This document shows, piece by piece, positions 1 to 64,000 of a stretch of 64,000 bases of DNA. This DNA is from Leptospiraceae bacterium (lineage in GTDB: Bacteria; Spirochaetota; Leptospiria; Turneriellales; Turneriellaceae): NCBI GenBank assembly GCA_025055765.1, contig JANWWS010000007.1, positions 62,001-126,000 on the forward strand, given 5' to 3'. Within the stretch, counting starts at the first letter, position 1, and every line of letters begins with the position of its first letter. The notes under the pieces are model-generated. The model worked only from the letters and a program-made list of their open reading frames with translations. It had not been told where the DNA came from and ran no database searches. The position numbers and the translations under genes are program-made.

Positions 1-1
1 G

Positions 2-604
2 TTTGTAGGAAAACCACTAGAACTTGACGAAGAAACTGTCTCTACTCTCGTAGATGCACCAGCTGTACGAGAACTATTTGTCACTATTATACATGATTCC
101 ATCATAGAGTTTAACCGCAAATTCAATCCCTTTTTTGGTGGGCTCACAGCTCTTGGTCTTGATAAACAAATACGCGAGTTTATTACCCCTTTTATGGGAC
201 ATATCACGGAACTTGCTAAAAATTTTATTTTAAATCCAGCCAATCGAGCCAAAATCGGCGAGTTTCAAGAAATTGCCTTTGATCTCGTTGTGCGCCAAAA
301 ACCTGCTTTTTTTTATAATTTGAGTAGCAAGGAGGGAGACGAGCTTTTTATTCAAGCCCTGCATGAAACCTTTCGCGATCAAGAACTAAAGGAATTCGTA
401 TTAGAGATTTTCCGTAAATATCGTTTAGATGTAGAAGCAAAGCATGGCCAAAAGAGCCTAAAAGACTACTTAGCGGAAAATGGGATCCATCCGACCCCAC
501 CCGTAATAAGCGATGAGGAACTGGACTTTTATCTAAAAAAAGCAGCCGAGAGCCCTACCCTTTTGTGGTTTTTGCAAGAAGAATTTGAACTATACCAAAA
601 ATGA
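2..604 (+). CDS. Hypothetical protein, 5' end outside the window
   Basis: The frame is open from the left edge to TGA at 602-604, so about 200 C-terminal residues are visible and the true start lies upstream; the ATG at 194 is internal. The product is soluble-looking and helix-rich, with no cysteine, no signal peptide and no membrane segment in the visible part. It has a hydrophobic FNPFFGGLTALG segment and an acidic tail. I do not recognise the family. The stop overlaps the next start as ATGA, so it is probably translationally coupled to the lipoprotein gene that follows. Confidence 0.75.
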   Translation, partial: FVGKPLELDEETVSTLVDAPAVRELFVTIIHDSIIEFNRKFNPFFGGLTALGLDKQIREFITPFMGHITELAKNFILNPANRAKIGEFQEIAFDLVVRQKPAFFYNLSSKEGDELFIQALHETFRDQELKEFVLEIFRKYRLDVEAKHGQKSLKDYLAENGIHPTPPVISDEELDFYLKKAAESPTLLWFLQEEFELYQK

Positions 605-1311
605 ATTTTGTTGTTTTTGTCATTTTTTGGGTTCTCTCCCCCATTGGCTGTGCCTCTACACAAAGCCACGGCAAAGAGAGAGCTAACCCTACTTTAGCTA
701 AGCAAGCTCTCCATGAGAAGTTGCGCCAAAATTACCCGGCCTACGCACGGCTGCAAGCTTACTTTACCCTTAAGGGAAAGGTGGATGGCCAAGAAATTTA
801 TTATGAGGGAATCCTTGATTCAAAACAAAAGTCTTTTTCTGTATTGCTTAAAGACAGTATCTTTAAATCTCCCCTTTTTTCTATAAAAATTGACGAGGAA
901 AAGGTAATTCAAATAGATTATCTCAGGGACAAGAAAGAGACCATACCCTTTGAGGAATACCGCTGGGTGGTGCTTTTTGGGCGGCTTTTTCCCTTTCGCT
1001 TTTTTTATCCCATTCTCAAAGGCTACCTTCCTAATGAGATTTTCCTAGAAGATACGGTTTACGAAGAAACAAAGGAGGGTAAAATTAGATTTTTATTTAA
1101 GACCCCTTATTTTGACGCCCGCGCTGTCATCGAGGAAGGTATCTTGCGCAACCTCTTCTACAAAAACGAGATAAACCAAGAAGTAGTAGCCATAACTTTT
1201 GAGGGAACATCCATGGCCCAGGGACGCTATTTTCCTCAAAAAATCTACATTTCACGGCCAAAGACTCTCGACTATGTACAATTAAACTTCTCTAGGGTGG
1301 TAGTCGAATAA
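601..1311 (+). CDS. Lipoprotein, possibly LolB/DUF4292-like fold
   Basis: A 236-residue protein with a short hydrophobic N-terminus ending in a lipobox (SPIGC, Cys about 17), so it should be a membrane-anchored lipoprotein. The rest alternates strands and short helices ([19 protein letters not shown], then [17 protein letters not shown]), as in LolA/LolB-fold or DUF4292 lipoproteins. That assignment is an inference from pattern and not a recognised motif. The start overlaps the previous stop (ATGA) and the stop overlaps the next start (TAATG), so it sits inside a tight operon with a DNA-repair glycosylase and a cytochrome. Confidence 0.7.
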
Positions 1312-1949
1312 TGGAGGAGCTTGAAAAATTACGTAAAGAAGTATCGGCATGTGTGCGCTGCATACTGCATACCACACGCACACAGACAGTTTTTGGAGAA
1401 GGCAATCCACATGCCAAGGTTATGTTTATTGGCGAAGGACCTGGCAAAACGGAAGATCTCACGGGGCGCCCTTTTGTAGGTCGAGCGGGTGAGCTTTTAA
1501 CCCGCATCATTGAACGAGGCATGAAAATCCCCCGCAGCGAAGTCTACATCGCCAACATTGTCAAATGCCGACCCACTGTTGATTTAGCTTTTCAAAAAGA
1601 CAGACCCCCCACTCCCGAGGAGGTGGCCCAGTGCTCTCCCTTTCTTGAGCGACAAATTCAACTTATTAAGCCTAAGGTAATTGTAGCCCTGGGAGGACCT
1701 GCTGCCAAATACTTATTAAAGACAGAACTTGGCATAACTAAGTTACGCGGAAAGTGGGGATGGCATGGTGACATTCCCGTTATGCCCACCTACCACCCCA
1801 GCTATGTTTTACGCAACGGGGGGGAGGAAAGCCCATTAAAAAAAGATGTCTGGGAGGATATTAAAAAGGTCATGGCATACCTAGATGGCAAACTGGTCCT
1901 TTCCCAGCCAAGATCACCTTCCCAGCAAGAACTTTGGCTTGATCTATGA
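1311..1949 (+). CDS. Family 4 uracil-DNA glycosylase (Fe-S type)
   Basis: A 212-residue type-4 uracil-DNA glycosylase, which removes uracil from DNA after cytosine deamination. The Fe-S cluster ligands are visible as C14 and C17 (CVRC), C86 (KCRP) and C108, with spacing like known family 4 enzymes. Active-site motif 1 is GEGPGKTED at 41-49 and motif 2 is HPSYVLR from residue 162. Family members more often read GEAPG in motif 1; the G is a minor variant. The length is normal. The gene is embedded between lipoprotein and cytochrome genes, so the operon does not reveal a dedicated repair unit. Confidence 0.95.
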
Positions 1950-2416
1950 AAAAACTAATATTGTTATTTTTTATGCTTTCGTGTGCTGGGCGCAATGTAA
2001 AAAATCTCTCACCCGAAGAAAAACCCCATAGCCGCCAAGATTGGATCCTTTTGCGAGCGGCCCACTTTGGTATCCTGCCAAGTGAAGCGGAAAAAAGAGA
2101 CCTCTTAATACGAGAGGATACCCCCTTTCGAGAAGAGGACGAAGAACTAAAAAAAGAAGCCGCTTTAATTTGGAGGGACATGTGCGCCCTCTGCCATGGT
2201 ATCGATGGAGATCCATCCAAGAGCCTTCTTGTCGAGCCCAAACCTAAAAAACTAGGAGGCTTCGCCATGCGCATGGGTTTTTTCTTTGGTGGGGATGCTA
2301 TGCGCACAGCTATTTATAAAATTATCCGAGATGGGAAAGGACGCATGCCTGGCTTTGCTCAAAAGCTCAGCCGCGAACAAATGTGGGCCATGGTCCGCTA
2401 TTTAGAGAGGATGTAA
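1946..2416 (+). CDS. Monoheme cytochrome c lipoprotein
   Basis: A 156-residue protein with a lipoprotein signal ending FMLSC (lipid Cys 13). The heme-c motif CALCH lies at 80-84, and a C-terminal MPGF (M134) is the likely axial methionine of a class I cytochrome c. A charged linker of about 50 residues separates the anchor from the heme domain. It is probably a membrane-tethered electron carrier on the periplasmic side. No oxidase, reductase or cytochrome c maturation gene lies in the window, so its partners are unknown. The start overlaps the end of the glycosylase gene by four bases. Confidence 0.9.
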   Translation: MKKLILLFFMLSCAGRNVKNLSPEEKPHSRQDWILLRAAHFGILPSEAEKRDLLIREDTPFREEDEELKKEAALIWRDMCALCHGIDGDPSKSLLVEPKPKKLGGFAMRMGFFFGGDAMRTAIYKIIRDGKGRMPGFAQKLSREQMWAMVRYLERM

Positions 2417-2485
2417 AAGCGCCGGATCTCGTTTAGGATTTTGAAAATTATTTACAAAAAGCCGCCAACACAAAAGAAAGATAAT

Positions 2486-3292
2486 ATGCCTCATCGGTTC
2501 CATGGTCGCTATCTCATTACCGGGGCTTCCCAAGGGATTGGCTTTGAGATAGCCCGTATCTTAGGAAAAAGAAATTGTGAGCTACTTTTACTTTCGCGAT
2601 CCGAAACAAAACTAGAAAAGGCGAGAAAACTTTTAGCCAAAGATAACATATCTTGCCAAACTATTACTTGTGACCTAGCAAAGCCTGAAAGTATTCAAAA
2701 AGCAGCCAAGCAAATTCGACGCAGCTGCGCAACATTAAACGGTATAATCAATAACGCTGGTTATGCCTATCCTGGCTATTTTCATGAACTGCCTATAGAA
2801 GAGTTTTCCAAAACCATGGCCGTTGATTACCTTGGTGCTGCCCTAATTAGCCGTGAGCTCGTTGAGCTTGTAGCCAAAGGTGGTCTCTTGTCCTTTACTT
2901 CTTCTGTTGTCGGATTTATGGGTGTTTTTGGTTACTCCGCCTACGCACCCGCCAAATTTGCCCTCATGGGGCTTGCCGAAACTTTGCGCCAAGAGCTTTA
3001 CTTTCGCGATATACAAGTGAGTGTCCTGTGTCCTCCAGATACCGATACCCCGGGCTATCATGAAGAAAACAAGACAAAGCCCCCTGAAACCATGGCTTTG
3101 TCAAAGACCGCCAAGCTTATGACAGCACAGGAGGTAGCCGAGTCCTTTGTACGGGGAGTAGAACGCGGCCAATTTTTAATCACCTGTAACCTTGAATCAG
3201 CCTTCTTGTATCATTTTCATCGAATATTCCCCTCTCTAAGCCACCGCATTATCCTTGGACTTATAAAAAAAGCAAGAAAAAAACAAAGCTAA
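2486..3292 (+). CDS. SDR oxidoreductase, 3-ketodihydrosphingosine reductase-like
   Basis: A short-chain dehydrogenase with TGASQGIG near residue 12 (cofactor binding), NNAG, and an active site of Ser plus YAPAK. After the catalytic Lys comes PPDTDTPGYHEENKTKP, very close to the PPDTDTPGF(x)EENRTKP signature I know from eukaryotic 3-ketodihydrosphingosine reductase (KDSR/TSC10), followed by a hydrophobic C-terminal stretch. This suggests reduction of a long-chain ketone, possibly a sphingoid base. I use the ATG at 2486; a TTG at 2441 would add 15 unlikely residues. No serine palmitoyltransferase lies in the window, so the substrate is inference. An alpha/beta hydrolase gene follows after two bases. 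Confidence 0.85.
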   Translation: MPHRFHGRYLITGASQGIGFEIARILGKRNCELLLLSRSETKLEKARKLLAKDNISCQTITCDLAKPESIQKAAKQIRRSCATLNGIINNAGYAYPGYFHELPIEEFSKTMAVDYLGAALISRELVELVAKGGLLSFTSSVVGFMGVFGYSAYAPAKFALMGLAETLRQELYFRDIQVSVLCPPDTDTPGYHEENKTKPPETMALSKTAKLMTAQEVAESFVRGVERGQFLITCNLESAFLYHFHRIFPSLSHRIILGLIKKARKKQS

Positions 3293-3294
3293 TA

Positions 3295-4308
3295 ATGCTC
3301 TCTGCTTTTTGCCGAGCATTGCTTTTTCTAGTACAACAGGCCTTAGGGAAATCCTTAGCTGTCAGCTCTCGAGAGAAGATAATTGGCCGCTTTTTATGTG
3401 ATATTTATGAACCCAAGGATAGAAAAACTCAGGGGACCATTGTCTTTGTCCATGGCATGACCCTTATGGGCTCACGAGATCCCCGCCAGATTATGGTATG
3501 CCGCTCACTTGCCGGCGCAGGTTACCTAGTTGTGGCCCCCTTTTTTCAAGAAATTAGTAAGACAAGTATTACAGAAAAATCTATTGAGAACATTGTCGAA
3601 AGTAGTCTCGAGATCTTAAAAGACCCAAATCTTGCCAAAAAAGAAAAAATAGCTTTTTTTGCACCTAGTTTTTCCGCAGCGTTAGTTATAAGGGCAGCCT
3701 CTTCCCGCTCCCTTCAAGACAAGATTAGCGCTATTTGCAGTGTTGGTACCTTTGCCCATGTAGATCATGTCATCGAGTATGCCTTACAACACGAAACTGG
3801 AGACGAATATGCCCGTCTTATTATTTTAAAAAATTTCGTGGAACTCTCCACGGGCAAAAACCCGGCGTTGCGCCGTGCTCTTGAACTCAAAATTGCTGAT
3901 AACTGGCACCGCCGCCAAGAAAAAGAACAAGAGTTTCCCCAATATCTAAAAAAATTAAAACCCAAAGATAAAAAGCTTGTACTTTCTTTAATAGAAGATC
4001 GCCAAACAGCCGCTTATCATTTTCGCCGCTTTTTACCAAAAATAAAAAATTTGTCTCAAGCTATAAATCCTGTCTTAGCACTAGATAAACTAAAAGCCGC
4101 GCTTTTATTGCTGCACGGAAAGTATGACCCCGTCATTCCTCCCACAGAAAGCAGCTTTCTTTACACAGAACTAGAAGCCCGGAAAAAACCCGTTAAGCTT
4201 TGCATTACTTCTTTTATTTCTCATGGTGACAATAAAATTTCTCTGAGCCAAGTCAGAGAAATCTTGAGGGTCTGGTCTGCCTTTGCCTGGTATTTTTATC
4301 GGGTATAA
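3295..4308 (+). CDS. Alpha/beta hydrolase family protein
   Basis: A 337-residue alpha/beta-hydrolase-fold protein. VFVHGMT (about residue 52) is the oxyanion-hole strand, LLHGKYDPVIPP is the acid loop, and SHGD near the C-terminus could supply the catalytic His. The nucleophile elbow reads FAPSFSA in place of G-x-S-x-G, so the Ser is present but its glycines are replaced. A long charged helical insert (about 190-250) forms a lid. It directly follows the KDSR-like SDR, so a lipid ester or amide is a reasonable substrate guess, but nothing in the sequence proves it. Its stop codon abuts the stop of the convergent gene. Confidence 0.75.
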   Translation: MLSAFCRALLFLVQQALGKSLAVSSREKIIGRFLCDIYEPKDRKTQGTIVFVHGMTLMGSRDPRQIMVCRSLAGAGYLVVAPFFQEISKTSITEKSIENIVESSLEILKDPNLAKKEKIAFFAPSFSAALVIRAASSRSLQDKISAICSVGTFAHVDHVIEYALQHETGDEYARLIILKNFVELSTGKNPALRRALELKIADNWHRRQEKEQEFPQYLKKLKPKDKKLVLSLIEDRQTAAYHFRRFLPKIKNLSQAINPVLALDKLKAALLLLHGKYDPVIPPTESSFLYTELEARKKPVKLCITSFISHGDNKISLSQVREILRVWSAFAWYFYRV

Positions 4309-5283
4309 CTATTTTTGTTTTGTTTGAATGGTTTCCATTTTTAAGCGCATGCGAATTTCTTCGTCATGCCAGCGATTTAAACTATCAGAACCATCTATTT
4401 TGTATTTGTCGGGTATGCGGGGATCAAAAATGGGATCGAGTTTTTTTTCCCTGACATAATAGTTTTGGTTAAACTCCCCCTGCTTGGCATCATAGGGTGC
4501 TTCTGAACTAAATTCACCCTTTTGGACAAGGTACATTCTATTGCGGTGGAGAAGTTGAAATACATAAAGGGCATTGAGTTTCGACTGACGGCAATTTTCA
4601 ATGACCTTGCGGTAGGTATCAAGACGCATGCGCCTTATCTTAGGATCTCGGTTTTCAATCCGCATGTTTTTTATGGCCGGATCATCGCTTTCAAGCTGAG
4701 GTTCAAACACCTTTTCGATCTCCTGTGCCTCTATTGTGGCTCTTCTGGAAATGCCAAGAAGTTCGTAACCTTTGTTTATGGCATCCACAATAGCATATTT
4801 GTCATAAACCAAATGAAAATCTTTGGGATCATAGAGCACTTTTTCTTTAGGCGCTTCTCTATCTCTTAAAAAGCGCTTTACAAATTCACTGTTCGGTGCA
4901 TATTTTAATTCTACCTCAACCACCTGCATCAAGGCATCCTGTAAGATAGCCTGAGTACGATCAAGATACTGGGCTGCCATTTCTTCATAAAGCTTGTCTA
5001 AGTCTGTTTGAGCATCAAGGAAAGACCGGTACGACTCCACATAATTTTCTTCAAAGAAAAAACCCAGTGCCTTCGAGTATTTCTTTCTTATTTCATTATA
5101 GCGGGTTTTCTTATCTTCATCACCAAAATTCCGGATTGGGATATCGATAAAGACAAGGTCGTGTAAAGTCTCATAGCGCTTCGCCTTGGCTTTTTCTGCA
5201 GGTGATTCTGCAAAAACATTTACAAGCAAAAAAGCTGGACTTATTAAGAGCAAAAAGAACCGCATGCTTTTCACCAAAGACAT
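4309..5283 (-). CDS. Secreted helical protein of unknown function
   Basis: A 324-residue protein with a clear signal peptide ending VFAES, so it is exported. The mature part is highly charged and helical, with an internal linker rich in Asp/Glu/Arg (ESDDPAIKNMRIENRDPKIR). It has no cysteine pair, repeat or catalytic motif that I recognise. The ATG at 5283 has a good Shine-Dalgarno sequence (GGGAG, about 7 bases upstream). A sigma-28-like promoter precedes it and is shared back to back with the HEAT-like lipoprotein gene. That suggests a role in the envelope or in motility, but this is inference. Confidence 0.8.
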   Translation of the reverse strand: MSLVKSMRFFLLLISPAFLLVNVFAESPAEKAKAKRYETLHDLVFIDIPIRNFGDEDKKTRYNEIRKKYSKALGFFFEENYVESYRSFLDAQTDLDKLYEEMAAQYLDRTQAILQDALMQVVEVELKYAPNSEFVKRFLRDREAPKEKVLYDPKDFHLVYDKYAIVDAINKGYELLGISRRATIEAQEIEKVFEPQLESDDPAIKNMRIENRDPKIRRMRLDTYRKVIENCRQSKLNALYVFQLLHRNRMYLVQKGEFSSEAPYDAKQGEFNQNYYVREKKLDPIFDPRIPDKYKIDGSDSLNRWHDEEIRMRLKMETIQTKQK

Positions 5284-5301
5284 AGATTACTCCCTGATTT
5301 T

Positions 5302-5330
5302 TTATCGGATTTGCCAAGCTCAAAATTTAG
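5302..5330 (-). promoter_or_regulatory. Sigma-28-like promoter of the secreted protein gene
   Basis: Read on the minus strand, CTAAA (5330-5326), a 16-base spacer and TCCGATAA (5309-5302) closely match the enteric sigma-28 (FliA) consensus CTAAA-N15-GCCGATAA. The predicted start of transcription is near 5296, which leaves room for the GGGAG ribosome site before the ATG at 5283. The element also forms one arm of an inverted repeat with the plus-strand promoter. Confidence 0.55.
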
Positions 5331-5346
5331 CTGAGCTATCCGATAA
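5320..5346 (+). promoter_or_regulatory. Sigma-28-like promoter of the repeat lipoprotein gene
   Basis: TCCGATAA at 5339-5346 is the exact inverse of the element at 5302-5309: the 9-base arms TTATCGGAT and ATCCGATAA are perfect complements, and an inner pair AGCTCA/TGAGCT lies at 5317-5322 and 5332-5337. A weak -35 (TCAAAA, 5320-5325) precedes it. Transcription would begin about at the ATG at 5353, so the message would be leaderless. Confidence 0.45.
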
Positions 5347-5352
5347 TTAGCC

Positions 5353-6786
5353 ATGCGCTTGGCGCTTTTTTTTCTCGTAAAGATGATTTTCTTTCTCTCT
5401 TGTCAAAGTGGCCCTATTCGTGAAAGCGAAAAAATTAGGGAAGCTGGCGTTAAAGCGCGAGAGGGCAGAGAAAATGCTAAAAAAGCTTTGCTTAAAAATC
5501 TCGATCCAGCATACAAGTTACCAGATGCCCAGCTCTCCCAGACCCTTGAAGAATTAAAACCTTTCTCGGCGCAACCTGAGGTACAGAACTCAGCAAAGGC
5601 TTACCTTTATCATGAAAACCCAGATGTGCGTGTACGTGCTCTCGAACTCTGGCTTTCCTCAGGCAATACGGAACCCAAACTAGCCGATATCTTAATTACC
5701 AATGGGCAAAAATATCGTGAACTTACCCCCTATGAGTACAAACTCTGTGCGGAGGGCGATGACGAGCGCTTACTTGAACTTTTGGGAAATCACCTCGGCC
5801 GAAAGCCAGAAAATGATCCTATTATTTTAGAGAGCATTGGGCAAATTTTAAAGAAAAACTTAACTAAGTCAAGAGAAGCCGAGAGTCCCCCACAAAACAC
5901 CCCAACTCCCCAAGACAAGGGTCAAGAAAAAGGAACAAAACAAGAACTTGATCCAATAAAAGAATTCTTGCCCTCGCTTGAAAAAGGTGGGGAAGAAAAG
6001 GATTTAGCCAAGCGTGCTGAGATGCTGTTACTGAATTACGCTGCCACCGCACCTAATAACGAACTTAGGGACGAAGCTCTCTCTAGTTATGAAAAGGCAC
6101 ACGCTCCTGGTGGCTATAGCCATTTACTGCAATTACTAGAAAACTACCAAGAGAGCTTAGCTTTAAGGCTTGCCATTTTAAACTACCTTGCCCCTCGTGA
6201 GAAAAATCGGGAAAAACCCCAACTCAAAGAGGTTTTACTGAAAATACGAAAGAAAGCAAAAGCCGAACCTCCTTTTTTAAGTCGCCTTGAAGAAATCTTG
6301 CGAGAATTTTACCCAGAGGAAGCTCTTGCCGAAAAGCCCAAGAGAGAAAAACCAAAAGTTAGTTTTAATAAAAGGTTAGCCTACCGAGGAAAACTCACCC
6401 TAAGCGAAATAAGAAAACTTAAGAAATTAAATGAAAGACAAAAATTAGCTTTTATCCTAAAAAAATATTTTGGTGATCCAAATTTATTGCTCAAGATGGA
6501 AGAACATAGCCGGGCTCTCCTTCAAGGTTTCAAGGACCCTGCTGCAAGAATTCTTTTTGCGGCTTTTAGCGAAATAAATCCTGGCTTAAATTTTTTTGAG
6601 CTTCGCAACAAAGCAAAAGAAAATTTTCTCTCAAGCCGCTTTTTTGCTCATGTAATGCGCCGCATTATAACCGAAAGCTACCCGCCTTCCTGGCAAATTC
6701 TCGCGACGCGCAATGTTTGGGGGGTAGATGATACAACCGCCCAGATTTTAGTTCAGCTATACTTAGCCGAGAAAAAATTACTGTAG
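5353..6786 (+). CDS. HEAT-like repeat lipoprotein
   Basis: A 477-residue protein with a lipoprotein signal (FFLSC, lipid Cys about 17). Two helical-repeat regions are separated by a hydrophilic Pro/Gln/Lys linker (about 176-205). The repeats contain HEAT-like phrases such as YHENPDVRVRALELWLSSG, which point to a protein-interaction scaffold anchored in a membrane. There is no Shine-Dalgarno sequence, and the ATG lies about six bases after the promoter -10, so a leaderless message is likely. It precedes the chemotaxis operon by 65 bases. A motility role is possible but unproven. Confidence 0.75.
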   Translation: MRLALFFLVKMIFFLSCQSGPIRESEKIREAGVKAREGRENAKKALLKNLDPAYKLPDAQLSQTLEELKPFSAQPEVQNSAKAYLYHENPDVRVRALELWLSSGNTEPKLADILITNGQKYRELTPYEYKLCAEGDDERLLELLGNHLGRKPENDPIILESIGQILKKNLTKSREAESPPQNTPTPQDKGQEKGTKQELDPIKEFLPSLEKGGEEKDLAKRAEMLLLNYAATAPNNELRDEALSSYEKAHAPGGYSHLLQLLENYQESLALRLAILNYLAPREKNREKPQLKEVLLKIRKKAKAEPPFLSRLEEILREFYPEEALAEKPKREKPKVSFNKRLAYRGKLTLSEIRKLKKLNERQKLAFILKKYFGDPNLLLKMEEHSRALLQGFKDPAARILFAAFSEINPGLNFFELRNKAKENFLSSRFFAHVMRRIITESYPPSWQILATRNVWGVDDTTAQILVQLYLAEKKLL

Positions 6787-6851
6787 ATCGGCAATCCATC
6801 GAAAAACTTGACCATTAAGTCAGCGTTGCCAAAGCTTTGCATATATGAGCT

Positions 6852-7670
6852 ATGGTGTTTAATCCACTTGCTATAGAGCCACTTCGTGACAGCGAGTTTC
6901 GCCAATTTCAAAAATTAATCTATGAATGGACTGGTATTTCTCTAAGCGAAGCAAAAAAAGCCTTAGTAGCGGGTCGGTTAATAAAAAGACTGCGCTACTA
7001 TAACATTAATAATTACGGTGACTATCTAAAGATTGTTTTAAGCAAGGAGCATCCTGAGGAAAAGCAAACCATGATTGACCTTCTGACTACTAACGAGACA
7101 TATTTTTTTAGAGAGGAGCGCCACTTTGCCTACTTGCGCGAGAAAATTTTACCAAAACATAAGGGATTTTTCCGTGCCTGGAGTGCCGCTTCTTCGAGCG
7201 GCGAAGAAGCCTACTCGATTGCCCTTGTGCTTGCAGACGTATTAGGCCTTGAAGGCTGGGAGGTTTTTGCATCGGACATTAGTCAAAGAATGCTTGAAGA
7301 AGCTCGCCTAGGTGTCTACCCTATAGAGGAAGCCCAGCATATTCCCGAACATCTGTTAAAGAAATTTTGCTTAAAGGGCATTAACTCACAAGAAGGCCGC
7401 TTTACTATAATTAGGGAAATTAAAAAAAATGTTCACTTTGAGCAAATTAATTTAGTAGAAAGTTTACCCTCCCATCTTGGACTCTTCGATGTGATTTTCT
7501 TGCGCAATGTCATGATTTACTTTAATCAAGAAACAAAAAAAGATATTGTCGAGCGCATTGCGGAACATCTAAAGCCAGAGGGGTTTCTTATTGTCGGCCA
7601 TGCGGAGACCTTACTCGGTGTCACCAAAAAACTAAAGCCAGTTGAGCCAACAATTTATAAAAAAGCATGA
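6852..7670 (+). CDS. cheR: CheR chemoreceptor methyltransferase
   Basis: A 272-residue SAM-dependent glutamate methyltransferase that methylates chemoreceptors during adaptation. The CheR signature TTNETYFFREERHF is at about 79-92, the SAM motif SAASSSGEEAYSIA at about 111-124, and FDVIFLRNVMIYF follows further on. The N-terminal helical receptor-recognition domain is intact and the length is typical. It opens the operon cheR-cheD-cheB-cheW-mcp; its stop overlaps the cheD start (ATGA). No cheA or cheY lies in the window, so the kinase core is encoded elsewhere. Confidence 0.97.
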   Translation: MVFNPLAIEPLRDSEFRQFQKLIYEWTGISLSEAKKALVAGRLIKRLRYYNINNYGDYLKIVLSKEHPEEKQTMIDLLTTNETYFFREERHFAYLREKILPKHKGFFRAWSAASSSGEEAYSIALVLADVLGLEGWEVFASDISQRMLEEARLGVYPIEEAQHIPEHLLKKFCLKGINSQEGRFTIIREIKKNVHFEQINLVESLPSHLGLFDVIFLRNVMIYFNQETKKDIVERIAEHLKPEGFLIVGHAETLLGVTKKLKPVEPTIYKKA

Positions 7671-8149
7671 GACAGCCTGACTTTATCGTTGAAATATTTT
7701 TGCAACCTGGGGAATTCTATTGGGGAAGTTCTGATACACGTATTAAAACTCTCTTAGGAAGTTGTGTTGCGCTTACAGTCTGGCATCCTCGTCTTCTGGT
7801 GGGAGGCATGAGCCATTCTCTTCTGCCAACAAGAGGGAAAGAAACCTCAACAGATGAGCTTTCTGCTCGTTATCTTGATGAAGCCTTTGAGCTTTTCCTA
7901 AAAGAAATACGCAAAATCCCGGCTAACCCAGCCGATTTTCAAGTAAAGCTCTTTGGTGGTGGCGATATGTTCCGGCATATTACAAAATCAGGGCTAAACA
8001 TAGGAGAAAAGAATATCCAGATGGCGCATAAGCTCATTGCCCAACATGGTTTTCAGCTTGTGGCAGAACATGTGGGAGGCAGTGGCCATCGCAATATTAT
8101 CTTTGACTTGTGGAGTGGTGATGTTTGGCTACGCCATGCACCAATATAG
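7667..8149 (+). CDS. cheD: CheD chemoreceptor glutamine deamidase
   Basis: A 160-residue CheD, which deamidates receptor glutamines and in some bacteria serves the CheC phosphatase. The catalytic Cys (LGSCV, C33) and His (GGMSH, H50) are present with the family spacing of 17. The LFGGGDMF and NIGEKNI motifs are also clear. It overlaps the cheR stop and is followed by cheB after three bases. The presence of CheD fits a spirochaete or firmicute style of chemotaxis and not the enteric style. Confidence 0.96.
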   Translation: MRQPDFIVEIFLQPGEFYWGSSDTRIKTLLGSCVALTVWHPRLLVGGMSHSLLPTRGKETSTDELSARYLDEAFELFLKEIRKIPANPADFQVKLFGGGDMFRHITKSGLNIGEKNIQMAHKLIAQHGFQLVAEHVGGSGHRNIIFDLWSGDVWLRHAPI

Positions 8150-8152
8150 AAA

Positions 8153-9250
8153 ATGACCCCACAGAAAATAAAGGTTTTCATTATTGATGACTCAGCTCTA
8201 GTAAGACAGGTAGTAACGGAGATCTTATCCGAAGATCCCACCATTGAAGTAATGGGGACAGCCTCTGATCCCATTTTTGCCCAAAAATACTTAGAAAAAG
8301 ACTGGCCTGATGTCATTATTCTTGACCTTGAGATGCCGAGGATGGATGGACTTACTTTTTTACATAAAATTATGCAGGAGCACCCGACTCCTGTGGTTAT
8401 CTGCTCCTCGCTAACTAAAGAAGGGACCTCTCATGCCATGGCGGCGCTCGAGGCAGGTGCGGTGGGAATTATCACAAAACCGGAAATAGGTCTTAAAGAT
8501 TTTTTAAGTGAGTCTAAAACCACACTTATTGATGCTGTAAAATCGGCAGCCCAAGCCAAAATAGCTCAGAAAAGGCAGATGACACCCAAGACGAAGCTCT
8601 TTGACGAAAGACCAAAATTGAGCGCCGATGCTATCTTGCCGCCACCTACACGAACCACGGCTAGCAGCCAGCAGGCAGTAGTGGCCATTGGTGCCTCAAC
8701 CGGTGGTACGGTAGCCATTGAGGATATCCTGACAAAATTACCTGCCCAATCTCCCCCTATATTAATTGTACAGCACATGCCTGCTGGTTTTACAAAAGCC
8801 TTTGCTGAGCGTCTCAATGAGCTCTGCGCCATAGAAGTCAAAGAAGCAGAAGATGGCGATCTTCTACGGTGGGGAAGGGCCCTTATTGCACCGGGAAACT
8901 TTCATTTGCTTATGGAAAAACGAGGGCAGAATTATGTAGCTGCTGTCAAAAGCGGCCCCCTCGTTAACCGCCACCGCCCCTCTGTGGATGTGCTTTTTCG
9001 CTCAGTAGCTCAAAATGCAGCGAAAAATTCGCTTGGCATTTTGCTCACCGGCATGGGGGATGATGGAGCTCAGGGTATGGTAGAGATGCATGAAAAAGGT
9101 ATGCTCTGCGTCGCCCAAGACGAAAAAAGCTCGGTTGTCTTTGGCATGCCCCGAGAAGCTATTATCAGGGGTGCCGTAGATAAGGTATTACCCCTTGACA
9201 AAATAGCTCAGGAAATCATAAATCACTTCGCAAGCCACCAAAAAAGCTAA
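8153..9250 (+). CDS. cheB: CheB protein-glutamate methylesterase
   Basis: A 365-residue two-domain response regulator. The receiver domain (1-120) has D12/D13 and the phospho-acceptor D58 (VIILDLEMPRMDG). After a linker, the methylesterase domain begins at about 175 with GASTGGT (Ser182), then QHMPAGFTKAF (H208), and LTGMGDDGA contains the third triad residue. It removes receptor methyl groups opposite CheR, and phosphorylation by CheA should activate it. Both domains are full length. Confidence 0.97.
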   Translation: MTPQKIKVFIIDDSALVRQVVTEILSEDPTIEVMGTASDPIFAQKYLEKDWPDVIILDLEMPRMDGLTFLHKIMQEHPTPVVICSSLTKEGTSHAMAALEAGAVGIITKPEIGLKDFLSESKTTLIDAVKSAAQAKIAQKRQMTPKTKLFDERPKLSADAILPPPTRTTASSQQAVVAIGASTGGTVAIEDILTKLPAQSPPILIVQHMPAGFTKAFAERLNELCAIEVKEAEDGDLLRWGRALIAPGNFHLLMEKRGQNYVAAVKSGPLVNRHRPSVDVLFRSVAQNAAKNSLGILLTGMGDDGAQGMVEMHEKGMLCVAQDEKSSVVFGMPREAIIRGAVDKVLPLDKIAQEIINHFASHQKS

Positions 9251-9252
9251 CC

Positions 9253-9750
9253 GTGTCCAATAGAAAAGATGAACAATTTCTAGCTTTTCGTCTTGGTGAG
9301 TATCTCTACGCCTTACCTATCAGTGTCGTACTGGAGATTATCCCCTCACAAGAGATTACCCCCCTACCCCTTGCCCCCAACTACCTTCTGGGGATTGTCA
9401 ACCTAAGGGGAATAGCCCTGCCCATTTTAGACCTTGCCGCTATTTTTTCAAAAAAAACCTCTACGACAAGCAAGACCCCCGCTATTATCGTCTGTGAAGT
9501 AAATCCTTTTTCGTTAGGTTTCTACGTAGATCAGGTACTTGAAGTGTTTGCTTGCTCCCAACAAGAAATACAAAAACTACCCCAACTTGAGCAAAAAACC
9601 CAGAAAAGTCATATCCAGGGCACGGTGCTCCGGGATGAAAAATTCGTCGTCATTCTAAATGCCGACCAAATTTTGGATATGGAGGAACTAAGAAAACTCA
9701 GCCATTTTTTGAGTAACTCTGCCGAAAAAAATGCCGATCTTCATAGCTAA
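9253..9750 (+). CDS. cheW: CheW chemotaxis coupling protein
   Basis: A 165-residue single CheW domain that couples receptors to CheA. The family phrases [35 protein letters not shown] and [11 protein letters not shown] are all present. The start is GTG at 9253, two bases after the cheB stop, so translation is probably coupled. The C-terminus has a short polar extension. It is followed closely by a receptor gene and lies inside the chemotaxis operon. Confidence 0.95.
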
Positions 9751-9767
9751 GTAAAGGGGTGCCCCAT

Positions 9768-11435
9768 ATGCTAAAAAACCTCAAGATTAAGCATCGCTTG
9801 GCTCTACTGGCCACTCTCATGAGCCTTTTTAATGCTATCTTTATACTCTACGCTCTATATGGCATGAACGAAGCCAAGAAAGACCTCGATGACATTTATT
9901 CAAACGATCTTCTAGTCATTGTAAATATCAACTCGCTTATAAAAAATATAGCCGGAATTTATGAGCACATTCTTCTTGCCCAATTCCATGACCCTGATTC
10001 TAGGAAGTCTTTTATACATCTGGGTCATAGCGTGGATAAACACTTAGCTCAAATAGAACAAAATAAAACCGAGATGGACAGATTATTCCAAAGTATTGAC
10101 CATGGTATTGTTACCGAAGAGGGACGAAAAATCTACGAACTCGCTAAGCGCGAGTTTGAAGTGTTTGTAAGAAAGGGGATCGAGCCTGCTCTTGGACTCT
10201 ACCGCCAGGGAAACTACCAAGCCGTGGAAGCACTTCTACGCGATGATCTCATGCCCGCTTACCAAAAAGGTTTAGAGGCGCTTGAGACACTAGCTAATTT
10301 CAAACAGGTCAGGGCCGCCAAGACCCGTGAGGAGCTCCATAGTCTCTTCACAGGCCGATTAATTATAAACTTAGTAAGCTTAGCCTTGGGGGGATTTCTT
10401 ATAGTCGTGCTTGCTTTTATCTTTATTCGTAGCATTACCCGACCACTGGAGGAGGCAAGTGTTCTTTTAAAGCAGATATCGGGGGGAGATATCTCAGTAC
10501 ATGTCGAGACAAACCGTAAGGATGAGGTAGGCGATTTGCTTGAAAGTATGAAACTTATGACAGAGCAGCTAAACCAAACTATTGGCAACATTAGGGAAAA
10601 CTCTGTAAGCGTGGCAACGACCTCTCAAGAGCTCAAAGCTACTGCTCAGGCTTTAAGTAAGTCAGCTGCCGAACAAGCGGCCAGCGTCGAAGAGACAAGC
10701 TCGGCCCTTGAAGAAATGGCCGCCTCGATCGCCAAAAACAGCGAAAATGCGCGACACACCGACCAAATGGCAAGAGAAACAGCTAACGAAGCCCAAGTGG
10801 GAGGCCAGGCTGTTCAAGAAGCCTTTGAAGCTATGAAGAAAATTATGGAAAAAATCACCATTATCGATGAAATTGCTTCCCAAACGAATCTATTAGCTCT
10901 CAATGCCACCATCGAAGCGGCAAGGGCTGGAGAGCATGGCAGAGGCTTTGCTGTAGTAGCGACAGAGGTGGGCAAACTCGCAGAGACAAGTCAAGCCGCA
11001 GCTAAGGAAATCATGAGCCTTGCTCGCAGCAGTATGGAAATCTCGGAAAAAGCAGGTAAGATGCTCCAGGTTATTGTGCCCAAGATTTCCGAAACGGCTC
11101 ATTTGGTCCAGGAAATCGCAGAGTCCTCACAGCAGCAGCGAATTGGTGTGGAGCAAATAAGCCAGGCCATGGCACGCCTTGATAAACTTACCCAACAAAA
11201 TGCATCGGCTGCCGAAGAACTTTCTGCCACAGCGGAAAACCTGGCCAATCGCTCCCTTCAGCTACGCCATGCTGTCGATTTTTTCATAACCAAGGAAAAC
11301 TACGAGGCGGCTTTAGCCGAAAGAAAAGATGAAGCACCTCCAAAGGAAGTGGAAACTTCGCAAACCAAACCCTACATAAAAGTCTTCACCTCTCCAACGA
11401 AGACACTCGAGGAAAAAGACTTTGTTAAATTTTAG
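9768..11435 (+). CDS. Methyl-accepting chemotaxis protein, four-helix-bundle sensor
   Basis: A 555-residue chemoreceptor. TM1 is near the N-terminus, a periplasmic helical domain of about 150 residues resembles the 4HB_MCP type, TM2 is at about 195-220, then come HAMP and the cytoplasmic signalling domain. The hairpin tip is conserved ([33 protein letters not shown], given here only as the family tip). I choose the ATG at 9768 because AAGGGG sits about eight bases upstream; a GTG at 9759 is in frame. The end overlaps the convergent aminotransferase gene by 11 bases. Confidence 0.94.
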
Positions 11436-12723
11436 AAAAAAGGCTCTTGAGTTTCCCAAGAGCCTGATCGATACTCGCTTGTCTTACCGTAAGTGGGGGC
11501 GCAAGTCTAAGCACATGCTTACCTGCCCTACCAATAACTAATCCCTCATCAAGGGCTTTTTCTACAAGTCTACGAGCTTCCAACCTTTCATTGAGAACTA
11601 TACCCTGCAATAGCCCAAGACCCCTTATGCCTACAATATGCTCCGGGAATCCCTCGCCAAGCCTTTTGAGACCTGCTGCAAGATAAATACCTTTTGACCT
11701 AACCTCATCTACTAGCTTGCGAGATTCCATAGTGCGGATGACCTCATAGGCCACAGCACATGCTAGGTGATTTCCTCCAAAGGTGCTACCGTGCATACCT
11801 TCGGCAAGCACATCACAGTATTTTTCCGCGACAAGCACAGCACCTAGGGGAAATCCACCCCCTAAGCCCTTTGCCATAGTTAAAATATCAGGTAGGATAC
11901 CTAACTGCTGGTAAACAAAATAGCTTCCACAACGTCCCATGCCGGTTTGGATTTCATCAAAACACAAAAGGGCTGAGTGCTTGTCACAGATATCTCTTGC
12001 CTTTTGAATAAATTCTTTTTCTAATGGCAAAACTCCCCCCTCGCCTTGAATGGGCTCCAAGATAATACCACATAGCTCTGGGCCTGCTTTCTCCTCCAAT
12101 TCTTGGGTGTTGTTGGGCGTAACGTACTCAACTCCTGGCAAGAGAGGACCAAAGCCACCATGGATCTTTTCTTGTCCTGTAACACTCATGGAACCAAAGG
12201 TTCTGCCATGGAAACTATTTAAAAGAGAAATGATTTTAAACTTGTGCTTATCTTTCTTTTGGCCATAGGCTCTCATGATCTTCAAAGCCGCTTCATTTGC
12301 TTCCGTCCCAGAATTGCAAAAGAAGACCTTTCCTGGAAAATTAATTTCAACAAGGGCACGCGCTAGTAAGACTTGTTGTTGGCTATAAAAAAGATTAGAG
12401 GTATGCCACAGCATATCAGCCTGGCGAGTAAGGCTCTCAATGAGGTCGGCAGGGGCATGACCCAACGATGTAACAGCAATACCCCCCAAAAAATCTAAAT
12501 ATTCTCGTCCTTCGCTGTCGTAGAGAAATTCCCCAGAACCATAGACAAAAGAGACAGGGAGCCGGCTATAGGTCGGTAAAATGTACTTTTCATCTAAACT
12601 GCGAATTTCCTCGAAGGAGAGTTGACCATGGGGGTGGTATCTGAGCTCTTCTTTTTGACCTGGTTGATCTTGCGAGAGTTTTCCATAAAGGTTTTCCAAA
12701 AACTCGCCTTTTTCTCTTTTCAT
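11425..12723 (-). CDS. argD: Class III PLP aminotransferase, acetylornithine/ornithine type
   Basis: A fold-type I PLP aminotransferase of about 432 residues. Visible motifs are [48 protein letters not shown] (the PLP Asp) and [14 protein letters not shown] with the Schiff-base Lys, plus STFGGN. This set is typical of acetylornithine aminotransferase (arginine synthesis), but ornithine or 4-aminobutyrate transaminases are similar and no arg genes are adjacent. I prefer the ATG at 12723 (GGAAG upstream); ATG 12762 is possible. Before the core there is an unusual charged N-terminal extension of about 35 residues. Confidence 0.85.
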
Positions 12724-12828
12724 TGGCTCTTCCTCATGCATATAACGTGCTTTTCGTCTCATTCTACACTGAAAAGAATTTTGCAGTGGAAAATGCTTGC
12801 CCTCTAAATACCAAGGCCAACATGAGCT

Positions 12829-13422
12829 ATGGATGTCTCTGTCGACAAATTAGTGGAAAAACTCTACGAAGAGGGGGTTCGTCGCGCCCAGGATGAAGCG
12901 CGTGAAATTTTACAACAAGCAGAACAAAAGGCCCAGCAAATAATGGAAGAAGCCAAACGTGAATCTATGCAAATCCGGCAGGAGGCAGAAAAAAAAGCAA
13001 AAAGAATTTATGAAGAGCTGCAGGGTGAGTTAAAGATGGCCATTCATACAGCCATAGCAGAACTACGGGAAAAGTTGCGCTATGAGATCTTGCGCCAAAG
13101 TGTCGAAGAGCCCGTTAGGCAAGATATGCTTAAAGATAGAGAATTCCTAAAAAAGGCCATCTTAATTGTTCTTGAAAAAGTAGAAGGAGACTTTGAGCTA
13201 AGAGTACCAGAAGATTTAGCAGAAGATTTAAGAAACTACTTTAAATCAGATATTGGCAAGATTTTTCAAAAAATGGAAATTAAAGTTGAGGGCCAAAGCA
13301 AGGGCTTCACTATTGAAGCCAAAGAGAGGGGTTATGCACTTGAATTTAGTGACGACACTTTAATTGCTTTTTTTGCCAAATATTTAAAAGAAGCCTCGGC
13401 TTCTTATTTAAAGTACCCATAG
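12829..13422 (+). CDS. ntpE: V-type ATPase subunit E (peripheral stalk)
   Basis: A 197-residue protein. Its N-terminal half is a long Glu/Lys/Arg/Gln-rich coiled coil (QQAEQKAQQIMEEAKRESMQ) and its C-terminal half is a mixed globular domain, the architecture of V/A-ATPase subunit E. It forms the outer stalk that holds the A/B hexamer. It opens the operon E-DUF2764-A-B-D-I-K, and its stop overlaps the next start (TAGTG). No separate subunit G/H gene is visible, so E may work with a partner encoded elsewhere. Confidence 0.88.
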   Translation: MDVSVDKLVEKLYEEGVRRAQDEAREILQQAEQKAQQIMEEAKRESMQIRQEAEKKAKRIYEELQGELKMAIHTAIAELREKLRYEILRQSVEEPVRQDMLKDREFLKKAILIVLEKVEGDFELRVPEDLAEDLRNYFKSDIGKIFQKMEIKVEGQSKGFTIEAKERGYALEFSDDTLIAFFAKYLKEASASYLKYP

Positions 13423-14240
13423 TGGCACGTTACATTTACCTTATCTCAGGGCTACCCGAGATATCTACAGAATCAGCTCGGCTTTTGCCCAAACTTTTAG
13501 AGGAATGGGAAGAAGAACTCAAAAAAGAAGATCTTGAAGATCTGCGCTTTCTTATTTTTCGCAACGACAATAAAAATCTCTTAAAGTTTTTGCGGGCAAA
13601 AGATGGAATTTCTCTTTTAGATCGCGTATCTATGCATGAGCCATGTGTCTTTAGCTTTGTAGAAATCGAAAACATCTACATTGAGGAATACGACGGTGAA
13701 AAGAAAGTACCTGAATATTGGCTTTTCTTTCTTGAAGAAGAAAAAAAGAAAAAGCTTAGCTTGCAGGAACGGGAAAGACTTCTTGTAGAGCTTTATTATG
13801 AGGCAGGTATATCTCATAGAAATCCTCTTGTGCGAAAAATCTTTCTTTTTAAAAGGGACATGAAAAACCTCTTGCTTGCCATAAATGCCTACCGGCACAA
13901 TCTCAGGCTTGAGAATATCGTAGTTGGCAACTATGATCTACCCGAAATTTTGCTTCGCTCCCAAGAGTCGTACAAGGGACTTGCCAAGGACTTTCCTTTC
14001 CTTTCACTATGGGAGAAACTATTGGATGAAAAACGACTTGTTGAGTTAGAACAGGAAATTGACCTGGTGCTTGTAGAATATATCGACTCCGTGCGCAACC
14101 CAGATAACTTCTCCTTTGATTATCTCATACGCTACTACATTGATTTGGCACAGCGATACCGGTGGCTTGAACTTTCGCCTCGTGTAGGCAAAATAGCTCT
14201 TGAGGAGCTAACAGAGCACATCTTGCAAAAAGCTTTATGA
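13422..14240 (+). CDS. DUF2764 protein of the V-ATPase operon
   Basis: A 272-residue, mostly helical, acidic and lysine-rich protein with no signal peptide or membrane segment. Its N-terminus (RYIYLISGLPEI) and a position between subunits E and A match the DUF2764 family, which in my knowledge accompanies V-ATPases of Bacteroidetes and spirochaetes. Subunit C (the d-type rotor-to-ring adaptor) is otherwise missing here, so this protein may take its place. That is inference. It starts with GTG overlapping the subunit E stop and ends overlapping subunit A (ATGA). Confidence 0.8.
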   Translation: MARYIYLISGLPEISTESARLLPKLLEEWEEELKKEDLEDLRFLIFRNDNKNLLKFLRAKDGISLLDRVSMHEPCVFSFVEIENIYIEEYDGEKKVPEYWLFFLEEEKKKKLSLQERERLLVELYYEAGISHRNPLVRKIFLFKRDMKNLLLAINAYRHNLRLENIVVGNYDLPEILLRSQESYKGLAKDFPFLSLWEKLLDEKRLVELEQEIDLVLVEYIDSVRNPDNFSFDYLIRYYIDLAQRYRWLELSPRVGKIALEELTEHILQKAL

Positions 14241-16015
14241 ACATGTACGAAAGCCAAACAACAGGACGGCTCAGCGCGATTATAAGTAACCTAGTAAATA
14301 TTGAACTAGAAGGTCCTGCACGCCAAAACGAAATATGTTTTATTGAACATGAGGGTCATAGACTCATGGCAGAAGTTATTCGCATAACGGGAAATGTCGC
14401 CCAAGCCCAAGTTTTTGATTCCACACGGGGACTTAAAATAAATACTCCCGTTGTCTTTACAGGTCATATGTTAGAGGCCACCCTAGGCCCTGGCCTATTA
14501 TCAAAAAAATACGATGGCCTTCAAAACGACCTGGAAAAACTACCCGGGCTTTTTCTAGAAAGAGGGACCCACTCATCTCCTTTAGATGAAGACAAAGAAT
14601 ATAACTTCATCCCCCTCGCCAAAGAAGGGGACGTAGTAAGCGCAGGTGATTGGTTAGGTGAGGTTCAGGAAGGATGGATCCCTCATAAGATTATGGTGCC
14701 CTTGACCTTCAAGGGGCAATTCCGTGTTGGGTTTATATCTCCTTCCGCGGTTTTGCGCATTAACGACACGGTAGCGATACTCTTAGACCAGGAAGGCCAA
14801 GAGCATAAGGTTACCATGGTACAACGCTGGCCTGTTAAGAAAGCTTTTTTAGGATATCGAGAAAAAATCCGACCTGATACCATTTTAGAGACAGGAGTAA
14901 GAGCCATAGACACTTTAAATCCCCTACCCGAGGGGGGGACCGGCTTTATCCCTGGTCCCTTTGGCTGTGGCAAGACAGTGTTACAGCACGCCATTAGCAA
15001 GAACGCCAATGCCGATCTTATTGTCCTTGTCGCTTGCGGAGAAAGAGCCAATGAGGTAGTAGAAATTTTTAAGACCTTTCCAGAGCTAGAAGACACGCGA
15101 ACAGGTAGAAAACTCATTGAGCGAACCACCATTGTTTGCAATACCTCGAATATGCCGGTAGCAGCCCGGGAAGCATCGGTTTATACTGGGATGACCATTG
15201 CCGAATATTATCGCTCTATGGGCTTAAAGGTACTCTTACTTGCCGATTCCACCTCCCGGTGGGCACAGGCACTTCGCGAAATGTCGAACCGCCTCGAAGA
15301 GCTTCCTGGGCCTGATGCCTTTCCGATGGATCTTACTGCCACTATTACGGCTTTCTATGCAAGAGCAGGGAAAGTTATTTTAAAAAATGGCAGAACCGGC
15401 TCTGTCACTTTTCTAGGCACCGTATCCCCAGCTGGTGGCAATTTAAAAGAGCCGGTAACCGAAAGCACCCGCAAGGCAGCTCGCTGTTTTTATGCCCTTT
15501 CTCAAAAACGAGCTGATAGTAAAAGATATCCCGCCATTGATCCCTTAGACTCCTATTCCAAGTATTTAGAGTATGGCGAATTTAGAGAAAAACTCAACGA
15601 CATTATGGCTCCCGGCTGGGCAGAACTTGTGGAAGAAGCAAGGGATATTTTGCGCCAAAGTAGTGAAGCCAGAGAGCAAATTTCTATATTAGGAGATGAC
15701 TCGGTACCCGTAGACTATCATGAAATCTTCTGGAAGGGCGAGCTTATTGATTTTGTTATTTTGCAGCAAGACGCTTTTGATAAAATTGATGCGAACACCC
15801 CTCTGGCACGCCAAGTCTATATGCTACGCTTGGTACTTGAGATTTGTCGCCAAAATTTCCCCTTTAGCCATTTTGAGGATGTAAGCTCCTTCTTTAAAAA
15901 GCTTATACATCTTTTAAAGCAAATGAATTATTCTGCTTTTGCCTCCGAGACTTTTCAACGCTATGAAAAAGAAGTAAGAGAACTAATTGACGAGGCCACC
16001 AAGGGAAGGGGGTGA
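14237..16015 (+). CDS. ntpA: V-type ATPase catalytic subunit A
   Basis: A 592-residue catalytic subunit. The P-loop GPFGCGKT is at about 240-247, followed by ACGERANEVVE, a Walker B region (LLLADSTSRWAQALRE) and SPAGGN. The large non-homologous insert that separates A from F-type beta subunits lies before the P-loop (about 110-190). It hydrolyses or makes ATP in the A3B3 head in the cytoplasm. It overlaps DUF2764 upstream and subunit B downstream, which supports a single coupled operon. Confidence 0.97.
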   Translation: MNMYESQTTGRLSAIISNLVNIELEGPARQNEICFIEHEGHRLMAEVIRITGNVAQAQVFDSTRGLKINTPVVFTGHMLEATLGPGLLSKKYDGLQNDLEKLPGLFLERGTHSSPLDEDKEYNFIPLAKEGDVVSAGDWLGEVQEGWIPHKIMVPLTFKGQFRVGFISPSAVLRINDTVAILLDQEGQEHKVTMVQRWPVKKAFLGYREKIRPDTILETGVRAIDTLNPLPEGGTGFIPGPFGCGKTVLQHAISKNANADLIVLVACGERANEVVEIFKTFPELEDTRTGRKLIERTTIVCNTSNMPVAAREASVYTGMTIAEYYRSMGLKVLLLADSTSRWAQALREMSNRLEELPGPDAFPMDLTATITAFYARAGKVILKNGRTGSVTFLGTVSPAGGNLKEPVTESTRKAARCFYALSQKRADSKRYPAIDPLDSYSKYLEYGEFREKLNDIMAPGWAELVEEARDILRQSSEAREQISILGDDSVPVDYHEIFWKGELIDFVILQQDAFDKIDANTPLARQVYMLRLVLEICRQNFPFSHFEDVSSFFKKLIHLLKQMNYSAFASETFQRYEKEVRELIDEATKGRG

Positions 16016-17331
16016 AGGTGCAAAAGGTCTATACTCGGCTAACCAAAATTACTAAAGCCACAGTAAGCCTCTTGGCTGAGGGAGTTAGCTATGAGGAACT
16101 TGCCATTATTGATGGCCGCCTAGCCCAGGTAATTAAGATTGTGGGACAAGAGGTTAGCCTACAGGTCTTTTCTGGCACGGAAGGGCTCAGCACAAAGGCA
16201 CGTGTTTTCTTCTTAGGCCATCCTCCACGTCTTAAGGTAAGCGAGGAGCTGGCTGGTCGCTATTTTAATGCTTATGGTGAACCCCTTGATGGCAAACCGC
16301 CTGTAGAGGGAGATTACGTAGAACTCGGTGGACCGACCATCAATCCCGCTCGGCGCAGCCAACCCTCGGAGCTTATTGCTACAGGAATTGCTGGCATCGA
16401 TCTCAACAATACCCTAGTAACAGGGCAGAAAATTCCCTTTTTTGCAAACCCAGATGAGCCTTACAACCAGGTGATGGCCACGGTAGCCCTAAGGGCCCAA
16501 TCTGATAAGATCATTTTAGGGGGGATGGGACTTTCGCACGATGACTACCTTTACTATAAAAAGGTTTTTCAACATGCAGGGGCAGAACATCGCATCGTGG
16601 TTTTCTTAAATACTACAGAGGATCCTCCCGTGGAGCGGCTCTTAATTCCTGATATGTGTCTCAGCGCTGCCGAGTACTTTGCTGTAAAAAAGCACGAGAA
16701 AGTATTAGTGCTTTTAACTGACATGACCCTCTATGCTGATGCCCTTGCCATTGTCTCCAGTAAAATGGAACAAATACCATCTAAAGACTCGATGCCAGGA
16801 TCACTTTACAGTGACCTTGCCCGCATTTATGAAAGAGCTGTGCAACTGCCCACAGGAGGTTCTATAACTATTATTGCGGTAACCACACTTAATGACGGGG
16901 ATATCACCCATGCCATTCCTGATAATACGGGCTACATCACCGAGGGACAGCTTTTTTTACGCCGTGACACCACCGTGGGTAAGGTTATTGTAGATCCATT
17001 TCGCTCTCTTTCCCGCCTCAAACAAATTGTTATTGGCAAGAAAACACGGGAAGATCACCCCCAGGTTATGAATGCCCTTGTAAGACTCTTTGCTGATGCC
17101 GCCAATGCCAAAACAAAGCTGGAAAATGGTTTTGAGCTGACTCGCTACGACCGTAGAGCCCTTGAATTTGCTCGAGAGTATTCCCGGGAGCTTTTAGCTA
17201 TTGATGTCAACTTGAATATTGAAGCCATGCTTAACAAAGGGTGGGAACTTATGGCAAAATATTTCGACAAATCCGAAACAGGCATTAGGCAGGATCTCAT
17301 TGATAAATATTGGCCCGTAAAATCTCCATGA
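16012..17331 (+). CDS. ntpB: V-type ATPase non-catalytic subunit B
   Basis: A 439-residue non-catalytic nucleotide-binding subunit that alternates with A in the head. The expected phrases are present: YFNAYGEPLDG, GIAGIDLNNTLVTGQKIP, and a degenerate P-loop region without GKT, as usual for B. LLTDMTLYADALAIVSSKMEQIP and GSITIIAVTTLNDGDITHAIPDNTGYI-type stretches follow. The start is GTG at 16012, inside the end of subunit A. The stop TGA overlaps the ATG of subunit D. Confidence 0.97.
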   Translation: MKVQKVYTRLTKITKATVSLLAEGVSYEELAIIDGRLAQVIKIVGQEVSLQVFSGTEGLSTKARVFFLGHPPRLKVSEELAGRYFNAYGEPLDGKPPVEGDYVELGGPTINPARRSQPSELIATGIAGIDLNNTLVTGQKIPFFANPDEPYNQVMATVALRAQSDKIILGGMGLSHDDYLYYKKVFQHAGAEHRIVVFLNTTEDPPVERLLIPDMCLSAAEYFAVKKHEKVLVLLTDMTLYADALAIVSSKMEQIPSKDSMPGSLYSDLARIYERAVQLPTGGSITIIAVTTLNDGDITHAIPDNTGYITEGQLFLRRDTTVGKVIVDPFRSLSRLKQIVIGKKTREDHPQVMNALVRLFADAANAKTKLENGFELTRYDRRALEFAREYSRELLAIDVNLNIEAMLNKGWELMAKYFDKSETGIRQDLIDKYWPVKSP

Positions 17332-17906
17332 AATACCAATTTAACAAGATATCTCTCCAAAAACTGGAAAAGGACCTAGAAATACGTCTAAGAGCTCTAC
17401 CAACATTAAAAGCAAAAGAAACTGCCCTACGCCAAGAGGTAAAAAAAGCCCAACAAAGGCTAAGCGAAATTGAAAATGAACTTGCCATGCTCAATAAAAC
17501 TATGGAGCAATTTTTAAGTCTGTGGGCCGAGTATCCAGATCTCTTGAGTATCTCCCATGTAGCGTTAATAGAAAAAAACATTGCCGGCATAAAGATATTT
17601 CAGGTAAGTCATGTTGAATTTCAAATTGTGCGCGCAGGACTTTTTCACCAAAGGGCCTGGGTGGTCGAAGGCACCGAACTCCTAAAAAAAAGGCTAAAAC
17701 TTGTCTTAGAAAGCAGGGTTTGGAAAAAAAATCTCGAATTACTCACACAAGCCCGTAGAAAGACAACTCAAAAAGTAAATCTCTACGAAAAAGTGCAGAT
17801 CCCCGAGTTTCAAAATGCCATTAGGCGCATAAAGGGCTTTTTAGAAGATGTGGAAAACCTCTCCCGTGCCTCGCAAAAAATCATCAAAAAAAGGAGACCC
17901 GCATGA
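17328..17906 (+). CDS. ntpD: V-type ATPase subunit D (central stalk)
   Basis: A subunit of about 192 residues formed almost entirely of two long amphipathic helices that make the rotating shaft through the A/B head (N-terminal KYQFNKISLQKLEKDLEIR, C-terminal NAIRRIKGFLEDVENLSRASQKI). I use the ATG at 17328, which overlaps the subunit B stop as ATGA; a TTG at 17310 is in frame but would overlap B further. The stop overlaps subunit I. No subunit F, the usual small partner of D, is encoded in the cluster. Confidence 0.92.
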   Translation: MKYQFNKISLQKLEKDLEIRLRALPTLKAKETALRQEVKKAQQRLSEIENELAMLNKTMEQFLSLWAEYPDLLSISHVALIEKNIAGIKIFQVSHVEFQIVRAGLFHQRAWVVEGTELLKKRLKLVLESRVWKKNLELLTQARRKTTQKVNLYEKVQIPEFQNAIRRIKGFLEDVENLSRASQKIIKKRRPA

Positions 17907-19789
17907 TCGCCGCCATGCGCCAAATAGTCTTTTTTGTACCCGAAAAAGAAAAGAAGCTCTTTTTAAGAAAACTACAATCCCTCGGTATAGTGGATGTAGA
18001 TTGGCAGAGTTTACCTACCCGAAACCAAACTTTGCTACAAAAGCAAGAAGAACTCCTTGCCTTGTGGAAGAAAATCCGCAAATTTCGCAATCAAAAACAA
18101 AATTTGCCTAGAATTAAGCTTGTCGCATCTTTCTTGCTCTTACATGAATTTCTTTCCAAAGAATGGGATACTTATGAAAAACTCCTTAAGGCTCTCAGTG
18201 AGCTTCAAGAAGAGAGAAAAGAAGCTGCTCTCTGGAAAAACACAGATCCCGAAAAATACTTTTCCCTAGCCAGGCATGGTCTTTATCTTTTTCTTTATTC
18301 GGGATCATATCGCTTCTTTAAGAAGTATCGTTTTGATAAAATCAAGACATTGCTAATTCGCAGAGAAAAAGACCATGTCTATTTTCTTGTCTTTTCTGAA
18401 GAAAAAAATCCCCCTAAAATACCCTTTGTACTACACCGCTTCCCCTCGCGCTCTCTAGCTGAGATAGAAAATGATATAGTGTTTCTAGAAGAAAAAATAA
18501 AAGAAAAAGAGGCCCTTTTTGCTTACGTAAGTCAACAAGAAGAACTTTTAGCTCGCTCTTTAGCTGCTCTTCACAACCAAACCCAAAGGGAATTAACCCT
18601 CGCTAAAATGCAGCATGTCTTAGAAAACCGTGTTATTATACTCCGTGGTTACTTTCCCAAAGAAAAAGAGCAAAGCATTAGAGAGTTTTGTGCCCAAAAC
18701 GAATTTGCCTATGCTATTTTACCAGCAAGCAAGGATGCTCCCGTGCTTTTAAAAAACCCCCCTCCCCTTGGGCTTTTTGAGAACATAACTCGCCTTTTTT
18801 CTCTCCCCTCTTATCAAGAGGTGGATCCCACTCCTTTTTTTGCTCCCTTCTTTACCGTTTTTTTTGGTCTTGCTTTAGCTGATGCTGGCTACGGCCTTCT
18901 CCTTATCATAGCCTCGCTTGTCTTGCTTCGCCATAAGGACTGGAAAACCATAGGCAAGCTTGGCTTTATCTTAGGTTCTGCCACCTTAGTAGCAGGAATA
19001 CTCTTAAACTCATTTTTCGGTAAGAATTTATTTACCTTAGGCAGCCAGGCCGGTATTTTTCCTCACGGAGAAAAAATAGCTCTCTTTGCCGCCTATACGG
19101 TACAAGGTAAGACGGTATATCCGGCCTTGTCGCTGGCTCTACTTCTAGGCGTTCTCCAGATAAGCGTCGCTCTTTTTTTGCAAGCTTTTAACGAGGCCCA
19201 CAGAAAGGGGTTGGCTTTTAGTATAAGGCCTATTTCTTTTTTTATAATTTTGCTATCTCTATTTGTCTTAGCTACTCATTCTCGTTTTCTCTCTTTGGGA
19301 CTTGACCCTGAACTCACAGTGGGACCTTGGAGAGTCGGCTACTGGCTTAGCTCAATACCCGCAGACTTGGCATATTTCCTCTTTGGTGTTGCTTTGCTGG
19401 CCTTTCTTTTCTTTCATAATCCTTCCCAAAGCATCTTGAAGAGACCTCTTGCTGCTTTGTGGGAACTCTATCAGCTCGCAACTGGTTTTCTAGGAGATTT
19501 TCTTTCTTACATAAGGCTTTTTGCCCTGGCTCTTTCTGGGGGACTTTTGGGTAACGCCTTCAATCAAATTGCCTTTATGCTACAGGAAAGCCCTGTTTGG
19601 GGAGTTTCTTTATCTGTTCTTGTACTTGTCGTAGGCCATGCTTTGAATTTTGCCCTCTCCCTTCTAGGAGCCGTGGTGCATCCTCTTAGGCTTACTTTTG
19701 TGGAATTTTATAAAAATCTAGGTTTTCACGGTGGCGGAAGGGCTTACGAACCTTTCCGCAGAATAAGCTATCCTATAACACAGGAGTAG
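17903..19789 (+). CDS. ntpI: V-type ATPase membrane subunit I (a-type stator)
   Basis: A 628-residue stator subunit. The N-terminal half is cytoplasmic and coiled-coil-rich, and the C-terminal half (from about 315) has seven or more membrane segments. FGLALADAGYGLLLI and the late helix LGDFLSYIRLFALALSGG are family hallmarks; the Arg in SYIRLF is the ion-channel arginine facing the rotor. It ends in the typical VEFYKNLGFHGGGRAYEPF motif. It guides the coupling ion across the membrane with subunit K, whose gene follows after two bases. Confidence 0.95.
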   Translation: MIAAMRQIVFFVPEKEKKLFLRKLQSLGIVDVDWQSLPTRNQTLLQKQEELLALWKKIRKFRNQKQNLPRIKLVASFLLLHEFLSKEWDTYEKLLKALSELQEERKEAALWKNTDPEKYFSLARHGLYLFLYSGSYRFFKKYRFDKIKTLLIRREKDHVYFLVFSEEKNPPKIPFVLHRFPSRSLAEIENDIVFLEEKIKEKEALFAYVSQQEELLARSLAALHNQTQRELTLAKMQHVLENRVIILRGYFPKEKEQSIREFCAQNEFAYAILPASKDAPVLLKNPPPLGLFENITRLFSLPSYQEVDPTPFFAPFFTVFFGLALADAGYGLLLIIASLVLLRHKDWKTIGKLGFILGSATLVAGILLNSFFGKNLFTLGSQAGIFPHGEKIALFAAYTVQGKTVYPALSLALLLGVLQISVALFLQAFNEAHRKGLAFSIRPISFFIILLSLFVLATHSRFLSLGLDPELTVGPWRVGYWLSSIPADLAYFLFGVALLAFLFFHNPSQSILKRPLAALWELYQLATGFLGDFLSYIRLFALALSGGLLGNAFNQIAFMLQESPVWGVSLSVLVLVVGHALNFALSLLGAVVHPLRLTFVEFYKNLGFHGGGRAYEPFRRISYPITQE

Positions 19790-19791
19790 TT

Positions 19792-20241
19792 ATGGAGACA
19801 ATTGTGGCAAATGTTGGTTTAGCGCTTATGATTGGGCTTTCTGGAGGTGGTTCGGCCATTGGCCTTTCCATGGGTGGTTCTGCTGTTTTAGGCATGGTAA
19901 AGCGCCGACCCGAGGCTTTCGGCAATGGCCTGGTGCTCTCAGCTCTTCCTGCAACCCAGGGCCTTTATGGCTTTGTTGCCTTTATACTCTATACCGCCGA
20001 GTTACGTAGCGACCTTAGCCTCTTTGATGCAAGTGTTATTTTAGGTGCAGGTCTCATGGTGGGTCTAAGCTGCCTTATCTCCGCCATACAACAGGGGCAT
20101 GTCTGCGCTAACGGTATTTCAGCACTAGCAAGTGGTCACGATACCTTTGGCAAAACCATGATCCTGGCAGCTTTTCCTGAGTTTTATGCAATCCTTTCGC
20201 TCGTGGCTGCCATCCTCATGAAGGATTTGTTGGCCCGTTAA
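19792..20241 (+). CDS. ntpK: V-type ATPase c-ring subunit K with sodium-site residues
   Basis: A 149-residue proteolipid with two hairpins (four membrane helices) that forms the rotor ring. The ion-binding carboxylate is E130 (AFPEFYAIL) in helix 4. L52, T55, Q56, Q101 and E130 match the Enterococcus hirae NtpK sodium ligands L61, T64, Q65, Q110 and E139 with identical spacing (3, 1, 45, 29). I therefore infer sodium coupling. The first hairpin has Gln in place of a carboxylate, as in NtpK. The stop abuts that of the convergent ahcY gene with no gap and no terminator. Confidence 0.95.
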   Translation: METIVANVGLALMIGLSGGGSAIGLSMGGSAVLGMVKRRPEAFGNGLVLSALPATQGLYGFVAFILYTAELRSDLSLFDASVILGAGLMVGLSCLISAIQQGHVCANGISALASGHDTFGKTMILAAFPEFYAILSLVAAILMKDLLAR

Positions 20242-21678
<1,437 letters not shown>

Positions 21679-21690
21679 TTATTTAAATCA

Positions 21691-21715
21691 TTTACAAAGC
21701 CAGATAAGCTGTAAA
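21691..21715. repeat. Inverted repeat between ahcY and the protease gene
   Basis: TTTACA (21691-21696) and TGTAAA (21710-21715) form perfect six-base arms around 13 bases in the short gap between two divergent genes. It could be an operator for either promoter. The arms are short and A/T-rich, so chance is not excluded. Confidence 0.3.
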
Positions 21716-21761
21716 GAGCAAAAGTTCTTGCCAAATGATGACAAAGATGTCAAGAGGCTCT

Positions 21762-22604
21762 ATGTTCGTTTGGGAAAAGGGAGTTTCACGCAGGGAATTT
21801 CTACAAAGTTGCCTTGGGGCTCTAGGAGCAGCTGGTTTTAGCTCTCTCGTTTTTGTGCGATGCACCACGACCCCCACCGGAAAGAAGGCCTTCATACTGA
21901 TATCCGAAGAAGAGGAGACAAAGCTGGGAGAAAGTGCCTTTACCGAGATTATGGCCCAAGAGAAACCAAGCAAAAATAAGAGGCAGGCCGATCTCTTACG
22001 CAAAGTTGGCCAACGTATCGCTGCCGTTTCCCACCGCCCGGACCATCGCTGGCAATTTGAACTCATCGCCTCGGAGCAAGTTAACGCTTTTGCCCTACCC
22101 GGTGGCAAGGTAGCTTTTTACGAAGGTATCATGCCTTTTTGCCAAAACGAAGCAGGGATTGCCTGCGTAATGGGACATGAGGTGGGCCATGTAGCCGCTC
22201 GCCACGGAGCCCAGCGTATCTCCCAGCAGCTTGCGGTGCAGGGGGCTCTTACTGCCGTAGACTTATCCGTCACAAGAAATAGCAAGAACCGTAATGTAAT
22301 TTTAGGAGCGTTGGGAGTTGGGGCAACCCTCGGTGTGCTTTTACCATACAGCCGAGAACACGAATACGAAGCCGATAAACTAGGTCTCATGTATATGGCA
22401 AAAGCGGGGTATGATCCCGAAGAAGCTGTACTCTTTTGGGAGCGGTTTGCCGAGCTTAGCAAAGGCCAGCCAAAGGTCCCTGAATTTCTCTCCACGCATC
22501 CTATGTCCGAAAATAGAGTTCGGGAGATGCGCAAGAATCTCCCCGAAGCTAAGCGGCTTTACGATGCCGCCCCTGTAAAATACGGCAAGGGAGAAACCGG
22601 TTAA
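21762..22604 (+). CDS. M48-family metalloprotease with Tat-type signal
   Basis: A zinc metalloprotease of about 280 residues. The twin-arginine motif SRREFLQ near the N-terminus and a following hydrophobic stretch ending at Cys (FVRC) indicate Tat export, perhaps as a lipoprotein, though Arg just before the Cys is atypical. The catalytic motif is HEVGHVAARH and the third ligand lies in EHEYEADKLG; the LSTHPMSENR tail is typical of periplasmic M48 proteins (YcaL/LoiP/BepA type) that degrade misfolded envelope proteins. I use the ATG at 21762, preceded by AAGAGG; ATGs at 21735, 21738 and 21747 are in frame. Confidence 0.9.
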   Translation: MFVWEKGVSRREFLQSCLGALGAAGFSSLVFVRCTTTPTGKKAFILISEEEETKLGESAFTEIMAQEKPSKNKRQADLLRKVGQRIAAVSHRPDHRWQFELIASEQVNAFALPGGKVAFYEGIMPFCQNEAGIACVMGHEVGHVAARHGAQRISQQLAVQGALTAVDLSVTRNSKNRNVILGALGVGATLGVLLPYSREHEYEADKLGLMYMAKAGYDPEEAVLFWERFAELSKGQPKVPEFLSTHPMSENRVREMRKNLPEAKRLYDAAPVKYGKGETG

Positions 22605-24362
22605 TTACCTTCGGTATATTGGTCTGGCATGATAGGTAGTGTGCAGTAATTGGTGGGCTTTTTCGGAAAGCGGCTTTTCTAAAAAAGAGCGGTAAAGTTC
22701 TTGTACCTCCTCATTTTCGTGGGAGCAGCGAACTTTTTGACTGCGGTCATCTTGGTAGAGCCCCTCTATGCGCTTCTTGCGCACTTCATTGGTAATACCG
22801 TATGGCTGCCCACCCCCACCAATACAGCCACCTGGACATGCCATCACTTCGATAAAATGGTATAAGATCTCACCTCTGGCTTTGGCTTCACGAACTCTCT
22901 CTAAAACATCGCTTACATGGCCTAAACCATGGGCGACAGCTACCCTTATTTCTTTACCGTTAAAGTTCAAGCTTGCTTCTTTCACCCCCTTTAATCCGCG
23001 GATTTCTGCAAATTCAAGGCGAGGCATTTTGCTACCGGTAAGAAAAAACTGAGCCGTGCGCAAGGCAGCTTCCATAACCCCCCCTGTATAGCCAAAGGCT
23101 GTTCCTGCACCCGAGTATTCGCCTAAAATAGAATCCGCCTTTTCCGGAGGTAGTTTTGCAAAATCAATACCCGACTGCCTAATCATGCGGGCTAATTCCC
23201 TTGTTGTGAGAGCAATATCAACATCTTTATAGCCCGAAGCGTACATTTCATGGCTACGTGTTAATTCATATTTTTTTGCTGTGCATGGCATAATTGAGAT
23301 CACCTTAATACGGGAAGGGTCAATGTTTTTCTTAGCGCTGTAGTAAGTTTTCGCAAGAACACCTAGGATTTGCTGGGGGGACTTTGTAGAGGAAAAATGA
23401 GGGATGAAATCCGGATACATTTTTTCCATAAAATCAACCCAAGAAGGGCAGCATGAGGTAATGAGGGGCAGTATTCCCTTGTCATGCACAAATCGCTCCA
23501 CAAACTCACTGGCCTCCTCCATAATCGTAACATCTGCCGCAAAGTTCGTGTCAAAAATAGCGTCAAATCCTAGCCGCCTCAATACCGCATATATTTGACC
23601 AGTAAGATTTGTCCCAGGCGGAAAACCAAATTCCTCCCCCACGGTAACCCTTACAGAAGGAGCAATTTGGACTACCACATGATAATCGGGATTATGGAGG
23701 AGTTGCCAAACCTCGGCCGTTTCGTCGAGTTCAATAATAGCACCTGTTGGACAATGAGCGGAACACTGGCCACAGCGCACACAGGGAGCTTCGGCAAGTT
23801 CAATATCTCCCGCCGGAGCCATACGGGTGTTCATCCCTCGATTTAAGAAAGAAAGGGCCCATACCCCCTGCATTTCTTGGCAGACATAGACACAGCGGCC
23901 ACATTTAATACATTTATCAAATTCAAAGATAAGTGACCCTGTAGATCTATCCACGGGCAAATTAGGCAAAAAAGGAGCAAAAGCGGACTCCCGTATAGCA
24001 AAATCAGAGGCTAGCTGTTGCAACTCACAGGATTGGTTGCGCCCACAGGTAAGGCAGCTATTTGGATGGGTTGAAAGAATTAGCTCCAATACAGTTTTTC
24101 TCACATTCACAATTTCCTCATCGTGAGTTATAATTTCCATACCCTCCTCAACAGGTGTGGTACAAGCTCGCGGTAGACTTGCCATGCCCTTAACACGCAC
24201 AATACAAATACCGCAGGCGCCTGTTGCTACAAGATCGGGATGCTTACATAAAGTTGGGATTTTGAGGTAAATTTGTTGGGCAGCCTCTAGAATGGTGCTA
24301 CCCTCAACAACTTCGCAGGGTATGCCATTTATGGTACAGTGGATATATTTTTCTTGGCCCAT
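22605..24362 (-). CDS. hydA: [FeFe] hydrogenase catalytic subunit HydA
   Basis: A 585-residue [FeFe] hydrogenase. Domains in order: N-terminal [2Fe-2S] ferredoxin (C39, C50, C53, C67); His-ligated [4Fe-4S] (HPNSCLTCGRNQSC); two [4Fe-4S] sites (CIKCGRCVYVCQ, CVRCGQCSAHCP); H-cluster motifs TSCCPSW (L1), MPCTAKKYE (L2) and EVMACPGGCIGGGGQP (L3). The C-terminal small-subunit-like tail is fused. It is therefore a complete enzyme of the trimeric HydABC or HndD type, oxidising or evolving H2 with electrons passed from HydB. Its 5' end overlaps hydB by 34 bases. Maturases HydE, HydF and HydG are not in the window. Confidence 0.97.
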   Translation of the reverse strand: MGQEKYIHCTINGIPCEVVEGSTILEAAQQIYLKIPTLCKHPDLVATGACGICIVRVKGMASLPRACTTPVEEGMEIITHDEEIVNVRKTVLELILSTHPNSCLTCGRNQSCELQQLASDFAIRESAFAPFLPNLPVDRSTGSLIFEFDKCIKCGRCVYVCQEMQGVWALSFLNRGMNTRMAPAGDIELAEAPCVRCGQCSAHCPTGAIIELDETAEVWQLLHNPDYHVVVQIAPSVRVTVGEEFGFPPGTNLTGQIYAVLRRLGFDAIFDTNFAADVTIMEEASEFVERFVHDKGILPLITSCCPSWVDFMEKMYPDFIPHFSSTKSPQQILGVLAKTYYSAKKNIDPSRIKVISIMPCTAKKYELTRSHEMYASGYKDVDIALTTRELARMIRQSGIDFAKLPPEKADSILGEYSGAGTAFGYTGGVMEAALRTAQFFLTGSKMPRLEFAEIRGLKGVKEASLNFNGKEIRVAVAHGLGHVSDVLERVREAKARGEILYHFIEVMACPGGCIGGGGQPYGITNEVRKKRIEGLYQDDRSQKVRCSHENEEVQELYRSFLEKPLSEKAHQLLHTTYHARPIYRR

Positions 24363-26176
24363 AGCTTGTAATCCTCGGGAAAGAAATGCAAAGAAGAAAA
24401 GATAGGATTGCAGGCTGCCTTACCTAGCCCACACAGAGAGGCAAGTTTCATGGCATAAGCAATTCGCTTAATTTTCGCTATTTGCCTTTCCGCATCTGCC
24501 CCGGCCAAAAGCTCTTGGTATAAATGGCGCAACTGAAAACCACCAATGCGGCAAGGCGCACACTTGCCGCAAGACTCATCTACATTAAAGTTTAAATAAA
24601 AAAGCATAAACTCAGCCAAATTTACACTCTCATCAAGTACAATGAGCCCACCTGAGCCAATAATGGAACCAATAGCTAGAAAATCTTCGTAAGTGAGGGG
24701 GATGTCTAAAAGAGACGCTGGTACAAATCCACCAGAAGGTCCCCCTGTCTGTACGGCTTTCAACTGTTTGCCTGCAGGAAGTCCCCCACATATATCATAG
24801 ATTAGGATTTTTAAAGGCATACCCATGGGAACCTCCACAAGTTGAGTTTTGGCGATCTGGCCTGAAACAGCAAAGATTTTGGTACCTAAGGATTTGCCCT
24901 TGCCTATCGTAGAAAAATAATCCCCTCCCCTCAAAATAATTTCGGGTATGGTGGCCAGGGTTTCTACATTGTTGATGCAAGTAGGTTTGCCATAGAGCCC
25001 CCTTTGGCTTGGATATGGTGGACGCGGAACAGGAGAGCCTCTTTTGCCCTCGAGGGAAGCTATAAGGGCAGTCTCTTCTCCACAAACATAGGCGCCAGCA
25101 CCAAGGCGCACCTTGACATCAAAGGAAAAACCGCTGCCTAAAATATTCTTGCCCAGAAAACCATACTGCCGTGCTTCTTCCACAGCTCGTCGTATCCTCT
25201 GTGTGGCAAGAGGGTATTCGGCACGGATGTAAAAATAGCCTTGTTCCGCCCCTATCGCATAACCAGCTAATATGAGGCCCTCTAAGACCCGATGAGGGTC
25301 ACTTTCTAGCAGAGAGCGGTCCATAAAAGCACCGGGGTCTCCCTCATCGGCGTTGCATATAACATACTTTGGGAAATTTTTTTCCTGGCGGGTAAGCTTC
25401 CACTTAAGAGCAGTGGGGTAACCAGCTCCTCCCCGGCCCCTAAGACCACTTTTTTCAACTTCCGAGATCACCGCCTCCGGGCTAAGCTTTTTTAAAGAAG
25501 TCTGAAGGGCATCATAGCCCCCAAGCTGCAAAGCTTCCTCGATACTCTCTGCAGACATGCGGCCGCAGTTTTTACTTACGAGGCGCAACTGTAGAGGCTC
25601 GGAAAATCTTTTGTGGATAGCCAAACCTTGACCCTGCGAGAGCAACCCAAAGAGCTCTGGCAATTCCTCTATGCTAAAGCCAGCATATACCTCGCTTTGG
25701 GGGAAAATCTCGATAGCAAAACCTCTATTATAAAAACCAAAGTCTAGGGCCCAGGCATATTGCCCTGGCGAAAAAAAGCGTGATAGAAGGGAGAGAACAT
25801 AGGCTCGGTTTTTATCTTGCAAGGGAAGTGAAGTATCACTCACCAAAATGTGGGTGATAGCACCCCCCCTCTTCTTCATAAAAGTTCTGCCCCCAAGGAT
25901 ACATCCGCCTGAGCGAAAAAACTCTTCACGGGGGAACAAACCATGCTGAAAAAAATCTTCGAGAAGATAAGCTATGTTATGTGCATTAAGTTTGCCAAAA
26001 ATAACCGCAGGGAGGTGTTCGGCTTCGACCTCAATTTGAGGATCGGCATAAGATAGCCCGTTGGTACCGACCTTTATGATTTGCCAGGTTTTGCCCAGTT
26101 CTCTTTGCAGGGCTTCCCCCACGTAAGCTGCCCCAGCGGCTATGGCGTTTGAGTCAAAATTAAGCCTTATCTTCAC
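24329..26176 (-). CDS. hydB: Hydrogenase NADH-binding subunit HydB, cluster-poor variant
   Basis: A 615-residue NuoF/HydB-like subunit. NADH and FMN motifs are intact (GLRGRGGAGYPTALKW, CNADEGDPGAFMDR, GAYVCGEETALIASLEG), and the [4Fe-4S] ligands are ESCGKCAPC plus SLCGLG. The N-terminal thioredoxin-like domain aligns with the [2Fe-2S] domain of HydB, but its cysteines are gone (FDSNAIAAGA, GTNGLSYADP). A second related, cysteine-less module seems to follow (about 96-205). The C-terminal two-cluster ferredoxin domain of bifurcating HydB is absent; the protein stops soon after SLCGLGKAACNP. I infer NADH-dependent hydrogenase activity without ferredoxin. Confidence 0.93.
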   Translation of the reverse strand: MKIRLNFDSNAIAAGAAYVGEALQRELGKTWQIIKVGTNGLSYADPQIEVEAEHLPAVIFGKLNAHNIAYLLEDFFQHGLFPREEFFRSGGCILGGRTFMKKRGGAITHILVSDTSLPLQDKNRAYVLSLLSRFFSPGQYAWALDFGFYNRGFAIEIFPQSEVYAGFSIEELPELFGLLSQGQGLAIHKRFSEPLQLRLVSKNCGRMSAESIEEALQLGGYDALQTSLKKLSPEAVISEVEKSGLRGRGGAGYPTALKWKLTRQEKNFPKYVICNADEGDPGAFMDRSLLESDPHRVLEGLILAGYAIGAEQGYFYIRAEYPLATQRIRRAVEEARQYGFLGKNILGSGFSFDVKVRLGAGAYVCGEETALIASLEGKRGSPVPRPPYPSQRGLYGKPTCINNVETLATIPEIILRGGDYFSTIGKGKSLGTKIFAVSGQIAKTQLVEVPMGMPLKILIYDICGGLPAGKQLKAVQTGGPSGGFVPASLLDIPLTYEDFLAIGSIIGSGGLIVLDESVNLAEFMLFYLNFNVDESCGKCAPCRIGGFQLRHLYQELLAGADAERQIAKIKRIAYAMKLASLCGLGKAACNPIFSSLHFFPEDYKLWAKKNISTVP

Positions 26177-26654
26177 AGCTGATAACCTTCTCTAATTCTT
26201 GCTGAAAAATCTCTGCATTTAAATAAGGGTGTAATTGCCCATCGATATAGGCGAGGGGGGCCAGAGCGCAACAACCAATGCAACGTACTTCTTCTATAGA
26301 CACCTCTCTTTGTTTTTCTTCGGGTAGATTAGTTTTGAACTCGTGCGCCATTTGTAGCAATTTCTCGCTTTGGAAAAGCCAACAGGTAGTACCGTTGCAG
26401 ACAGTAATGAGATGCCTCCCTGGTGGCTTTGTGCGAAAATAATGGTAAAAGGTAATAACTTCGTATATTCGAGCCATAGGGATACGAAAGCGCTCTGCTA
26501 AAAAAGCTGCCACCTCCCGCGGGATATAACCAAAATGGTTCTCTACCGCATGAAGAGCCAAAATTAGGTTGTCGTTTTCCACCTGAAGTCCATCCACAAA
26601 TTTTTTCATTTCGGGATGGCTTACAGCGGCTGGATTTAAATATATACGTTGCAT
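26160..26654 (-). CDS. hydC: Hydrogenase [2Fe-2S] subunit HydC (NuoE-like)
   Basis: A NuoE/HydC-type subunit of about 164 residues with a helical N-terminus and a thioredoxin-like [2Fe-2S] domain. The ligands C-x4-C (CNGTTC) and C-x3-C (CIGCC) are all present, in contrast to the decayed site of HydB. It would pass electrons between the FMN of HydB and HydA. I use the ATG at 26654, with AGGTG about ten bases upstream; ten further residues would be read from 26684. It is the first gene of the operon hydC-hydB-hydA and overlaps hydB by 17 bases. Confidence 0.93.
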   Translation of the reverse strand: MQRIYLNPAAVSHPEMKKFVDGLQVENDNLILALHAVENHFGYIPREVAAFLAERFRIPMARIYEVITFYHYFRTKPPGRHLITVCNGTTCWLFQSEKLLQMAHEFKTNLPEEKQREVSIEEVRCIGCCALAPLAYIDGQLHPYLNAEIFQQELEKVISCEDKA

Positions 26655-26700
26655 CAAAAAGCACCTTTTTCTTGACCGCAACAAAAGAACAAAGCTATTT

Positions 26701-26742
26701 TATACGTAAACTCAAAATTTAGCATTTTGAAGTTTACATATA
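26701..26742. promoter_or_regulatory. 42-base inverted repeat upstream of the hydrogenase operon
   Basis: GTAAACTCAAAAT (26706-26718) and ATTTTGAAGTTTAC (26724-26737) are complementary with one bulged base around a five-base centre, and flanking TATA bases extend the symmetry. It lies in the divergent region between hydC and the PilZ-like gene. Its left end touches a minus-strand TATAAAAT (26697-26704), the likely hydrogenase -10. A repressor operator is the simplest reading; it does not resemble the Rex site TTGTTAA-N4-TTAACAA. Confidence 0.5.
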
Positions 26743-26775
26743 TGAGCTGTCGAAAATCATCTCACAGGGATCCCA

Positions 26776-28002
26776 ATGAGCCTTAAAGGCAGCGACACAC
26801 CTTATGAGGAGAGCAATTATTACAGCATATTAAATCTATTTTATTTTGTGAAAGCCAAATTTCTTCCTGTATTTCTTGACTATGCAGGTTTTCGCTACAA
26901 AGGTTTTGTTGAAGAAATCCAAAATGACTTTATTCGGGTTATCATTGAGGACTTTCAAGAAACCCCCGAAAGGCGGGCTGTACTTAGCTTTGAAGCTTTA
27001 AACCGCTACTATCAGGCATCTCTTCTGATTTTACGCAGCAATGAGCAAGGTGTTTTCTTACCTTTTCCGGAAAAGATATACTACTATGCTAGGCGCCGCC
27101 ATGTGAGGCTACGCTTTGACGATCTTTTCATGCGATTTATTATACTTTATTCCCCCATTTTGCAAAACCGAGCTGAAGAGAAGTACATGGAAGCGCGCTA
27201 CAGTGAATTTCTCTCAGAGGTTCTTCAAGATGAACCTTCCCTGAAGGTTGTCTATCAAATGTTTGTGCGTGAAATCCAAAAAATATCTCGTAACTTTGAA
27301 ATAAAAATATTACAGGGCCGAGAAGAAAAAGAACTCTCCCTTTTTGAGAGGTTACTTTTAAAAACAGGCAAAACGATTTTTATTGAGGATGTCGCCCGCT
27401 TGGGATCTTATATTGACAAAATCCCTTCAAATAGAGTTATCAACCTCCATTCTTACTATGAGGAACTTGTATCCCAAATGGGCGAATACAGGGCCATCTT
27501 GCAGATGGAGAAAATAAAAAAAGAAGATCTTCAGGAGTTCTTAGTCTCATATATGATGGTTCCCTTTACTCTTTTTGACAATATCTTAGGTTATGTTCGG
27601 CTAGAAACAAATCAATTTGATAAATACTTTTTAGCGCTTAGCCAGGCGGAAGAGCTTAGCATGGTAGCCGATCTATTCTCCTATGGTATCACGAAAATCC
27701 GCATTAGGCGCTCCCATTTTGATGTTAGCTCTGTGCAAACCAGGGTGGTCAACATCTCACTTAGTGGACTACTTATGGAATTTTCGGACGCAGTACTCTA
27801 TCGTTACCTACAGAAGAACCGGCGCATTAAGATGCTTATCCCCCTTGAGGACAGGGAACTCGAAATTAGCGGTGAGATTGTTCGCTACTTTGAAAAAGAT
27901 AACCTCTACTACGCAGGGGTTCTTTTTTTTAAAAGTAGGCCGGATGACCTATACCACCTAGAACGCTATATTTATGAAAACCTACACTACCAGTTTTACT
28001 AG
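26776..28002 (+). CDS. PilZ-like (YcgR/DUF1577-type) protein
   Basis: A 408-residue cytoplasmic protein. The N-terminal half has beta-rich segments (YKGFVEEIQNDFIRVIIEDF) like a YcgR-N domain, and the C-terminal region carries a PilZ-like motif VVNISLSGLLMEF (N-x-S-x-x-G) and then EISGEIVRYF. A clear RxxxR at the correct distance before it is not obvious; RIRRSHFD is the nearest candidate. Cyclic di-GMP binding is therefore uncertain. The overall layout resembles the second PilZ-like protein at 53659-54789. It is divergent from the hydrogenase operon and its stop shares a CTAG with the convergent dtd stop. Confidence 0.65.
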   Translation: MSLKGSDTPYEESNYYSILNLFYFVKAKFLPVFLDYAGFRYKGFVEEIQNDFIRVIIEDFQETPERRAVLSFEALNRYYQASLLILRSNEQGVFLPFPEKIYYYARRRHVRLRFDDLFMRFIILYSPILQNRAEEKYMEARYSEFLSEVLQDEPSLKVVYQMFVREIQKISRNFEIKILQGREEKELSLFERLLLKTGKTIFIEDVARLGSYIDKIPSNRVINLHSYYEELVSQMGEYRAILQMEKIKKEDLQEFLVSYMMVPFTLFDNILGYVRLETNQFDKYFLALSQAEELSMVADLFSYGITKIRIRRSHFDVSSVQTRVVNISLSGLLMEFSDAVLYRYLQKNRRIKMLIPLEDRELEISGEIVRYFEKDNLYYAGVLFFKSRPDDLYHLERYIYENLHYQFY

Positions 28003-28442
28003 AACTCCCCAGAGCGTAGGACAAAGGTGACAGGACCGTCATTGGTCAGGTGCACTTGCATTTCTTCGCGAAAGACACCACAACGCGTAGGTACAACACA
28101 AGCCAATTTTTGCCCAAAATAGTTGTAGAGTTTTTGAGCCTCCTCAATTCCTGCTGCTTTAGCAAAGGATGGCCGGTTTTGGCCCTTTAACTCACCCAAG
28201 AGGGTAAACTCGGAGACAAGCAAAACCTCTCCCTGCACCTCTCGTAAACTTAAATTCATCTTACCATGACTGTCTGAAAAAATTCTCAGTTTTAAAATTT
28301 TATCGCAAAATTTATCACACTCTTGTGCTGTATCACCAAGGGCAATACCTAGGAAAACAACGAGGCCATGGCCAATAGAGCTTATTTCCACACCTCGCAC
28401 CTCAACTGAGGCTTTTTTAACGCGTTGAATAACCGCTACCAT
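27999..28442 (-). CDS. dtd: D-aminoacyl-tRNA deacylase
   Basis: A 147-residue DTD that cleaves D-amino acids (and glycine mischarged on tRNA-Ala) from tRNAs. The two signature motifs are seen: SEFTLLGELKGQNRPSF (usually SQFTL) and the C-terminal NDGPVTF with the Gly-Pro cross-subunit motif. The N-terminus MVAVIQRVKKASVEV is typical. The Gln to Glu change in the first motif is a mild variant. Its stop overlaps that of the convergent PilZ-like gene in a shared CTAG. Confidence 0.96.
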   Translation of the reverse strand: MVAVIQRVKKASVEVRGVEISSIGHGLVVFLGIALGDTAQECDKFCDKILKLRIFSDSHGKMNLSLREVQGEVLLVSEFTLLGELKGQNRPSFAKAAGIEEAQKLYNYFGQKLACVVPTRCGVFREEMQVHLTNDGPVTFVLRSGEF

Positions 28443-28508
28443 GGTTTTGCGGCACCAAGCTAGTAAGCTAGTAAATTGAAAAGTAAAAAGAGATCTAGGG
28501 AGGTAGCT

Positions 28509-29293
28509 ATGAAAAGATACATCATAAAGATCATCACTGTTATATCCTTTTCCTTAGCATACGCTTGCGCCACCATCCGGCAGGATGAGCGCGGTATTGT
28601 GCGCACATTTGGCCGCCTTGAAGATACGGTGCATTCTCAGGCTTAGTTTGGTACAACCCCTTTTTCTCGGATGTCGTTACCATCCCCGTGCGCACCATAA
28701 ATAAGGAGGTTCAATTAAGCCTTCCCTCAAAAGAAGGCACAACAATTCAGGCCGAGATCTCCATTCTCTACAGAGTCAGGGAAGACAAACTCCACGAGAT
28801 CTTACAAAATGCCGGCGAAGATTACGAAGCCACCTTAATTTTAACTACCTTTCGCTCAGCTGCTGCCGATGTCTCCGCCCGGCATTTTGCAAAAGACATG
28901 CACAGCACCGAGAGAACTAATATTGGCAACGAAATTGCAGAGCTCATGAACCAGAGACTCTACCATCGTGGCTTTGAAATCGAGGGGGTTATGCTTAAGA
29001 GCATTGTCCTACCACCAGGACTTGCGCGCTCTATAGAGGAAAAGCTTCAAGCAGAACAAGATGCCCAACGCATGCAATTTGTGCTGCAAAGAGAGGAACT
29101 TGAGGCTAGGCGACGCATTGTCGAGGCAGAGGGCATTCGTGATTCACAAAAAATTATTTCTGCCGGCCTCATGCAAAATGCCCTCCAATGGCGCTCCATA
29201 GAAGCTTTTCGAGAATTAGCAAACTCACCTAATACAAAAATTATTATAACCGACGGCCGCACCCCCATCTTCATTACCGATGATAAGAAATAG
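28509..29293 (+). pseudogene. SPFH/prohibitin-like lipoprotein gene with a frameshift
   Basis: A good ribosome site (GGGAGGT) and ATG 28509 open a frame that reads a signal ending AYAC, then IRQDERGIVRTFGRLEDTVHSQ, and stops at TAG 28644-28646. The homologous continuation GLVWYNPFFSDVVTIPVRT lies one frame over and runs on to 29293. Joining the frames near 28640 (one missing G in CAGG) restores a normal prohibitin/SPFH protein of about 260 residues with a helical Gln/Glu/Arg-rich tail. Either the assembly has a one-base error or the gene is freshly broken; a GTG at 28688 could still give a 201-residue product. SPFH proteins scaffold membrane complexes and proteases. Confidence 0.8.
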
Positions 29294-29332
29294 ACTTACT
29301 TGACATAAGCAAAGGGAAAAAGAAATTGCTTT

Positions 29333-29803
29333 ATGCTGCGTTGTACTCTGTTCATCTTGTGTTTTATACTTTCGTGCAGAACCCCTCCCCGACTTGAAAT
29401 GGAAAATGCCCGGAAGGCTATAGATGAAGCTACCAAACTCAAGGCAGCACAATATGCCCCTAATAACTTTAACGAGGCAAGAGCAGAGTACAGCAAAGCA
29501 GAAAAACAAATGGAAGAAAAGGAATACGACAAGGCCCGCAAGCATGCCATAAAATCACGAGAAGAGGCTCAAAAGGCTTATCATGAAGCTCTGCAAGAAT
29601 TTGCTAGAGAAACCGAAGAACTCACCCAAAAAGCAAAGGAGAAAGCTGATCTTGCTAATGCAGCTCATCTTTTTCCCGAAAACTATCGACAGGCCATGGC
29701 TCTCGAAAAAGAATTACAAGAAGATATAGAAAAATTAAAAAAACTTAGTGAAAAACTAAAAAAGCTTGAAGACGAAGAAAGAGCGCACAAAGCTAAGAAA
29801 TAG
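29333..29803 (+). CDS. DUF4398-like coiled-coil lipoprotein
   Basis: A 156-residue lipoprotein (lipobox FILSC, Cys 15). The phrases ARKAIDEATKLKAAQYAPNNFNEA and YDKARKHAIKSREEAQKA match the alanine- and glutamate-rich helical repeats of DUF4398 proteins, and the C-terminal third is a Lys/Glu coiled coil. It is probably an envelope structural lipoprotein, perhaps spanning the periplasm. It directly precedes the OmpA-family gene (one base between stop and start), so the two products may act together at the peptidoglycan. Confidence 0.85.
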   Translation: MLRCTLFILCFILSCRTPPRLEMENARKAIDEATKLKAAQYAPNNFNEARAEYSKAEKQMEEKEYDKARKHAIKSREEAQKAYHEALQEFARETEELTQKAKEKADLANAAHLFPENYRQAMALEKELQEDIEKLKKLSEKLKKLEDEERAHKAKK

Positions 29804-29804
29804 T

Positions 29805-30971
29805 ATGAGACCTATCTTTTCTCTTTTTGTAAGCGCTATTGTATTTATTTTTAGCTCGAATTGCCCCGGTTTTTTTGCCCAAGAAGTTTCCCCGCCTTCT
29901 GAAGAAGATAACATACGCCGGGAGATCTTTGAATTATGGAAGCAAGTTCTTGAAAAACGGGAAAAGAGCTTAAAACTCTATGAAGAGATGGCTTTAAACT
30001 CCCAAAAGTTGCGCACAGAAGCAGAAGCTCAATTAGAATCGTTGCATAGGAAACTGCTCTTTGCTAGGGAGAATTCGCTCATAAACCAAAAGCTCTTAGA
30101 CAAAGCAAGACAAGTTGAGGTAAAAGCACGCCAGGAATTTAAGCTGAAAAACTACCCTTTAACACTAGCTCTAGTTCAAGAGGCATTTGGGTATATTGTT
30201 GAAGTACCTCGTGTCACACTTCGGCTAAAAAACACTATTCTCTCACCCGATGGAGACGGGGAAAATGATATTTTGGAACTTGAGCCCAATGTGCAAACAA
30301 GTCAAATTATAGATAGTTGGCAGCTTCAAATTTGGCGAAGCGAGCCAGGGGAGCAAGACATCCTAGTTTATGAGTCGTCTGGTAGAGAATTGCCCCAAAT
30401 CCTGACCTGGGATGGGAAAAGAGAAGACCGCATTGTGGTTGACAGCGCGACCAATTACTATGCCCAATTATTTGTAAAAGACGGAGCCGAGGGTCTTGGT
30501 CAATCTAACCGAGCTTACTTTAAGACAGATATTTTTGTTAGCCGCACAGAGAGGGGACTACTAATCAACATGACAAACATTCGCTTTGAACCAGATAGAG
30601 CTGAGCTCTTATCAGAAAATTACCCTGTGTTGCAAGATCTTTACAAGGTTTTGCAAAAGTATCCCCATTACCGCATTGTGGTAGAAGGACATGCCCATTT
30701 TAGTGGGCCCGCCACTTGGAGCAAAACCCTTTCTGATAAAAGGGCGCAGGCTGTGGCAGATTACTTGGTTTCCCTGGGGCTTGAGAGACAAAGAGTCATT
30801 GTGCAGGGCATGGGGGAAGCCATGCCACGTACTTTTGTAGCCGAGGAGGCTATGCTTAACCGGCGAGTAGCCTTCTTGCTTATGCGAACAGAAAAAGAAA
30901 TTGACGAATATCGCCGCTTTGTACGCCGTCTCAATTTTAGAAAAGAAATCTATCCGCCGAAAAAGAAATAG
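29805..30971 (+). CDS. OmpA-family protein with coiled coil and Ig-like segment
   Basis: A 388-residue exported protein: signal peptide (about 1-31), helical coiled coil (about 35-130), an Ig/FlgD-like segment opened by LSPDGDGENDILEL, and a C-terminal OmpA/Pal peptidoglycan-binding domain (IRFEPDRAELLSE, VVEGHAHFSGP, SDKRAQAVADYLVSLG, NRRVAF). The usual GHTD reads GHAH here, so the diaminopimelate-binding Asp is replaced. The start is ATG 29805, since the frame runs open further upstream inside the previous gene. This three-part layout is common in spirochaetes. The gene end nearly touches plsY. Confidence 0.9.
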   Translation: MRPIFSLFVSAIVFIFSSNCPGFFAQEVSPPSEEDNIRREIFELWKQVLEKREKSLKLYEEMALNSQKLRTEAEAQLESLHRKLLFARENSLINQKLLDKARQVEVKARQEFKLKNYPLTLALVQEAFGYIVEVPRVTLRLKNTILSPDGDGENDILELEPNVQTSQIIDSWQLQIWRSEPGEQDILVYESSGRELPQILTWDGKREDRIVVDSATNYYAQLFVKDGAEGLGQSNRAYFKTDIFVSRTERGLLINMTNIRFEPDRAELLSENYPVLQDLYKVLQKYPHYRIVVEGHAHFSGPATWSKTLSDKRAQAVADYLVSLGLERQRVIVQGMGEAMPRTFVAEEAMLNRRVAFLLMRTEKEIDEYRRFVRRLNFRKEIYPPKKK

Positions 30972-30972
30972 A

Positions 30973-31611
30973 ATGCTTTTTGAATTTTACGAAACACAAC
31001 CACTGGCTTTTTACATATTCCTGTCTCTTTTTTCGTATTTCATAGGGTCTTTCCCAACCGCCTATATAGCTTGCAAGAGGAAAGGCATTGACATCCGCAC
31101 CGTAGGCAGTGGCAATGTAGGAGCAACCAATGCGGGACGCATTTTAGGCAAGAAATGGGGCTTTTTTATTTTATTTATAGATGCCCTAAAGGGTTATGTC
31201 CCGGCTTCTCTATCACTCATGGTAACCCAACAAGAGCTTGTTGCCCTCTATTCAGGGACTATGGCCGTAATTGGGCATGTCTTCCCTGTGTGGATTGGGT
31301 TTCGCGGCGGCAAAGGGGTAGCTACGGGTTTTGGCATGATGCTAGCACTATTGCCCGAAATTACCCTCCTTGCTGTAGTGGTTTTTGCTATTACCGTACT
31401 TATAAGTCGTTATGTTTCCTTAGGATCTATATTGGGAGCTCTAAGTCTACTTGTTTTTTACTTGCTTTTTTATAATCTACAGCAGGACTTTGTCTTATTT
31501 CTTTTGCTTTTGGTCATGGTTAGCTTTGTGATATACCGCCACCGCGCTAACATAAGGCGTCTTGTGGCAGGAGAGGAACCAAAAATATGGCAAACCCACA
31601 CGAAGGAGTAA
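30973..31611 (+). CDS. plsY: PlsY acyl-phosphate:glycerol-3-phosphate acyltransferase
   Basis: A 212-residue membrane enzyme that makes lysophosphatidate from glycerol-3-phosphate and acyl-phosphate, the first acylation in phospholipid synthesis. The three PlsY loops are clear: SFPTAY, then GSGNVGATNAGRILG, then GFRGGKGVATGFG, with about five membrane helices. The ATG at 30973 follows the OmpA stop by one base; the frame is open further upstream but only as a shadow. It sits inside an envelope operon. Confidence 0.96.
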   Translation: MLFEFYETQPLAFYIFLSLFSYFIGSFPTAYIACKRKGIDIRTVGSGNVGATNAGRILGKKWGFFILFIDALKGYVPASLSLMVTQQELVALYSGTMAVIGHVFPVWIGFRGGKGVATGFGMMLALLPEITLLAVVVFAITVLISRYVSLGSILGALSLLVFYLLFYNLQQDFVLFLLLLVMVSFVIYRHRANIRRLVAGEEPKIWQTHTKE

Positions 31612-31614
31612 TTC

Positions 31615-32004
31615 ATGGGAAAAGGTTTCGTTTTTGGTCTTTTGCTTACAACAACGCTCTTGGCTGGGCCCATAGAAGATGAGTACAACCGCACCCGAGA
31701 TGAGATTGAAAAGCTAAGAGACAACGCTCAGCTGCGCAAAGAACAGCTTGAGAAAACCCTTTCGCGCTCCCTACAGAGAGCCCTATTGCGCTATTTTAAC
31801 GACCCCGATTATCAAAAAGCCGAACTCAAGGAAGGCAATTATGAGAGATCTGAAATTGACCCATATACTTACTATTACAAATATAAAGATTATGTGGGAT
31901 ATTTTACTTATAGTGTCGATCCCGAAAAATATTTAGCTGTTCCTATTGCAGAAAAAATCCTACAAAAACCAACAGCGAAAGCAGCCTCAAGCCGTGGCGA
32001 CTAA
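31615..32004 (+). CDS. Small secreted protein of unknown function
   Basis: A 129-residue protein with a signal peptide (LLLTTTLLAGP) and a charged mature part: an N-terminal coiled-coil stretch, then a tyrosine-rich segment (YTYYYKYKDYVGYFTYSV). I recognise no family. The order plsY, this gene, cutA, barrel protein, with gaps of only a few bases, makes it part of the same transcription unit. A periplasmic location is likely. It overlaps the proposed cutA start by 11 bases. Confidence 0.7.
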   Translation: MGKGFVFGLLLTTTLLAGPIEDEYNRTRDEIEKLRDNAQLRKEQLEKTLSRSLQRALLRYFNDPDYQKAELKEGNYERSEIDPYTYYYKYKDYVGYFTYSVDPEKYLAVPIAEKILQKPTAKAASSRGD

Positions 32005-32329
32005 GCCTTTGCAAGAAGGGATCCTAATTTTAACAACGACACCTAAGCGTGAGGAGGCGGAACAGCTTGCTGAAGCCCTTGTTCGCCACAAATTAGCGGC
32101 CTGTGTAAATATTCTAGGTCCAGCTATTTCTTATTACTTCTGGAAGGGGGAGCTTGTTCGTGACGAGGAGTACAAGCTTTTCATAAAAACCTCTGTAGAT
32201 AAAAAGGCCGAGCTTATATCCTTTATCAAGCAAAACCACAGTTACACCGTTCCGGAAATAACAGCCATTGAGGTTCGCTATGAAAATAGCGACTATGCCA
32301 ATTGGCTATATGAATACCTCAGCTCATGA
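31994..32329 (+). CDS. cutA: CutA divalent-cation tolerance-like protein
   Basis: About 111 residues with the CutA1 pattern: ILTTTPKREEAEQLAEALVRHKLAACVNI, YFWKGELVRDEEYKLFIKTS and HSYTVPEITAI (long stretches quoted only as short family phrases). CutA forms a ferredoxin-like trimer associated with metal tolerance; its exact role is unsettled. I use the GTG at 31994 because it gives the normal family length; the frame is open to 31946, and a TTG at 32009 is possible. The stop overlaps the next start (ATGA). Confidence 0.9.
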   Translation: MATKPLQEGILILTTTPKREEAEQLAEALVRHKLAACVNILGPAISYYFWKGELVRDEEYKLFIKTSVDKKAELISFIKQNHSYTVPEITAIEVRYENSDYANWLYEYLSS

Positions 32330-33468
32330 GGCCCCTTTATAGAGGGCTTTTCATACTAGCCTCAGCAGCAACCCTTCTTGCTAAGACTTCCTTCACAGCT
32401 GGAACACTTCTGCAAGCCCATGGCCCAGTGGTCCTGGCAGGGGGAGTCTGGCAAGCCAACTATATAGGAGAGGAAGAGCCAAGCTTTGCCTTTCGGTTAA
32501 GGCTACCTTTGCTTTTTCATGAAAACGGACAATTTGTATATCCAACAATAAAAAACCCCCCTGGCCCTGCCTTTTTTTCCAAGAATTCTTCCTATGCGCT
32601 CTTCTTACAGGAGCTTTCTTTGAGAAAAAATACTCTTTTCGCTGGAATAGGACAAGCCCAAATAAAGAATAGTTACGGCAATCTCCTGTGGGGAAATCCC
32701 CTTTATGACCCCCTAGCCCCCTACCTGGGCAACCAGCTAATATTGCGTCTAGACGACCTTGAAATATATAGCTCCCCTTTGACCCACTTTGAACTGGGCT
32801 TTCTACGCTATAGTTGGCACCCTATGGCACATAGTGAAAAAAATTTTTGGAAAAGCCTACTTTTGCGCTTTCAGCTCTTTTATGAGCACCAGAGAAGCCA
32901 TGGAACAGGCTTTGAAATGGAAAATTATCTCTGGCAATGGGAAGCACTCTTTTTGGGACAGAGACAAAGTCTCGCATATATCTTGAGGGCAAGAGAAAGA
33001 CTCTATCAATACAGTGGGGGTTTTTTTATTTCCTATAGGCTAACTCTTATTGATCTTGGCTTGCTCTATCAGTCCGCCAAGCACCCCTACGGTCCTTATC
33101 TTTCCTCTCTAACTCCTGGACGCGAAAATCTACCTCATCTAAGAGGCTCCTCCCTAGCTGGCAGCTATCTAGGTTTACGCCTGGCTAACAAAATGAGTGT
33201 TCTTGCTCTACGAGGTGAATACTATCGGCCAAATATATTTTCTTTTAGAGGCAATTTGGAATTTAAGAAAAACGACTTTGCTCTCACAGCTGGAGCAATA
33301 ACAGAAGGCATTGGCCAAGGCCCACCTAAAAAAGATCAGGTCTTTTACTCTGTAAATCTATTGTATTTTGCCGTTGGGGATTTCCTTGTTTGGCGCAGTG
33401 AAAACTATTTTAATTTTTATCGAGAACTTCTATTTCGTGGTGAGATGTCCCTTACTTGGACCTTTTAA
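32326..33468 (+). CDS. Predicted outer-membrane beta-barrel protein
   Basis: A 380-residue protein with a signal peptide (FILASAATLLAKT) and many alternating aromatic strands (SLAYILRARERLYQYSGGFF, for example). The C-terminal residue is phenylalanine after an alternating pattern (MSLTWTF), as needed for barrel assembly by the BAM complex. No plug or TonB box is seen. The substrate is unknown. The 3' end overlaps the convergent gene by 17 bases. Confidence 0.7.
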   Translation: MRPLYRGLFILASAATLLAKTSFTAGTLLQAHGPVVLAGGVWQANYIGEEEPSFAFRLRLPLLFHENGQFVYPTIKNPPGPAFFSKNSSYALFLQELSLRKNTLFAGIGQAQIKNSYGNLLWGNPLYDPLAPYLGNQLILRLDDLEIYSSPLTHFELGFLRYSWHPMAHSEKNFWKSLLLRFQLFYEHQRSHGTGFEMENYLWQWEALFLGQRQSLAYILRARERLYQYSGGFFISYRLTLIDLGLLYQSAKHPYGPYLSSLTPGRENLPHLRGSSLAGSYLGLRLANKMSVLALRGEYYRPNIFSFRGNLEFKKNDFALTAGAITEGIGQGPPKKDQVFYSVNLLYFAVGDFLVWRSENYFNFYRELLFRGEMSLTWTF

Positions 33469-34090
33469 TGTGTTTTACCCCATAGCGCTCATAGAGTTTG
33501 TGCCGGTACTCCCTTTCTCTTCGCTCAACAGCTTCAAAAAAAGGATCAGCATTCTTTACGCTCTTAAAAGCATGGTAGCCTTCCATGAAAAAGTCCATGA
33601 GATGCTCCATTTTCATGACTCGGGCCGCAATTTTTGTAGGAGTTATGACAAAACCTAAGAAAGGTAAATGGGCTAATTTATGAAAAAAACGCGTGGTCTC
33701 AATTAAGAGAAACACCTGCCTTTCTCGATCCTCTTCTCGGTCAGTGCGGGCAAAAGCTTCTTCATAAGATCGCCGATTCACTTTTGCCGCTCCAAAGAGT
33801 TCCTGATGTTTTTGCGCCACTGCCAAATCTAATTCATCTGTGAGTTCATTTAACTCTTTAAGCATGGTCACACGGGTAATGCGCTCTTCCCCCACAGCAG
33901 CTAATAGTTTCTCATAAAGCCGATTAAAGGCCTCATCTCGCTTATCTTTATAAGATGTGTCGTAAATCTTACTAAAGAAAAATTCAGTAACCTTAGCATA
34001 GTCAGGGTTATATACAAAGTCGCAATAGGTCTCTCTCAATCTAATGGTTTGTTCTCGACGGATCTCCGCAAGGGGGACATGTGCATTCAT
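33452..34090 (-). CDS. FFLEELY-motif (DUF8198-like) protein
   Basis: A 212-residue helical, soluble protein. The segment VTEFFFSKIYDTSYKDKRD fits the FFLEELYGP-DFS-RD motif of FFLEELY-motif proteins, and later phrases (RQVFLLIETTRFFHKLAHLP, FFMEGYHAFKSVK, FFEAVERRERE) follow the same family plan. Its function is unknown; I recall members in Leptospira and some proteobacteria, which needs checking. It ends the reverse operon after an enoyl-CoA hydratase, overlapping it by four bases, so a link to lipid metabolism is possible. Confidence 0.65.
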   Translation of the reverse strand: MNAHVPLAEIRREQTIRLRETYCDFVYNPDYAKVTEFFFSKIYDTSYKDKRDEAFNRLYEKLLAAVGEERITRVTMLKELNELTDELDLAVAQKHQELFGAAKVNRRSYEEAFARTDREEDRERQVFLLIETTRFFHKLAHLPFLGFVITPTKIAARVMKMEHLMDFFMEGYHAFKSVKNADPFFEAVERREREYRHKLYERYGVKHIKRSK

Positions 34091-34875
34091 GGCTTAAATC
34101 GTGCTGGTCTTTTTTCAAGAAATGCCCTAAGACCTTCCTGTGCCTGCCCATGAGCGAAAAGTTGACTAAAATACTCCTCTTCTTTTAAGTGTGCTTCAAA
34201 AAAAGGGGCTTTGGTTTTTAAATAAAGCTCTTTGATCGCTTTAAGGGCTTCAGGTCCATTGCGCAAAAGCAAGGTTGCTAGTTTTTCACATTCTTCTAAT
34301 AGACTTTCTTGGGTTACTAACTTTTGCGCTAGCTGCAGCTCATAAGCTCTTTTCCCATTAAAACGCTCTCCTGTAAGGGTGAGGTAAAGAGAGCTGCCAT
34401 AGGGCAAAAGGCGCACTAACCTAACAGTGCCTCCAAAGCCGGGAATAAGTCCAAGCGTACTTTCAGGAAGCCCAAGAAGAGCATCCTCACAGACAACACG
34501 TATATCACAAGCTAAGGCAAGCTCAAGCCCTCCTCCTAAGGCTGCTCCCCTTATAGCGGCAATGGAGATAAAAGAACTTTTTTCAAGCTTCTCGAAAACA
34601 AGTTGACCAAGAAAAGAAAACTCCTTGGCTTGGTTTTCATCCATATTAGACATCTCCGCGATATCTGCTCCCGCCGCAAAAGCCTTACCTTCGCCTGTAA
34701 GCACCACCACGCGCGTCTTATTTTGAAGAACTTCGATTACCCCACTGAGCTCCCATAAAACATCTTTTGACAAAACATTTAATGGAGGATGATTTAACCT
34801 AAGAAGGGTATACACCTCTTCGCCACCATGCGGTAAAATTACCTTTTTTTCCTCTATTTGCCAAAAACGGTACAT
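34087..34875 (-). CDS. Enoyl-CoA hydratase/isomerase (crotonase family)
   Basis: A 262-residue crotonase-fold enzyme that usually hydrates trans-2-enoyl-CoA in fatty-acid oxidation. Oxyanion and catalytic regions: GKAFAAGADIAEM, GAALGGGLELALACD, and LPESTLGLIPGFGGT with the second Glu. Both catalytic Glu positions are acidic, which supports hydratase activity. There is no fused dehydrogenase. It lies between gatA and the FFLEELY gene on the minus strand. The exact chain-length preference cannot be told. Confidence 0.93.
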   Translation of the reverse strand: MYRFWQIEEKKVILPHGGEEVYTLLRLNHPPLNVLSKDVLWELSGVIEVLQNKTRVVVLTGEGKAFAAGADIAEMSNMDENQAKEFSFLGQLVFEKLEKSSFISIAAIRGAALGGGLELALACDIRVVCEDALLGLPESTLGLIPGFGGTVRLVRLLPYGSSLYLTLTGERFNGKRAYELQLAQKLVTQESLLEECEKLATLLLRNGPEALKAIKELYLKTKAPFFEAHLKEEEYFSQLFAHGQAQEGLRAFLEKRPARFKP

Positions 34876-34879
34876 AAAA

Positions 34880-36307
34880 TTACCCTAGCTTTGCCATCTT
34901 GGCTCCGTAAGCAGTTTCTAGTTTTTGAGCCAAGTCTAAAAGCAGATTTTCACTAAAATAAGGACCTTGTAGCTGCATGCCAATCGGCAGTCCCTGTGTA
35001 GGACCGGGTATAGAAAGTGCCGGAATCCCCGCCAAGGATGCCCCCACTGTAAAAATATCAGAGAGATACATCTGCACGGGATCGTGAGTCTTCTCCCCCA
35101 AGAGAAAAGCAACGGTCGGCGAGGTAGGTAAAAGAATTAAATCGACCTCTTGAAAAGCATTTAGATAATCCTGGCGGATAAGCCGTCGTACTTTTTGGGC
35201 CTGGGCATAATAGGCATCATAGTAGCCACTTGAAAGAGCAAAAGTTCCCAACAGGATTCTACGCTTAACCTCAGTTCCAAAACCTATGGTGCGAGACTTT
35301 TCATATAGCTCCAGCAAATTGTTTGAGGGATAGCGGTAGCCATAGCGTATTCCATCAAAGCGAGCTAAATTGGCTGAGGCCTCACTAGTTGCTGTGATAT
35401 AATAGACAGCAATACCATATTTTTGGTGAGGCAAGTGTATGGGAAAAAGATCCCCCGATTTTATAACTTCTTTTCTTAGAATGCGGGTCAGCTCCTCAAA
35501 GGATTTTTTTACTTCGCTTTGGCAGCCATCCAAAAGCTCTTCGCTGTAGCCTATTCGCAATTCTTCAATAGGTTTTTGCACCACCCTATATTTACTTGCT
35601 GGTATAGTAGTGGAATCTCGAGGATCATGCCCTTTTATACATTCGTATAGGAGCCGGGCATCGCTTGCCGTAAGAGTGAGAGGTCCAATTTGGTCTAAAC
35701 TTGAAGCAAAGGCCACAAGACCATAGCGAGACACGGTGCCATAAGTTGGCTTAAGACCATAGATGCCACAAAAAGACGCAGGCTGACGAATTGACCCCCC
35801 TGTATCAGAGCCTAAAGCAGCAGGCACGAAGCCCGCAGCTACAGCGGCAGCACTTCCTCCCGATGAGCCGCCAGGAGAACGTGACAGGTCGTGAGGGTTA
35901 CGGGTAATTTTATAGGCTGAATTTTCCGTTGAACTCCCCATGGCAAATTCATCCATGTTGAGCCGACCCATTGTGTTAAAGCCCAAAGCCTGCAGTCTTT
36001 CTATTACGGTAGCCGAAAAAGGAGAGATATATCCCTCTAAAATTTTGGAAGCACAGCTGACCTTTCTACCCTGAGTAACAATGTTGTCTTTAATACCTAT
36101 GGGTATGCCATCGTAATCGGATAGGTTTTGGCCCTTCTCCCACCTTTTTTTTGCTTCCTTTGCCCAGTTTCTTGCATCTTCTTCCTCTACTTCAATAAAA
36201 GCCCCTATTTTTTCATCAAACTTTTTTATTTTGGTTAAATACTCATCTAAAATCTCTTCGGGAGAGGTTTCCTTTTTTTTGAGTTTCTGGCTCCAAAAAG
36301 AAAGCAT
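34880..36307 (-). CDS. gatA: Glutamyl-tRNA(Gln) amidotransferase subunit A
   Basis: An amidase-signature enzyme of about 475 residues. GIPIGIKDNI holds the catalytic Lys, SPGGSSGGSAAAVAAG the cis-Ser, and LGSDTGGSIRQPASFCGIYG the nucleophile Ser. GSSTENSAYKITRNP and GLPIGMQLQGP are characteristic of GatA. With GatB and GatC (not adjacent here) it amidates Glu-tRNA(Gln). The ATG at 36307 has AAAGAGAG upstream; a TTG at 36373 would add 22 residues and overlap the previous gene. The first helix is short with this start, so the choice is open. Confidence 0.92.
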   Translation of the reverse strand: MLSFWSQKLKKKETSPEEILDEYLTKIKKFDEKIGAFIEVEEEDARNWAKEAKKRWEKGQNLSDYDGIPIGIKDNIVTQGRKVSCASKILEGYISPFSATVIERLQALGFNTMGRLNMDEFAMGSSTENSAYKITRNPHDLSRSPGGSSGGSAAAVAAGFVPAALGSDTGGSIRQPASFCGIYGLKPTYGTVSRYGLVAFASSLDQIGPLTLTASDARLLYECIKGHDPRDSTTIPASKYRVVQKPIEELRIGYSEELLDGCQSEVKKSFEELTRILRKEVIKSGDLFPIHLPHQKYGIAVYYITATSEASANLARFDGIRYGYRYPSNNLLELYEKSRTIGFGTEVKRRILLGTFALSSGYYDAYYAQAQKVRRLIRQDYLNAFQEVDLILLPTSPTVAFLLGEKTHDPVQMYLSDIFTVGASLAGIPALSIPGPTQGLPIGMQLQGPYFSENLLLDLAQKLETAYGAKMAKLG

Positions 36308-36353
36308 AGCTCTCTTTTCGAGGAGCCTTTGGATTGACGATAACTTTTTAAAA

Positions 36354-37385
36354 CTACCCCTTAGCTTTTTCAAAAAGATAATGGCTTACAAGCCACTCTC
36401 TGCCTCTATTTGTGGCAAAAAGTTCTGAAACAGCCATGAAAAAAACCCTCCAAAAATGAAACCACATCTTTGACTTAGCACCATAAATATTCTTAAAAAG
36501 AGCTAATATTCTTGGTTTATTACGGTCTAAATTTTTGAGCCATGCTTCAGCGGTAAGATGGTAATGCCAGCCATCCACTTGCCAATGCTTAGTAATACGC
36601 ATGTGACGATTAAAGTAAAACAACAAGTGGTCGCTTGGCATAAGACCCCCACTAAAGAAGTAACGCGCCATAAAATCAGATGCCTCTTTGTCTTCAAAAA
36701 GATAAGCGAGGTAACGATGCGTGAAGATATGAACAAAGAGCTTTCCCTCTGGCTTTAACCACAAGGAAATGCGGCGCAAAAGTTCTTCATAATTGCGCAT
36801 ATGTTCAAACATTTCTATGGAGATAACACGATCAAACTTTTCTTTTGTTTGAAAATCATTCATATCGACAGTAAGCACCCTGATATTGCTTAGATTTTTT
36901 TCTTTGAGTTTTTCCTCAATATATTGCCTTTGCGTACGCGAATTAGAAAGCGCTAAAATCTTTGCGTGAGGAAACCTATGGGCTAAATATAAGGTAAGCG
37001 ATCCCCATCCACAGCCCAATTCTAAGATTTTTTGTCCATCTTTGAGTTCGGCACGCTCAACATAAAGCTCTAGCATCTTGTCTTCTGCTTCATCCAAAGA
37101 AGTGTTATCTTTCTCGAAATAGCAGCAAGAATACTTCTTATTCTTGCCTAAGACAAGTTCAAAAAATTCACTTGGAAGCTCATAATGCTGCTCATTAGCC
37201 TTTTCGGGCATGACAGCAATTGGTGAGCCTTTTAAAAATTCTATGAATTCACTTAATTTTTGCTGTTGCTTTTCAAGGTTAGGCAGCATCTCGCTTTTTA
37301 ATCTCAATTTATTTAAATGGCGTATGGCAAGCCTAAGCACAAAATCAGGCACAAAACCTGTGCCAACAAGTGTCTCGTACCACAT
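36354..37385 (-). CDS. Cyclopropane-fatty-acyl-phospholipid synthase-family methyltransferase
   Basis: A 343-residue SAM-dependent methyltransferase of the CFA synthase family. The SAM motif is ILELGCGWGSLTLYLA; the preceding HYELPSEFFELVLG and ending WHFWRVFFMA are typical. It is shorter than classical CFA synthase at the N-terminus and carries no lipid-carrier domain, like the CFA-type partner of DUF1295 reductases. The DUF1295 gene lies just upstream in the same operon. A membrane fatty acyl chain is the likely substrate. Confidence 0.9.
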   Translation of the reverse strand: MWYETLVGTGFVPDFVLRLAIRHLNKLRLKSEMLPNLEKQQQKLSEFIEFLKGSPIAVMPEKANEQHYELPSEFFELVLGKNKKYSCCYFEKDNTSLDEAEDKMLELYVERAELKDGQKILELGCGWGSLTLYLAHRFPHAKILALSNSRTQRQYIEEKLKEKNLSNIRVLTVDMNDFQTKEKFDRVISIEMFEHMRNYEELLRRISLWLKPEGKLFVHIFTHRYLAYLFEDKEASDFMARYFFSGGLMPSDHLLFYFNRHMRITKHWQVDGWHYHLTAEAWLKNLDRNKPRILALFKNIYGAKSKMWFHFWRVFFMAVSELFATNRGREWLVSHYLFEKAKG

Positions 37386-37397
37386 GAGAGGCCCCAG

Positions 37398-38189
37398 CTA
37401 AGCAATTTTCTTAGGGAACCAAGGAATCAGCTTGTTCGTTCTTTGCTGATAGAGGAGGTATTGGGCTCCCTTGCTACGCATATTTTGCTCCTCATTGGCG
37501 GGAATACCTGTAATACGCAAGATGAAATACATGATAGTTATGGGAGCAAGAATGGCAAGATAACCAAAGGGCGCACTTATGGCATAAAGGGCATAGGACC
37601 ACCACACAAGAATCTCAAAAAAATAATTGGGGTGCCTTGAGTACCGCCAGAGCCCCGTTGTACAGATTTTGCCCTGATTTTCAGGCCTTTTCTTAAAAAA
37701 ATACAGCTGCAGATCAGCCACTGTTTCCCCTATAAAGCCAACAGCAAAGAGCACAAGAGCCATTATTTGTATGGCTAGGAGTTCTCGTTGGTCTGAAGCC
37801 ATGACTAAGAGAAAAGGAAGGGAAAGCCACAAGTCTAAGAGAGCTTGTGTTTCAAAGAAAAGAAAAAACTTTAGTGGGATATTTTGTTTCCATTTCTGCC
37901 GCAAAGCCACATAGCGACCCTCTTCCGGGGTTCTATAGATCCGAGCAAAAAAAAGATATAAGGCCAACCTTACACCCCAAATAGATACCATGATTAAGAA
38001 GACCTTTTGGTAGAGGTAGTGGTTTTCCATAACAGCATGATAGAACAAGGCCAAGAGAGGCAATGAAAGCGCCCAGCCGAGATCCACCAGGGCAGCATTT
38101 CTTAGGGGAATGTGGACAAGCCACAGAAATGCCATAAAAGCAAGGACTGCTAGTCCCGCCTGGACGAGAACAGGAAATACGTTTGCCAT
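37398..38189 (-). CDS. DUF1295 (steroid 5-alpha-reductase-like) membrane protein
   Basis: A 263-residue polytopic membrane protein with about seven helices. The motif GLWRYSRHPNYFFEILVWWSYALY and the late LRITGIPANEEQNMRSKG (short phrases of the DUF1295/ICMT-like C-terminal cofactor site) identify the family. DUF1295 genes often neighbour CFA-synthase-like genes, as here (gap 12 bases), so the pair probably makes a branched or methylated fatty acid by methylation and then reduction. The ATG at 38189 lies almost at the predicted transcription start. Confidence 0.9.
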   Translation of the reverse strand: MANVFPVLVQAGLAVLAFMAFLWLVHIPLRNAALVDLGWALSLPLLALFYHAVMENHYLYQKVFLIMVSIWGVRLALYLFFARIYRTPEEGRYVALRQKWKQNIPLKFFLFFETQALLDLWLSLPFLLVMASDQRELLAIQIMALVLFAVGFIGETVADLQLYFFKKRPENQGKICTTGLWRYSRHPNYFFEILVWWSYALYAISAPFGYLAILAPITIMYFILRITGIPANEEQNMRSKGAQYLLYQQRTNKLIPWFPKKIA

Positions 38190-38197
38190 AATGGTAT

Positions 38198-38226
38198 AAT
38201 TTACAACAAAAACCCAATTTCGTCAA
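38198..38226 (-). promoter_or_regulatory. Sigma-70-type promoter of the DUF1295 operon
   Basis: On the minus strand, TTGACG (38226-38221), a 17-base spacer and TAAATT (38203-38198) form a near-consensus promoter. Transcription would start about two bases before the ATG at 38189, and no Shine-Dalgarno sequence is seen, so the message may be leaderless. Confidence 0.5.
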
Positions 38227-38351
38227 ATGTTGTCACCAAACCCTCGACAAGATAGAGGCAGCGGTAAATATAAAGGGTGTTTCGAGCTGCGCGGGATTTT
38301 TCTCATAGATTTTTCCTTTTCCCATAGTTTTATCATTTTGGCGAAAAAGAG

Positions 38352-38380
38352 TTGACTTTTTGTGCGGCGCACAATTTAGT
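38352..38380 (+). promoter_or_regulatory. Sigma-70-type promoter of the phasin-like gene
   Basis: TTGACT (38352-38357), a 17-base spacer, and TTTAGT (38375-38380). The spacer itself holds a perfect palindrome, so the promoter is probably under a repressor. The leader is about 38 bases and includes a GGAG ribosome site. Confidence 0.6.
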
Positions 38381-38394
38381 GTGTGGCCGGCACA
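38361..38394. promoter_or_regulatory. Twin palindromic operators at the phasin-like promoter
   Basis: TGTGC-GGC-GCACA (38361-38373) lies between the -35 and -10, and TGTG-GCCGG-CACA (38382-38394) lies just downstream of the -10. Their centres are 21 bp apart, two helical turns, so two dimers would bind on the same DNA face. This is the layout of a repressor blocking polymerase. The regulator gene is not adjacent. Confidence 0.55.
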
Positions 38395-38424
38395 AACCGG
38401 TGAAAAAACTGTGTGGAGTTCATT

Positions 38425-38751
38425 ATGGAGGAAACACTCAAAAAATTAGTGAACCTGGGAATTGGTGCTGTAGAAAGCATCCAAGAGGCTGCCCGTGAGG
38501 CTCTCAATCGTCTCGAAAAGGAAGCGAATAACCTTATCGCCAAGGGAGAGACGATCGACAATGAGACTACCCGCCAAATCAGGGAATTTGCCACTGACGC
38601 GGCAAAGCGCATAAGTGAGGTAGCCTCTAATTCATCGAAAACCATTAAAGAGATTGCCGACCAAGCGCAGAAACTCATCAACGATACCATAGCCCAGGCA
38701 AAAACCAGGATTGACGATCTCACGGGTAAAAAAGAAAATACAGGTGCTTAA
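38425..38751 (+). CDS. Phasin-like helical protein
   Basis: A 108-residue, entirely helical protein without Cys or Trp, with heptad-like Ala/Ile/Leu spacing (GAVESIQEAAREALNRLEKEA, DQAQKLINDTIAQAKTRIDDL). This is typical of phasins or PhaF/PhaI-type granule-associated proteins, but similar small helical proteins exist in bacteria without polyester granules. The ATG at 38425 has GGAG eight bases upstream; a GTG at 38413 is in frame. It has its own promoter with twin operators and its own terminator, so it is a tightly regulated single-gene unit. No polyester synthase lies in the window. Confidence 0.65.
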   Translation: MEETLKKLVNLGIGAVESIQEAAREALNRLEKEANNLIAKGETIDNETTRQIREFATDAAKRISEVASNSSKTIKEIADQAQKLINDTIAQAKTRIDDLTGKKENTGA

Positions 38752-38757
38752 GATTTA

Positions 38758-38784
38758 GGGGCGAGCTCTCGCCCCTTTTCTTTC
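38758..38784 (+). terminator. Intrinsic terminator after the phasin-like gene
   Basis: GGGGCGA, GCTC loop, TCGCCCC (38758-38775) form a perfect seven-base-pair G/C-rich hairpin, followed by TTTTCTTT. It is the clearest intrinsic terminator in the window. Confidence 0.85.
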
Positions 38785-38824
38785 TTGCTATTCAGACCCT
38801 TTCCGAAAAAACGACAGCTTGCGC

Positions 38825-40633
38825 ATGCATATACGCAAGTTCCAATTTAAATTATGGCAGACTTATCTCGGGGCACGGCGACTTTACGCTCTACTCACCT
38901 ATTTTTACCTACAGTACGCCAAGCCTTTTCTATCTTTATTTTATTTTATTGCTGGATTGCTATCCCTCTCTATTCTCATTTCTGAAATTGGCTTTTCTTA
39001 TTCTGAGAGAGTAGGTTACCTTTTTGAGACCTCTGCTGAAGTTGTCATCATCTATATGGTCTGTTATGAGCTGTTATCGGTGGTTTTTAGCGATAAAGAT
39101 TGGCGCCAGAGAATTTACATTCGGCGCTATCAACTAATAGTAGTTTTAGGGGTTCTGCTCCAACTATTTTTTTATGATACCATTCTCTCGGTTATTTTAG
39201 ACATTTACGGCTTCACCCCCCGTGAGGCCGCCCTATTGGTTCTGGGGATAAGCCAGATTACCTTGCTTTCCACAAATCTCCTACATTTGCTACGAAGACT
39301 CGAGAAACTACAATTATGGCAGGTTCCCCCTGCTCTAATTTTTGCGGGAAGCTTTTTACTCCTAATTCTCATTGGCTTTTTGTTTCTTTGTCTTCCCAAA
39401 GCCCATCGGGAAAGAGTCCCCTACATCGATTTGTTTTTCACAGCAGTCAGTGCCGTCTGCGTCACTGGACTTTCGACGATAGACATCGGCACAGATCTAA
39501 CACGCACAGGCCAAACTATCTTGCTATTACTAATACAAATTGGGGGACTCGGCCTTATGACCCTGACAGCTTTCTTTTCTTACTTCCTGGCAGGCCGTGT
39601 CTCCTTAAGGGAACATTTAGCTATAAAAGATCTTTTGAGCGAATCCTCCCTTGCCAATATAAAGCAGCTTTTGCTTAAGATAGCCTTACTTACCCTTGTG
39701 GCAGAATCTAGCGGTGCCCTTTTCTTATATCTTTTTGATATTCCAGAGGAAAATATGAGCTCTTCTGAGAGAATCTTTTATGCCCTCTTTCATGCTATTT
39801 CTGCTTTTTGTAATGCAGGTTTTTCACTCTACCAAGATAACTTCACAAAATTTGCCCACAATCCTGGCTACTTAATAACCATTATCACTCTCATTGTCGC
39901 AGGGGGACTAGGCTTTTCTGTCTTGGGGGAATTGGTAAGCTTATCTTGGCTAACCAACAAACGCCTATCTACGCTAAGCCTTGTCGTAATCATGACAAGT
40001 CTCTTGCTTATCTTGGCAGGAACACTTGTCTTTTACTTTAGCGAAAAAGAGCATGCTTTCCGCTCTATAAAAGAAGAATACAAGATTTTAAATGCACTAT
40101 TCTTGAGTGTAACTGCAAGAACAGCTGGCTTCAACACTATGGATATCCATGACCTAAAGTTTGGCTCCACCCTTTTTTGCCTTGCCCTTATGTTTATCGG
40201 GGCCTCTCCTGGCTCGACAGGTGGAGGAATTAAGACCACCACGGCAGCTCTTCTTTTCCTCTCGGTTCTTAGCTTTTTAAGGGGTAAAAACCGGCTCGAT
40301 ATTCGCGGACGAACTATCTCCGTTACCAGCCAGGTGCGGGCTTTCGCGGTTGCCACTACTTCCCTAATATTAGTTTTCTTTAGCCTTCTGTCTTTAAGTT
40401 ACTTGGAAGCGGATAAGGAGGTACTCGATGTTGTCTTTGAAGTCTTTTCGGCCCACGGGACAGTGGGACTCTCTCGTGGCATAACCCCCGCTCTTAGTAC
40501 AGAAGGCAAAATCATTCTCTGCTTAACTATGTTTGCGGGCAGGGTGGGTGTGCTTAATCTTTTTTTACTCCTCATTCCTAAAAAAAAAGAAGTTCACTAT
40601 GACTACCCTACCGAATACCTAATGGTGGGATAG
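38825..40633 (+). CDS. TrkH/KtrB-family potassium or sodium transporter
   Basis: A cation transporter of about 602 residues with four M-P-M repeats. The four selectivity filters are seen: VCVTGLSTID, AFCNAGFSLY, ARTAGFNTMD and HGTVGLSRG. Each has the central Gly needed for K+ (the order of helices fits KtrB/TrkH). There is an N-terminal extension of about 170 residues with four or so extra membrane helices before the first filter, longer than KtrB. The partner KtrA/TrkA is not adjacent. The ATG at 38825 is preferred over TTG 38819. The 3' end overlaps the convergent phosphorylase gene by 15 bases. Confidence 0.9.
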   Translation: MHIRKFQFKLWQTYLGARRLYALLTYFYLQYAKPFLSLFYFIAGLLSLSILISEIGFSYSERVGYLFETSAEVVIIYMVCYELLSVVFSDKDWRQRIYIRRYQLIVVLGVLLQLFFYDTILSVILDIYGFTPREAALLVLGISQITLLSTNLLHLLRRLEKLQLWQVPPALIFAGSFLLLILIGFLFLCLPKAHRERVPYIDLFFTAVSAVCVTGLSTIDIGTDLTRTGQTILLLLIQIGGLGLMTLTAFFSYFLAGRVSLREHLAIKDLLSESSLANIKQLLLKIALLTLVAESSGALFLYLFDIPEENMSSSERIFYALFHAISAFCNAGFSLYQDNFTKFAHNPGYLITIITLIVAGGLGFSVLGELVSLSWLTNKRLSTLSLVVIMTSLLLILAGTLVFYFSEKEHAFRSIKEEYKILNALFLSVTARTAGFNTMDIHDLKFGSTLFCLALMFIGASPGSTGGGIKTTTAALLFLSVLSFLRGKNRLDIRGRTISVTSQVRAFAVATTSLILVFFSLLSLSYLEADKEVLDVVFEVFSAHGTVGLSRGITPALSTEGKIILCLTMFAGRVGVLNLFLLLIPKKKEVHYDYPTEYLMVG

Positions 40634-41323
40634 CTTTTTGAAAATATACTCTAAGTAGTGCACCAACTGTTCTTGCAAAAATCTTTTGCGCTGATAAACA
40701 TAAAGAGAGGGGTAAAGACCTGTACGCAAGATAACCCCCGCGCGGCGCAGGATGGATTTTTCTTTAAAAAAAGAACGAAAATTTTTCTCCCATTTTAAGT
40801 ACACACTGTCTTGCAGGTTATCTCCCACGATCTTTATACACAAAAAACGTTTTGTTAACCGCGCCTCTTCTAAAAGCTGAACTAAAAAATAACCTTCCAT
40901 ATCAATAAGATCGGCCCCTATGAGGTCATATAATTCAAGTCGCTCTTGGGATTGCTCTATGAGTTCATGGTGAGTCAAAAGAGTAAGTCGTGATAAGGAC
41001 ACTTTCTGAAGAAGACTTGTTTTTAACTCTTTTTCTTGTTGGCGTAACATAACAAAGCGATCTACCACATAACCCTCGCCCACCTGTAATCCTTGTCGCA
41101 GAGCACCTGCAAAGCCAATATTAATAACATATTGGGCTGAAATGTCTTTCATTAATTTTAAAAGCCTCATCTTGCGTGCCACACCCGCACCAATGAGAGC
41201 CAACGCACTCTCTTGACCAAAAAGCCGCCCTTGATAAAGAGAAATACCATGCATGCGAAAAAAATTCAATTTGCGCAACAACGGAAAGGCCTCGTCATAA
41301 AGGGCCACTAGAACTAAAATCAT
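40619..41323 (-). CDS. Nucleoside phosphorylase-family protein
   Basis: A protein of about 234 residues with the PNP/UDP phosphorylase (MTAN-like) plan: N-terminal ILVLVALYDEA, GAGVARKM, YVINIGFAGALRQGLQVGE, and a nucleoside-site IDMEGY (commonly VDMES/EGY). It may be a nucleosidase or phosphorylase of modified purines; the hopanoid-associated phosphorylases also look like this. The ATG at 41323 overlaps the upstream stop (ATGA), so it is coupled to the adenylate cyclase gene. The substrate is unknown. Confidence 0.75.
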   Translation of the reverse strand: MILVLVALYDEAFPLLRKLNFFRMHGISLYQGRLFGQESALALIGAGVARKMRLLKLMKDISAQYVINIGFAGALRQGLQVGEGYVVDRFVMLRQQEKELKTSLLQKVSLSRLTLLTHHELIEQSQERLELYDLIGADLIDMEGYFLVQLLEEARLTKRFLCIKIVGDNLQDSVYLKWEKNFRSFFKEKSILRRAGVILRTGLYPSLYVYQRKRFLQEQLVHYLEYIFKKLSHH

Positions 41324-42807
41324 GCCCTCAAGGCCCAAACGACGTAGCTACCTTTGCCCCGTATTTCTATCCGGTGGCTTTGAAAAAGTCCCTGTTTTTC
41401 GGGAGTAATTTGCTGGTAAGTCGCCTCATCGATGACAATCTGGGTATTTAGTTTTTTGTTTAGCGTCTCGAGTCTCGCGGCGGTGTTCACTACATCTCCC
41501 ATAACCGTAAATTCCATCCTATGGATAGAACCAATGTTCCCCGCAAAGACGAGACCACTGGCTATACCAATACCAAACTTAATTGCCTCGCCCAAAGAGA
41601 AGGCATCCACGGAATTCAACATAAGAAAATGGTCCTTCACACCTAAGGCAAAACTCACCGCATCCTCGGCATCACCATAACGCGGGTCCGGAGCTCCAAA
41701 TGTTAGAAGTAAACCATCTCCCAGAAGCTTATTTACCGATCCTCTATGACTTACAGCTAAATCCATGACATCATGGAGAATACTGTTGAGGATTTCCGCA
41801 AATCGCCCGGCCTCGGTACGATTACCTAGGGCTGTCGAATTACGTAAATCAAAAAAGGCAACTGTGGCAATCTGGGTATGTCCTCCTGTTTTTGTCGTGA
41901 TTTCACCACTTTGCATTCTTTTTTGGATATCAGGCGGCAAGAAAGGTTCTATAGACCTCGTAAATTTTTCTAACTTCGTAAGCTCGTTTTGACAGCGGCG
42001 TAGCTTGATGTGCGTTTGCAACAAACGGCGAACTCTAATTTCAAGTTCGTGGAGATTGACGGGTTTATTGATAATATCTTCCACCTCATAAAAAATCTCA
42101 TTCCACCACGAGCCATACGGCCTCGCCGTAAGTACCACTATCGGGACTTCTTGAGCCTCACTTTGTATATGCTCTATAAAATCTCGGGCCTCCCCGTCAG
42201 GCAACTGGTAGTCGAGAAGAATAAGATCTGGGCGAAAGGTCGTGTATTCCATGATTCCCCCGGCGAGGGAGTTAGCCCAATTTACTTGGTAATTTTTTTC
42301 TTCTAAGATGCGTCTAATACCCTCTGAGAGGACTTCGTCATCCTCTACCACAAGAATTTTAGGTTCGCGCAAGAAAATTCCTTCTTGCTCAAGTTTTTCC
42401 TTTTCCGAAACCTTTTCTCTACTATGATGCCGAACCAGAATCTTAAGCAACTGTGTTTTTAGTGTCTCGGGATCATAGTTAAATTGAGAGAGATTTAGGA
42501 AATCCTCAATGCCTAAATCAAAGAGAGCATATTCATCGAGGTTTTCCTCGGTGTGCACAATCACAACCGGAATTTTTAGCAACTGCGCTAAATAGCTAAC
42601 AAAGTCCCGATCCTGAGGCCGACGGGACGAGAGATAATAGAGTACCAGCACAGGACCCTGGGGGCGAATTAGAAGACTGTTGAGTTCAAGTTCGCTGTAG
42701 GTAAAGTTATACTGCGCTAAGTGGCTCTGTAGGTTCGGTAAAAGTTCCTTTTCCCATCTTGTTTTTTCGTCTTCAGAAAAACCATGCAGATAAAGCGAAA
42801 ACTGCAT
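41320..42807 (-). CDS. Class III adenylate/guanylate cyclase with receiver domains
   Basis: A 495-residue protein. The region 1-135 is receiver-like but lacks a clear acceptor Asp; 145-270 is a canonical receiver (VVEDDEVLSEG, PDLILLDYQLPDG, INKPVNLHELE); 300-495 is a class III cyclase domain. Metal-binding Asp residues are in FFDLRNSTALG and LLGDGLLLTFG, and the transition-state residues in VMGDVVNTAARLE. It would make cyclic AMP (or cGMP) in response to a histidine kinase, which is not in the window. It is followed by an overlapping phosphorylase gene. Confidence 0.92.
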   Translation of the reverse strand: MQFSLYLHGFSEDEKTRWEKELLPNLQSHLAQYNFTYSELELNSLLIRPQGPVLVLYYLSSRRPQDRDFVSYLAQLLKIPVVIVHTEENLDEYALFDLGIEDFLNLSQFNYDPETLKTQLLKILVRHHSREKVSEKEKLEQEGIFLREPKILVVEDDEVLSEGIRRILEEKNYQVNWANSLAGGIMEYTTFRPDLILLDYQLPDGEARDFIEHIQSEAQEVPIVVLTARPYGSWWNEIFYEVEDIINKPVNLHELEIRVRRLLQTHIKLRRCQNELTKLEKFTRSIEPFLPPDIQKRMQSGEITTKTGGHTQIATVAFFDLRNSTALGNRTEAGRFAEILNSILHDVMDLAVSHRGSVNKLLGDGLLLTFGAPDPRYGDAEDAVSFALGVKDHFLMLNSVDAFSLGEAIKFGIGIASGLVFAGNIGSIHRMEFTVMGDVVNTAARLETLNKKLNTQIVIDEATYQQITPEKQGLFQSHRIEIRGKGSYVVWALRA

Positions 42808-42810
42808 CTA

Positions 42811-43224
42811 TCACTTGGGAAAAAGGTTGTTGATTTTAGTCCTCAAGACTTCTGCGTATTTCTTATCTTCTACGGCAATATGTCCCGTAATCCAACCTTG
42901 GAGAAATTCCATCAGCTCAGCTGCCGAGAGGTTACCTTGACTAAATTTTTCGTAATAGGCTTTTAAACTTTCTTTTAACCCCTCGTGGTGTCTTTTGTGT
43001 TCCTCTGCATGCTCATAGTTGAATTGCCGAAAGAGCTTTTCTTCAAAACTAAAGTGATTGTGCACATAATCGTTTAGCGCATTAAAAATCTCATCGAGCG
43101 CTAGCTCTTTCTGTTCAAAAGCCGCATCGACAAGTTTCGATAACAGCCGAAACAAAGCCTGGTGTTGTTCATCGATAACAGGGATATTAAGAGACAAGGA
43201 AGAATCCCACTCAACTAGGGGCAT
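42811..43224 (-). CDS. Bacteriohemerythrin
   Basis: A 137-residue hemerythrin with all seven diiron ligands: H21 (DEQH), H57 and E61 (HFSFEE), H76, H80, H115 and D120 (WITGHIAVED). It binds O2 reversibly and may store, deliver or sense oxygen, or protect oxygen-sensitive enzymes such as the [FeFe] hydrogenase. It precedes the adenylate cyclase gene by three bases in the same direction, which suggests a joint O2-linked signalling unit. That is inference. Confidence 0.95.
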   Translation of the reverse strand: MPLVEWDSSLSLNIPVIDEQHQALFRLLSKLVDAAFEQKELALDEIFNALNDYVHNHFSFEEKLFRQFNYEHAEEHKRHHEGLKESLKAYYEKFSQGNLSAAELMEFLQGWITGHIAVEDKKYAEVLRTKINNLFPK

Positions 43225-43329
43225 ATTCCGAATTTCCTTTTTTTTACCAAGTGTAAAGCAGAAAGCACAAGCGCCTCCATGCCATCAAGAAATTGACTCC
43301 TTGTGGTTTTAAAAGCAATTTGCCACAGT

Positions 43330-43746
43330 ATGTTATATCAAAGGCTGACTAGCTTAAGCCCCGTAATCATGGCTAGTTTTCTCTTAGCTCGTTGCTACTA
43401 TGACGCCACCCCTCCCAGCGAAGAAGAAAAAAGGGAGTATTTGGCGGAACTCATCATCCGAGTAAACGGCCTAAACCCCGAAGAGCGCCTTCTTTATTTT
43501 TTTAGAGAGCCACTGAATTTTTTCATTAAATACCCAAGTTATCTTTATCCCAGAGAAAGCGAACTTTACTTTAGCCATCTTCTCGGCAAAAACATAGATC
43601 AATTGGAAATCCAGCTTATTATCGACCAAAACCAAAATGGCGAGGCGGAACCTCATGAGCCATATTACCACTCACCACCCCTGCACTTCTCTGTAGACCA
43701 GCCAAAGCTTTTTCTTATCATAAACCGCTCCCATTTTACCCCATGA
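43330..43746 (+). CDS. Small putative lipoprotein next to a barrel gene
   Basis: About 138 residues. The N-terminus is hydrophobic and ends FLLARC; the Cys could be a lipid site although Arg before it is atypical. The mature part is mixed with a Pro- and His-rich end (EPHEPYYHSPPLHFS). No family is recognised. I prefer ATG 43330, since it gives a normal signal length; GTG 43303 is possible. The stop overlaps the start of the large barrel gene (ATGA), so the pair may be a surface lipoprotein with its outer-membrane partner. Confidence 0.6.
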   Translation: MLYQRLTSLSPVIMASFLLARCYYDATPPSEEEKREYLAELIIRVNGLNPEERLLYFFREPLNFFIKYPSYLYPRESELYFSHLLGKNIDQLEIQLIIDQNQNGEAEPHEPYYHSPPLHFSVDQPKLFLIINRSHFTP

Positions 43747-46070
43747 GATATCTTGTTATTTTTCTTTTCCTGTCCACTTCCGCCTTTTCTTTCACAACCA
43801 GCTTATACCCAGGAGAAGATAGCCGACTCTTGCGCCAAGAGCTTATTGTCCTACCTCTTGGCCCTTCCTGGTATTCGGCACATAACTTGTATCTTGCCTC
43901 TCTTGCCTTAAACCACGACACCGCCTCCTTTGCTTTAAATGAGGAGGGATTTCTAAACCACTATGGCAGCTCCTACCTTTGGCAGCGCTTTTATTTACAA
44001 GGTGCCGACATTAGCCATCCAGGAGAGCCCGGTAGGCCTGTAGTGAAGATTCCCTTTTTTTTACCTTCAGAGTTAAAATTTGTCTATCACCAAAGAGATG
44101 GCGTCACGGGGGAGGGATGGCATTTTCTACTACCCCAATCCTTTGGTAACTATCTAAACTTACAGTATTCGTGGGTTTACACCCTAAATGGCCCCCCTTT
44201 TTTTAGCTCAGGCCTTTTTGATCGTGAGCCAGCCCAGAAGTGGGGAGCTCCCACTGAGAGGAGGGGATTTCTGCCCTCCCATGAATTGGCTGCCGAACTT
44301 GGCCAGGAAGACAAGCGGCTTGTTCTTGAGAGTATCATCCATGAACGTAACTTTGTCTCGACGCCACAAGCAGAAAAAAGCCAAAGACAAAGTCTTTTTG
44401 CTGGCTGGCAGACAAAGTATCTAGATATTTTGGCTGGTGCCGAATATGCTTATCGCGACCAACAAGGGGCCGAGTGGTCTGACCCCCAAGTGAGTTTTAG
44501 GGAAAATTTTGGCATTTTATCCCTGGTAAACCTAAGAAATACCCCTGTAAAAGCTCACGCCGCTTTTGCTTTTGCCTATAGCCGAGAAGGCAATTTGCAA
44601 GACCAACTAAGTCTAAGGGCCATCGAAGATGAAGTAAATCACCGCCCCCTTCCTCCACCGAAAAAACAGGAATCTTTTTTGGGGGATCAGGGGATCTCCT
44701 TTACTATCCCTACCGGTTTTCTTTTGGCAGAGGAAATCTCTCCCTTTGTAAAGGCACGCTGGGAATGGGTTGTAGAGGACATCCCGCCCCTCTATACTCT
44801 GGCTCGCACCTATAGCCACCAGGCGCTCGATGTCATTATGCTTGAAAAAGGGGAGAGCTTTCGTCGTAACCTCTTCTCTGGCAAAGTTGGTGCCCTCGTA
44901 CTTCATGGCCATGACAGCTGGGAACTTCAGTATGATATAGCCATGGCCTCCGATTTTTTGTGGTCTTTAAAGAAGAGTTACCTCCGTCTTGCCCCGCAGA
45001 CGGGACTTAAATTCCAAGCATTCTTAAATGAAACACGACATAAGGTCTTTTTCTCGCTGCGACAAGATGTTCCCCCACTTACCCAGCAAGAAGCCTCTAT
45101 TCTAGTCTCAAATCGCGCCTACACGAGAAATCTATGGAATGACACAAACGCCAACTTATATCCAGAATCGGCCGAGCTCTCCTCCACTTTACCCCGCTTT
45201 GGGGCAGAATTTACCCAGCCAGATACTAGTCTAAGCTTCCCTTACTTTTATGAAAGCTCGCTAGGCTATTCCTATTGTTGGTCTAAACGCTGGCAGCTAA
45301 ACGCTTTACTTACCTATAGACTCTACCACAGGCTTTATGAGCTTGGCTTTGCCCCGAACATGAAAGCCACCTTTTCACCGCTTTACCATCCCGAAATAGA
45401 AGGCCACACGGTTTACAACAGGACCGATTCTCACATTGGAGAAGAGTTCTACGTCTTAAAAAATAGCCACCAAAGAGCTCATTTTGCTTCGCTCGAATGG
45501 CAGCTTATCCGCCTAGGAAATGGTCAAGACTGGTTTTTAAACACAAGTGCTGGAGCTTACTTGCATTTAGCCTACCCCCCTCCCGGCAATGGGGGGTTCT
45601 ACAACGACATTGGGGTTTTACATTATAGCACTGCCGATCCCAATGGTAGACTAAACCTATTTGGCCGTACCGATTATGACCGCGGCTATATGTTGAAGAT
45701 CTTTCATGGTTTTTTCCCATTTAAGAACTTTTCCATCACCAATAGTTTGCAGTACCGGGATGGCGTCCCTTTGGGGAAAGTACGGCTCGTCGATGGGCTC
45801 TCCCAGGGTCCTCTTATTGCCCAATATTCTTCTCGCGGTGGTGGTTTATCTGGGCTAGGACGTTATGCTTTCTATCTTCAATGGGACATCCGCCTTCTCT
45901 GGCGCCAAATGGGCGAAAGTCTCGCTTACTATGCCGCTCTCGATCTTTATAATCTAAACCATTTTTCGCTGGAACTCAAGGAAAGGCATTATTATGACAC
46001 GCTTTACAGAGCACCTGTAGAATCTGTGGTTGGCAGAACCATCCGGCTAACCTTGGGATTTCAATTCTAA
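43743..46070 (+). CDS. Large outer-membrane barrel, TonB-receptor-like without plug
   Basis: A 775-residue protein with a signal peptide (FLFLSTSAFSF). Long alternating aromatic strands run to a C-terminal Phe (RLTLGFQF), which supports an outer-membrane barrel. Its second half resembles TonB-dependent receptor barrels (GRTDYDRGYMLKIFHGFFP, NSLQYRDGVPLGKVRL). I see no TonB box, carboxypeptidase-like domain or plug domain at the N-terminus, so uptake would need another gate or the plug has diverged. It is translationally coupled to the small lipoprotein gene upstream; tadA follows after one base. Confidence 0.75.
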   Translation: MRYLVIFLFLSTSAFSFTTSLYPGEDSRLLRQELIVLPLGPSWYSAHNLYLASLALNHDTASFALNEEGFLNHYGSSYLWQRFYLQGADISHPGEPGRPVVKIPFFLPSELKFVYHQRDGVTGEGWHFLLPQSFGNYLNLQYSWVYTLNGPPFFSSGLFDREPAQKWGAPTERRGFLPSHELAAELGQEDKRLVLESIIHERNFVSTPQAEKSQRQSLFAGWQTKYLDILAGAEYAYRDQQGAEWSDPQVSFRENFGILSLVNLRNTPVKAHAAFAFAYSREGNLQDQLSLRAIEDEVNHRPLPPPKKQESFLGDQGISFTIPTGFLLAEEISPFVKARWEWVVEDIPPLYTLARTYSHQALDVIMLEKGESFRRNLFSGKVGALVLHGHDSWELQYDIAMASDFLWSLKKSYLRLAPQTGLKFQAFLNETRHKVFFSLRQDVPPLTQQEASILVSNRAYTRNLWNDTNANLYPESAELSSTLPRFGAEFTQPDTSLSFPYFYESSLGYSYCWSKRWQLNALLTYRLYHRLYELGFAPNMKATFSPLYHPEIEGHTVYNRTDSHIGEEFYVLKNSHQRAHFASLEWQLIRLGNGQDWFLNTSAGAYLHLAYPPPGNGGFYNDIGVLHYSTADPNGRLNLFGRTDYDRGYMLKIFHGFFPFKNFSITNSLQYRDGVPLGKVRLVDGLSQGPLIAQYSSRGGGLSGLGRYAFYLQWDIRLLWRQMGESLAYYAALDLYNLNHFSLELKERHYYDTLYRAPVESVVGRTIRLTLGFQF

Positions 46071-46071
46071 G

Positions 46072-46524
46072 ATGTACACGATAGAAGAACTAAGGTTTTT
46101 TATGCAAATGGCCTATGAAGAGGCTCTTGCGGCTTTTCATGCTGACGAAGTACCGGTAGGAGCGGTTGTGGTAAAAGAAGGTGAGCTCATTGCACGGGCA
46201 AGCAATCTCACGGTAAAAACGAAGGACCCCACGGCCCATGCAGAGCTTCTAGCAATTCGCAAAGCAGCTCAAGTTTTGGGGAATGAGAGACTCGTAGGTT
46301 GCGAGCTTCTCTCTACACTTGAGCCGTGTACCATGTGCACAGGAGCTTTACTATTCGCACGCATCCGCAAGGTATATTTCTTAGCGGATGAACTTCGCCA
46401 GCCTGCCTTGCGCCAAGTAGTCCAATTACAGGGTCATAACCACACCATTGAATGGGAAAAACTTTCGCTGCCTGGCTTAGATTCTTCTGCTCTCTTACGC
46501 CGCTATTTTGCTTCGAAAAGATAG
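46072..46524 (+). CDS. tadA: tRNA(adenine34) deaminase TadA
   Basis: A 150-residue zinc deaminase that converts A34 to inosine in tRNA-Arg. Zinc ligands and catalytic Glu: H56-A-E58 and P85-C86-x-x-C89 (EPCTMCTGALLFARI). The N-terminal MAYEEALAAFHADEVPVGAVVV is typical. A related guanine or cytosine deaminase is less likely given the CTMC-type motif. The stop is two bases from the convergent yidD stop. Confidence 0.95.
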   Translation: MYTIEELRFFMQMAYEEALAAFHADEVPVGAVVVKEGELIARASNLTVKTKDPTAHAELLAIRKAAQVLGNERLVGCELLSTLEPCTMCTGALLFARIRKVYFLADELRQPALRQVVQLQGHNHTIEWEKLSLPGLDSSALLRRYFASKR

Positions 46525-46526
46525 CT

Positions 46527-46766
46527 TTATTTTATAGGGGGAAGATCCACACCTCCTGGGTTACCAGGATGGCATCGCCCCAACCTTTTTAGAGTAAGCC
46601 ACAGGGCCTTAGATGGGTTGAGGTGCTGAAAACAGATACGGGCATATTCCGAACAAGTGGGGTAAAAACGGCAGTGAGAAGGCAAAAGAGGGCTTATCAC
46701 TTTTTGATAAAAGGAAATTAAACTTAAAAAAAAGGCGCGCGTTAATTCACTAAGGAGTGACTTCAT
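46527..46766 (-). CDS. yidD: YidD membrane protein insertion factor
   Basis: A 79-residue YidD. The signature CRFYPTCSEYA and later GRCHPGNPGG are present, together with the N-terminal amphipathic helix (SLISFYQKVISPLLPS). It helps YidC-dependent membrane insertion. The start overlaps the rnpA stop (ATGA). The conserved order rpmH-rnpA-yidD is kept, but yidC does not follow; tadA, in the opposite direction, does. Confidence 0.97.
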   Translation of the reverse strand: MKSLLSELTRAFFLSLISFYQKVISPLLPSHCRFYPTCSEYARICFQHLNPSKALWLTLKRLGRCHPGNPGGVDLPPIK

Positions 46767-47119
46767 TTTTCATAGAAAGGGTCAAAAAGTCGTGCTAGCT
46801 CCCTTGACCTTTCGGCCAAAGTTTTGTCTGCAAAGGACTTTTTCACATGAAGGGCCGCATGTATGCACACCTGAGGTTTACCTTTAAGGCGCAACGCTTC
46901 AAAAAGAGCTGCTCGGGTCACACGCTTAAGTCTATTGCGCTCAACCGCTTTTTTTATATCTCTGGGAATGGCAATCACAATCTTAAGTTCAGGATCACAA
47001 TGAGGATAAAGTAAATAGCGTAAAAGTAGGTTTTGGCTAAAACGTTTTTCACCAGTTGTAAATAACTCTTGTAAAGCCTTTTTTGATTTTAGGGAAGTAA
47101 AGACTTCCTTTTGCTTCAA
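46763..47119 (-). CDS. rnpA: Ribonuclease P protein component
   Basis: A 118-residue RnpA, the protein subunit that helps the RNase P RNA process tRNA 5' ends. The RNR motif lies in AVERNRLKRVTRAALFE. The start is TTG at 47119, three bases after the rpmH stop, with no evident ribosome site, so translation is probably coupled to rpmH. The length is normal. Confidence 0.95.
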   Translation of the reverse strand: MKQKEVFTSLKSKKALQELFTTGEKRFSQNLLLRYLLYPHCDPELKIVIAIPRDIKKAVERNRLKRVTRAALFEALRLKGKPQVCIHAALHVKKSFADKTLAERSRELARLFDPFYEK

Positions 47120-47122
47120 AAT

Positions 47123-47290
47123 TTACTTATAGCGATGCCACCTTCGCCGCTCATCGGATACGGTGAGCTTATGACGCCCCTTTCTTCTGCGGCGCCGCAG
47201 AACCTCTCGGCCGGCTTTCGTGGCCATACGGGCACGAAAACCATGGGTGCGGTTGCGATGCACATTTGATGGCTGAAAGGTTCGCTTCAT
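47123..47290 (-). CDS. rpmH: 50S ribosomal protein L34
   Basis: A 55-residue highly basic protein beginning [18 protein letters not shown] and continuing [20 protein letters not shown], clearly L34. It ends [10 protein letters not shown], about ten residues longer than the usual 44-46. It lies just upstream of rnpA on the minus strand. In many bacteria dnaA and the origin lie next to rpmH; here an acyl-CoA synthetase gene sits on the other side. A minus-strand TTGACA is at 47327-47322, a possible promoter element. Confidence 0.97.
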
Positions 47291-47435
47291 GGTGCCGTTT
47301 GCCTAAAATAACAAAACATGTTGTCAACTATTTTCAAGAGCCCAATTTATTTTATAGTGGTCTTGACAAGAAAATGTTGACTTGCCAGTACATCCGCATG
47401 GGGTAGACACGAGTATTGCCTATCAAGGAGGAATT

Positions 47436-49316
47436 ATGTCACAACCCTATACCACCCTGGTTGAGATGTTTGATGTAGCTCGTAAAATGTATGGTGACAA
47501 ACCGATGTTTTTTAACAAGGACGAGAAGAAAAATTTTTATGGGGTAACGCTTTCCGAAGCCCTACACCGGGCCGAAAACGTAGCTCTTTGCCTTATAGAC
47601 TTTGGTATCAAAGCAGGTGATCGCGTGGGTCAAATGGCAGATAACCGTACCGAATGGATAATCTCCGACATGGCTACCCTCATGACAGGTGCGTGCAATA
47701 CCCCCAGGGGTACCGATAGCACCCCACAGGAAATTGAATATATCTTAAGCCATGCAGAAGCTTGGCTCTGCTTTGTGGAGCATGAGCCCATGCTCAAAAA
47801 AATGGAGCCCATTTTACCCAAAACTCAGGTAAAAAAAATCATCGTCATGGATAAGAATTTCAAAGGGGACGGAGAGAAAACCTTTGGACTCTATGAACTC
47901 ATTGAAAAAGGGGAACAGTTGCGCAAAGAAAAACTACCTGAGTTGGAAAAGCGCAAGAAAGGGGTTAAACCAGATGATTTGTTTACTATTATCTACACAT
48001 CGGGGACAACAGGAGCCCCAAAGGGGGTGATGCTGACTCACGGCAATATGATTTATAATATAGTTAAAGTGCCTCCTATGGTGGGTTTGGCAAAGAATGA
48101 CCGCATGTTATCTATCTTACCCGTATGGCATATTTTTGAACGCGCCATGGACTATGGAGCCATTGCTCTAGGTGTACCTATTTACTACACCAATGTAAGA
48201 GATCTGCGCGATGACTTTGCCAAGGTCAAACCAACCTTCATGGCATCCGCTCCCCGTGTGTGGGAAAGCATCTACCAAGGGATTAAAGCCAGGGTTGAAA
48301 AAGCCGAGCCTTGGAGAAAGGCACTTTTTGACCTTGCCTATGAAGTAAACAGGATCTGGCGGCAAAGTGTCGACTACCTTCAGGGAAATGACCTTAAACT
48401 TAAGCCGGAATCCGAGCTTGAGAAACTAACAAGATCCGCTGTCTCCTTATTTACGGCGGTAAATTTATTTATACCTGCAAAAATCCTGGATGGGCTCGTC
48501 TTTTCCCAAATCCGCCAAGCTCTAGGGGGGGCCTTCCGTGGTACTATTTCTGGTGGAGGAGCATTACCAGCTCACGTAGATGAATTTTTTAACGTAATCG
48601 GCATACCTGTCTACGAGGGTTATGGAATGACGGAATGCTCGCCCATTATATCCGTAAGAGATAAAAATCACATGGTCCAGGGAAGTGTTGGCGTTGCTCC
48701 CGATGGCACCGAAATTGCGGTTTTAAATGAAAAAGGAGAGCCTGCAGCTATTGGAGAGCTTGGGGTTATCCATGTACGAGGTCCCCAGGTCATGAAGGGC
48801 TATTATAAAAACGAAGAAGCCACAAAAAGCGTCATTAAAGACGGCTGGCTCAATACCGGTGATCTGGGCTTTTTCAGTTACAACGGCACTTTATCTGTAC
48901 GGGGTCGAGTAAAAGACACTATTGTTCTTTTGGGAGGCGAAAATGTAGAGCCGGTTCCTATTGAAAATCTGTTACTACAAAGTGAATTCATTAACCAGGT
49001 CATTGTTGTAGGACAAGACCAAAAAAGCCTCACGGCCTTAATTTGGCCTGACAAGAATAAATTGCGCGAGGCTGGCTTTGTCTTCTCCGATGACGAAGAT
49101 TTAAATAAAAACCAAGTGATTAGGCAGCACTATGCTGCCATCATTAAGAAACTAATTTCTGCAGAAAATGGATTCAAGGCATTTGAGAGGATCACTGACT
49201 TCCGCTTTTTGCCCAAACCTATGGAGGTGGGGGATGAACTAACGAATCTCTACAAAATGAAACGCAATGTCATAACAAAAAAATACGAAGATCTTATCCG
49301 CTCCATGTATAGCTAG
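47436..49316 (+). CDS. Long-chain acyl-CoA synthetase (AMP-binding)
   Basis: A 626-residue adenylate-forming enzyme. Motifs: TIIYTSGTTGAPKGVMLTHGN (P-loop region), YEGYGMTECSP and the hinge GWLNTGDLGFF with RVKDTIVLLGGENVEP. It activates fatty acids to acyl-CoA, like the large FadD15/AMP-dependent class with an insert of about 70 residues in the middle. A strong AAGGAGG site (47424-47430) fixes the ATG at 47436, although the frame opens at 47382. The stop lies in a CTAG shared with the convergent dnaX. Confidence 0.94.
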   Translation: MSQPYTTLVEMFDVARKMYGDKPMFFNKDEKKNFYGVTLSEALHRAENVALCLIDFGIKAGDRVGQMADNRTEWIISDMATLMTGACNTPRGTDSTPQEIEYILSHAEAWLCFVEHEPMLKKMEPILPKTQVKKIIVMDKNFKGDGEKTFGLYELIEKGEQLRKEKLPELEKRKKGVKPDDLFTIIYTSGTTGAPKGVMLTHGNMIYNIVKVPPMVGLAKNDRMLSILPVWHIFERAMDYGAIALGVPIYYTNVRDLRDDFAKVKPTFMASAPRVWESIYQGIKARVEKAEPWRKALFDLAYEVNRIWRQSVDYLQGNDLKLKPESELEKLTRSAVSLFTAVNLFIPAKILDGLVFSQIRQALGGAFRGTISGGGALPAHVDEFFNVIGIPVYEGYGMTECSPIISVRDKNHMVQGSVGVAPDGTEIAVLNEKGEPAAIGELGVIHVRGPQVMKGYYKNEEATKSVIKDGWLNTGDLGFFSYNGTLSVRGRVKDTIVLLGGENVEPVPIENLLLQSEFINQVIVVGQDQKSLTALIWPDKNKLREAGFVFSDDEDLNKNQVIRQHYAAIIKKLISAENGFKAFERITDFRFLPKPMEVGDELTNLYKMKRNVITKKYEDLIRSMYS

Positions 49317-50590
49317 GGGAAAAGCCGTTCCTTGCTAGAGAGAGGTTTTTCTTCTGCTAGAAATTCGCGAGCTATGAGGTGGGAAAGATCCGTTTCTTGT
49401 GGGGATGAACTTTGAGGTTTTTCTTCCTTATATTCACGACCTGTCTCAATAGCGCGCGCCAAACTGTTAAGACGTACTAGAATATTGGATATAGAGGGAG
49501 CTTGTAGTTTTGCATGGAGTTCTACAAGAGCCATCTCAAGGCTAAGCCTTATTTCGTTGCTCTTGTTGAGTTGGTAAAAACCCCAATGGTCATATAGTTT
49601 GTAGAGATGGGAAAAAACAGCCAAAAGTTCTTGTTTGTCTATTTCCTGGACAAGCCTAGCAAATTCTGGATTTTGCTTTTTTCTTTCATAATTACTCACC
49701 TCCCAAGCCGCCAAGACCATATCCTTAAGCATGCTTAGAGTTTCCCACAAAAAGCGCTTTAAGTTTAAACCCTCATGATATACCTCGTAGATAAGCTTTA
49801 GTTGCCGAGAGAGATCTTTTTTTACAAGAGCCTCCACAAAGCCAAGAGAACTCTCCGAGCGCGCTATGCCAAAGACCACCCTTGCTTTGTCGGCATTAAG
49901 GCTTTCCTCGCCACAGAAGGCAATTAGTTGGTCCAAAAGAGAGAGAGCATCCCGCATACTCCCCTCTGCTCGCTCGGCAACGAGATAGAGAGCTTCTTCT
50001 TCAAAAGATATACCTTCTTTTTGAAGCACATACTTGAGGCGCCCGACGATTTCTTCTATAGAGAACTTGCGAAAAGTGTATGTCTGGCAACGGGAAACAA
50101 TCGTTTCCGGTACCTTTTGCAATTCCGTTGTAGCTAGAATAAATACCACATGCTCTGGTGGCTCTTCGAGGGTTTTCAAAAGGGCATTGAAGGCTTCCGT
50201 GCTAAGCATGTGGACTTCATCAATAATATAGATTTTGTACTTGCCCCGCATGGGCGAAAAGCGGGCGTTTTCCCGAAGATTGCGTATGTTTTCAATGCCC
50301 CTATTGGAAGCGGCATCCATTTCAACTACATCTTGGCTATAACCCGCACTTATAGCTTGACATTCACTACATATTCCACACGGTTTCGTAGTAGGTCCTT
50401 TTTCACAGTTAAGGCAGCGTGCTAAAATACGAGCTGTCGTTGTCTTGCCCACCCCACGGCTACCAAAAAAGAGGTAGGCATGATGGATTTTGCCATAATC
50501 TATAGCATTCTTTAAACTCTGCGCTGCATGCAGCTGTCCCACAAGATCTTCAAAATCTAGAGGGCGGTAGCGAAGAGCAAGGGCAGCCAT
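49313..50590 (-). CDS. dnaX: DNA polymerase III gamma/tau subunit, short form
   Basis: A 425-residue clamp-loader ATPase. Walker A GSRGVGKT (43-50), zinc site C59/C62/C71/C74/C77, Walker B with IIDEVHML, and the SRC sensor (VSRCQTYTF). It ends about 40 residues after the clamp-loader core, so the tau-specific domains IV and V that bind helicase and polymerase are absent. Many non-enteric bacteria have short DnaX too. The delta subunit gene (holA) is 9 kb away in the same orientation. Confidence 0.96.
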   Translation of the reverse strand: MAALALRYRPLDFEDLVGQLHAAQSLKNAIDYGKIHHAYLFFGSRGVGKTTTARILARCLNCEKGPTTKPCGICSECQAISAGYSQDVVEMDAASNRGIENIRNLRENARFSPMRGKYKIYIIDEVHMLSTEAFNALLKTLEEPPEHVVFILATTELQKVPETIVSRCQTYTFRKFSIEEIVGRLKYVLQKEGISFEEEALYLVAERAEGSMRDALSLLDQLIAFCGEESLNADKARVVFGIARSESSLGFVEALVKKDLSRQLKLIYEVYHEGLNLKRFLWETLSMLKDMVLAAWEVSNYERKKQNPEFARLVQEIDKQELLAVFSHLYKLYDHWGFYQLNKSNEIRLSLEMALVELHAKLQAPSISNILVRLNSLARAIETGREYKEEKPQSSSPQETDLSHLIAREFLAEEKPLSSKERLFP

Positions 50591-50592
50591 TT

Positions 50593-52974
50593 CTAGGTGC
50601 GATCATCGTTAGCGAAAAATTCCTCATCGTCAATTCTAATTTGCCTAGGGAGTTCGGGAAGAGGGGCCAAAGCCTCTTCAGTCTTAGGCTCGGTGCCAGG
50701 CAAAAAAAGTTCTTCGTATGTTTCGGCACAGGTCTCTTTGGGTAAAAGACGCTGCTTGCGGCATATGGGTACTTTTACGAACCCTTCAAAAACAAGATAC
50801 TCTTCTTCTTTCTCTACGAGGTTGCGAATCTTTTGATTAAATTGAGCCCAAATTGGGGCAGCAACCCCTGCCCCAGAATGACCTATCCCTAAGCTTAAAC
50901 TAGGACGATCATAGCCAACCCAAACAGCAGTCGTATAACGTTTGTTAAAGCCAACAAACCATGCATCCCGGTAGTTATTCGTGGTACCCGTTTTTCCTGC
51001 AGCATAGCCCACATAACCAGCTTGTCGGATGGATCGGCCCGTTCCGCGATTCACTGCTTCCTCAAGCAAGCTGGTAACAATAGCAGCAGTACCTGGCTTA
51101 AGCAGCTGCTCGCCAACACTGTTATCACGACTCATGCTCAAAAGACGGCGTCCTTCTCTGTCCTCAACATAGCGAATGAGGTAAGGCTCAAGCTGTCGCC
51201 CCCCCCTGGGAAAGAGAGCAAAAGATTTTGCCATCTGATATGGGCTAAGCTCAAAGGAACCCAAAGCCACGGAGAGATTGTAGGGAATCTGCTTTTCGCT
51301 TATCCCTAGAATTTTGCCTAGCTTTGGTAGAAGAAGAGAGAGCCCTACCTCCCTTGCTACAGCTATCGACACCATATTCGCTGAAATAGCCAGGGCCTCC
51401 CTTAAAGGAATAAAGCCCCGGTAGACCCCCGAGTAGTTTTCAGGAAGCCATTCGCTACCTTGTTCATCTAAAAAAACCACAGGACTGTCTGAGAAGACCG
51501 TTGCCGCTGTTACTTTTTCTAAATCAATAGCGGCCGCATAGAGGATAGGCTTAAAAGTCGAACCCACTTGCCGGCGCATCTGTAAGGCTCGGTTGATTTG
51601 GTTCTGGGCATTAAAACTACTACCCCCCACTAGAGCCGTAACTTCCCCCGTCTTATGGTCTATTTCCAGGAGAGCGCCTTGTACGGAGGCTGTCCGGTTT
51701 AAAAAAGGATCTTGCGAACGAATAGAATGAAGAAAGTTCTCGAGTTTTTTTTCACCAAAGGTGAGATGCAAGAGATCTAGAATTTCAAAGTGGTCATTAA
51801 AAAAAGCCAATTGCCAGGTGAATTGAGAGAGCTTTTTCCCTCCTGCCAGAGGGGGAAGATTAAACGCATAAAGCAAAAGCTCAAGTTCCGGCGCATGCTT
51901 GGCCGCCAGTTCCTCATAACGGGTAAAAATGTAATTGCGGGATATAGCATTTTGTCGCCTTAAACCCTCAGAAAGAGCGGCTTGCGCAGCCCTTTGGTGG
52001 TCTAGATCTAGAGTACCATGGATAGTGAGCCCTCCCTCATAAAGCAGGCTTTTTCCTAACTCCTTTTCTAAGATCTGCCTCACCGTTTCCGAGTAAAAAG
52101 GAGCTTCATCCACCCTGCGCCCATAGGCTGTCTCAGTTGGAGATATATTAAGAGAGGCATAATAGCCCTGCATTTCCTGATAAGCCTTCTCGGCCTGGGA
52201 TTTGGTGATAAAACCACGATCCACCATGCGGGCAAGTGCTAAAAGTAAGCGCTCCTTTGAAAGATGAGGGTTTTTTGCCGGCGAATAGAGATTAGGCGCC
52301 GCTGGTAAGGTGGCCAACAAGGCTGCTTCTCCTAGAGAGAGCTTATTGACATCTTTGTTAAAATAAAATTGGGATGCTGCCGTTACTCCATAGGTTCCAT
52401 GACCAAAATAAATTTCATTAAAGTAAAGATGCAGGATTTCCTCTTTCGAATAATGGGCATCAAGTACAAGGGCAAGAAGGGCCTCTTTTAATTTTCGCTT
52501 GAGGGTTCTCTCTTTTCCTGTTAAAAGCACTTTGGCCAGCTGCTGCGTGATGGTTGAACCCCCTTGTTTTATGTCTGCTGCAAAGAGGTTAACGAAAAAA
52601 GCTCTTAATATCCCTTGCACATCAATTCCAGGATGTTCATAAAAACGATTATCTTCCATGGCCACAAAGGCATGCTTCACAATAAGGGGAATTTCATCGA
52701 TATTAACTAACACGCGCATGTCCTGAAAAAAAGTAGTGATTAGTCTGCCTTTGCGGTCAAGTAAACGAGACGGAGTGGGAGGTTGGTAACTTTTCAGCCG
52801 ATAAACTTCCCCCACATCAGATATGGCTAAAACAAAGATAAAAAGTCCAGCCAAGAAAACTAAGGTGGCAACCAAAAAAGCTCTTATGTGCAGGTAAAGC
52901 TCGGCGGAACGCGGATAAAGCCTTTGCACAAGTACAAAGGCTAAATAAGCGGCCCTTTTTGCTAAAAAGCGCAC
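50593..52974 (-). CDS. Class A penicillin-binding protein (PBP1A-type)
   Basis: A 793-residue bifunctional peptidoglycan synthase. One N-terminal membrane helix (about 28-52); a GT51 glycosyltransferase domain with MEDNRFYEHPGID and KQGGSTITQQLAKVLLT; a transpeptidase domain with the serine in VGSTFKP, SAN (SANMVSIA) and AAGKTGTTNNYRDAW. The enzyme acts on the outer face of the inner membrane. It ends with an acidic tail. The start is GTG at 52974. The dnaX gene follows after two bases. Confidence 0.95.
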   Translation of the reverse strand: MRFLAKRAAYLAFVLVQRLYPRSAELYLHIRAFLVATLVFLAGLFIFVLAISDVGEVYRLKSYQPPTPSRLLDRKGRLITTFFQDMRVLVNIDEIPLIVKHAFVAMEDNRFYEHPGIDVQGILRAFFVNLFAADIKQGGSTITQQLAKVLLTGKERTLKRKLKEALLALVLDAHYSKEEILHLYFNEIYFGHGTYGVTAASQFYFNKDVNKLSLGEAALLATLPAAPNLYSPAKNPHLSKERLLLALARMVDRGFITKSQAEKAYQEMQGYYASLNISPTETAYGRRVDEAPFYSETVRQILEKELGKSLLYEGGLTIHGTLDLDHQRAAQAALSEGLRRQNAISRNYIFTRYEELAAKHAPELELLLYAFNLPPLAGGKKLSQFTWQLAFFNDHFEILDLLHLTFGEKKLENFLHSIRSQDPFLNRTASVQGALLEIDHKTGEVTALVGGSSFNAQNQINRALQMRRQVGSTFKPILYAAAIDLEKVTAATVFSDSPVVFLDEQGSEWLPENYSGVYRGFIPLREALAISANMVSIAVAREVGLSLLLPKLGKILGISEKQIPYNLSVALGSFELSPYQMAKSFALFPRGGRQLEPYLIRYVEDREGRRLLSMSRDNSVGEQLLKPGTAAIVTSLLEEAVNRGTGRSIRQAGYVGYAAGKTGTTNNYRDAWFVGFNKRYTTAVWVGYDRPSLSLGIGHSGAGVAAPIWAQFNQKIRNLVEKEEEYLVFEGFVKVPICRKQRLLPKETCAETYEELFLPGTEPKTEEALAPLPELPRQIRIDDEEFFANDDRT

Positions 52975-53014
52975 TTTTCCAAGAAAAAACTCTCACTTCT
53001 ACGGTAAAGCTTTC

Positions 53015-53653
53015 TTATTGGTATTTCGGCTTGTCGGATCTCTCTGTCCGATAGAGAAAATTAACCCTAAGCCCCATTTTCTCGCAAAAGAGCTCAAGCT
53101 CGGTGTCCCTTGCTGGTAAAAGTTCAAAGGGCACCAGCTGGAAGCCCCCACTTTCCGGCACGAGTTCTACTTCTTCGCCAGGCAAAACACGATCAAAATA
53201 AGGACCAAATTCCCGTTTCTTTTTTTCAGGATGCTTTGTAAAATAAAAGGCATAAATGGAATTGTATGGAAACTTACCGTAAGCGGAAGAAGTAAAGCGC
53301 TTGGTGTAAATTGTGGACTCAACCACGGGATAGTTTTCACCATTTTTTTCTTTAAAAAGGCAATCGTAAAAATAGACACTTTTTTTCTCGTTACTTCGAT
53401 TTTCAAGACGAAAGCGAAATATCTGCAGGGGTGGCAGGCGATAATACTTCTCTTCCGAAGCAAGTCCTAATTGGTCGCCCAATAGATCGAGCTCATAGGG
53501 CATGGGCGATTCTAAATAAATATGGGGGTTTTTTAATAGTAAAAGCTCTTCTTTTTTTCTTGCGCTACCTTCCGTGTCTTTGTGTAACAAATAGTAATTA
53601 AGCTCAGGGTTGCCACAAGTAAAGGCAAACAAAGCAAACAAGAAAAAAAACAT
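53015..53653 (-). CDS. Putative lipoprotein of unknown function
   Basis: A 212-residue protein with a very short hydrophobic leader ending AFTCG (Cys about 13), so a lipoprotein is likely. The mature part is beta-rich with many aromatic and charged residues and two cysteines (YDCLF, LFCEK) that could pair. There is an FGPYFDRVLPGEEVELVPE segment that looks like an Ig-type strand pair. No family is recognised. It lies between PBP1A and the DUF1577-like gene on the same strand. Confidence 0.65.
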   Translation of the reverse strand: MFFFLFALFAFTCGNPELNYYLLHKDTEGSARKKEELLLLKNPHIYLESPMPYELDLLGDQLGLASEEKYYRLPPLQIFRFRLENRSNEKKSVYFYDCLFKEKNGENYPVVESTIYTKRFTSSAYGKFPYNSIYAFYFTKHPEKKKREFGPYFDRVLPGEEVELVPESGGFQLVPFELLPARDTELELFCEKMGLRVNFLYRTERSDKPKYQ

Positions 53654-53658
53654 GTCTT

Positions 53659-54789
53659 TTAAATCTTACCCTTAGCCAACTCATTCACTAGTTGGAAGTA
53701 ACGCTCCATTTCACCCTTGCGGGAAGACCAACCCATAATTTTTACACCAATAATCATATCGTGATTTCGATCAACCCCCGTGTAGACGATTTCCGAAGAA
53801 ACCGTGATGGGCTGTTGCATACGAAAAACAATATCAAAGGAAAAACCCTTTTGATGTACCAAAAATTGTTTTAGTTCCGGATCAGAAATCCGTATTTGCA
53901 ACCCCCCCAAAGAAACATTGGTTACAGCCTGCCTTTTGTTAATCATCATAGTATTTGAGTCACGAATACGGTCTACCATCTCAAAGGTCAGTGCCTTTAA
54001 CTCCATAATAGTTTCAAGACCTATTTCCTTGTTTTTTGATATGAGCTGAATATAGCCCAAAGGCACCGAACCACCATCATGCCCCACATAGATTACCGGC
54101 ACAATTAACTCTGAGACAATCTTTTTTTTGCGGTAGTCATTCATCACATCAGCAATATCTACATGTAAGACAGAGCGGTAGTCCACAAAGGCATTCTCAT
54201 CTTCGGGAATGTAGGAATTAATATCCTGGGTATTCTTAATCCAAAAAACCTTGCCCGTTTTTCTCACGAGTTCAAATTTTTCATCATGGCTCTCGAAAAC
54301 CTTCACATGGACCTCATCAGCATAGTTTTTGAGCCTACGCTCGTATTCACTAAAGTGTACCTTTACAGAGGTCGGTACATTAAATAAAGACGCTTTTATT
54401 ACATTGCGCGCAGCTCGAATGCTATTAATGCTTACGGCATCTGGATTTGCCTCAATACGAGGGTACCGTCTTTCATTGGTAGCTATACGAAACGCCTCTA
54501 CTCTAACCTTGTATCGGTCATTACCTAAATTTTCCTCCACATAACAGGTGGCATCCATGTACTTTTTAAACACCCGATAAAAGGCCACGTTTTCGGAAAG
54601 TTCGGAAAAACATGAGACAATCATGCCAGTTTTGGGCAAGAATTCCTCAACATTTACGGAAATTTCTTCAAAATAGCCCTTAAGCAGGTATTTTTTGCCC
54701 AGCATGTAGGTTTTAATCATGTGCTCGATTTTTTCTTCTTCGGTTATAACCTGATAGGGCCGAGTTGCGCGCTCCTTAATGTTAGACAT
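53659..54789 (-). CDS. DUF1577-like protein with C-terminal PilZ-type motif
   Basis: A 376-residue soluble protein. The C-terminal motif VTNVSLGGLQIRI (N-x-S-x-x-G) and ITVSSEIVYTGVDR fit a PilZ-type barrel, while the long N-terminal region resembles DUF1577 proteins that I associate with Leptospira. The RxxxR motif needed for cyclic di-GMP is not clearly present. The architecture parallels the gene at 26776-28002. A sigma-28-type promoter lies directly upstream, which ties it to motility. The ATG is about six bases after the predicted transcription start. Confidence 0.7.
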   Translation of the reverse strand: MSNIKERATRPYQVITEEEKIEHMIKTYMLGKKYLLKGYFEEISVNVEEFLPKTGMIVSCFSELSENVAFYRVFKKYMDATCYVEENLGNDRYKVRVEAFRIATNERRYPRIEANPDAVSINSIRAARNVIKASLFNVPTSVKVHFSEYERRLKNYADEVHVKVFESHDEKFELVRKTGKVFWIKNTQDINSYIPEDENAFVDYRSVLHVDIADVMNDYRKKKIVSELIVPVIYVGHDGGSVPLGYIQLISKNKEIGLETIMELKALTFEMVDRIRDSNTMMINKRQAVTNVSLGGLQIRISDPELKQFLVHQKGFSFDIVFRMQQPITVSSEIVYTGVDRNHDMIIGVKIMGWSSRKGEMERYFQLVNELAKGKI

Positions 54790-54801
54790 ATGCTTAACTC
54801 A

Positions 54802-54829
54802 TTATCGGCAAGCTATGCCTAGTATTCAG
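54802..54829 (-). promoter_or_regulatory. Sigma-28-like promoter of the DUF1577-like gene
   Basis: Minus strand CTGAA (54829-54825), a 15-base spacer, and GCCGATAA (54809-54802). The -10 is an exact match to the FliA consensus and the spacer is canonical; the -35 differs from CTAAA in one base. Confidence 0.65.
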
Positions 54830-56520
54830 GAGAGTTTTTTCTTCTTTTTTGATATTTGATATTTTGATATTGAGGAAGTTTTTGGTAGTAACAGAGACTC
54901 TACCTTCCATTTTTTTTCGGCTTTTAGCCATTTCATTTTTTCCCCAGGCTTCACCGGTATAAAAGACATGGCCCTTTCGGTAAAAGCCACAATGGAAAGA
55001 CTGGGATTTACCCCCAAATTAGCGGGTATCATAGAGCCGTCGCAGACAAGCATATGGCTATAGCCAAAAACCTGATTTTTTTTGTCAAGCACCCCCGTTT
55101 CGGGCGAATCCGAAATAGGACATCCCCCCAAGATATGAGCTGTCATGGGTATATTCAACAAAACCTCGTTTATGCTAGACAGAGGTATCCCTTGGATTTT
55201 GCGAGCCAAACGCCGGGCAAATTCATTCCCAATGGGTATGTACTTCGGTATGGGCTTTCCCTCACTTGGTTGACTCGTTAGCTTTTTTGTAAAGGGCCAA
55301 AGCCAAGTTCTCCGATAGCTCAGCTTTAAGCTATTGTCTACCGTTTGCATGATGAGCAGTATTATCGTGCGCCGGGCAAAACCCCATATATTGAGAACTC
55401 GCAGAAAGTCCATGGGTTTTTTTAAGATAGTGCCAATAAACCGTAGCTGCCGTGGGAGAAATCCTCCCTCATCAACAAGAATAGTGCTTAGAAAACCCAT
55501 CGCATCCGAGCCTGCCGGGTAACGCACAGGCTCTATGTGAGTTACATTATCAGGATGTACACTTGAGGTAATAGCAATTCCCTTCGAGAAATCCACATCG
55601 CTTTGCCGGGACCTCACCCCAACAATAGACTCACTATTTGTCCGCACCCGCTCTCCCAAACAAGGAGAAAGAAGCGGTAGACGCCCCTTATCTTTGAGAC
55701 GGAAAAGCAACCCTAACGTACCTAAAACACCTGCAGCAAAAACAATCCCTTTTGTATGGAAACATCGGCGGGGAAAGCCCCAAAATGATGTCGATTTTCG
55801 GGTATAAACTTTGTAACCATCCCTGCCCCCAGCTCCCAAGGGCTCTACATCCACAACCTGAGTTTCTGGAAAAATCTGTGCTCCAAATTTTTCTGCAAAG
55901 TATAGATAATTCTTGTCAAGGGTATTTTTAGCATCAAAGCGACAACCTACCATACAACCACCACACTGGTTGCAGCCACTTCGGCGCGGACCTTCCCCAT
56001 AGAAATAAGGATCATCACTTTCCTTGCCTTCTGCACCAAAATAAATACCAACAGGCGTAGGCACAAAGGTATGACCCCTCCCCATTTCTTCGGCTATCTC
56101 GTACATATAACGATCGACCTCGCCCAAATGAGGATTCTCGACAACACCGAGCATTTTCTTGGCGAGCTCATAATACGGCAAAAGTTCTTTCTTGCCACCT
56201 AGCTTTTTTACCTCAGGATGCTCAAAAAAGGCGTCGGGCGGAACATAGAGGGTATTGGCATAGATTAGGCTCCCCCCACCAACTCCAGCTCCACTTAAGA
56301 CCAAAGTATCGCGTAATAGGCTTAAGCGTTGCATACCATAGCAAAAAAGTTTAGGAGCCCAAAAAAAACGCCGCACATCCCAATTGGTCTTGGGAAAATC
56401 TTGGGGGCGAAAGCGTCGACCCATCTCAAATACAGCCACCCGATAGCCCTTTTGGGCTAGCCGCATGGCACTAACGCTGCCACCAAAGCCAGAACCCACC
56501 ACCACATAGTCGAAATCCAT
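54826..56520 (-). CDS. GMC-family oxidoreductase (cholesterol-oxidase-like)
   Basis: An FAD enzyme of about 564 residues. The N-terminal [20 protein letters not shown] binds [16 protein letters not shown] contacts the flavin, and the C-terminal [13 protein letters not shown] holds the likely catalytic His, followed by [37 protein letters not shown] matches the cysteine-rich loop of cholesterol-oxidase-like GMC enzymes. It oxidises an alcohol, perhaps a sterol-like or long-chain one. I use the ATG at 56520; a TTG at 56565 is possible. It lies in tandem with the monooxygenase. The C-terminus ends in poly-Lys. Confidence 0.92.
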
Positions 56521-56570
56521 ACCTTCGCCTAAATGGGTTCTAGACCTTGGCAAGCTTTTTCGCAAGGGTG

Positions 56571-58085
56571 TTAAGATAAAATATAATCTCCGGGATTGAA
56601 ATTAAGGACACTTAGCACATATTCCGTGGCAAAACCCGGGTAAAGAGTGGTGTTCCGCCCATCCTTTGTATAATACCAACTCTTGCCACCAGAACCCCAC
56701 GTGGTTTTGCTCATTTTTTTTGCCAGCTCCTCGTTGTACTGATCTTCTCGCTCCTGGCGCACCACGATCCTGCGGTAAGACCTTTTCTTAGCTAGTTCTA
56801 GGGCTTGCAAAATGTATTCGTGCTGCGCCTCAACATAGACCAATACAGAGGTATGACCAGGCCCCGTGTTTGGCCCCATGAGGGTAAAAAGATTTGGAAA
56901 ACCAGCAATCGCCACACCCTTAAAGGCCCGAGCCCCCTTTTCCCAATACGAGTTTAAATCCCGTCCATCAAGCCCCTTTACCAGAAAAGGAAAACCCTCA
57001 GCTGGCGACTTATAACCAGTGGCCCATATAATAACCTCTACAGGGTATTCCTTGCCTGCCGCCACTGGCCCCCGGGGGGTCAGTCTCTCCACTCCATGAG
57101 GCACTAGGGTGACATTGGGCTTCACCAGGGTGGGATACCAGTCGTTGGATATAAGCATTCGCGTTTTGCCTAGCCTATAGTTGGGGGTCACGAGCTTTCG
57201 CATCTCGGGATCAGGGATATTTTCTTCAATGCGTTTTTTTACTACCCACTCGAGAAAATCTGTCATCGGGGTATCCCAAACAATGGCGGTGGCCAAAAGT
57301 TCCGTTATAGCAAAAATCCAATAGCGACGAATTTTCTGTAGGATAGGAAAATTGCGATAAATGCTTTTTTCCAAATCGCTGTAGACATAGTCCAGCTTCG
57401 GTATAACCCAAGCTGGTGTTCGCTGAAAAATATAGAGGTGCTTTACTATGGGCTGTATAGCGGGACCCACCTGAATGGCCGATGCGGCACTACCCACCAG
57501 TGCCACGGTTTTCCCATGAAGGACAAGTGAGTCATCATAATTTGAGGTATGCGTCATCTTTCCCTCAAAATCTTGTAAACCTGGAATATCGGGAATTCGG
57601 GGTTCTGCAAAAGGACCAATGGCCATAATCACAAACCTGCCCTCTACAACTTGGCCGTTTTGCAATGTTAGCCTCCAGAGATTCCTCTTGCTATCAAATA
57701 TCATCTCCACCACTCGGCTGTGAAAGCGTATCTTGGGCCTTAGGTTGTATTTATAGGAAACCTTAATAATGTACTCCTGGATCTCCTTCCAGGGGGAAAA
57801 CATGCGGCTCCACTCTCCATACGGCTCAAAGGAGTATGAGTAAAGATGGTTAGGGACATCTACCGCCGCTCCGGGATAACGACTATCTCGCCAGGTGCCC
57901 CCCACTTCGTGGGCGGCCTCCAAAATAATAAAATCGTGAAAACCCCGGTCTTGTAATTTTTTTGCCATCCCAAGACCACTAAACCCAGCCCCTACAATAA
58001 CAATGTCAAACACTCTCTCCCGGCTCTCACCAACATTACTTGAGGCCGCCCGAGGCCGCTTTTCTAAGACTACTTCACCTACCAT
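56571..58085 (-). CDS. Baeyer-Villiger-type flavin monooxygenase
   Basis: An FAD/NADPH monooxygenase of about 504 residues. [16 protein letters not shown] binds [15 protein letters not shown] binds NADPH, and [14 protein letters not shown] is a variant of the FxGxxxHTxxW/Y BVMO fingerprint; [21 protein letters not shown] is typical. It inserts oxygen into a ketone or oxidises a hydrophobic substrate. A strong AAGGAGG site fixes the ATG at 58085, although the frame opens at 58130. It forms a unit with the GMC gene and is divergent from an SDR, like the mymA region of mycobacteria. Confidence 0.94.
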
Positions 58086-58109
58086 AAATTCCTCCTTATC
58101 TTTCTTTAT

Positions 58110-58136
58110 AAAAAGTGAACAAAGTGTCAACTTTTT
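58110..58136. promoter_or_regulatory. 27-bp operator-like palindrome at the monooxygenase promoter
   Basis: AAAAAGT-NN-ACA-NNN-TGT-NN-ACTTTTT is symmetric at every non-N position. It covers a minus-strand TTGACA (58130-58125), the likely -35 of the monooxygenase gene. A further GTGTCAA half-site occurs at 58173-58179, towards the divergent SDR gene. The shape fits a TetR-type repressor controlling both directions. Confidence 0.6.
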
Positions 58137-58229
58137 TATTTCATCATAGGGATATTTTCTTGCCCAAAGGGTGTGTCAATCTAGAAATTTCGCTTTTCAT
58201 TTTGGTGTGGGCTTACACAATGCTGACCT

Positions 58230-59057
58230 GTGAGTTTTGATTTCAACCAAAAACGGTTTTTAATAACAGGAGCAGCAGGTGGTATTGGCCTTGCCCTAAC
58301 AGAAGAACTGCTCAAAAGAGGTGCCTTCGTCTTAGCCTGTGATATCCGTTTAGATGGATTGGAGTCCCTCTTGGCCAAGTGGGGGGGTGAAGCTAACCGC
58401 CTGGAAATAGCAGAGCTCGATGTACGCCATAGCAAAGACTGGCAAAATATTTTCAAAAAGCCCTTTTGCGAAAATCTCTACGGGGTTATCCAATCTGCAG
58501 GCGTCATAAAACCTGGTTATGTCAAAAACGCAAAGCCGGAAGATGTGGATTTCCACATCGATATAAACACAAAGGGGGTAATGCTTGGGAGCCTCTATGC
58601 AGCGCAACACCTCTCCCGCTTAGGTAGAGGACATATCATCAACATTGCTTCTTTAGCTGGCATCTCTGCCATTCCAGGGATTGCTTTGTATACGGCTTCT
58701 AAGTTTGCAGTTCGGGGCTTCACTTTAGCTTTAGCAGAAGAGCTGAGAAGAGACAATGTGGCAGTCACGGTCATATGCCCCGATGCTGTTGCAACTCCCA
58801 TGTTTGAGCTCCAAATAGCCTATCGCGAAGCGGCCCTTACTTTTTCGGGGAAAGAACCCCTTACCCCTCAAGAAGTGACCGAGGCCATCATAGAGGCTAT
58901 AATAGAAAGACCAAGAGAAGTAAGCCTCCCGTTTTTCCGCTCCACCCTTGCCAAGCTTGCCGGAGCCCTGCCTGATCTCGCCTCCTTGCTTCTTGAGCCC
59001 CTGCAAAAAAAGGGTCTTGAACAACAAGAAAAATTACGCTCCACACGCTTAAAATAA
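58230..59057 (+). CDS. Short-chain dehydrogenase/reductase
   Basis: A 275-residue classical SDR: ITGAAGGIGLAL (cofactor), SAGVI in place of NNAG, and the active site Ser (IASLAGISAI) with YTASK. CPDAVATPMF follows the active site. The start is GTG at 58230, with a weak ribosome site. It is divergent from the monooxygenase and GMC genes, so it probably oxidises or reduces the alcohol or ketone in the same pathway. The C-terminal part is hydrophobic, as in lipid-acting members. Confidence 0.92.
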   Translation: MSFDFNQKRFLITGAAGGIGLALTEELLKRGAFVLACDIRLDGLESLLAKWGGEANRLEIAELDVRHSKDWQNIFKKPFCENLYGVIQSAGVIKPGYVKNAKPEDVDFHIDINTKGVMLGSLYAAQHLSRLGRGHIINIASLAGISAIPGIALYTASKFAVRGFTLALAEELRRDNVAVTVICPDAVATPMFELQIAYREAALTFSGKEPLTPQEVTEAIIEAIIERPREVSLPFFRSTLAKLAGALPDLASLLLEPLQKKGLEQQEKLRSTRLK

Positions 59058-59100
59058 GACATTTGGCCTTCCGATAAAAAAAATGGTTCAGGGAGGAGCC

Positions 59101-59298
59101 ATGATCGATGAAAAACCAGGGAGTCTTATTAGCTTTTACGAACTTTATCTCAGACAACATCTAACCCATTGTGGGTTCCGTTATGAACTCACAGAAAAAG
59201 GGAAATTTCGTCTTTGGTACCGCAAAGGGAAAACCCTACGCCACCACGAGACAAAGATTATTCCCTTTCGCCAGCGAGAAAAAGAAGAAAATAGGTGA
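59101..59298 (+). CDS. Small basic protein overlapping holA
   Basis: A 65-residue protein preceded by a strong GGGAGGAG ribosome site (about 59091-59098), which fixes the ATG at 59101. It is rich in Arg, Lys and aromatic residues (FRLWYRKGKTLRHHETK). No family is recognised. Its last 41 bases overlap the convergent holA gene. A nucleic-acid-binding role is possible from composition only. Confidence 0.55.
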   Translation: MIDEKPGSLISFYELYLRQHLTHCGFRYELTEKGKFRLWYRKGKTLRHHETKIIPFRQREKEENR

Positions 59299-60304
59299 GA
59301 ATAAGCCCACTACGCACTGGGTTTGCATCTTGGCGCAGGTAGTAATCAAATTCGAGGAAATTCTTTAGGATCTTTGGCATCTCTTGGGGGGGATATTTTT
59401 GCGACATTAAGCGCAACCTATCACCTGCTGCCGGGTGCTTCCACCCCAATACTTCTCTTAGCTCGCTTGTCGAAAGCCCTGCTCTCTGCAATAAACGAAA
59501 ACGTACAAGATCAAGGAAAGATTTGTAGTAAAAACCTAAACTCACATGCCCTTCTTCGGGAAAAGAAGATAAGAAGTAGGTCAGCATTAGTTTACCTTTT
59601 CTTTCGCAAAGCGCGTCTTGAAATTTCCAGCGTAAATCCCCTTGGCCCCCGTCAAACAACTCGGTGACATCTTCTTTATTGATTTTCTTATCTTGAATTT
59701 TAAACAAGAGCAACTGGTCAAAATAACGCAACGCTTTACGTGAATCATATGCAGAGTTGCGTAAAAGTTCCTCGGCAGCATCAAGGTGCATCTCATAGCC
59801 TAAAACCTTGGCTCGTTGCAGCAAATAAGCTAGTAAATCTTTGTCTTTTAAATCTCTTTCCTCAAAAACAAAATCGGGATTTTGGAGTTTGGCAAATTTC
59901 TCAGGAACTTTTTTTTCTTGAAAATGTAGGATGATGTGAATGCCCTGGGGAGGATCACAGACATACTTTTGAAACTCTTCGATTATCTTTGCACGACGAA
60001 ATTCTTTGGCCTGTTTTTCAAGTTCTGCAAGAAGAGCCTCCGCGTAGCGCAGAACCACCAAGCGATGCTCCCCAAACATGGGAAAACTCGAGAGTTCCTG
60101 AAAAACTGTTTCAAGTTTTGTCTCATGACTATGAATTTTAATTAGTTCCGTTGAGGGAGAAATTGCCTTTAATGTTTCAAAACAGATATTTTGAATTTGC
60201 TCAATGACACTATGATTTCCACAATAAACAAGTCCCCAACGAAAAGAACCTTTTTTTGCGAGGAAAGCCTTTAGCTCATCCAATTCGTAGAAGGCGTTTT
60301 TCAC
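59258..60304 (-). CDS. holA: DNA polymerase III delta subunit
   Basis: A 348-residue protein of HolA size and plan: an N-terminal GLVYCGNHSVIEQIQ (in place of the FLxGxExxLI-type opening), LVVLRYAEALLAE, and a long helical middle (ENSAYDSRKALRYFDQLLLF-like: LLRNSAYDSRKALRYFDQLLLF) and end. The sequence is diverged, so the assignment rests on overall pattern. Delta opens the sliding clamp. It starts with GTG overlapping the DUF3467 stop (GTGA). The convergent small gene overlaps the 3' end. Confidence 0.75.
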   Translation of the reverse strand: MKNAFYELDELKAFLAKKGSFRWGLVYCGNHSVIEQIQNICFETLKAISPSTELIKIHSHETKLETVFQELSSFPMFGEHRLVVLRYAEALLAELEKQAKEFRRAKIIEEFQKYVCDPPQGIHIILHFQEKKVPEKFAKLQNPDFVFEERDLKDKDLLAYLLQRAKVLGYEMHLDAAEELLRNSAYDSRKALRYFDQLLLFKIQDKKINKEDVTELFDGGQGDLRWKFQDALCERKGKLMLTYFLSSFPEEGHVSLGFYYKSFLDLVRFRLLQRAGLSTSELREVLGWKHPAAGDRLRLMSQKYPPQEMPKILKNFLEFDYYLRQDANPVRSGLILTYFLLFLAGERE

Positions 60305-60588
60305 TGAAGGGTACGGTTTGTGACGGGGGGCAATCCACTATCAATGGTGCCGTGTTGCTCTTCGTATTTACGTATGTTCTCTTGTAAAGCGTAGAGCAGG
60401 CGTTTGGCATGGCCTGGTGATATTATAATGCGGGCAACGAGCTTTCCAAAGGGAGCGGGATGTTGCTGTATAATAAGGTAGTCCAAAATAAATTCTTCTT
60501 TGCTGTGGCCAATATTTGTCACATTGGCATAGACTCCCTTTAGAATTTCAGGGTCAAGCTGTACCTCAATTTTATCACTGTGATCCAC
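60301..60588 (-). CDS. DUF3467 family protein
   Basis: A 95-residue protein with the DUF3467 pattern: VYANVTNIGHSKEEFILDYLII, then RIIISPGHAKRLLYALQENIRKYEEQHG, and a Pro-rich end. Known members are immunoglobulin-like small proteins of unknown role. The start is GTG at 60588. It is coupled to holA downstream and follows the chemoreceptor gene by 61 bases. Confidence 0.9.
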   Translation of the reverse strand: MDHSDKIEVQLDPEILKGVYANVTNIGHSKEEFILDYLIIQQHPAPFGKLVARIIISPGHAKRLLYALQENIRKYEEQHGTIDSGLPPVTNRTLQ

Positions 60589-60649
60589 AGGCTTGCGTTA
60601 GAAAGTTTTTGTCACTAGGCAAGCTTTTTTCAAAGAATTTTGCATCTAA

Positions 60650-62140
60650 CTAGAGCTTAAAGAATTCGACAAGTTGGTCTAAGCTTTCTGCTTGGCTTTT
60701 TAGGTTTTGGGCTGTTTCGGAAAGCAATTGAGACAGCTGTGCATTTTTTCGAGCATCTTCCAAGAGAGTATGCCTAGCTTCATTGAGTTCTTCTATTTTA
60801 GCCACCTGTTTTTTGAAACTTTCGGCAATATCCTTTGCTTTTTGCGCATTACTTTCTATTACAGGTAATAAATTTTCCATTACTTCCTCGGCTTCTTGCG
60901 CTGCCTTTAAGGTGTTCTTGGTAAGCTCTTGAATTTCCCGAGCCGCCCTTTGACTTATTTCGGAGAGTTTTCCTACTTCACTTGCCACTACGGCAAAGCC
61001 TCTGCCGTGTTCCCCTGCGCGGGCCGCCTCAATTGTAGCATTGAGCGAAAGCATGTTTGTCTGGGAGGCTATCTCTTCGATCACATGGACTTTGTCACTA
61101 ATATCTTTCATAGCTTTTATAGCTCCCCTTACGGTCTTGGCTGTGCTGTCCGCCAGAGATGCGGCCTTTTGAGCTGATTCATGCGCCTCATCGATATAGG
61201 CCTGGTTTTTCTGAATGCTTTGGGTCATATGCATAAGAGACTCTGCATTTGTCTCCTGCTGTTTTTGCTGCTGGGCCGCGGAGTGTCGCAAACTTTCGGA
61301 AATTTCTAAAATCTGCTCACTTTGCCCGCGTAAACCTTGGGCATATTCATGTACCCGACGGACAATATCTTGGAGGCGCATTACCGTGTTGTTAATGGTT
61401 TGCAAGATCTGGCCAACCTCATCCTGGCCTAAGACCCTGATGCGGATATCCAATTCCCCACGTGCAAGTCGTCCTAATTCATGCGTCGCATAGCGCAGAG
61501 GTCGGCTCACAAATCTCCATGAGATAAAATACATTGATAACGTAAGAAGAAGAAAAAGTAAAAAGCCAAAAAAATAAAGTTGAAAGGCAAAATTTTGACC
61601 GGCCTCATTTACTTTTTGTAAAGAAAGTGTCATACTAATGACACCCAAGGGAGTTCCCTCAGGAACTTGATGGCAGCTTAGACAATTTTTCCCCAAATAA
61701 CTCTGGTAGGCCAAAATGGGGCGTATAATTTGCAAATAACTGTGTCTATTTTTTTTAAAAATGCGCACTACTTCCTTTTTTTTGTCCATCACCTCATTTT
61801 CCTCAGCTGACATTTGCATTTCTTCTGCGAATCCTTCCCCATATTGCTTGGTAACGGCCTCCCCTCTTAGCACGCGCAACTCTTCTATACCTCGGCTTTG
61901 CCGTATTTGGTCCAAAAAAAGATTGCGATATTTCACGGTTCCCGTAACCATCATACTCGTTAATCCTGCCAGGGTTATTTGCTCGATACTATCGGCAAAA
62001 AGCCGCTGCTGGTCCAAGGCCAATTGCAGCTGCCTACGGGATATTAAATAGCTCATACTAAGACCAATAAGGCTAAAGGTAAGGGCAGCTAATAAAACAA
62101 GCTTTTGCCAAATTTTGAGTCGCATGAAAAAAAGAGGCAT
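60650..62140 (-). CDS. Chemoreceptor with heme-c sensor domain
   Basis: A 496-residue receptor: TM1 about 11-33, a periplasmic sensor domain about 34-185, TM2 about 187-209, HAMP, and an MCP signalling domain ([33 protein letters not shown]). The sensor holds CLSCH at 153-157, a covalent heme-c site, after a PAS-like [10 protein letters not shown] strand and before [10 protein letters not shown]. Similar heme-c receptors are known from Geobacter and Desulfovibrio (DcrA) and sense redox or oxygen. The ATG at 62140 has AGGAA upstream. Confidence 0.93.
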
Positions 62141-62151
62141 AAAAATTCCTG

Positions 62152-62180
62152 TTGACAGACGGCCTTAGATGTATTATCGG
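62152..62180 (+). promoter_or_regulatory. Sigma-70-like promoter of the SlyD-like gene
   Basis: TTGACA at 62152-62157 is consensus; the -10 is ambiguous (TATCGG at 17 bases, 62175-62180, or TATTAT at 14). Transcription would start next to ATG 62187, which makes a start at 62169 unlikely and suggests a leaderless message. Confidence 0.35.
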
Positions 62181-62200
62181 ACAAAAATGTCAACAGTTGC
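62174..62200 (-). promoter_or_regulatory. Sigma-28-like promoter of the heme chemoreceptor
   Basis: Minus strand TCCGATAA (62181-62174) upstream of the receptor gene, with a poor -35 (GCAA) at 15 bases. The predicted start of transcription leaves a leader of about 28 bases before the ATG at 62140. It overlaps the opposite promoter of the SlyD-like gene. Confidence 0.4.
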
Positions 62201-62669
62201 AAAAAATAATGTTGTGCGCATGCACTTTAGCGTTAAAGACGATGAAGGGGCCCAGCTCTACGAGGGGCATCTTGTATACCTCCATGGGCATGGAAACTTG
62301 CTAGCTGCCGTAGAGCGTGAGCTCACAGGAATGAGGATAGGCGAAAGAAAAAAATTTCGCCTATCTCCCGAAGAGGGTTATGGTAACTACAATGAAGAAC
62401 TCTTGGGAGTTCTGCCCTATGAGGTCTTCCCCACAGATCAAAGGATCGATGTGGGAATGGTCTTCGAGTTGCATACAAAGGAGAGGGTGCTCCTTTTGCA
62501 GATCAAAGAGCTACGAGAAAATGGGGTCCTTGTGGATGCCAACCACCCGCTAGCCGGAAAGCACTTAAATTTTGATGTCACTATCGAAGGGGTAAGACCA
62601 GCCAGTGCCATAGAAATGGAACATGGGCATGCCCATGACTTCTTGGAAAAACCCTGTGAAGACACGTAA
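62187..62669 (+). CDS. slyD: FKBP-type peptidyl-prolyl isomerase, SlyD-like
   Basis: A SlyD-type FKBP of about 160 residues. The N-terminal strand RMHFSVKDDEGAQLYE, LVYLHGHGNLLAAVERELTGM, the insert-in-flap chaperone domain (GVLPYEVF to the following FELHT region), and ANHPLAGKHLNFDV are typical. The tail is short and His-rich (EHGHAHDF), so metal binding as in SlyD is possible. I use ATG 62187 on promoter position. SlyD helps folding and nickel supply, though no nickel hydrogenase is visible here. Confidence 0.93.
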   Translation: MSTVAKNNVVRMHFSVKDDEGAQLYEGHLVYLHGHGNLLAAVERELTGMRIGERKKFRLSPEEGYGNYNEELLGVLPYEVFPTDQRIDVGMVFELHTKERVLLLQIKELRENGVLVDANHPLAGKHLNFDVTIEGVRPASAIEMEHGHAHDFLEKPCEDT

Positions 62670-62677
62670 GCTAGTTT

Positions 62678-62717
62678 GAAAGCTTGATATGGCTTAAAGG
62701 GGAAAGCTTGACATGGC
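62678..62717 (+). repeat. 16-base direct repeat upstream of lipA
   Basis: GAAAGCTTGATATGGC (62678-62693) and GAAAGCTTGACATGGC (62702-62717), one mismatch, period 24 bases. The second copy contains the TTGACA of the lipA promoter. It could be a tandem regulator site or a short duplication. Confidence 0.5.
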
Positions 62718-62736
62718 ATACCTCTTAGGTTATTTT
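62708..62736 (+). promoter_or_regulatory. Sigma-70-type promoter of lipA
   Basis: TTGACA (62708-62713), a 17-base spacer, and TATTTT (62731-62736). The predicted start of transcription falls on or next to the ATG at 62743, so the lipA message may be leaderless, although AGGAT lies just before the ATG. Confidence 0.5.
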
Positions 62737-62742
62737 TAGGAT

Positions 62743-63624
62743 ATGGGACCCTCTATAACGGTATTACCTGTTAAAAAAATCCGATGGGATTTCGACAAAA
62801 AAGTCGAGTTGTTGCGTTATCCCCATGTGCATACGGTTTGTGAGGAATCCCGTTGCCCCAACCGCCATGAATGTTCCTCTCTCGGTATGGCAACTTTCCT
62901 TATTGGGGGAAAGATCTGCACCCGCAGTTGTCGCTTCTGTCATATAGCCACAGGAAAACCTACGAAATTAGACTTTATAGCAGCCGAGGAAAAGCAAGAC
63001 ATCCTTCAATATGTCAAAGAAAAGAAATTGGCATTTGTGGTCATCACCTCAGTAGCTCGAGATGACGCAGAATTAGCTTTAGCCGAGCATTTTGCCGATA
63101 TTAGCAACACCCTTTGGGAAATAGGTGTAGAAAGTGAACTATTGATACCAGATTTTCATGTAAGAGCTGATTGTCTCAATATAATAGGACGTTCACACTG
63201 TCTTGTCGTAGCCCATAACATGGAGACAGTGCGCCGGCTGAGCAAGGAAGTAAGGCCCCAAGCTGATTACGAGCGCTCACTAAGAGTATACAACTTTTTT
63301 AAAGAAAACTATCCGTCGAAAATAATAAAGGGTGGATTCATGGTTGGTCTCGGTGAAACTATGGAGGAAATTTTTGAACTACTAAGGGACATGCGCAGCC
63401 ATGGGGTTGAGATTGTAACCGTGGGTCAATATTTGCGGCCTTCTATAAGGGAAAGACAGGTAAGTCGATTCTACTCCAGCGACGAATTTCGCCAAATTGA
63501 ACATTATATAAAAGAGCTGTCCTTTGCTGGTTGGGAAGTAGGCCCCTTTGTGCGCAGCAGCTATCTGGCTTCACGAACCATAGAGAAAATCCGGCAGCAA
63601 AAAGAGCTAGGGCAAAAGACATGA
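62743..63624 (+). CDS. lipA: Lipoyl synthase
   Basis: A 293-residue radical-SAM enzyme that inserts two sulfurs into octanoyl groups of lipoyl domains. The auxiliary cluster uses C33, C38 and C44 (CEESRCPNRHEC), the radical-SAM cluster C59, C63 and C66 (CTRSCRFC), and RSSY lies near the C-terminus for the auxiliary Ser ligand. The length is typical. The stop overlaps the next start (ATGA). Lipoylated enzymes (pyruvate dehydrogenase or glycine cleavage) are implied elsewhere in the genome. Confidence 0.97.
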   Translation: MGPSITVLPVKKIRWDFDKKVELLRYPHVHTVCEESRCPNRHECSSLGMATFLIGGKICTRSCRFCHIATGKPTKLDFIAAEEKQDILQYVKEKKLAFVVITSVARDDAELALAEHFADISNTLWEIGVESELLIPDFHVRADCLNIIGRSHCLVVAHNMETVRRLSKEVRPQADYERSLRVYNFFKENYPSKIIKGGFMVGLGETMEEIFELLRDMRSHGVEIVTVGQYLRPSIRERQVSRFYSSDEFRQIEHYIKELSFAGWEVGPFVRSSYLASRTIEKIRQQKELGQKT

Positions 63625-64000
63625 AAACATCTCTTGTAGGGCAAGAGTTTGACCAAATTGATTTTTCCTATCTAGAGGCTTTAGTTACCAAGTATCAACT
63701 TAGCCCAGCCTTGGCTCAAAATCTCGTCAATTACTGGGAAATGCGGATCAAAGATCCTCGAGACAGCATATACCACCACTACTTTGAATACTACCTTTTT
63801 TTTGAATCGATCCAAAGTGGTATTATACTGGTTTTTATTTACGAAAAGCATACAAAAAAGGTGCTACACCAATACGGGATTCTTGTGGGAGCCATACCGG
63901 AAATTATCCGCCAAACTCAGGAGGAAATAGACGATGGTAGCATAAGCGAAACGCAAAGTTTTTTCTTTCATGAACATCACTTCCAACTCTGGCGCCGGTT
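63621..64000 (+). CDS. Hypothetical protein, 3' end outside the window
   Basis: An ATG at 63621 overlaps the lipA stop and opens a frame that stays open to the right edge (126 codons). The visible product is helical and rich in aromatic residues (YWEMRIKDPRDSIYHHYFEY, then a strand GIILVFIYEKH). I see no cysteine, signal or known motif. Its tight coupling to lipA suggests expression with it, but no function can be given. Confidence 0.75.
   Translation, partial: MKTSLVGQEFDQIDFSYLEALVTKYQLSPALAQNLVNYWEMRIKDPRDSIYHHYFEYYLFFESIQSGIILVFIYEKHTKKVLHQYGILVGAIPEIIRQTQEEIDDGSISETQSFFFHEHHFQLWRR

Follow-up and report, generated by a model that had tools for sequence, protein, structure and literature searches.

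A predicted Na+-coupled V-type ATPase encoded by a seven-gene operon in a Leptospiraceae bacterium whose energy conservation looks proton-based

The window analysed here, a 64,000-nucleotide stretch of DNA from a Leptospiraceae bacterium, carries a seven-gene operon for a V-type ATPase whose rotor subunit, K, has residues identical to those of the complete Na+-binding set of NtpK, the rotor subunit of Enterococcus hirae. The explanation that best accounts for the evidence as a whole, and to which we assign a probability of about 0.78, is that the enzyme works with a Na+-coupled K rotor and that its main role is ATP-driven Na+ export. Na+ coupling of the V-ATPase is likely, judging from sequence comparisons; its Na+ specificity, the size of its ring and the direction in which it runs we infer. 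Ligand sets predict a coupling ion and do not prove it, and both H+ and Na+ are used by some archaeal c rings that have sites of this kind.

Organization of the operon and the membrane stator

The operon (12829-20241, + strand) lies in a genome of 2.51 Mb, in 50 contigs and 99.4% complete. Its seven genes code, in order, for E, a DUF2764 protein, A, B, D, I and K:

12829..13422, + strand: V-ATPase subunit E (stator stalk), first gene; 197 aa; best NCBIfam match PRK01558 (V-type ATP synthase subunit E), 1.2e-20, below cut-off
13422..14240, + strand: DUF2764 protein, proposed to be subunit C/d and to link the shaft to the K ring as a socket; PF10962, 9.9e-25
14237..16015, + strand: V-ATPase catalytic subunit A; 592 aa; PRK04192, 9.9e-215, over cut-off
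16012..17331, + strand: V-ATPase subunit B; 439 aa; PRK02118, 7.5e-201, over cut-off
17310..17906, + strand: V-ATPase subunit D (central shaft); 198 aa; PF01813, 4.4e-29
17903..19789, + strand: V-ATPase subunit I/a (membrane stator); top PDB match E. hirae NtpI (8wci_P), 8.6e-35
19514..19516, + strand: codon of subunit I R538 (= NtpI R573), placed by alignment
19688..19690, + strand: codon of subunit I R596 (= NtpI R629), placed by alignment
19792..20241, + strand: V-ATPase rotor subunit K; two hairpins, with a single ion site expected

The gene order E-DUF2764-A-B-D-I-K is complete in 59 of 92 relative loci, a total in which some of 12 stretches duplicate another counted contig; the other 33 loci have fewer genes, many of them being ended by the edge of a contig or of the locus. 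Both arginine positions of subunit I, R538 and R596, are occupied by Arg in all 89 aligned rows, a count restricted to subunit I proteins longer than 450 aa, with the window's own row included and several genomes present twice. The end of the operon is adjoined by a convergent ORF (20242-21669), an S-adenosylhomocysteinase by eye, and a DUF1577 plus PilZ protein is encoded at 26776-28002 (+ strand).

Subunit K is in register with the Na+-binding subunit of E. hirae

The K reading frame encodes 149 aa from an ATG start, and Pfam ATP-synt_C covers both of its hairpins (4.6e-30); an error of strand was considered and rejected, the minus strand of 19792-20241 being interrupted by stops. By phmmer, residues 8-143 of K aligned without a gap on residues 17-152 of E. 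hirae NtpK (2bl2_A; E = 2.9e-21), with 57 of the 136 residues (42%) identical. According to the accessible part of PMC2359735, the residues with a role in ion binding by NtpK are Glu139, Gln110, Thr64, Gln65, Leu61 (through its backbone) and Tyr68. All six are identical in K, the pairs being L52/L61, T55/T64, Q56/Q65, Q101/Q110, E130/E139 and Y59/Y68, and the corresponding codons are as follows:

19945..19947, + strand: L52 (= NtpK L61, backbone carbonyl ligand), placed by alignment
19951..19953, + strand: A54, which takes the place of the Glu in hairpin 1 and is inactive (Gly in NtpK), placed by alignment of relatives
19954..19959, + strand: T55 and Q56 (= NtpK T64 and Q65), placed by alignment
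19966..19968, + strand: Y59 (= NtpK Y68, which stabilises the ion-binding Glu according to the accessible part of PMC2359735), placed by alignment
20092..20094, + strand: Q101 (= NtpK Q110), placed by alignment
20179..20181, + strand: E130 (= NtpK E139), placed by alignment

The AlphaFold2 model of K, a bundle of four helices with a mean pLDDT of 97.5, was obtained from alignment A1 (51 K sequences picked for diversity) and superposed on 2bl2_A over 147 aligned residues (1..147 on 10..156) with an rmsd of 1.5 Å. The register of +9 between K and NtpK is thus the same in the sequence alignment and in the predicted structure. The initial annotation had equated L52, T55, Q56, Q101 and E130 with NtpK L61, T64, Q65, Q110 and E139, and this is borne out by the gapless alignment, in which all five are identical and Q101 and E130 show no shift in either sequence or model; the Gln that it had placed in the first hairpin is likewise there, as Gln56. 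The two hairpins of K share a single carboxylate, E130 in hairpin 2, and as the Glu-equivalent of hairpin 1 is Ala54, one ion site is expected per four-helix K. The fold itself was dropped as evidence for the ion, because proton c subunits superpose on the K model as well as NtpK does (Z 21.3 vs 20.9).

Conservation of the ligand set among relatives of K

If each site matched at the rate seen outside the ligands (52/131), the chance of all five ligands matching would be about 0.01, so that the single K-NtpK pairwise match, at about 1 in 100 by background identity, is modest evidence; the conservation seen in the aligned sequences of relatives is stronger evidence than this match. The K alignment comprised 83 rows, from which three copies of the window gene (K_window, L001 and L002) were excluded, leaving 80 relatives. 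In this set, which is biased toward sequences that keep the ligands because two of the six seeds used in the search for relatives overlap Q101 or E130, the residues Q56, Y59 and E130 are the same in every sequence, position 55 has T in 77 and S in three, and position 101 has Q in 78 and M in two (L043 and L059). Position L52, where the ligand is the backbone, is variable, with L in 62, M in 11, V in 3, A in 2 and P in 2. The relatives with the side-chain ligands are labelled Spirochaetota, Fibrobacterota, Bacteroidales and others, and the nearest named ones are Leptospiraceae MAGs (isolate SKYG32, 83% identity).

That the signature reflects no more than the conservation common to V-type c subunits, and would thus be uninformative on the ion, is a reading that we consider very improbable: it can appeal to the pairwise chance given above and to P53, G57 and P129, which are equally invariant, but human c adopts the same fold although four of the five ligands are gone from it (aligned likewise it reads MIIIE, with only the Glu retained), so the fold does not require the ligand set. 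Conserved ligands point, in our preferred explanation, to a Na+ site.

A class-wide profile search found full-length K in 15 of 48 genomes, the window genome included, matches in three further genomes (G015, G017 and G041; 18 of 48 with any match) being partial, single-hairpin ones that were not counted. The five ligand positions of the full-length K proteins of the class read LTQQE in 14 of the 15 and LTHQE in one (G014; L125 and L155). This last K (L125:1828-2271, and L155), from the same order as the window genome, has His in place of Gln56 with the other ligands kept, and constitutes a natural test of the role of Gln65. Two spirochaete K subunits (L043:6286-6738 and L059:8992-9444) have Met for Gln101, and here a change of coupling ion has possibly taken place. 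Two members of the same order have instead a single-hairpin c with IPETM (L132 and L133, in G015 and G017), from which it follows that a different V/A-type ATPase is present in the order.

The DUF2764 protein as the putative subunit C/d

The product of the second gene belongs to a family, DUF2764 (PF10962), that Pfam describes as 'of unknown function'. Its model and the sequences of its relatives indicate that it is very probably the V-ATPase subunit C/d. The model, with a pLDDT of 92.1, was obtained from alignment A2 (37 DUF2764 sequences, also picked for diversity); against the PDB its top 12 chains were all V-ATPase C/d, matched over residues 1-264 with Z scores of 10.7-13.2, and the next chain dropped to a Z of 4.3. 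Foldseek also ranked C/d first, at an E of only 7.7e-3. As a best Z of about 14 can occur for helical models that have no clear relative, the argument rests on the gap in Z and on the sequence matches of the relatives. Of these, PF01992 (C/AC39) was matched by 24 of the 37 family members at E<=1, the best at 1.3e-11; the window protein alone gave no match to PF01992, and neither did a search of the window genome for subunit C with the same family. The DUF2764 profile (A2) matched Thermus subunit C at 4.4e-4, a value to be read against a noise level of 1.8e-3, at which interferon gamma was matched.

In the accessible part of PMC4814513 the position of the DUF2764 gene is labelled 'C', within the order KIDBACE, and in that of PMC10790697 it is left as of unknown function. 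Its assignment to subunit C would give a role to a family that went without a function in the Bacteroides fragilis study, and makes the question of the missing F testable. Subunit F (PF01990) was not found in the 99.4% complete window genome; in a control, PF01990 gave matches in six of 14 genomes, Thermus among them. Tentatively, and at somewhat less than even odds for the picture in all its parts, we propose a reduced, seven-protein Na+ V-ATPase that would do without F or a second stalk protein, with the DUF2764 protein as the C/d socket, D as the sole shaft and E building the stators on its own, acting as a Na+ exporter in an otherwise proton-run, oxygen-respiring relative of the spirochaetes and having been repeatedly gained or lost in the class.

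Energy machinery of the same genome

The genome contains a complete F1Fo operon (L134), its genes identified by eye and its c subunit by family; this c subunit is, on its sequence, proton-type. Compared with the Na+ c subunit of Ilyobacter (1yce), it has no Gln at Q32, where there is a gap beside Ile/Ala, and it has Gly60, Ala61 and Phe64 at the positions of Ser66, Thr67 and Tyr70. Since this F-type c is devoid of the Ilyobacter Na+ ligands, the proton job is already filled. Also present are complex I genes (the 51-kDa subunit, NADHdh and three antiporter-like subunits) and a heme-copper oxidase cluster, whose neighbours are other oxidase subunits by eye. The M-PPase scores 748 bits with plant proton pumps as the reference, as opposed to 543 with a sodium pump (4av3), and is by sequence closest to the proton pumps, a plant-like H+-PPase. 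Three Na_H_Exchanger-family proteins and three MotA/ExbB matches were recorded, and Rnf and Nqr gave no match in the genome. A candidate for OAD-beta was rejected, as the sole match, at 18.6 bits, was below the cut-off and is an SBF-type transporter; a sodium-run cell was rejected in turn, on the lack of an Rnf/Nqr match and on the nature of this transporter.

From the gene content, energy conservation looks proton-based and the V-ATPase looks like a sodium specialist, which, because of the proton machinery in the same cell, reads as an auxiliary Na+ pump. There is no sign of a large sodium economy, as the searches of the families covered yielded no further primary Na+ pump, and K, being patchy (15/48 class genomes), does not characterise the lineage. 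The initial annotation had gone on from Na+ coupling to a 'sodium-based membrane energetics in this lineage'. The coupling is upheld as likely, on complete, in-register and family-conserved ligands and both subunit I arginines; the lineage-wide claim has to be corrected, in view of the F1Fo enzyme with its proton-type c, complex I, the heme-copper oxidase, the H+-PPase, the lack of an Rnf/Nqr match and the patchy occurrence of K.

The proton-based character of the remaining machinery could also be taken to mean that the enzyme is a proton pump, or promiscuous, and that its Na+-type site is a relic of its ancestry. We regard this reading as unlikely: although some Na+ ligands persist in H+-ATPases (accessible part of PMC2359735), every side-chain ligand is kept in the relatives of K, including Q56, which is absent from the Thermus H+ enzyme, whose c subunit, as read from the alignment, keeps the equivalents of Q110 and T64 and has Leu for Gln65. 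A Na+-coupled enzyme therefore remains the explanation that we favour.

Three genes near the V-ATPase operon (22605-26684, - strand) are NuoE/NuoF-like and [FeFe]-hydrogenase-like by eye, and occur in a genome that also has the heme-copper oxidase. In a relative, a 3-kb contig (L131, G010:C189) encodes a c-type subunit whose helix 1 carries a Gln and whose helix 2 carries Glu-Ser, an arrangement that resembles the Na+ F-type pattern.

Proposed mechanism and direction

In the mechanism that we propose, each K would bind one Na+ between its hairpins, with E130, Q101, Q56 and T55 as side-chain ligands and L52 contributing its carbonyl. A3B3 would rotate the D shaft, the C/d-like DUF2764 socket would transmit this rotation from D to the K ring, and K would exchange Na+ at the interface with subunit I, past R538/R596. 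The likeliest role would be ATP-driven Na+ export beside the proton respiratory chain and the F1Fo synthase, as in E. hirae; in the reverse mode, synthesis of ATP from a sodium gradient would be possible. Export is favoured because a four-helix subunit with a single site points to few ions moved per ATP (the ratio is 10/3 in E. hirae, according to the accessible text of PMC12018189) and because the families searched yielded no other primary Na+ pump.

A reading that shares Na+ coupling with this explanation and differs from it in direction is that the enzyme is chiefly a Na+-driven ATP synthase, used when the proton gradient fails, which we hold to be possible but doubtful. Support would come by analogy from B. 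fragilis, which has the same operon type and the same K residues; according to the accessible part of PMC10790697, its V-ATPase mutants were nearly lost in deoxycholate, and a Na+-driven synthase is proposed there. In addition, the E. hirae V-ATPase, in liposomes, can make ATP at the expense of a sodium motive force (accessible text of PMC12018189). However, B. fragilis has Nqr as a source of the sodium gradient, and no Rnf/Nqr match was obtained in the window genome, whose three Na_H_Exchanger proteins could build such a gradient only by spending protons; one site per four helices, with the low ion:ATP ratio that it would imply, also favours pumping. ATP-driven Na+ export is thus the role that we prefer for the enzyme.

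Comparison with known systems

NtpK of E. hirae (2bl2) has the five ligands and the Tyr in gapless register with those of K and, like K, two hairpins with one Glu, and the NtpI arginines are common to subunit I of the window; a proton F-type enzyme is present in E. hirae as well. The differences are that K, at 42% identity, has a Pro before the Glu (FPE, as against MVE in NtpK), that no F is recognisable in the window genome and that the position of C is occupied by a divergent DUF2764 protein. The V/A-ATPase of Thermus thermophilus, which is proton-coupled, shares the equivalents of Q110 and T64 but has a single-hairpin c with Leu for Gln65; the DUF2764 model also matches Thermus subunit C, and subunit F was matched in the Thermus control genome.

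Closer in organization is the V-type ATPase of B. fragilis (ptos_002482-88), which, in the accessible part of PMC10790697, has seven genes with DUF2764 second, the NtpK ligands and an F1Fo enzyme beside it, and for which the Na+ inference is already published; B. fragilis has Nqr, whereas the window genome, with no Rnf/Nqr match, has complex I and a heme-copper oxidase. The V-ATPase of Chitinispirillum alkaliphilum (CHISP_1230-1236, 'KIDBACE'; accessible part of PMC4814513) also has seven genes, in matching order, and its K Na+ motif was used to infer Na+ export. Unlike the bacterium of the window, however, C. alkaliphilum is a haloalkaliphile that lives by fermentation, has Rnf and oxaloacetate decarboxylase and does not respire.

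The Na+ ligand rule is set out in PMC2359735, which, in its accessible part, has Leptospira spp. encoding F-ATPases only, and the rule has been applied to such seven-gene operons in Fibrobacterota (PMC4814513) and Bacteroidota (PMC10790697), as far as the accessible parts of these sources go. The operon type and the inference of Na+ from the K motif are thus already known, and the window enzyme is a further member. The literature searched, with subscription literature mostly outside it, yielded no experimental ion test of the E-DUF2764-A-B-D-I-K operon type, and the accessible part of PMC13067680 has nothing on V-ATPases. In that of PMC10382590, Na+ transport by the E. hirae V-ATPase is called 'thus-far unique'. 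Whether the coupling ion can be predicted from the ligand rule would become clear from a tractable representative of the second, widespread group to which the window enzyme belongs.
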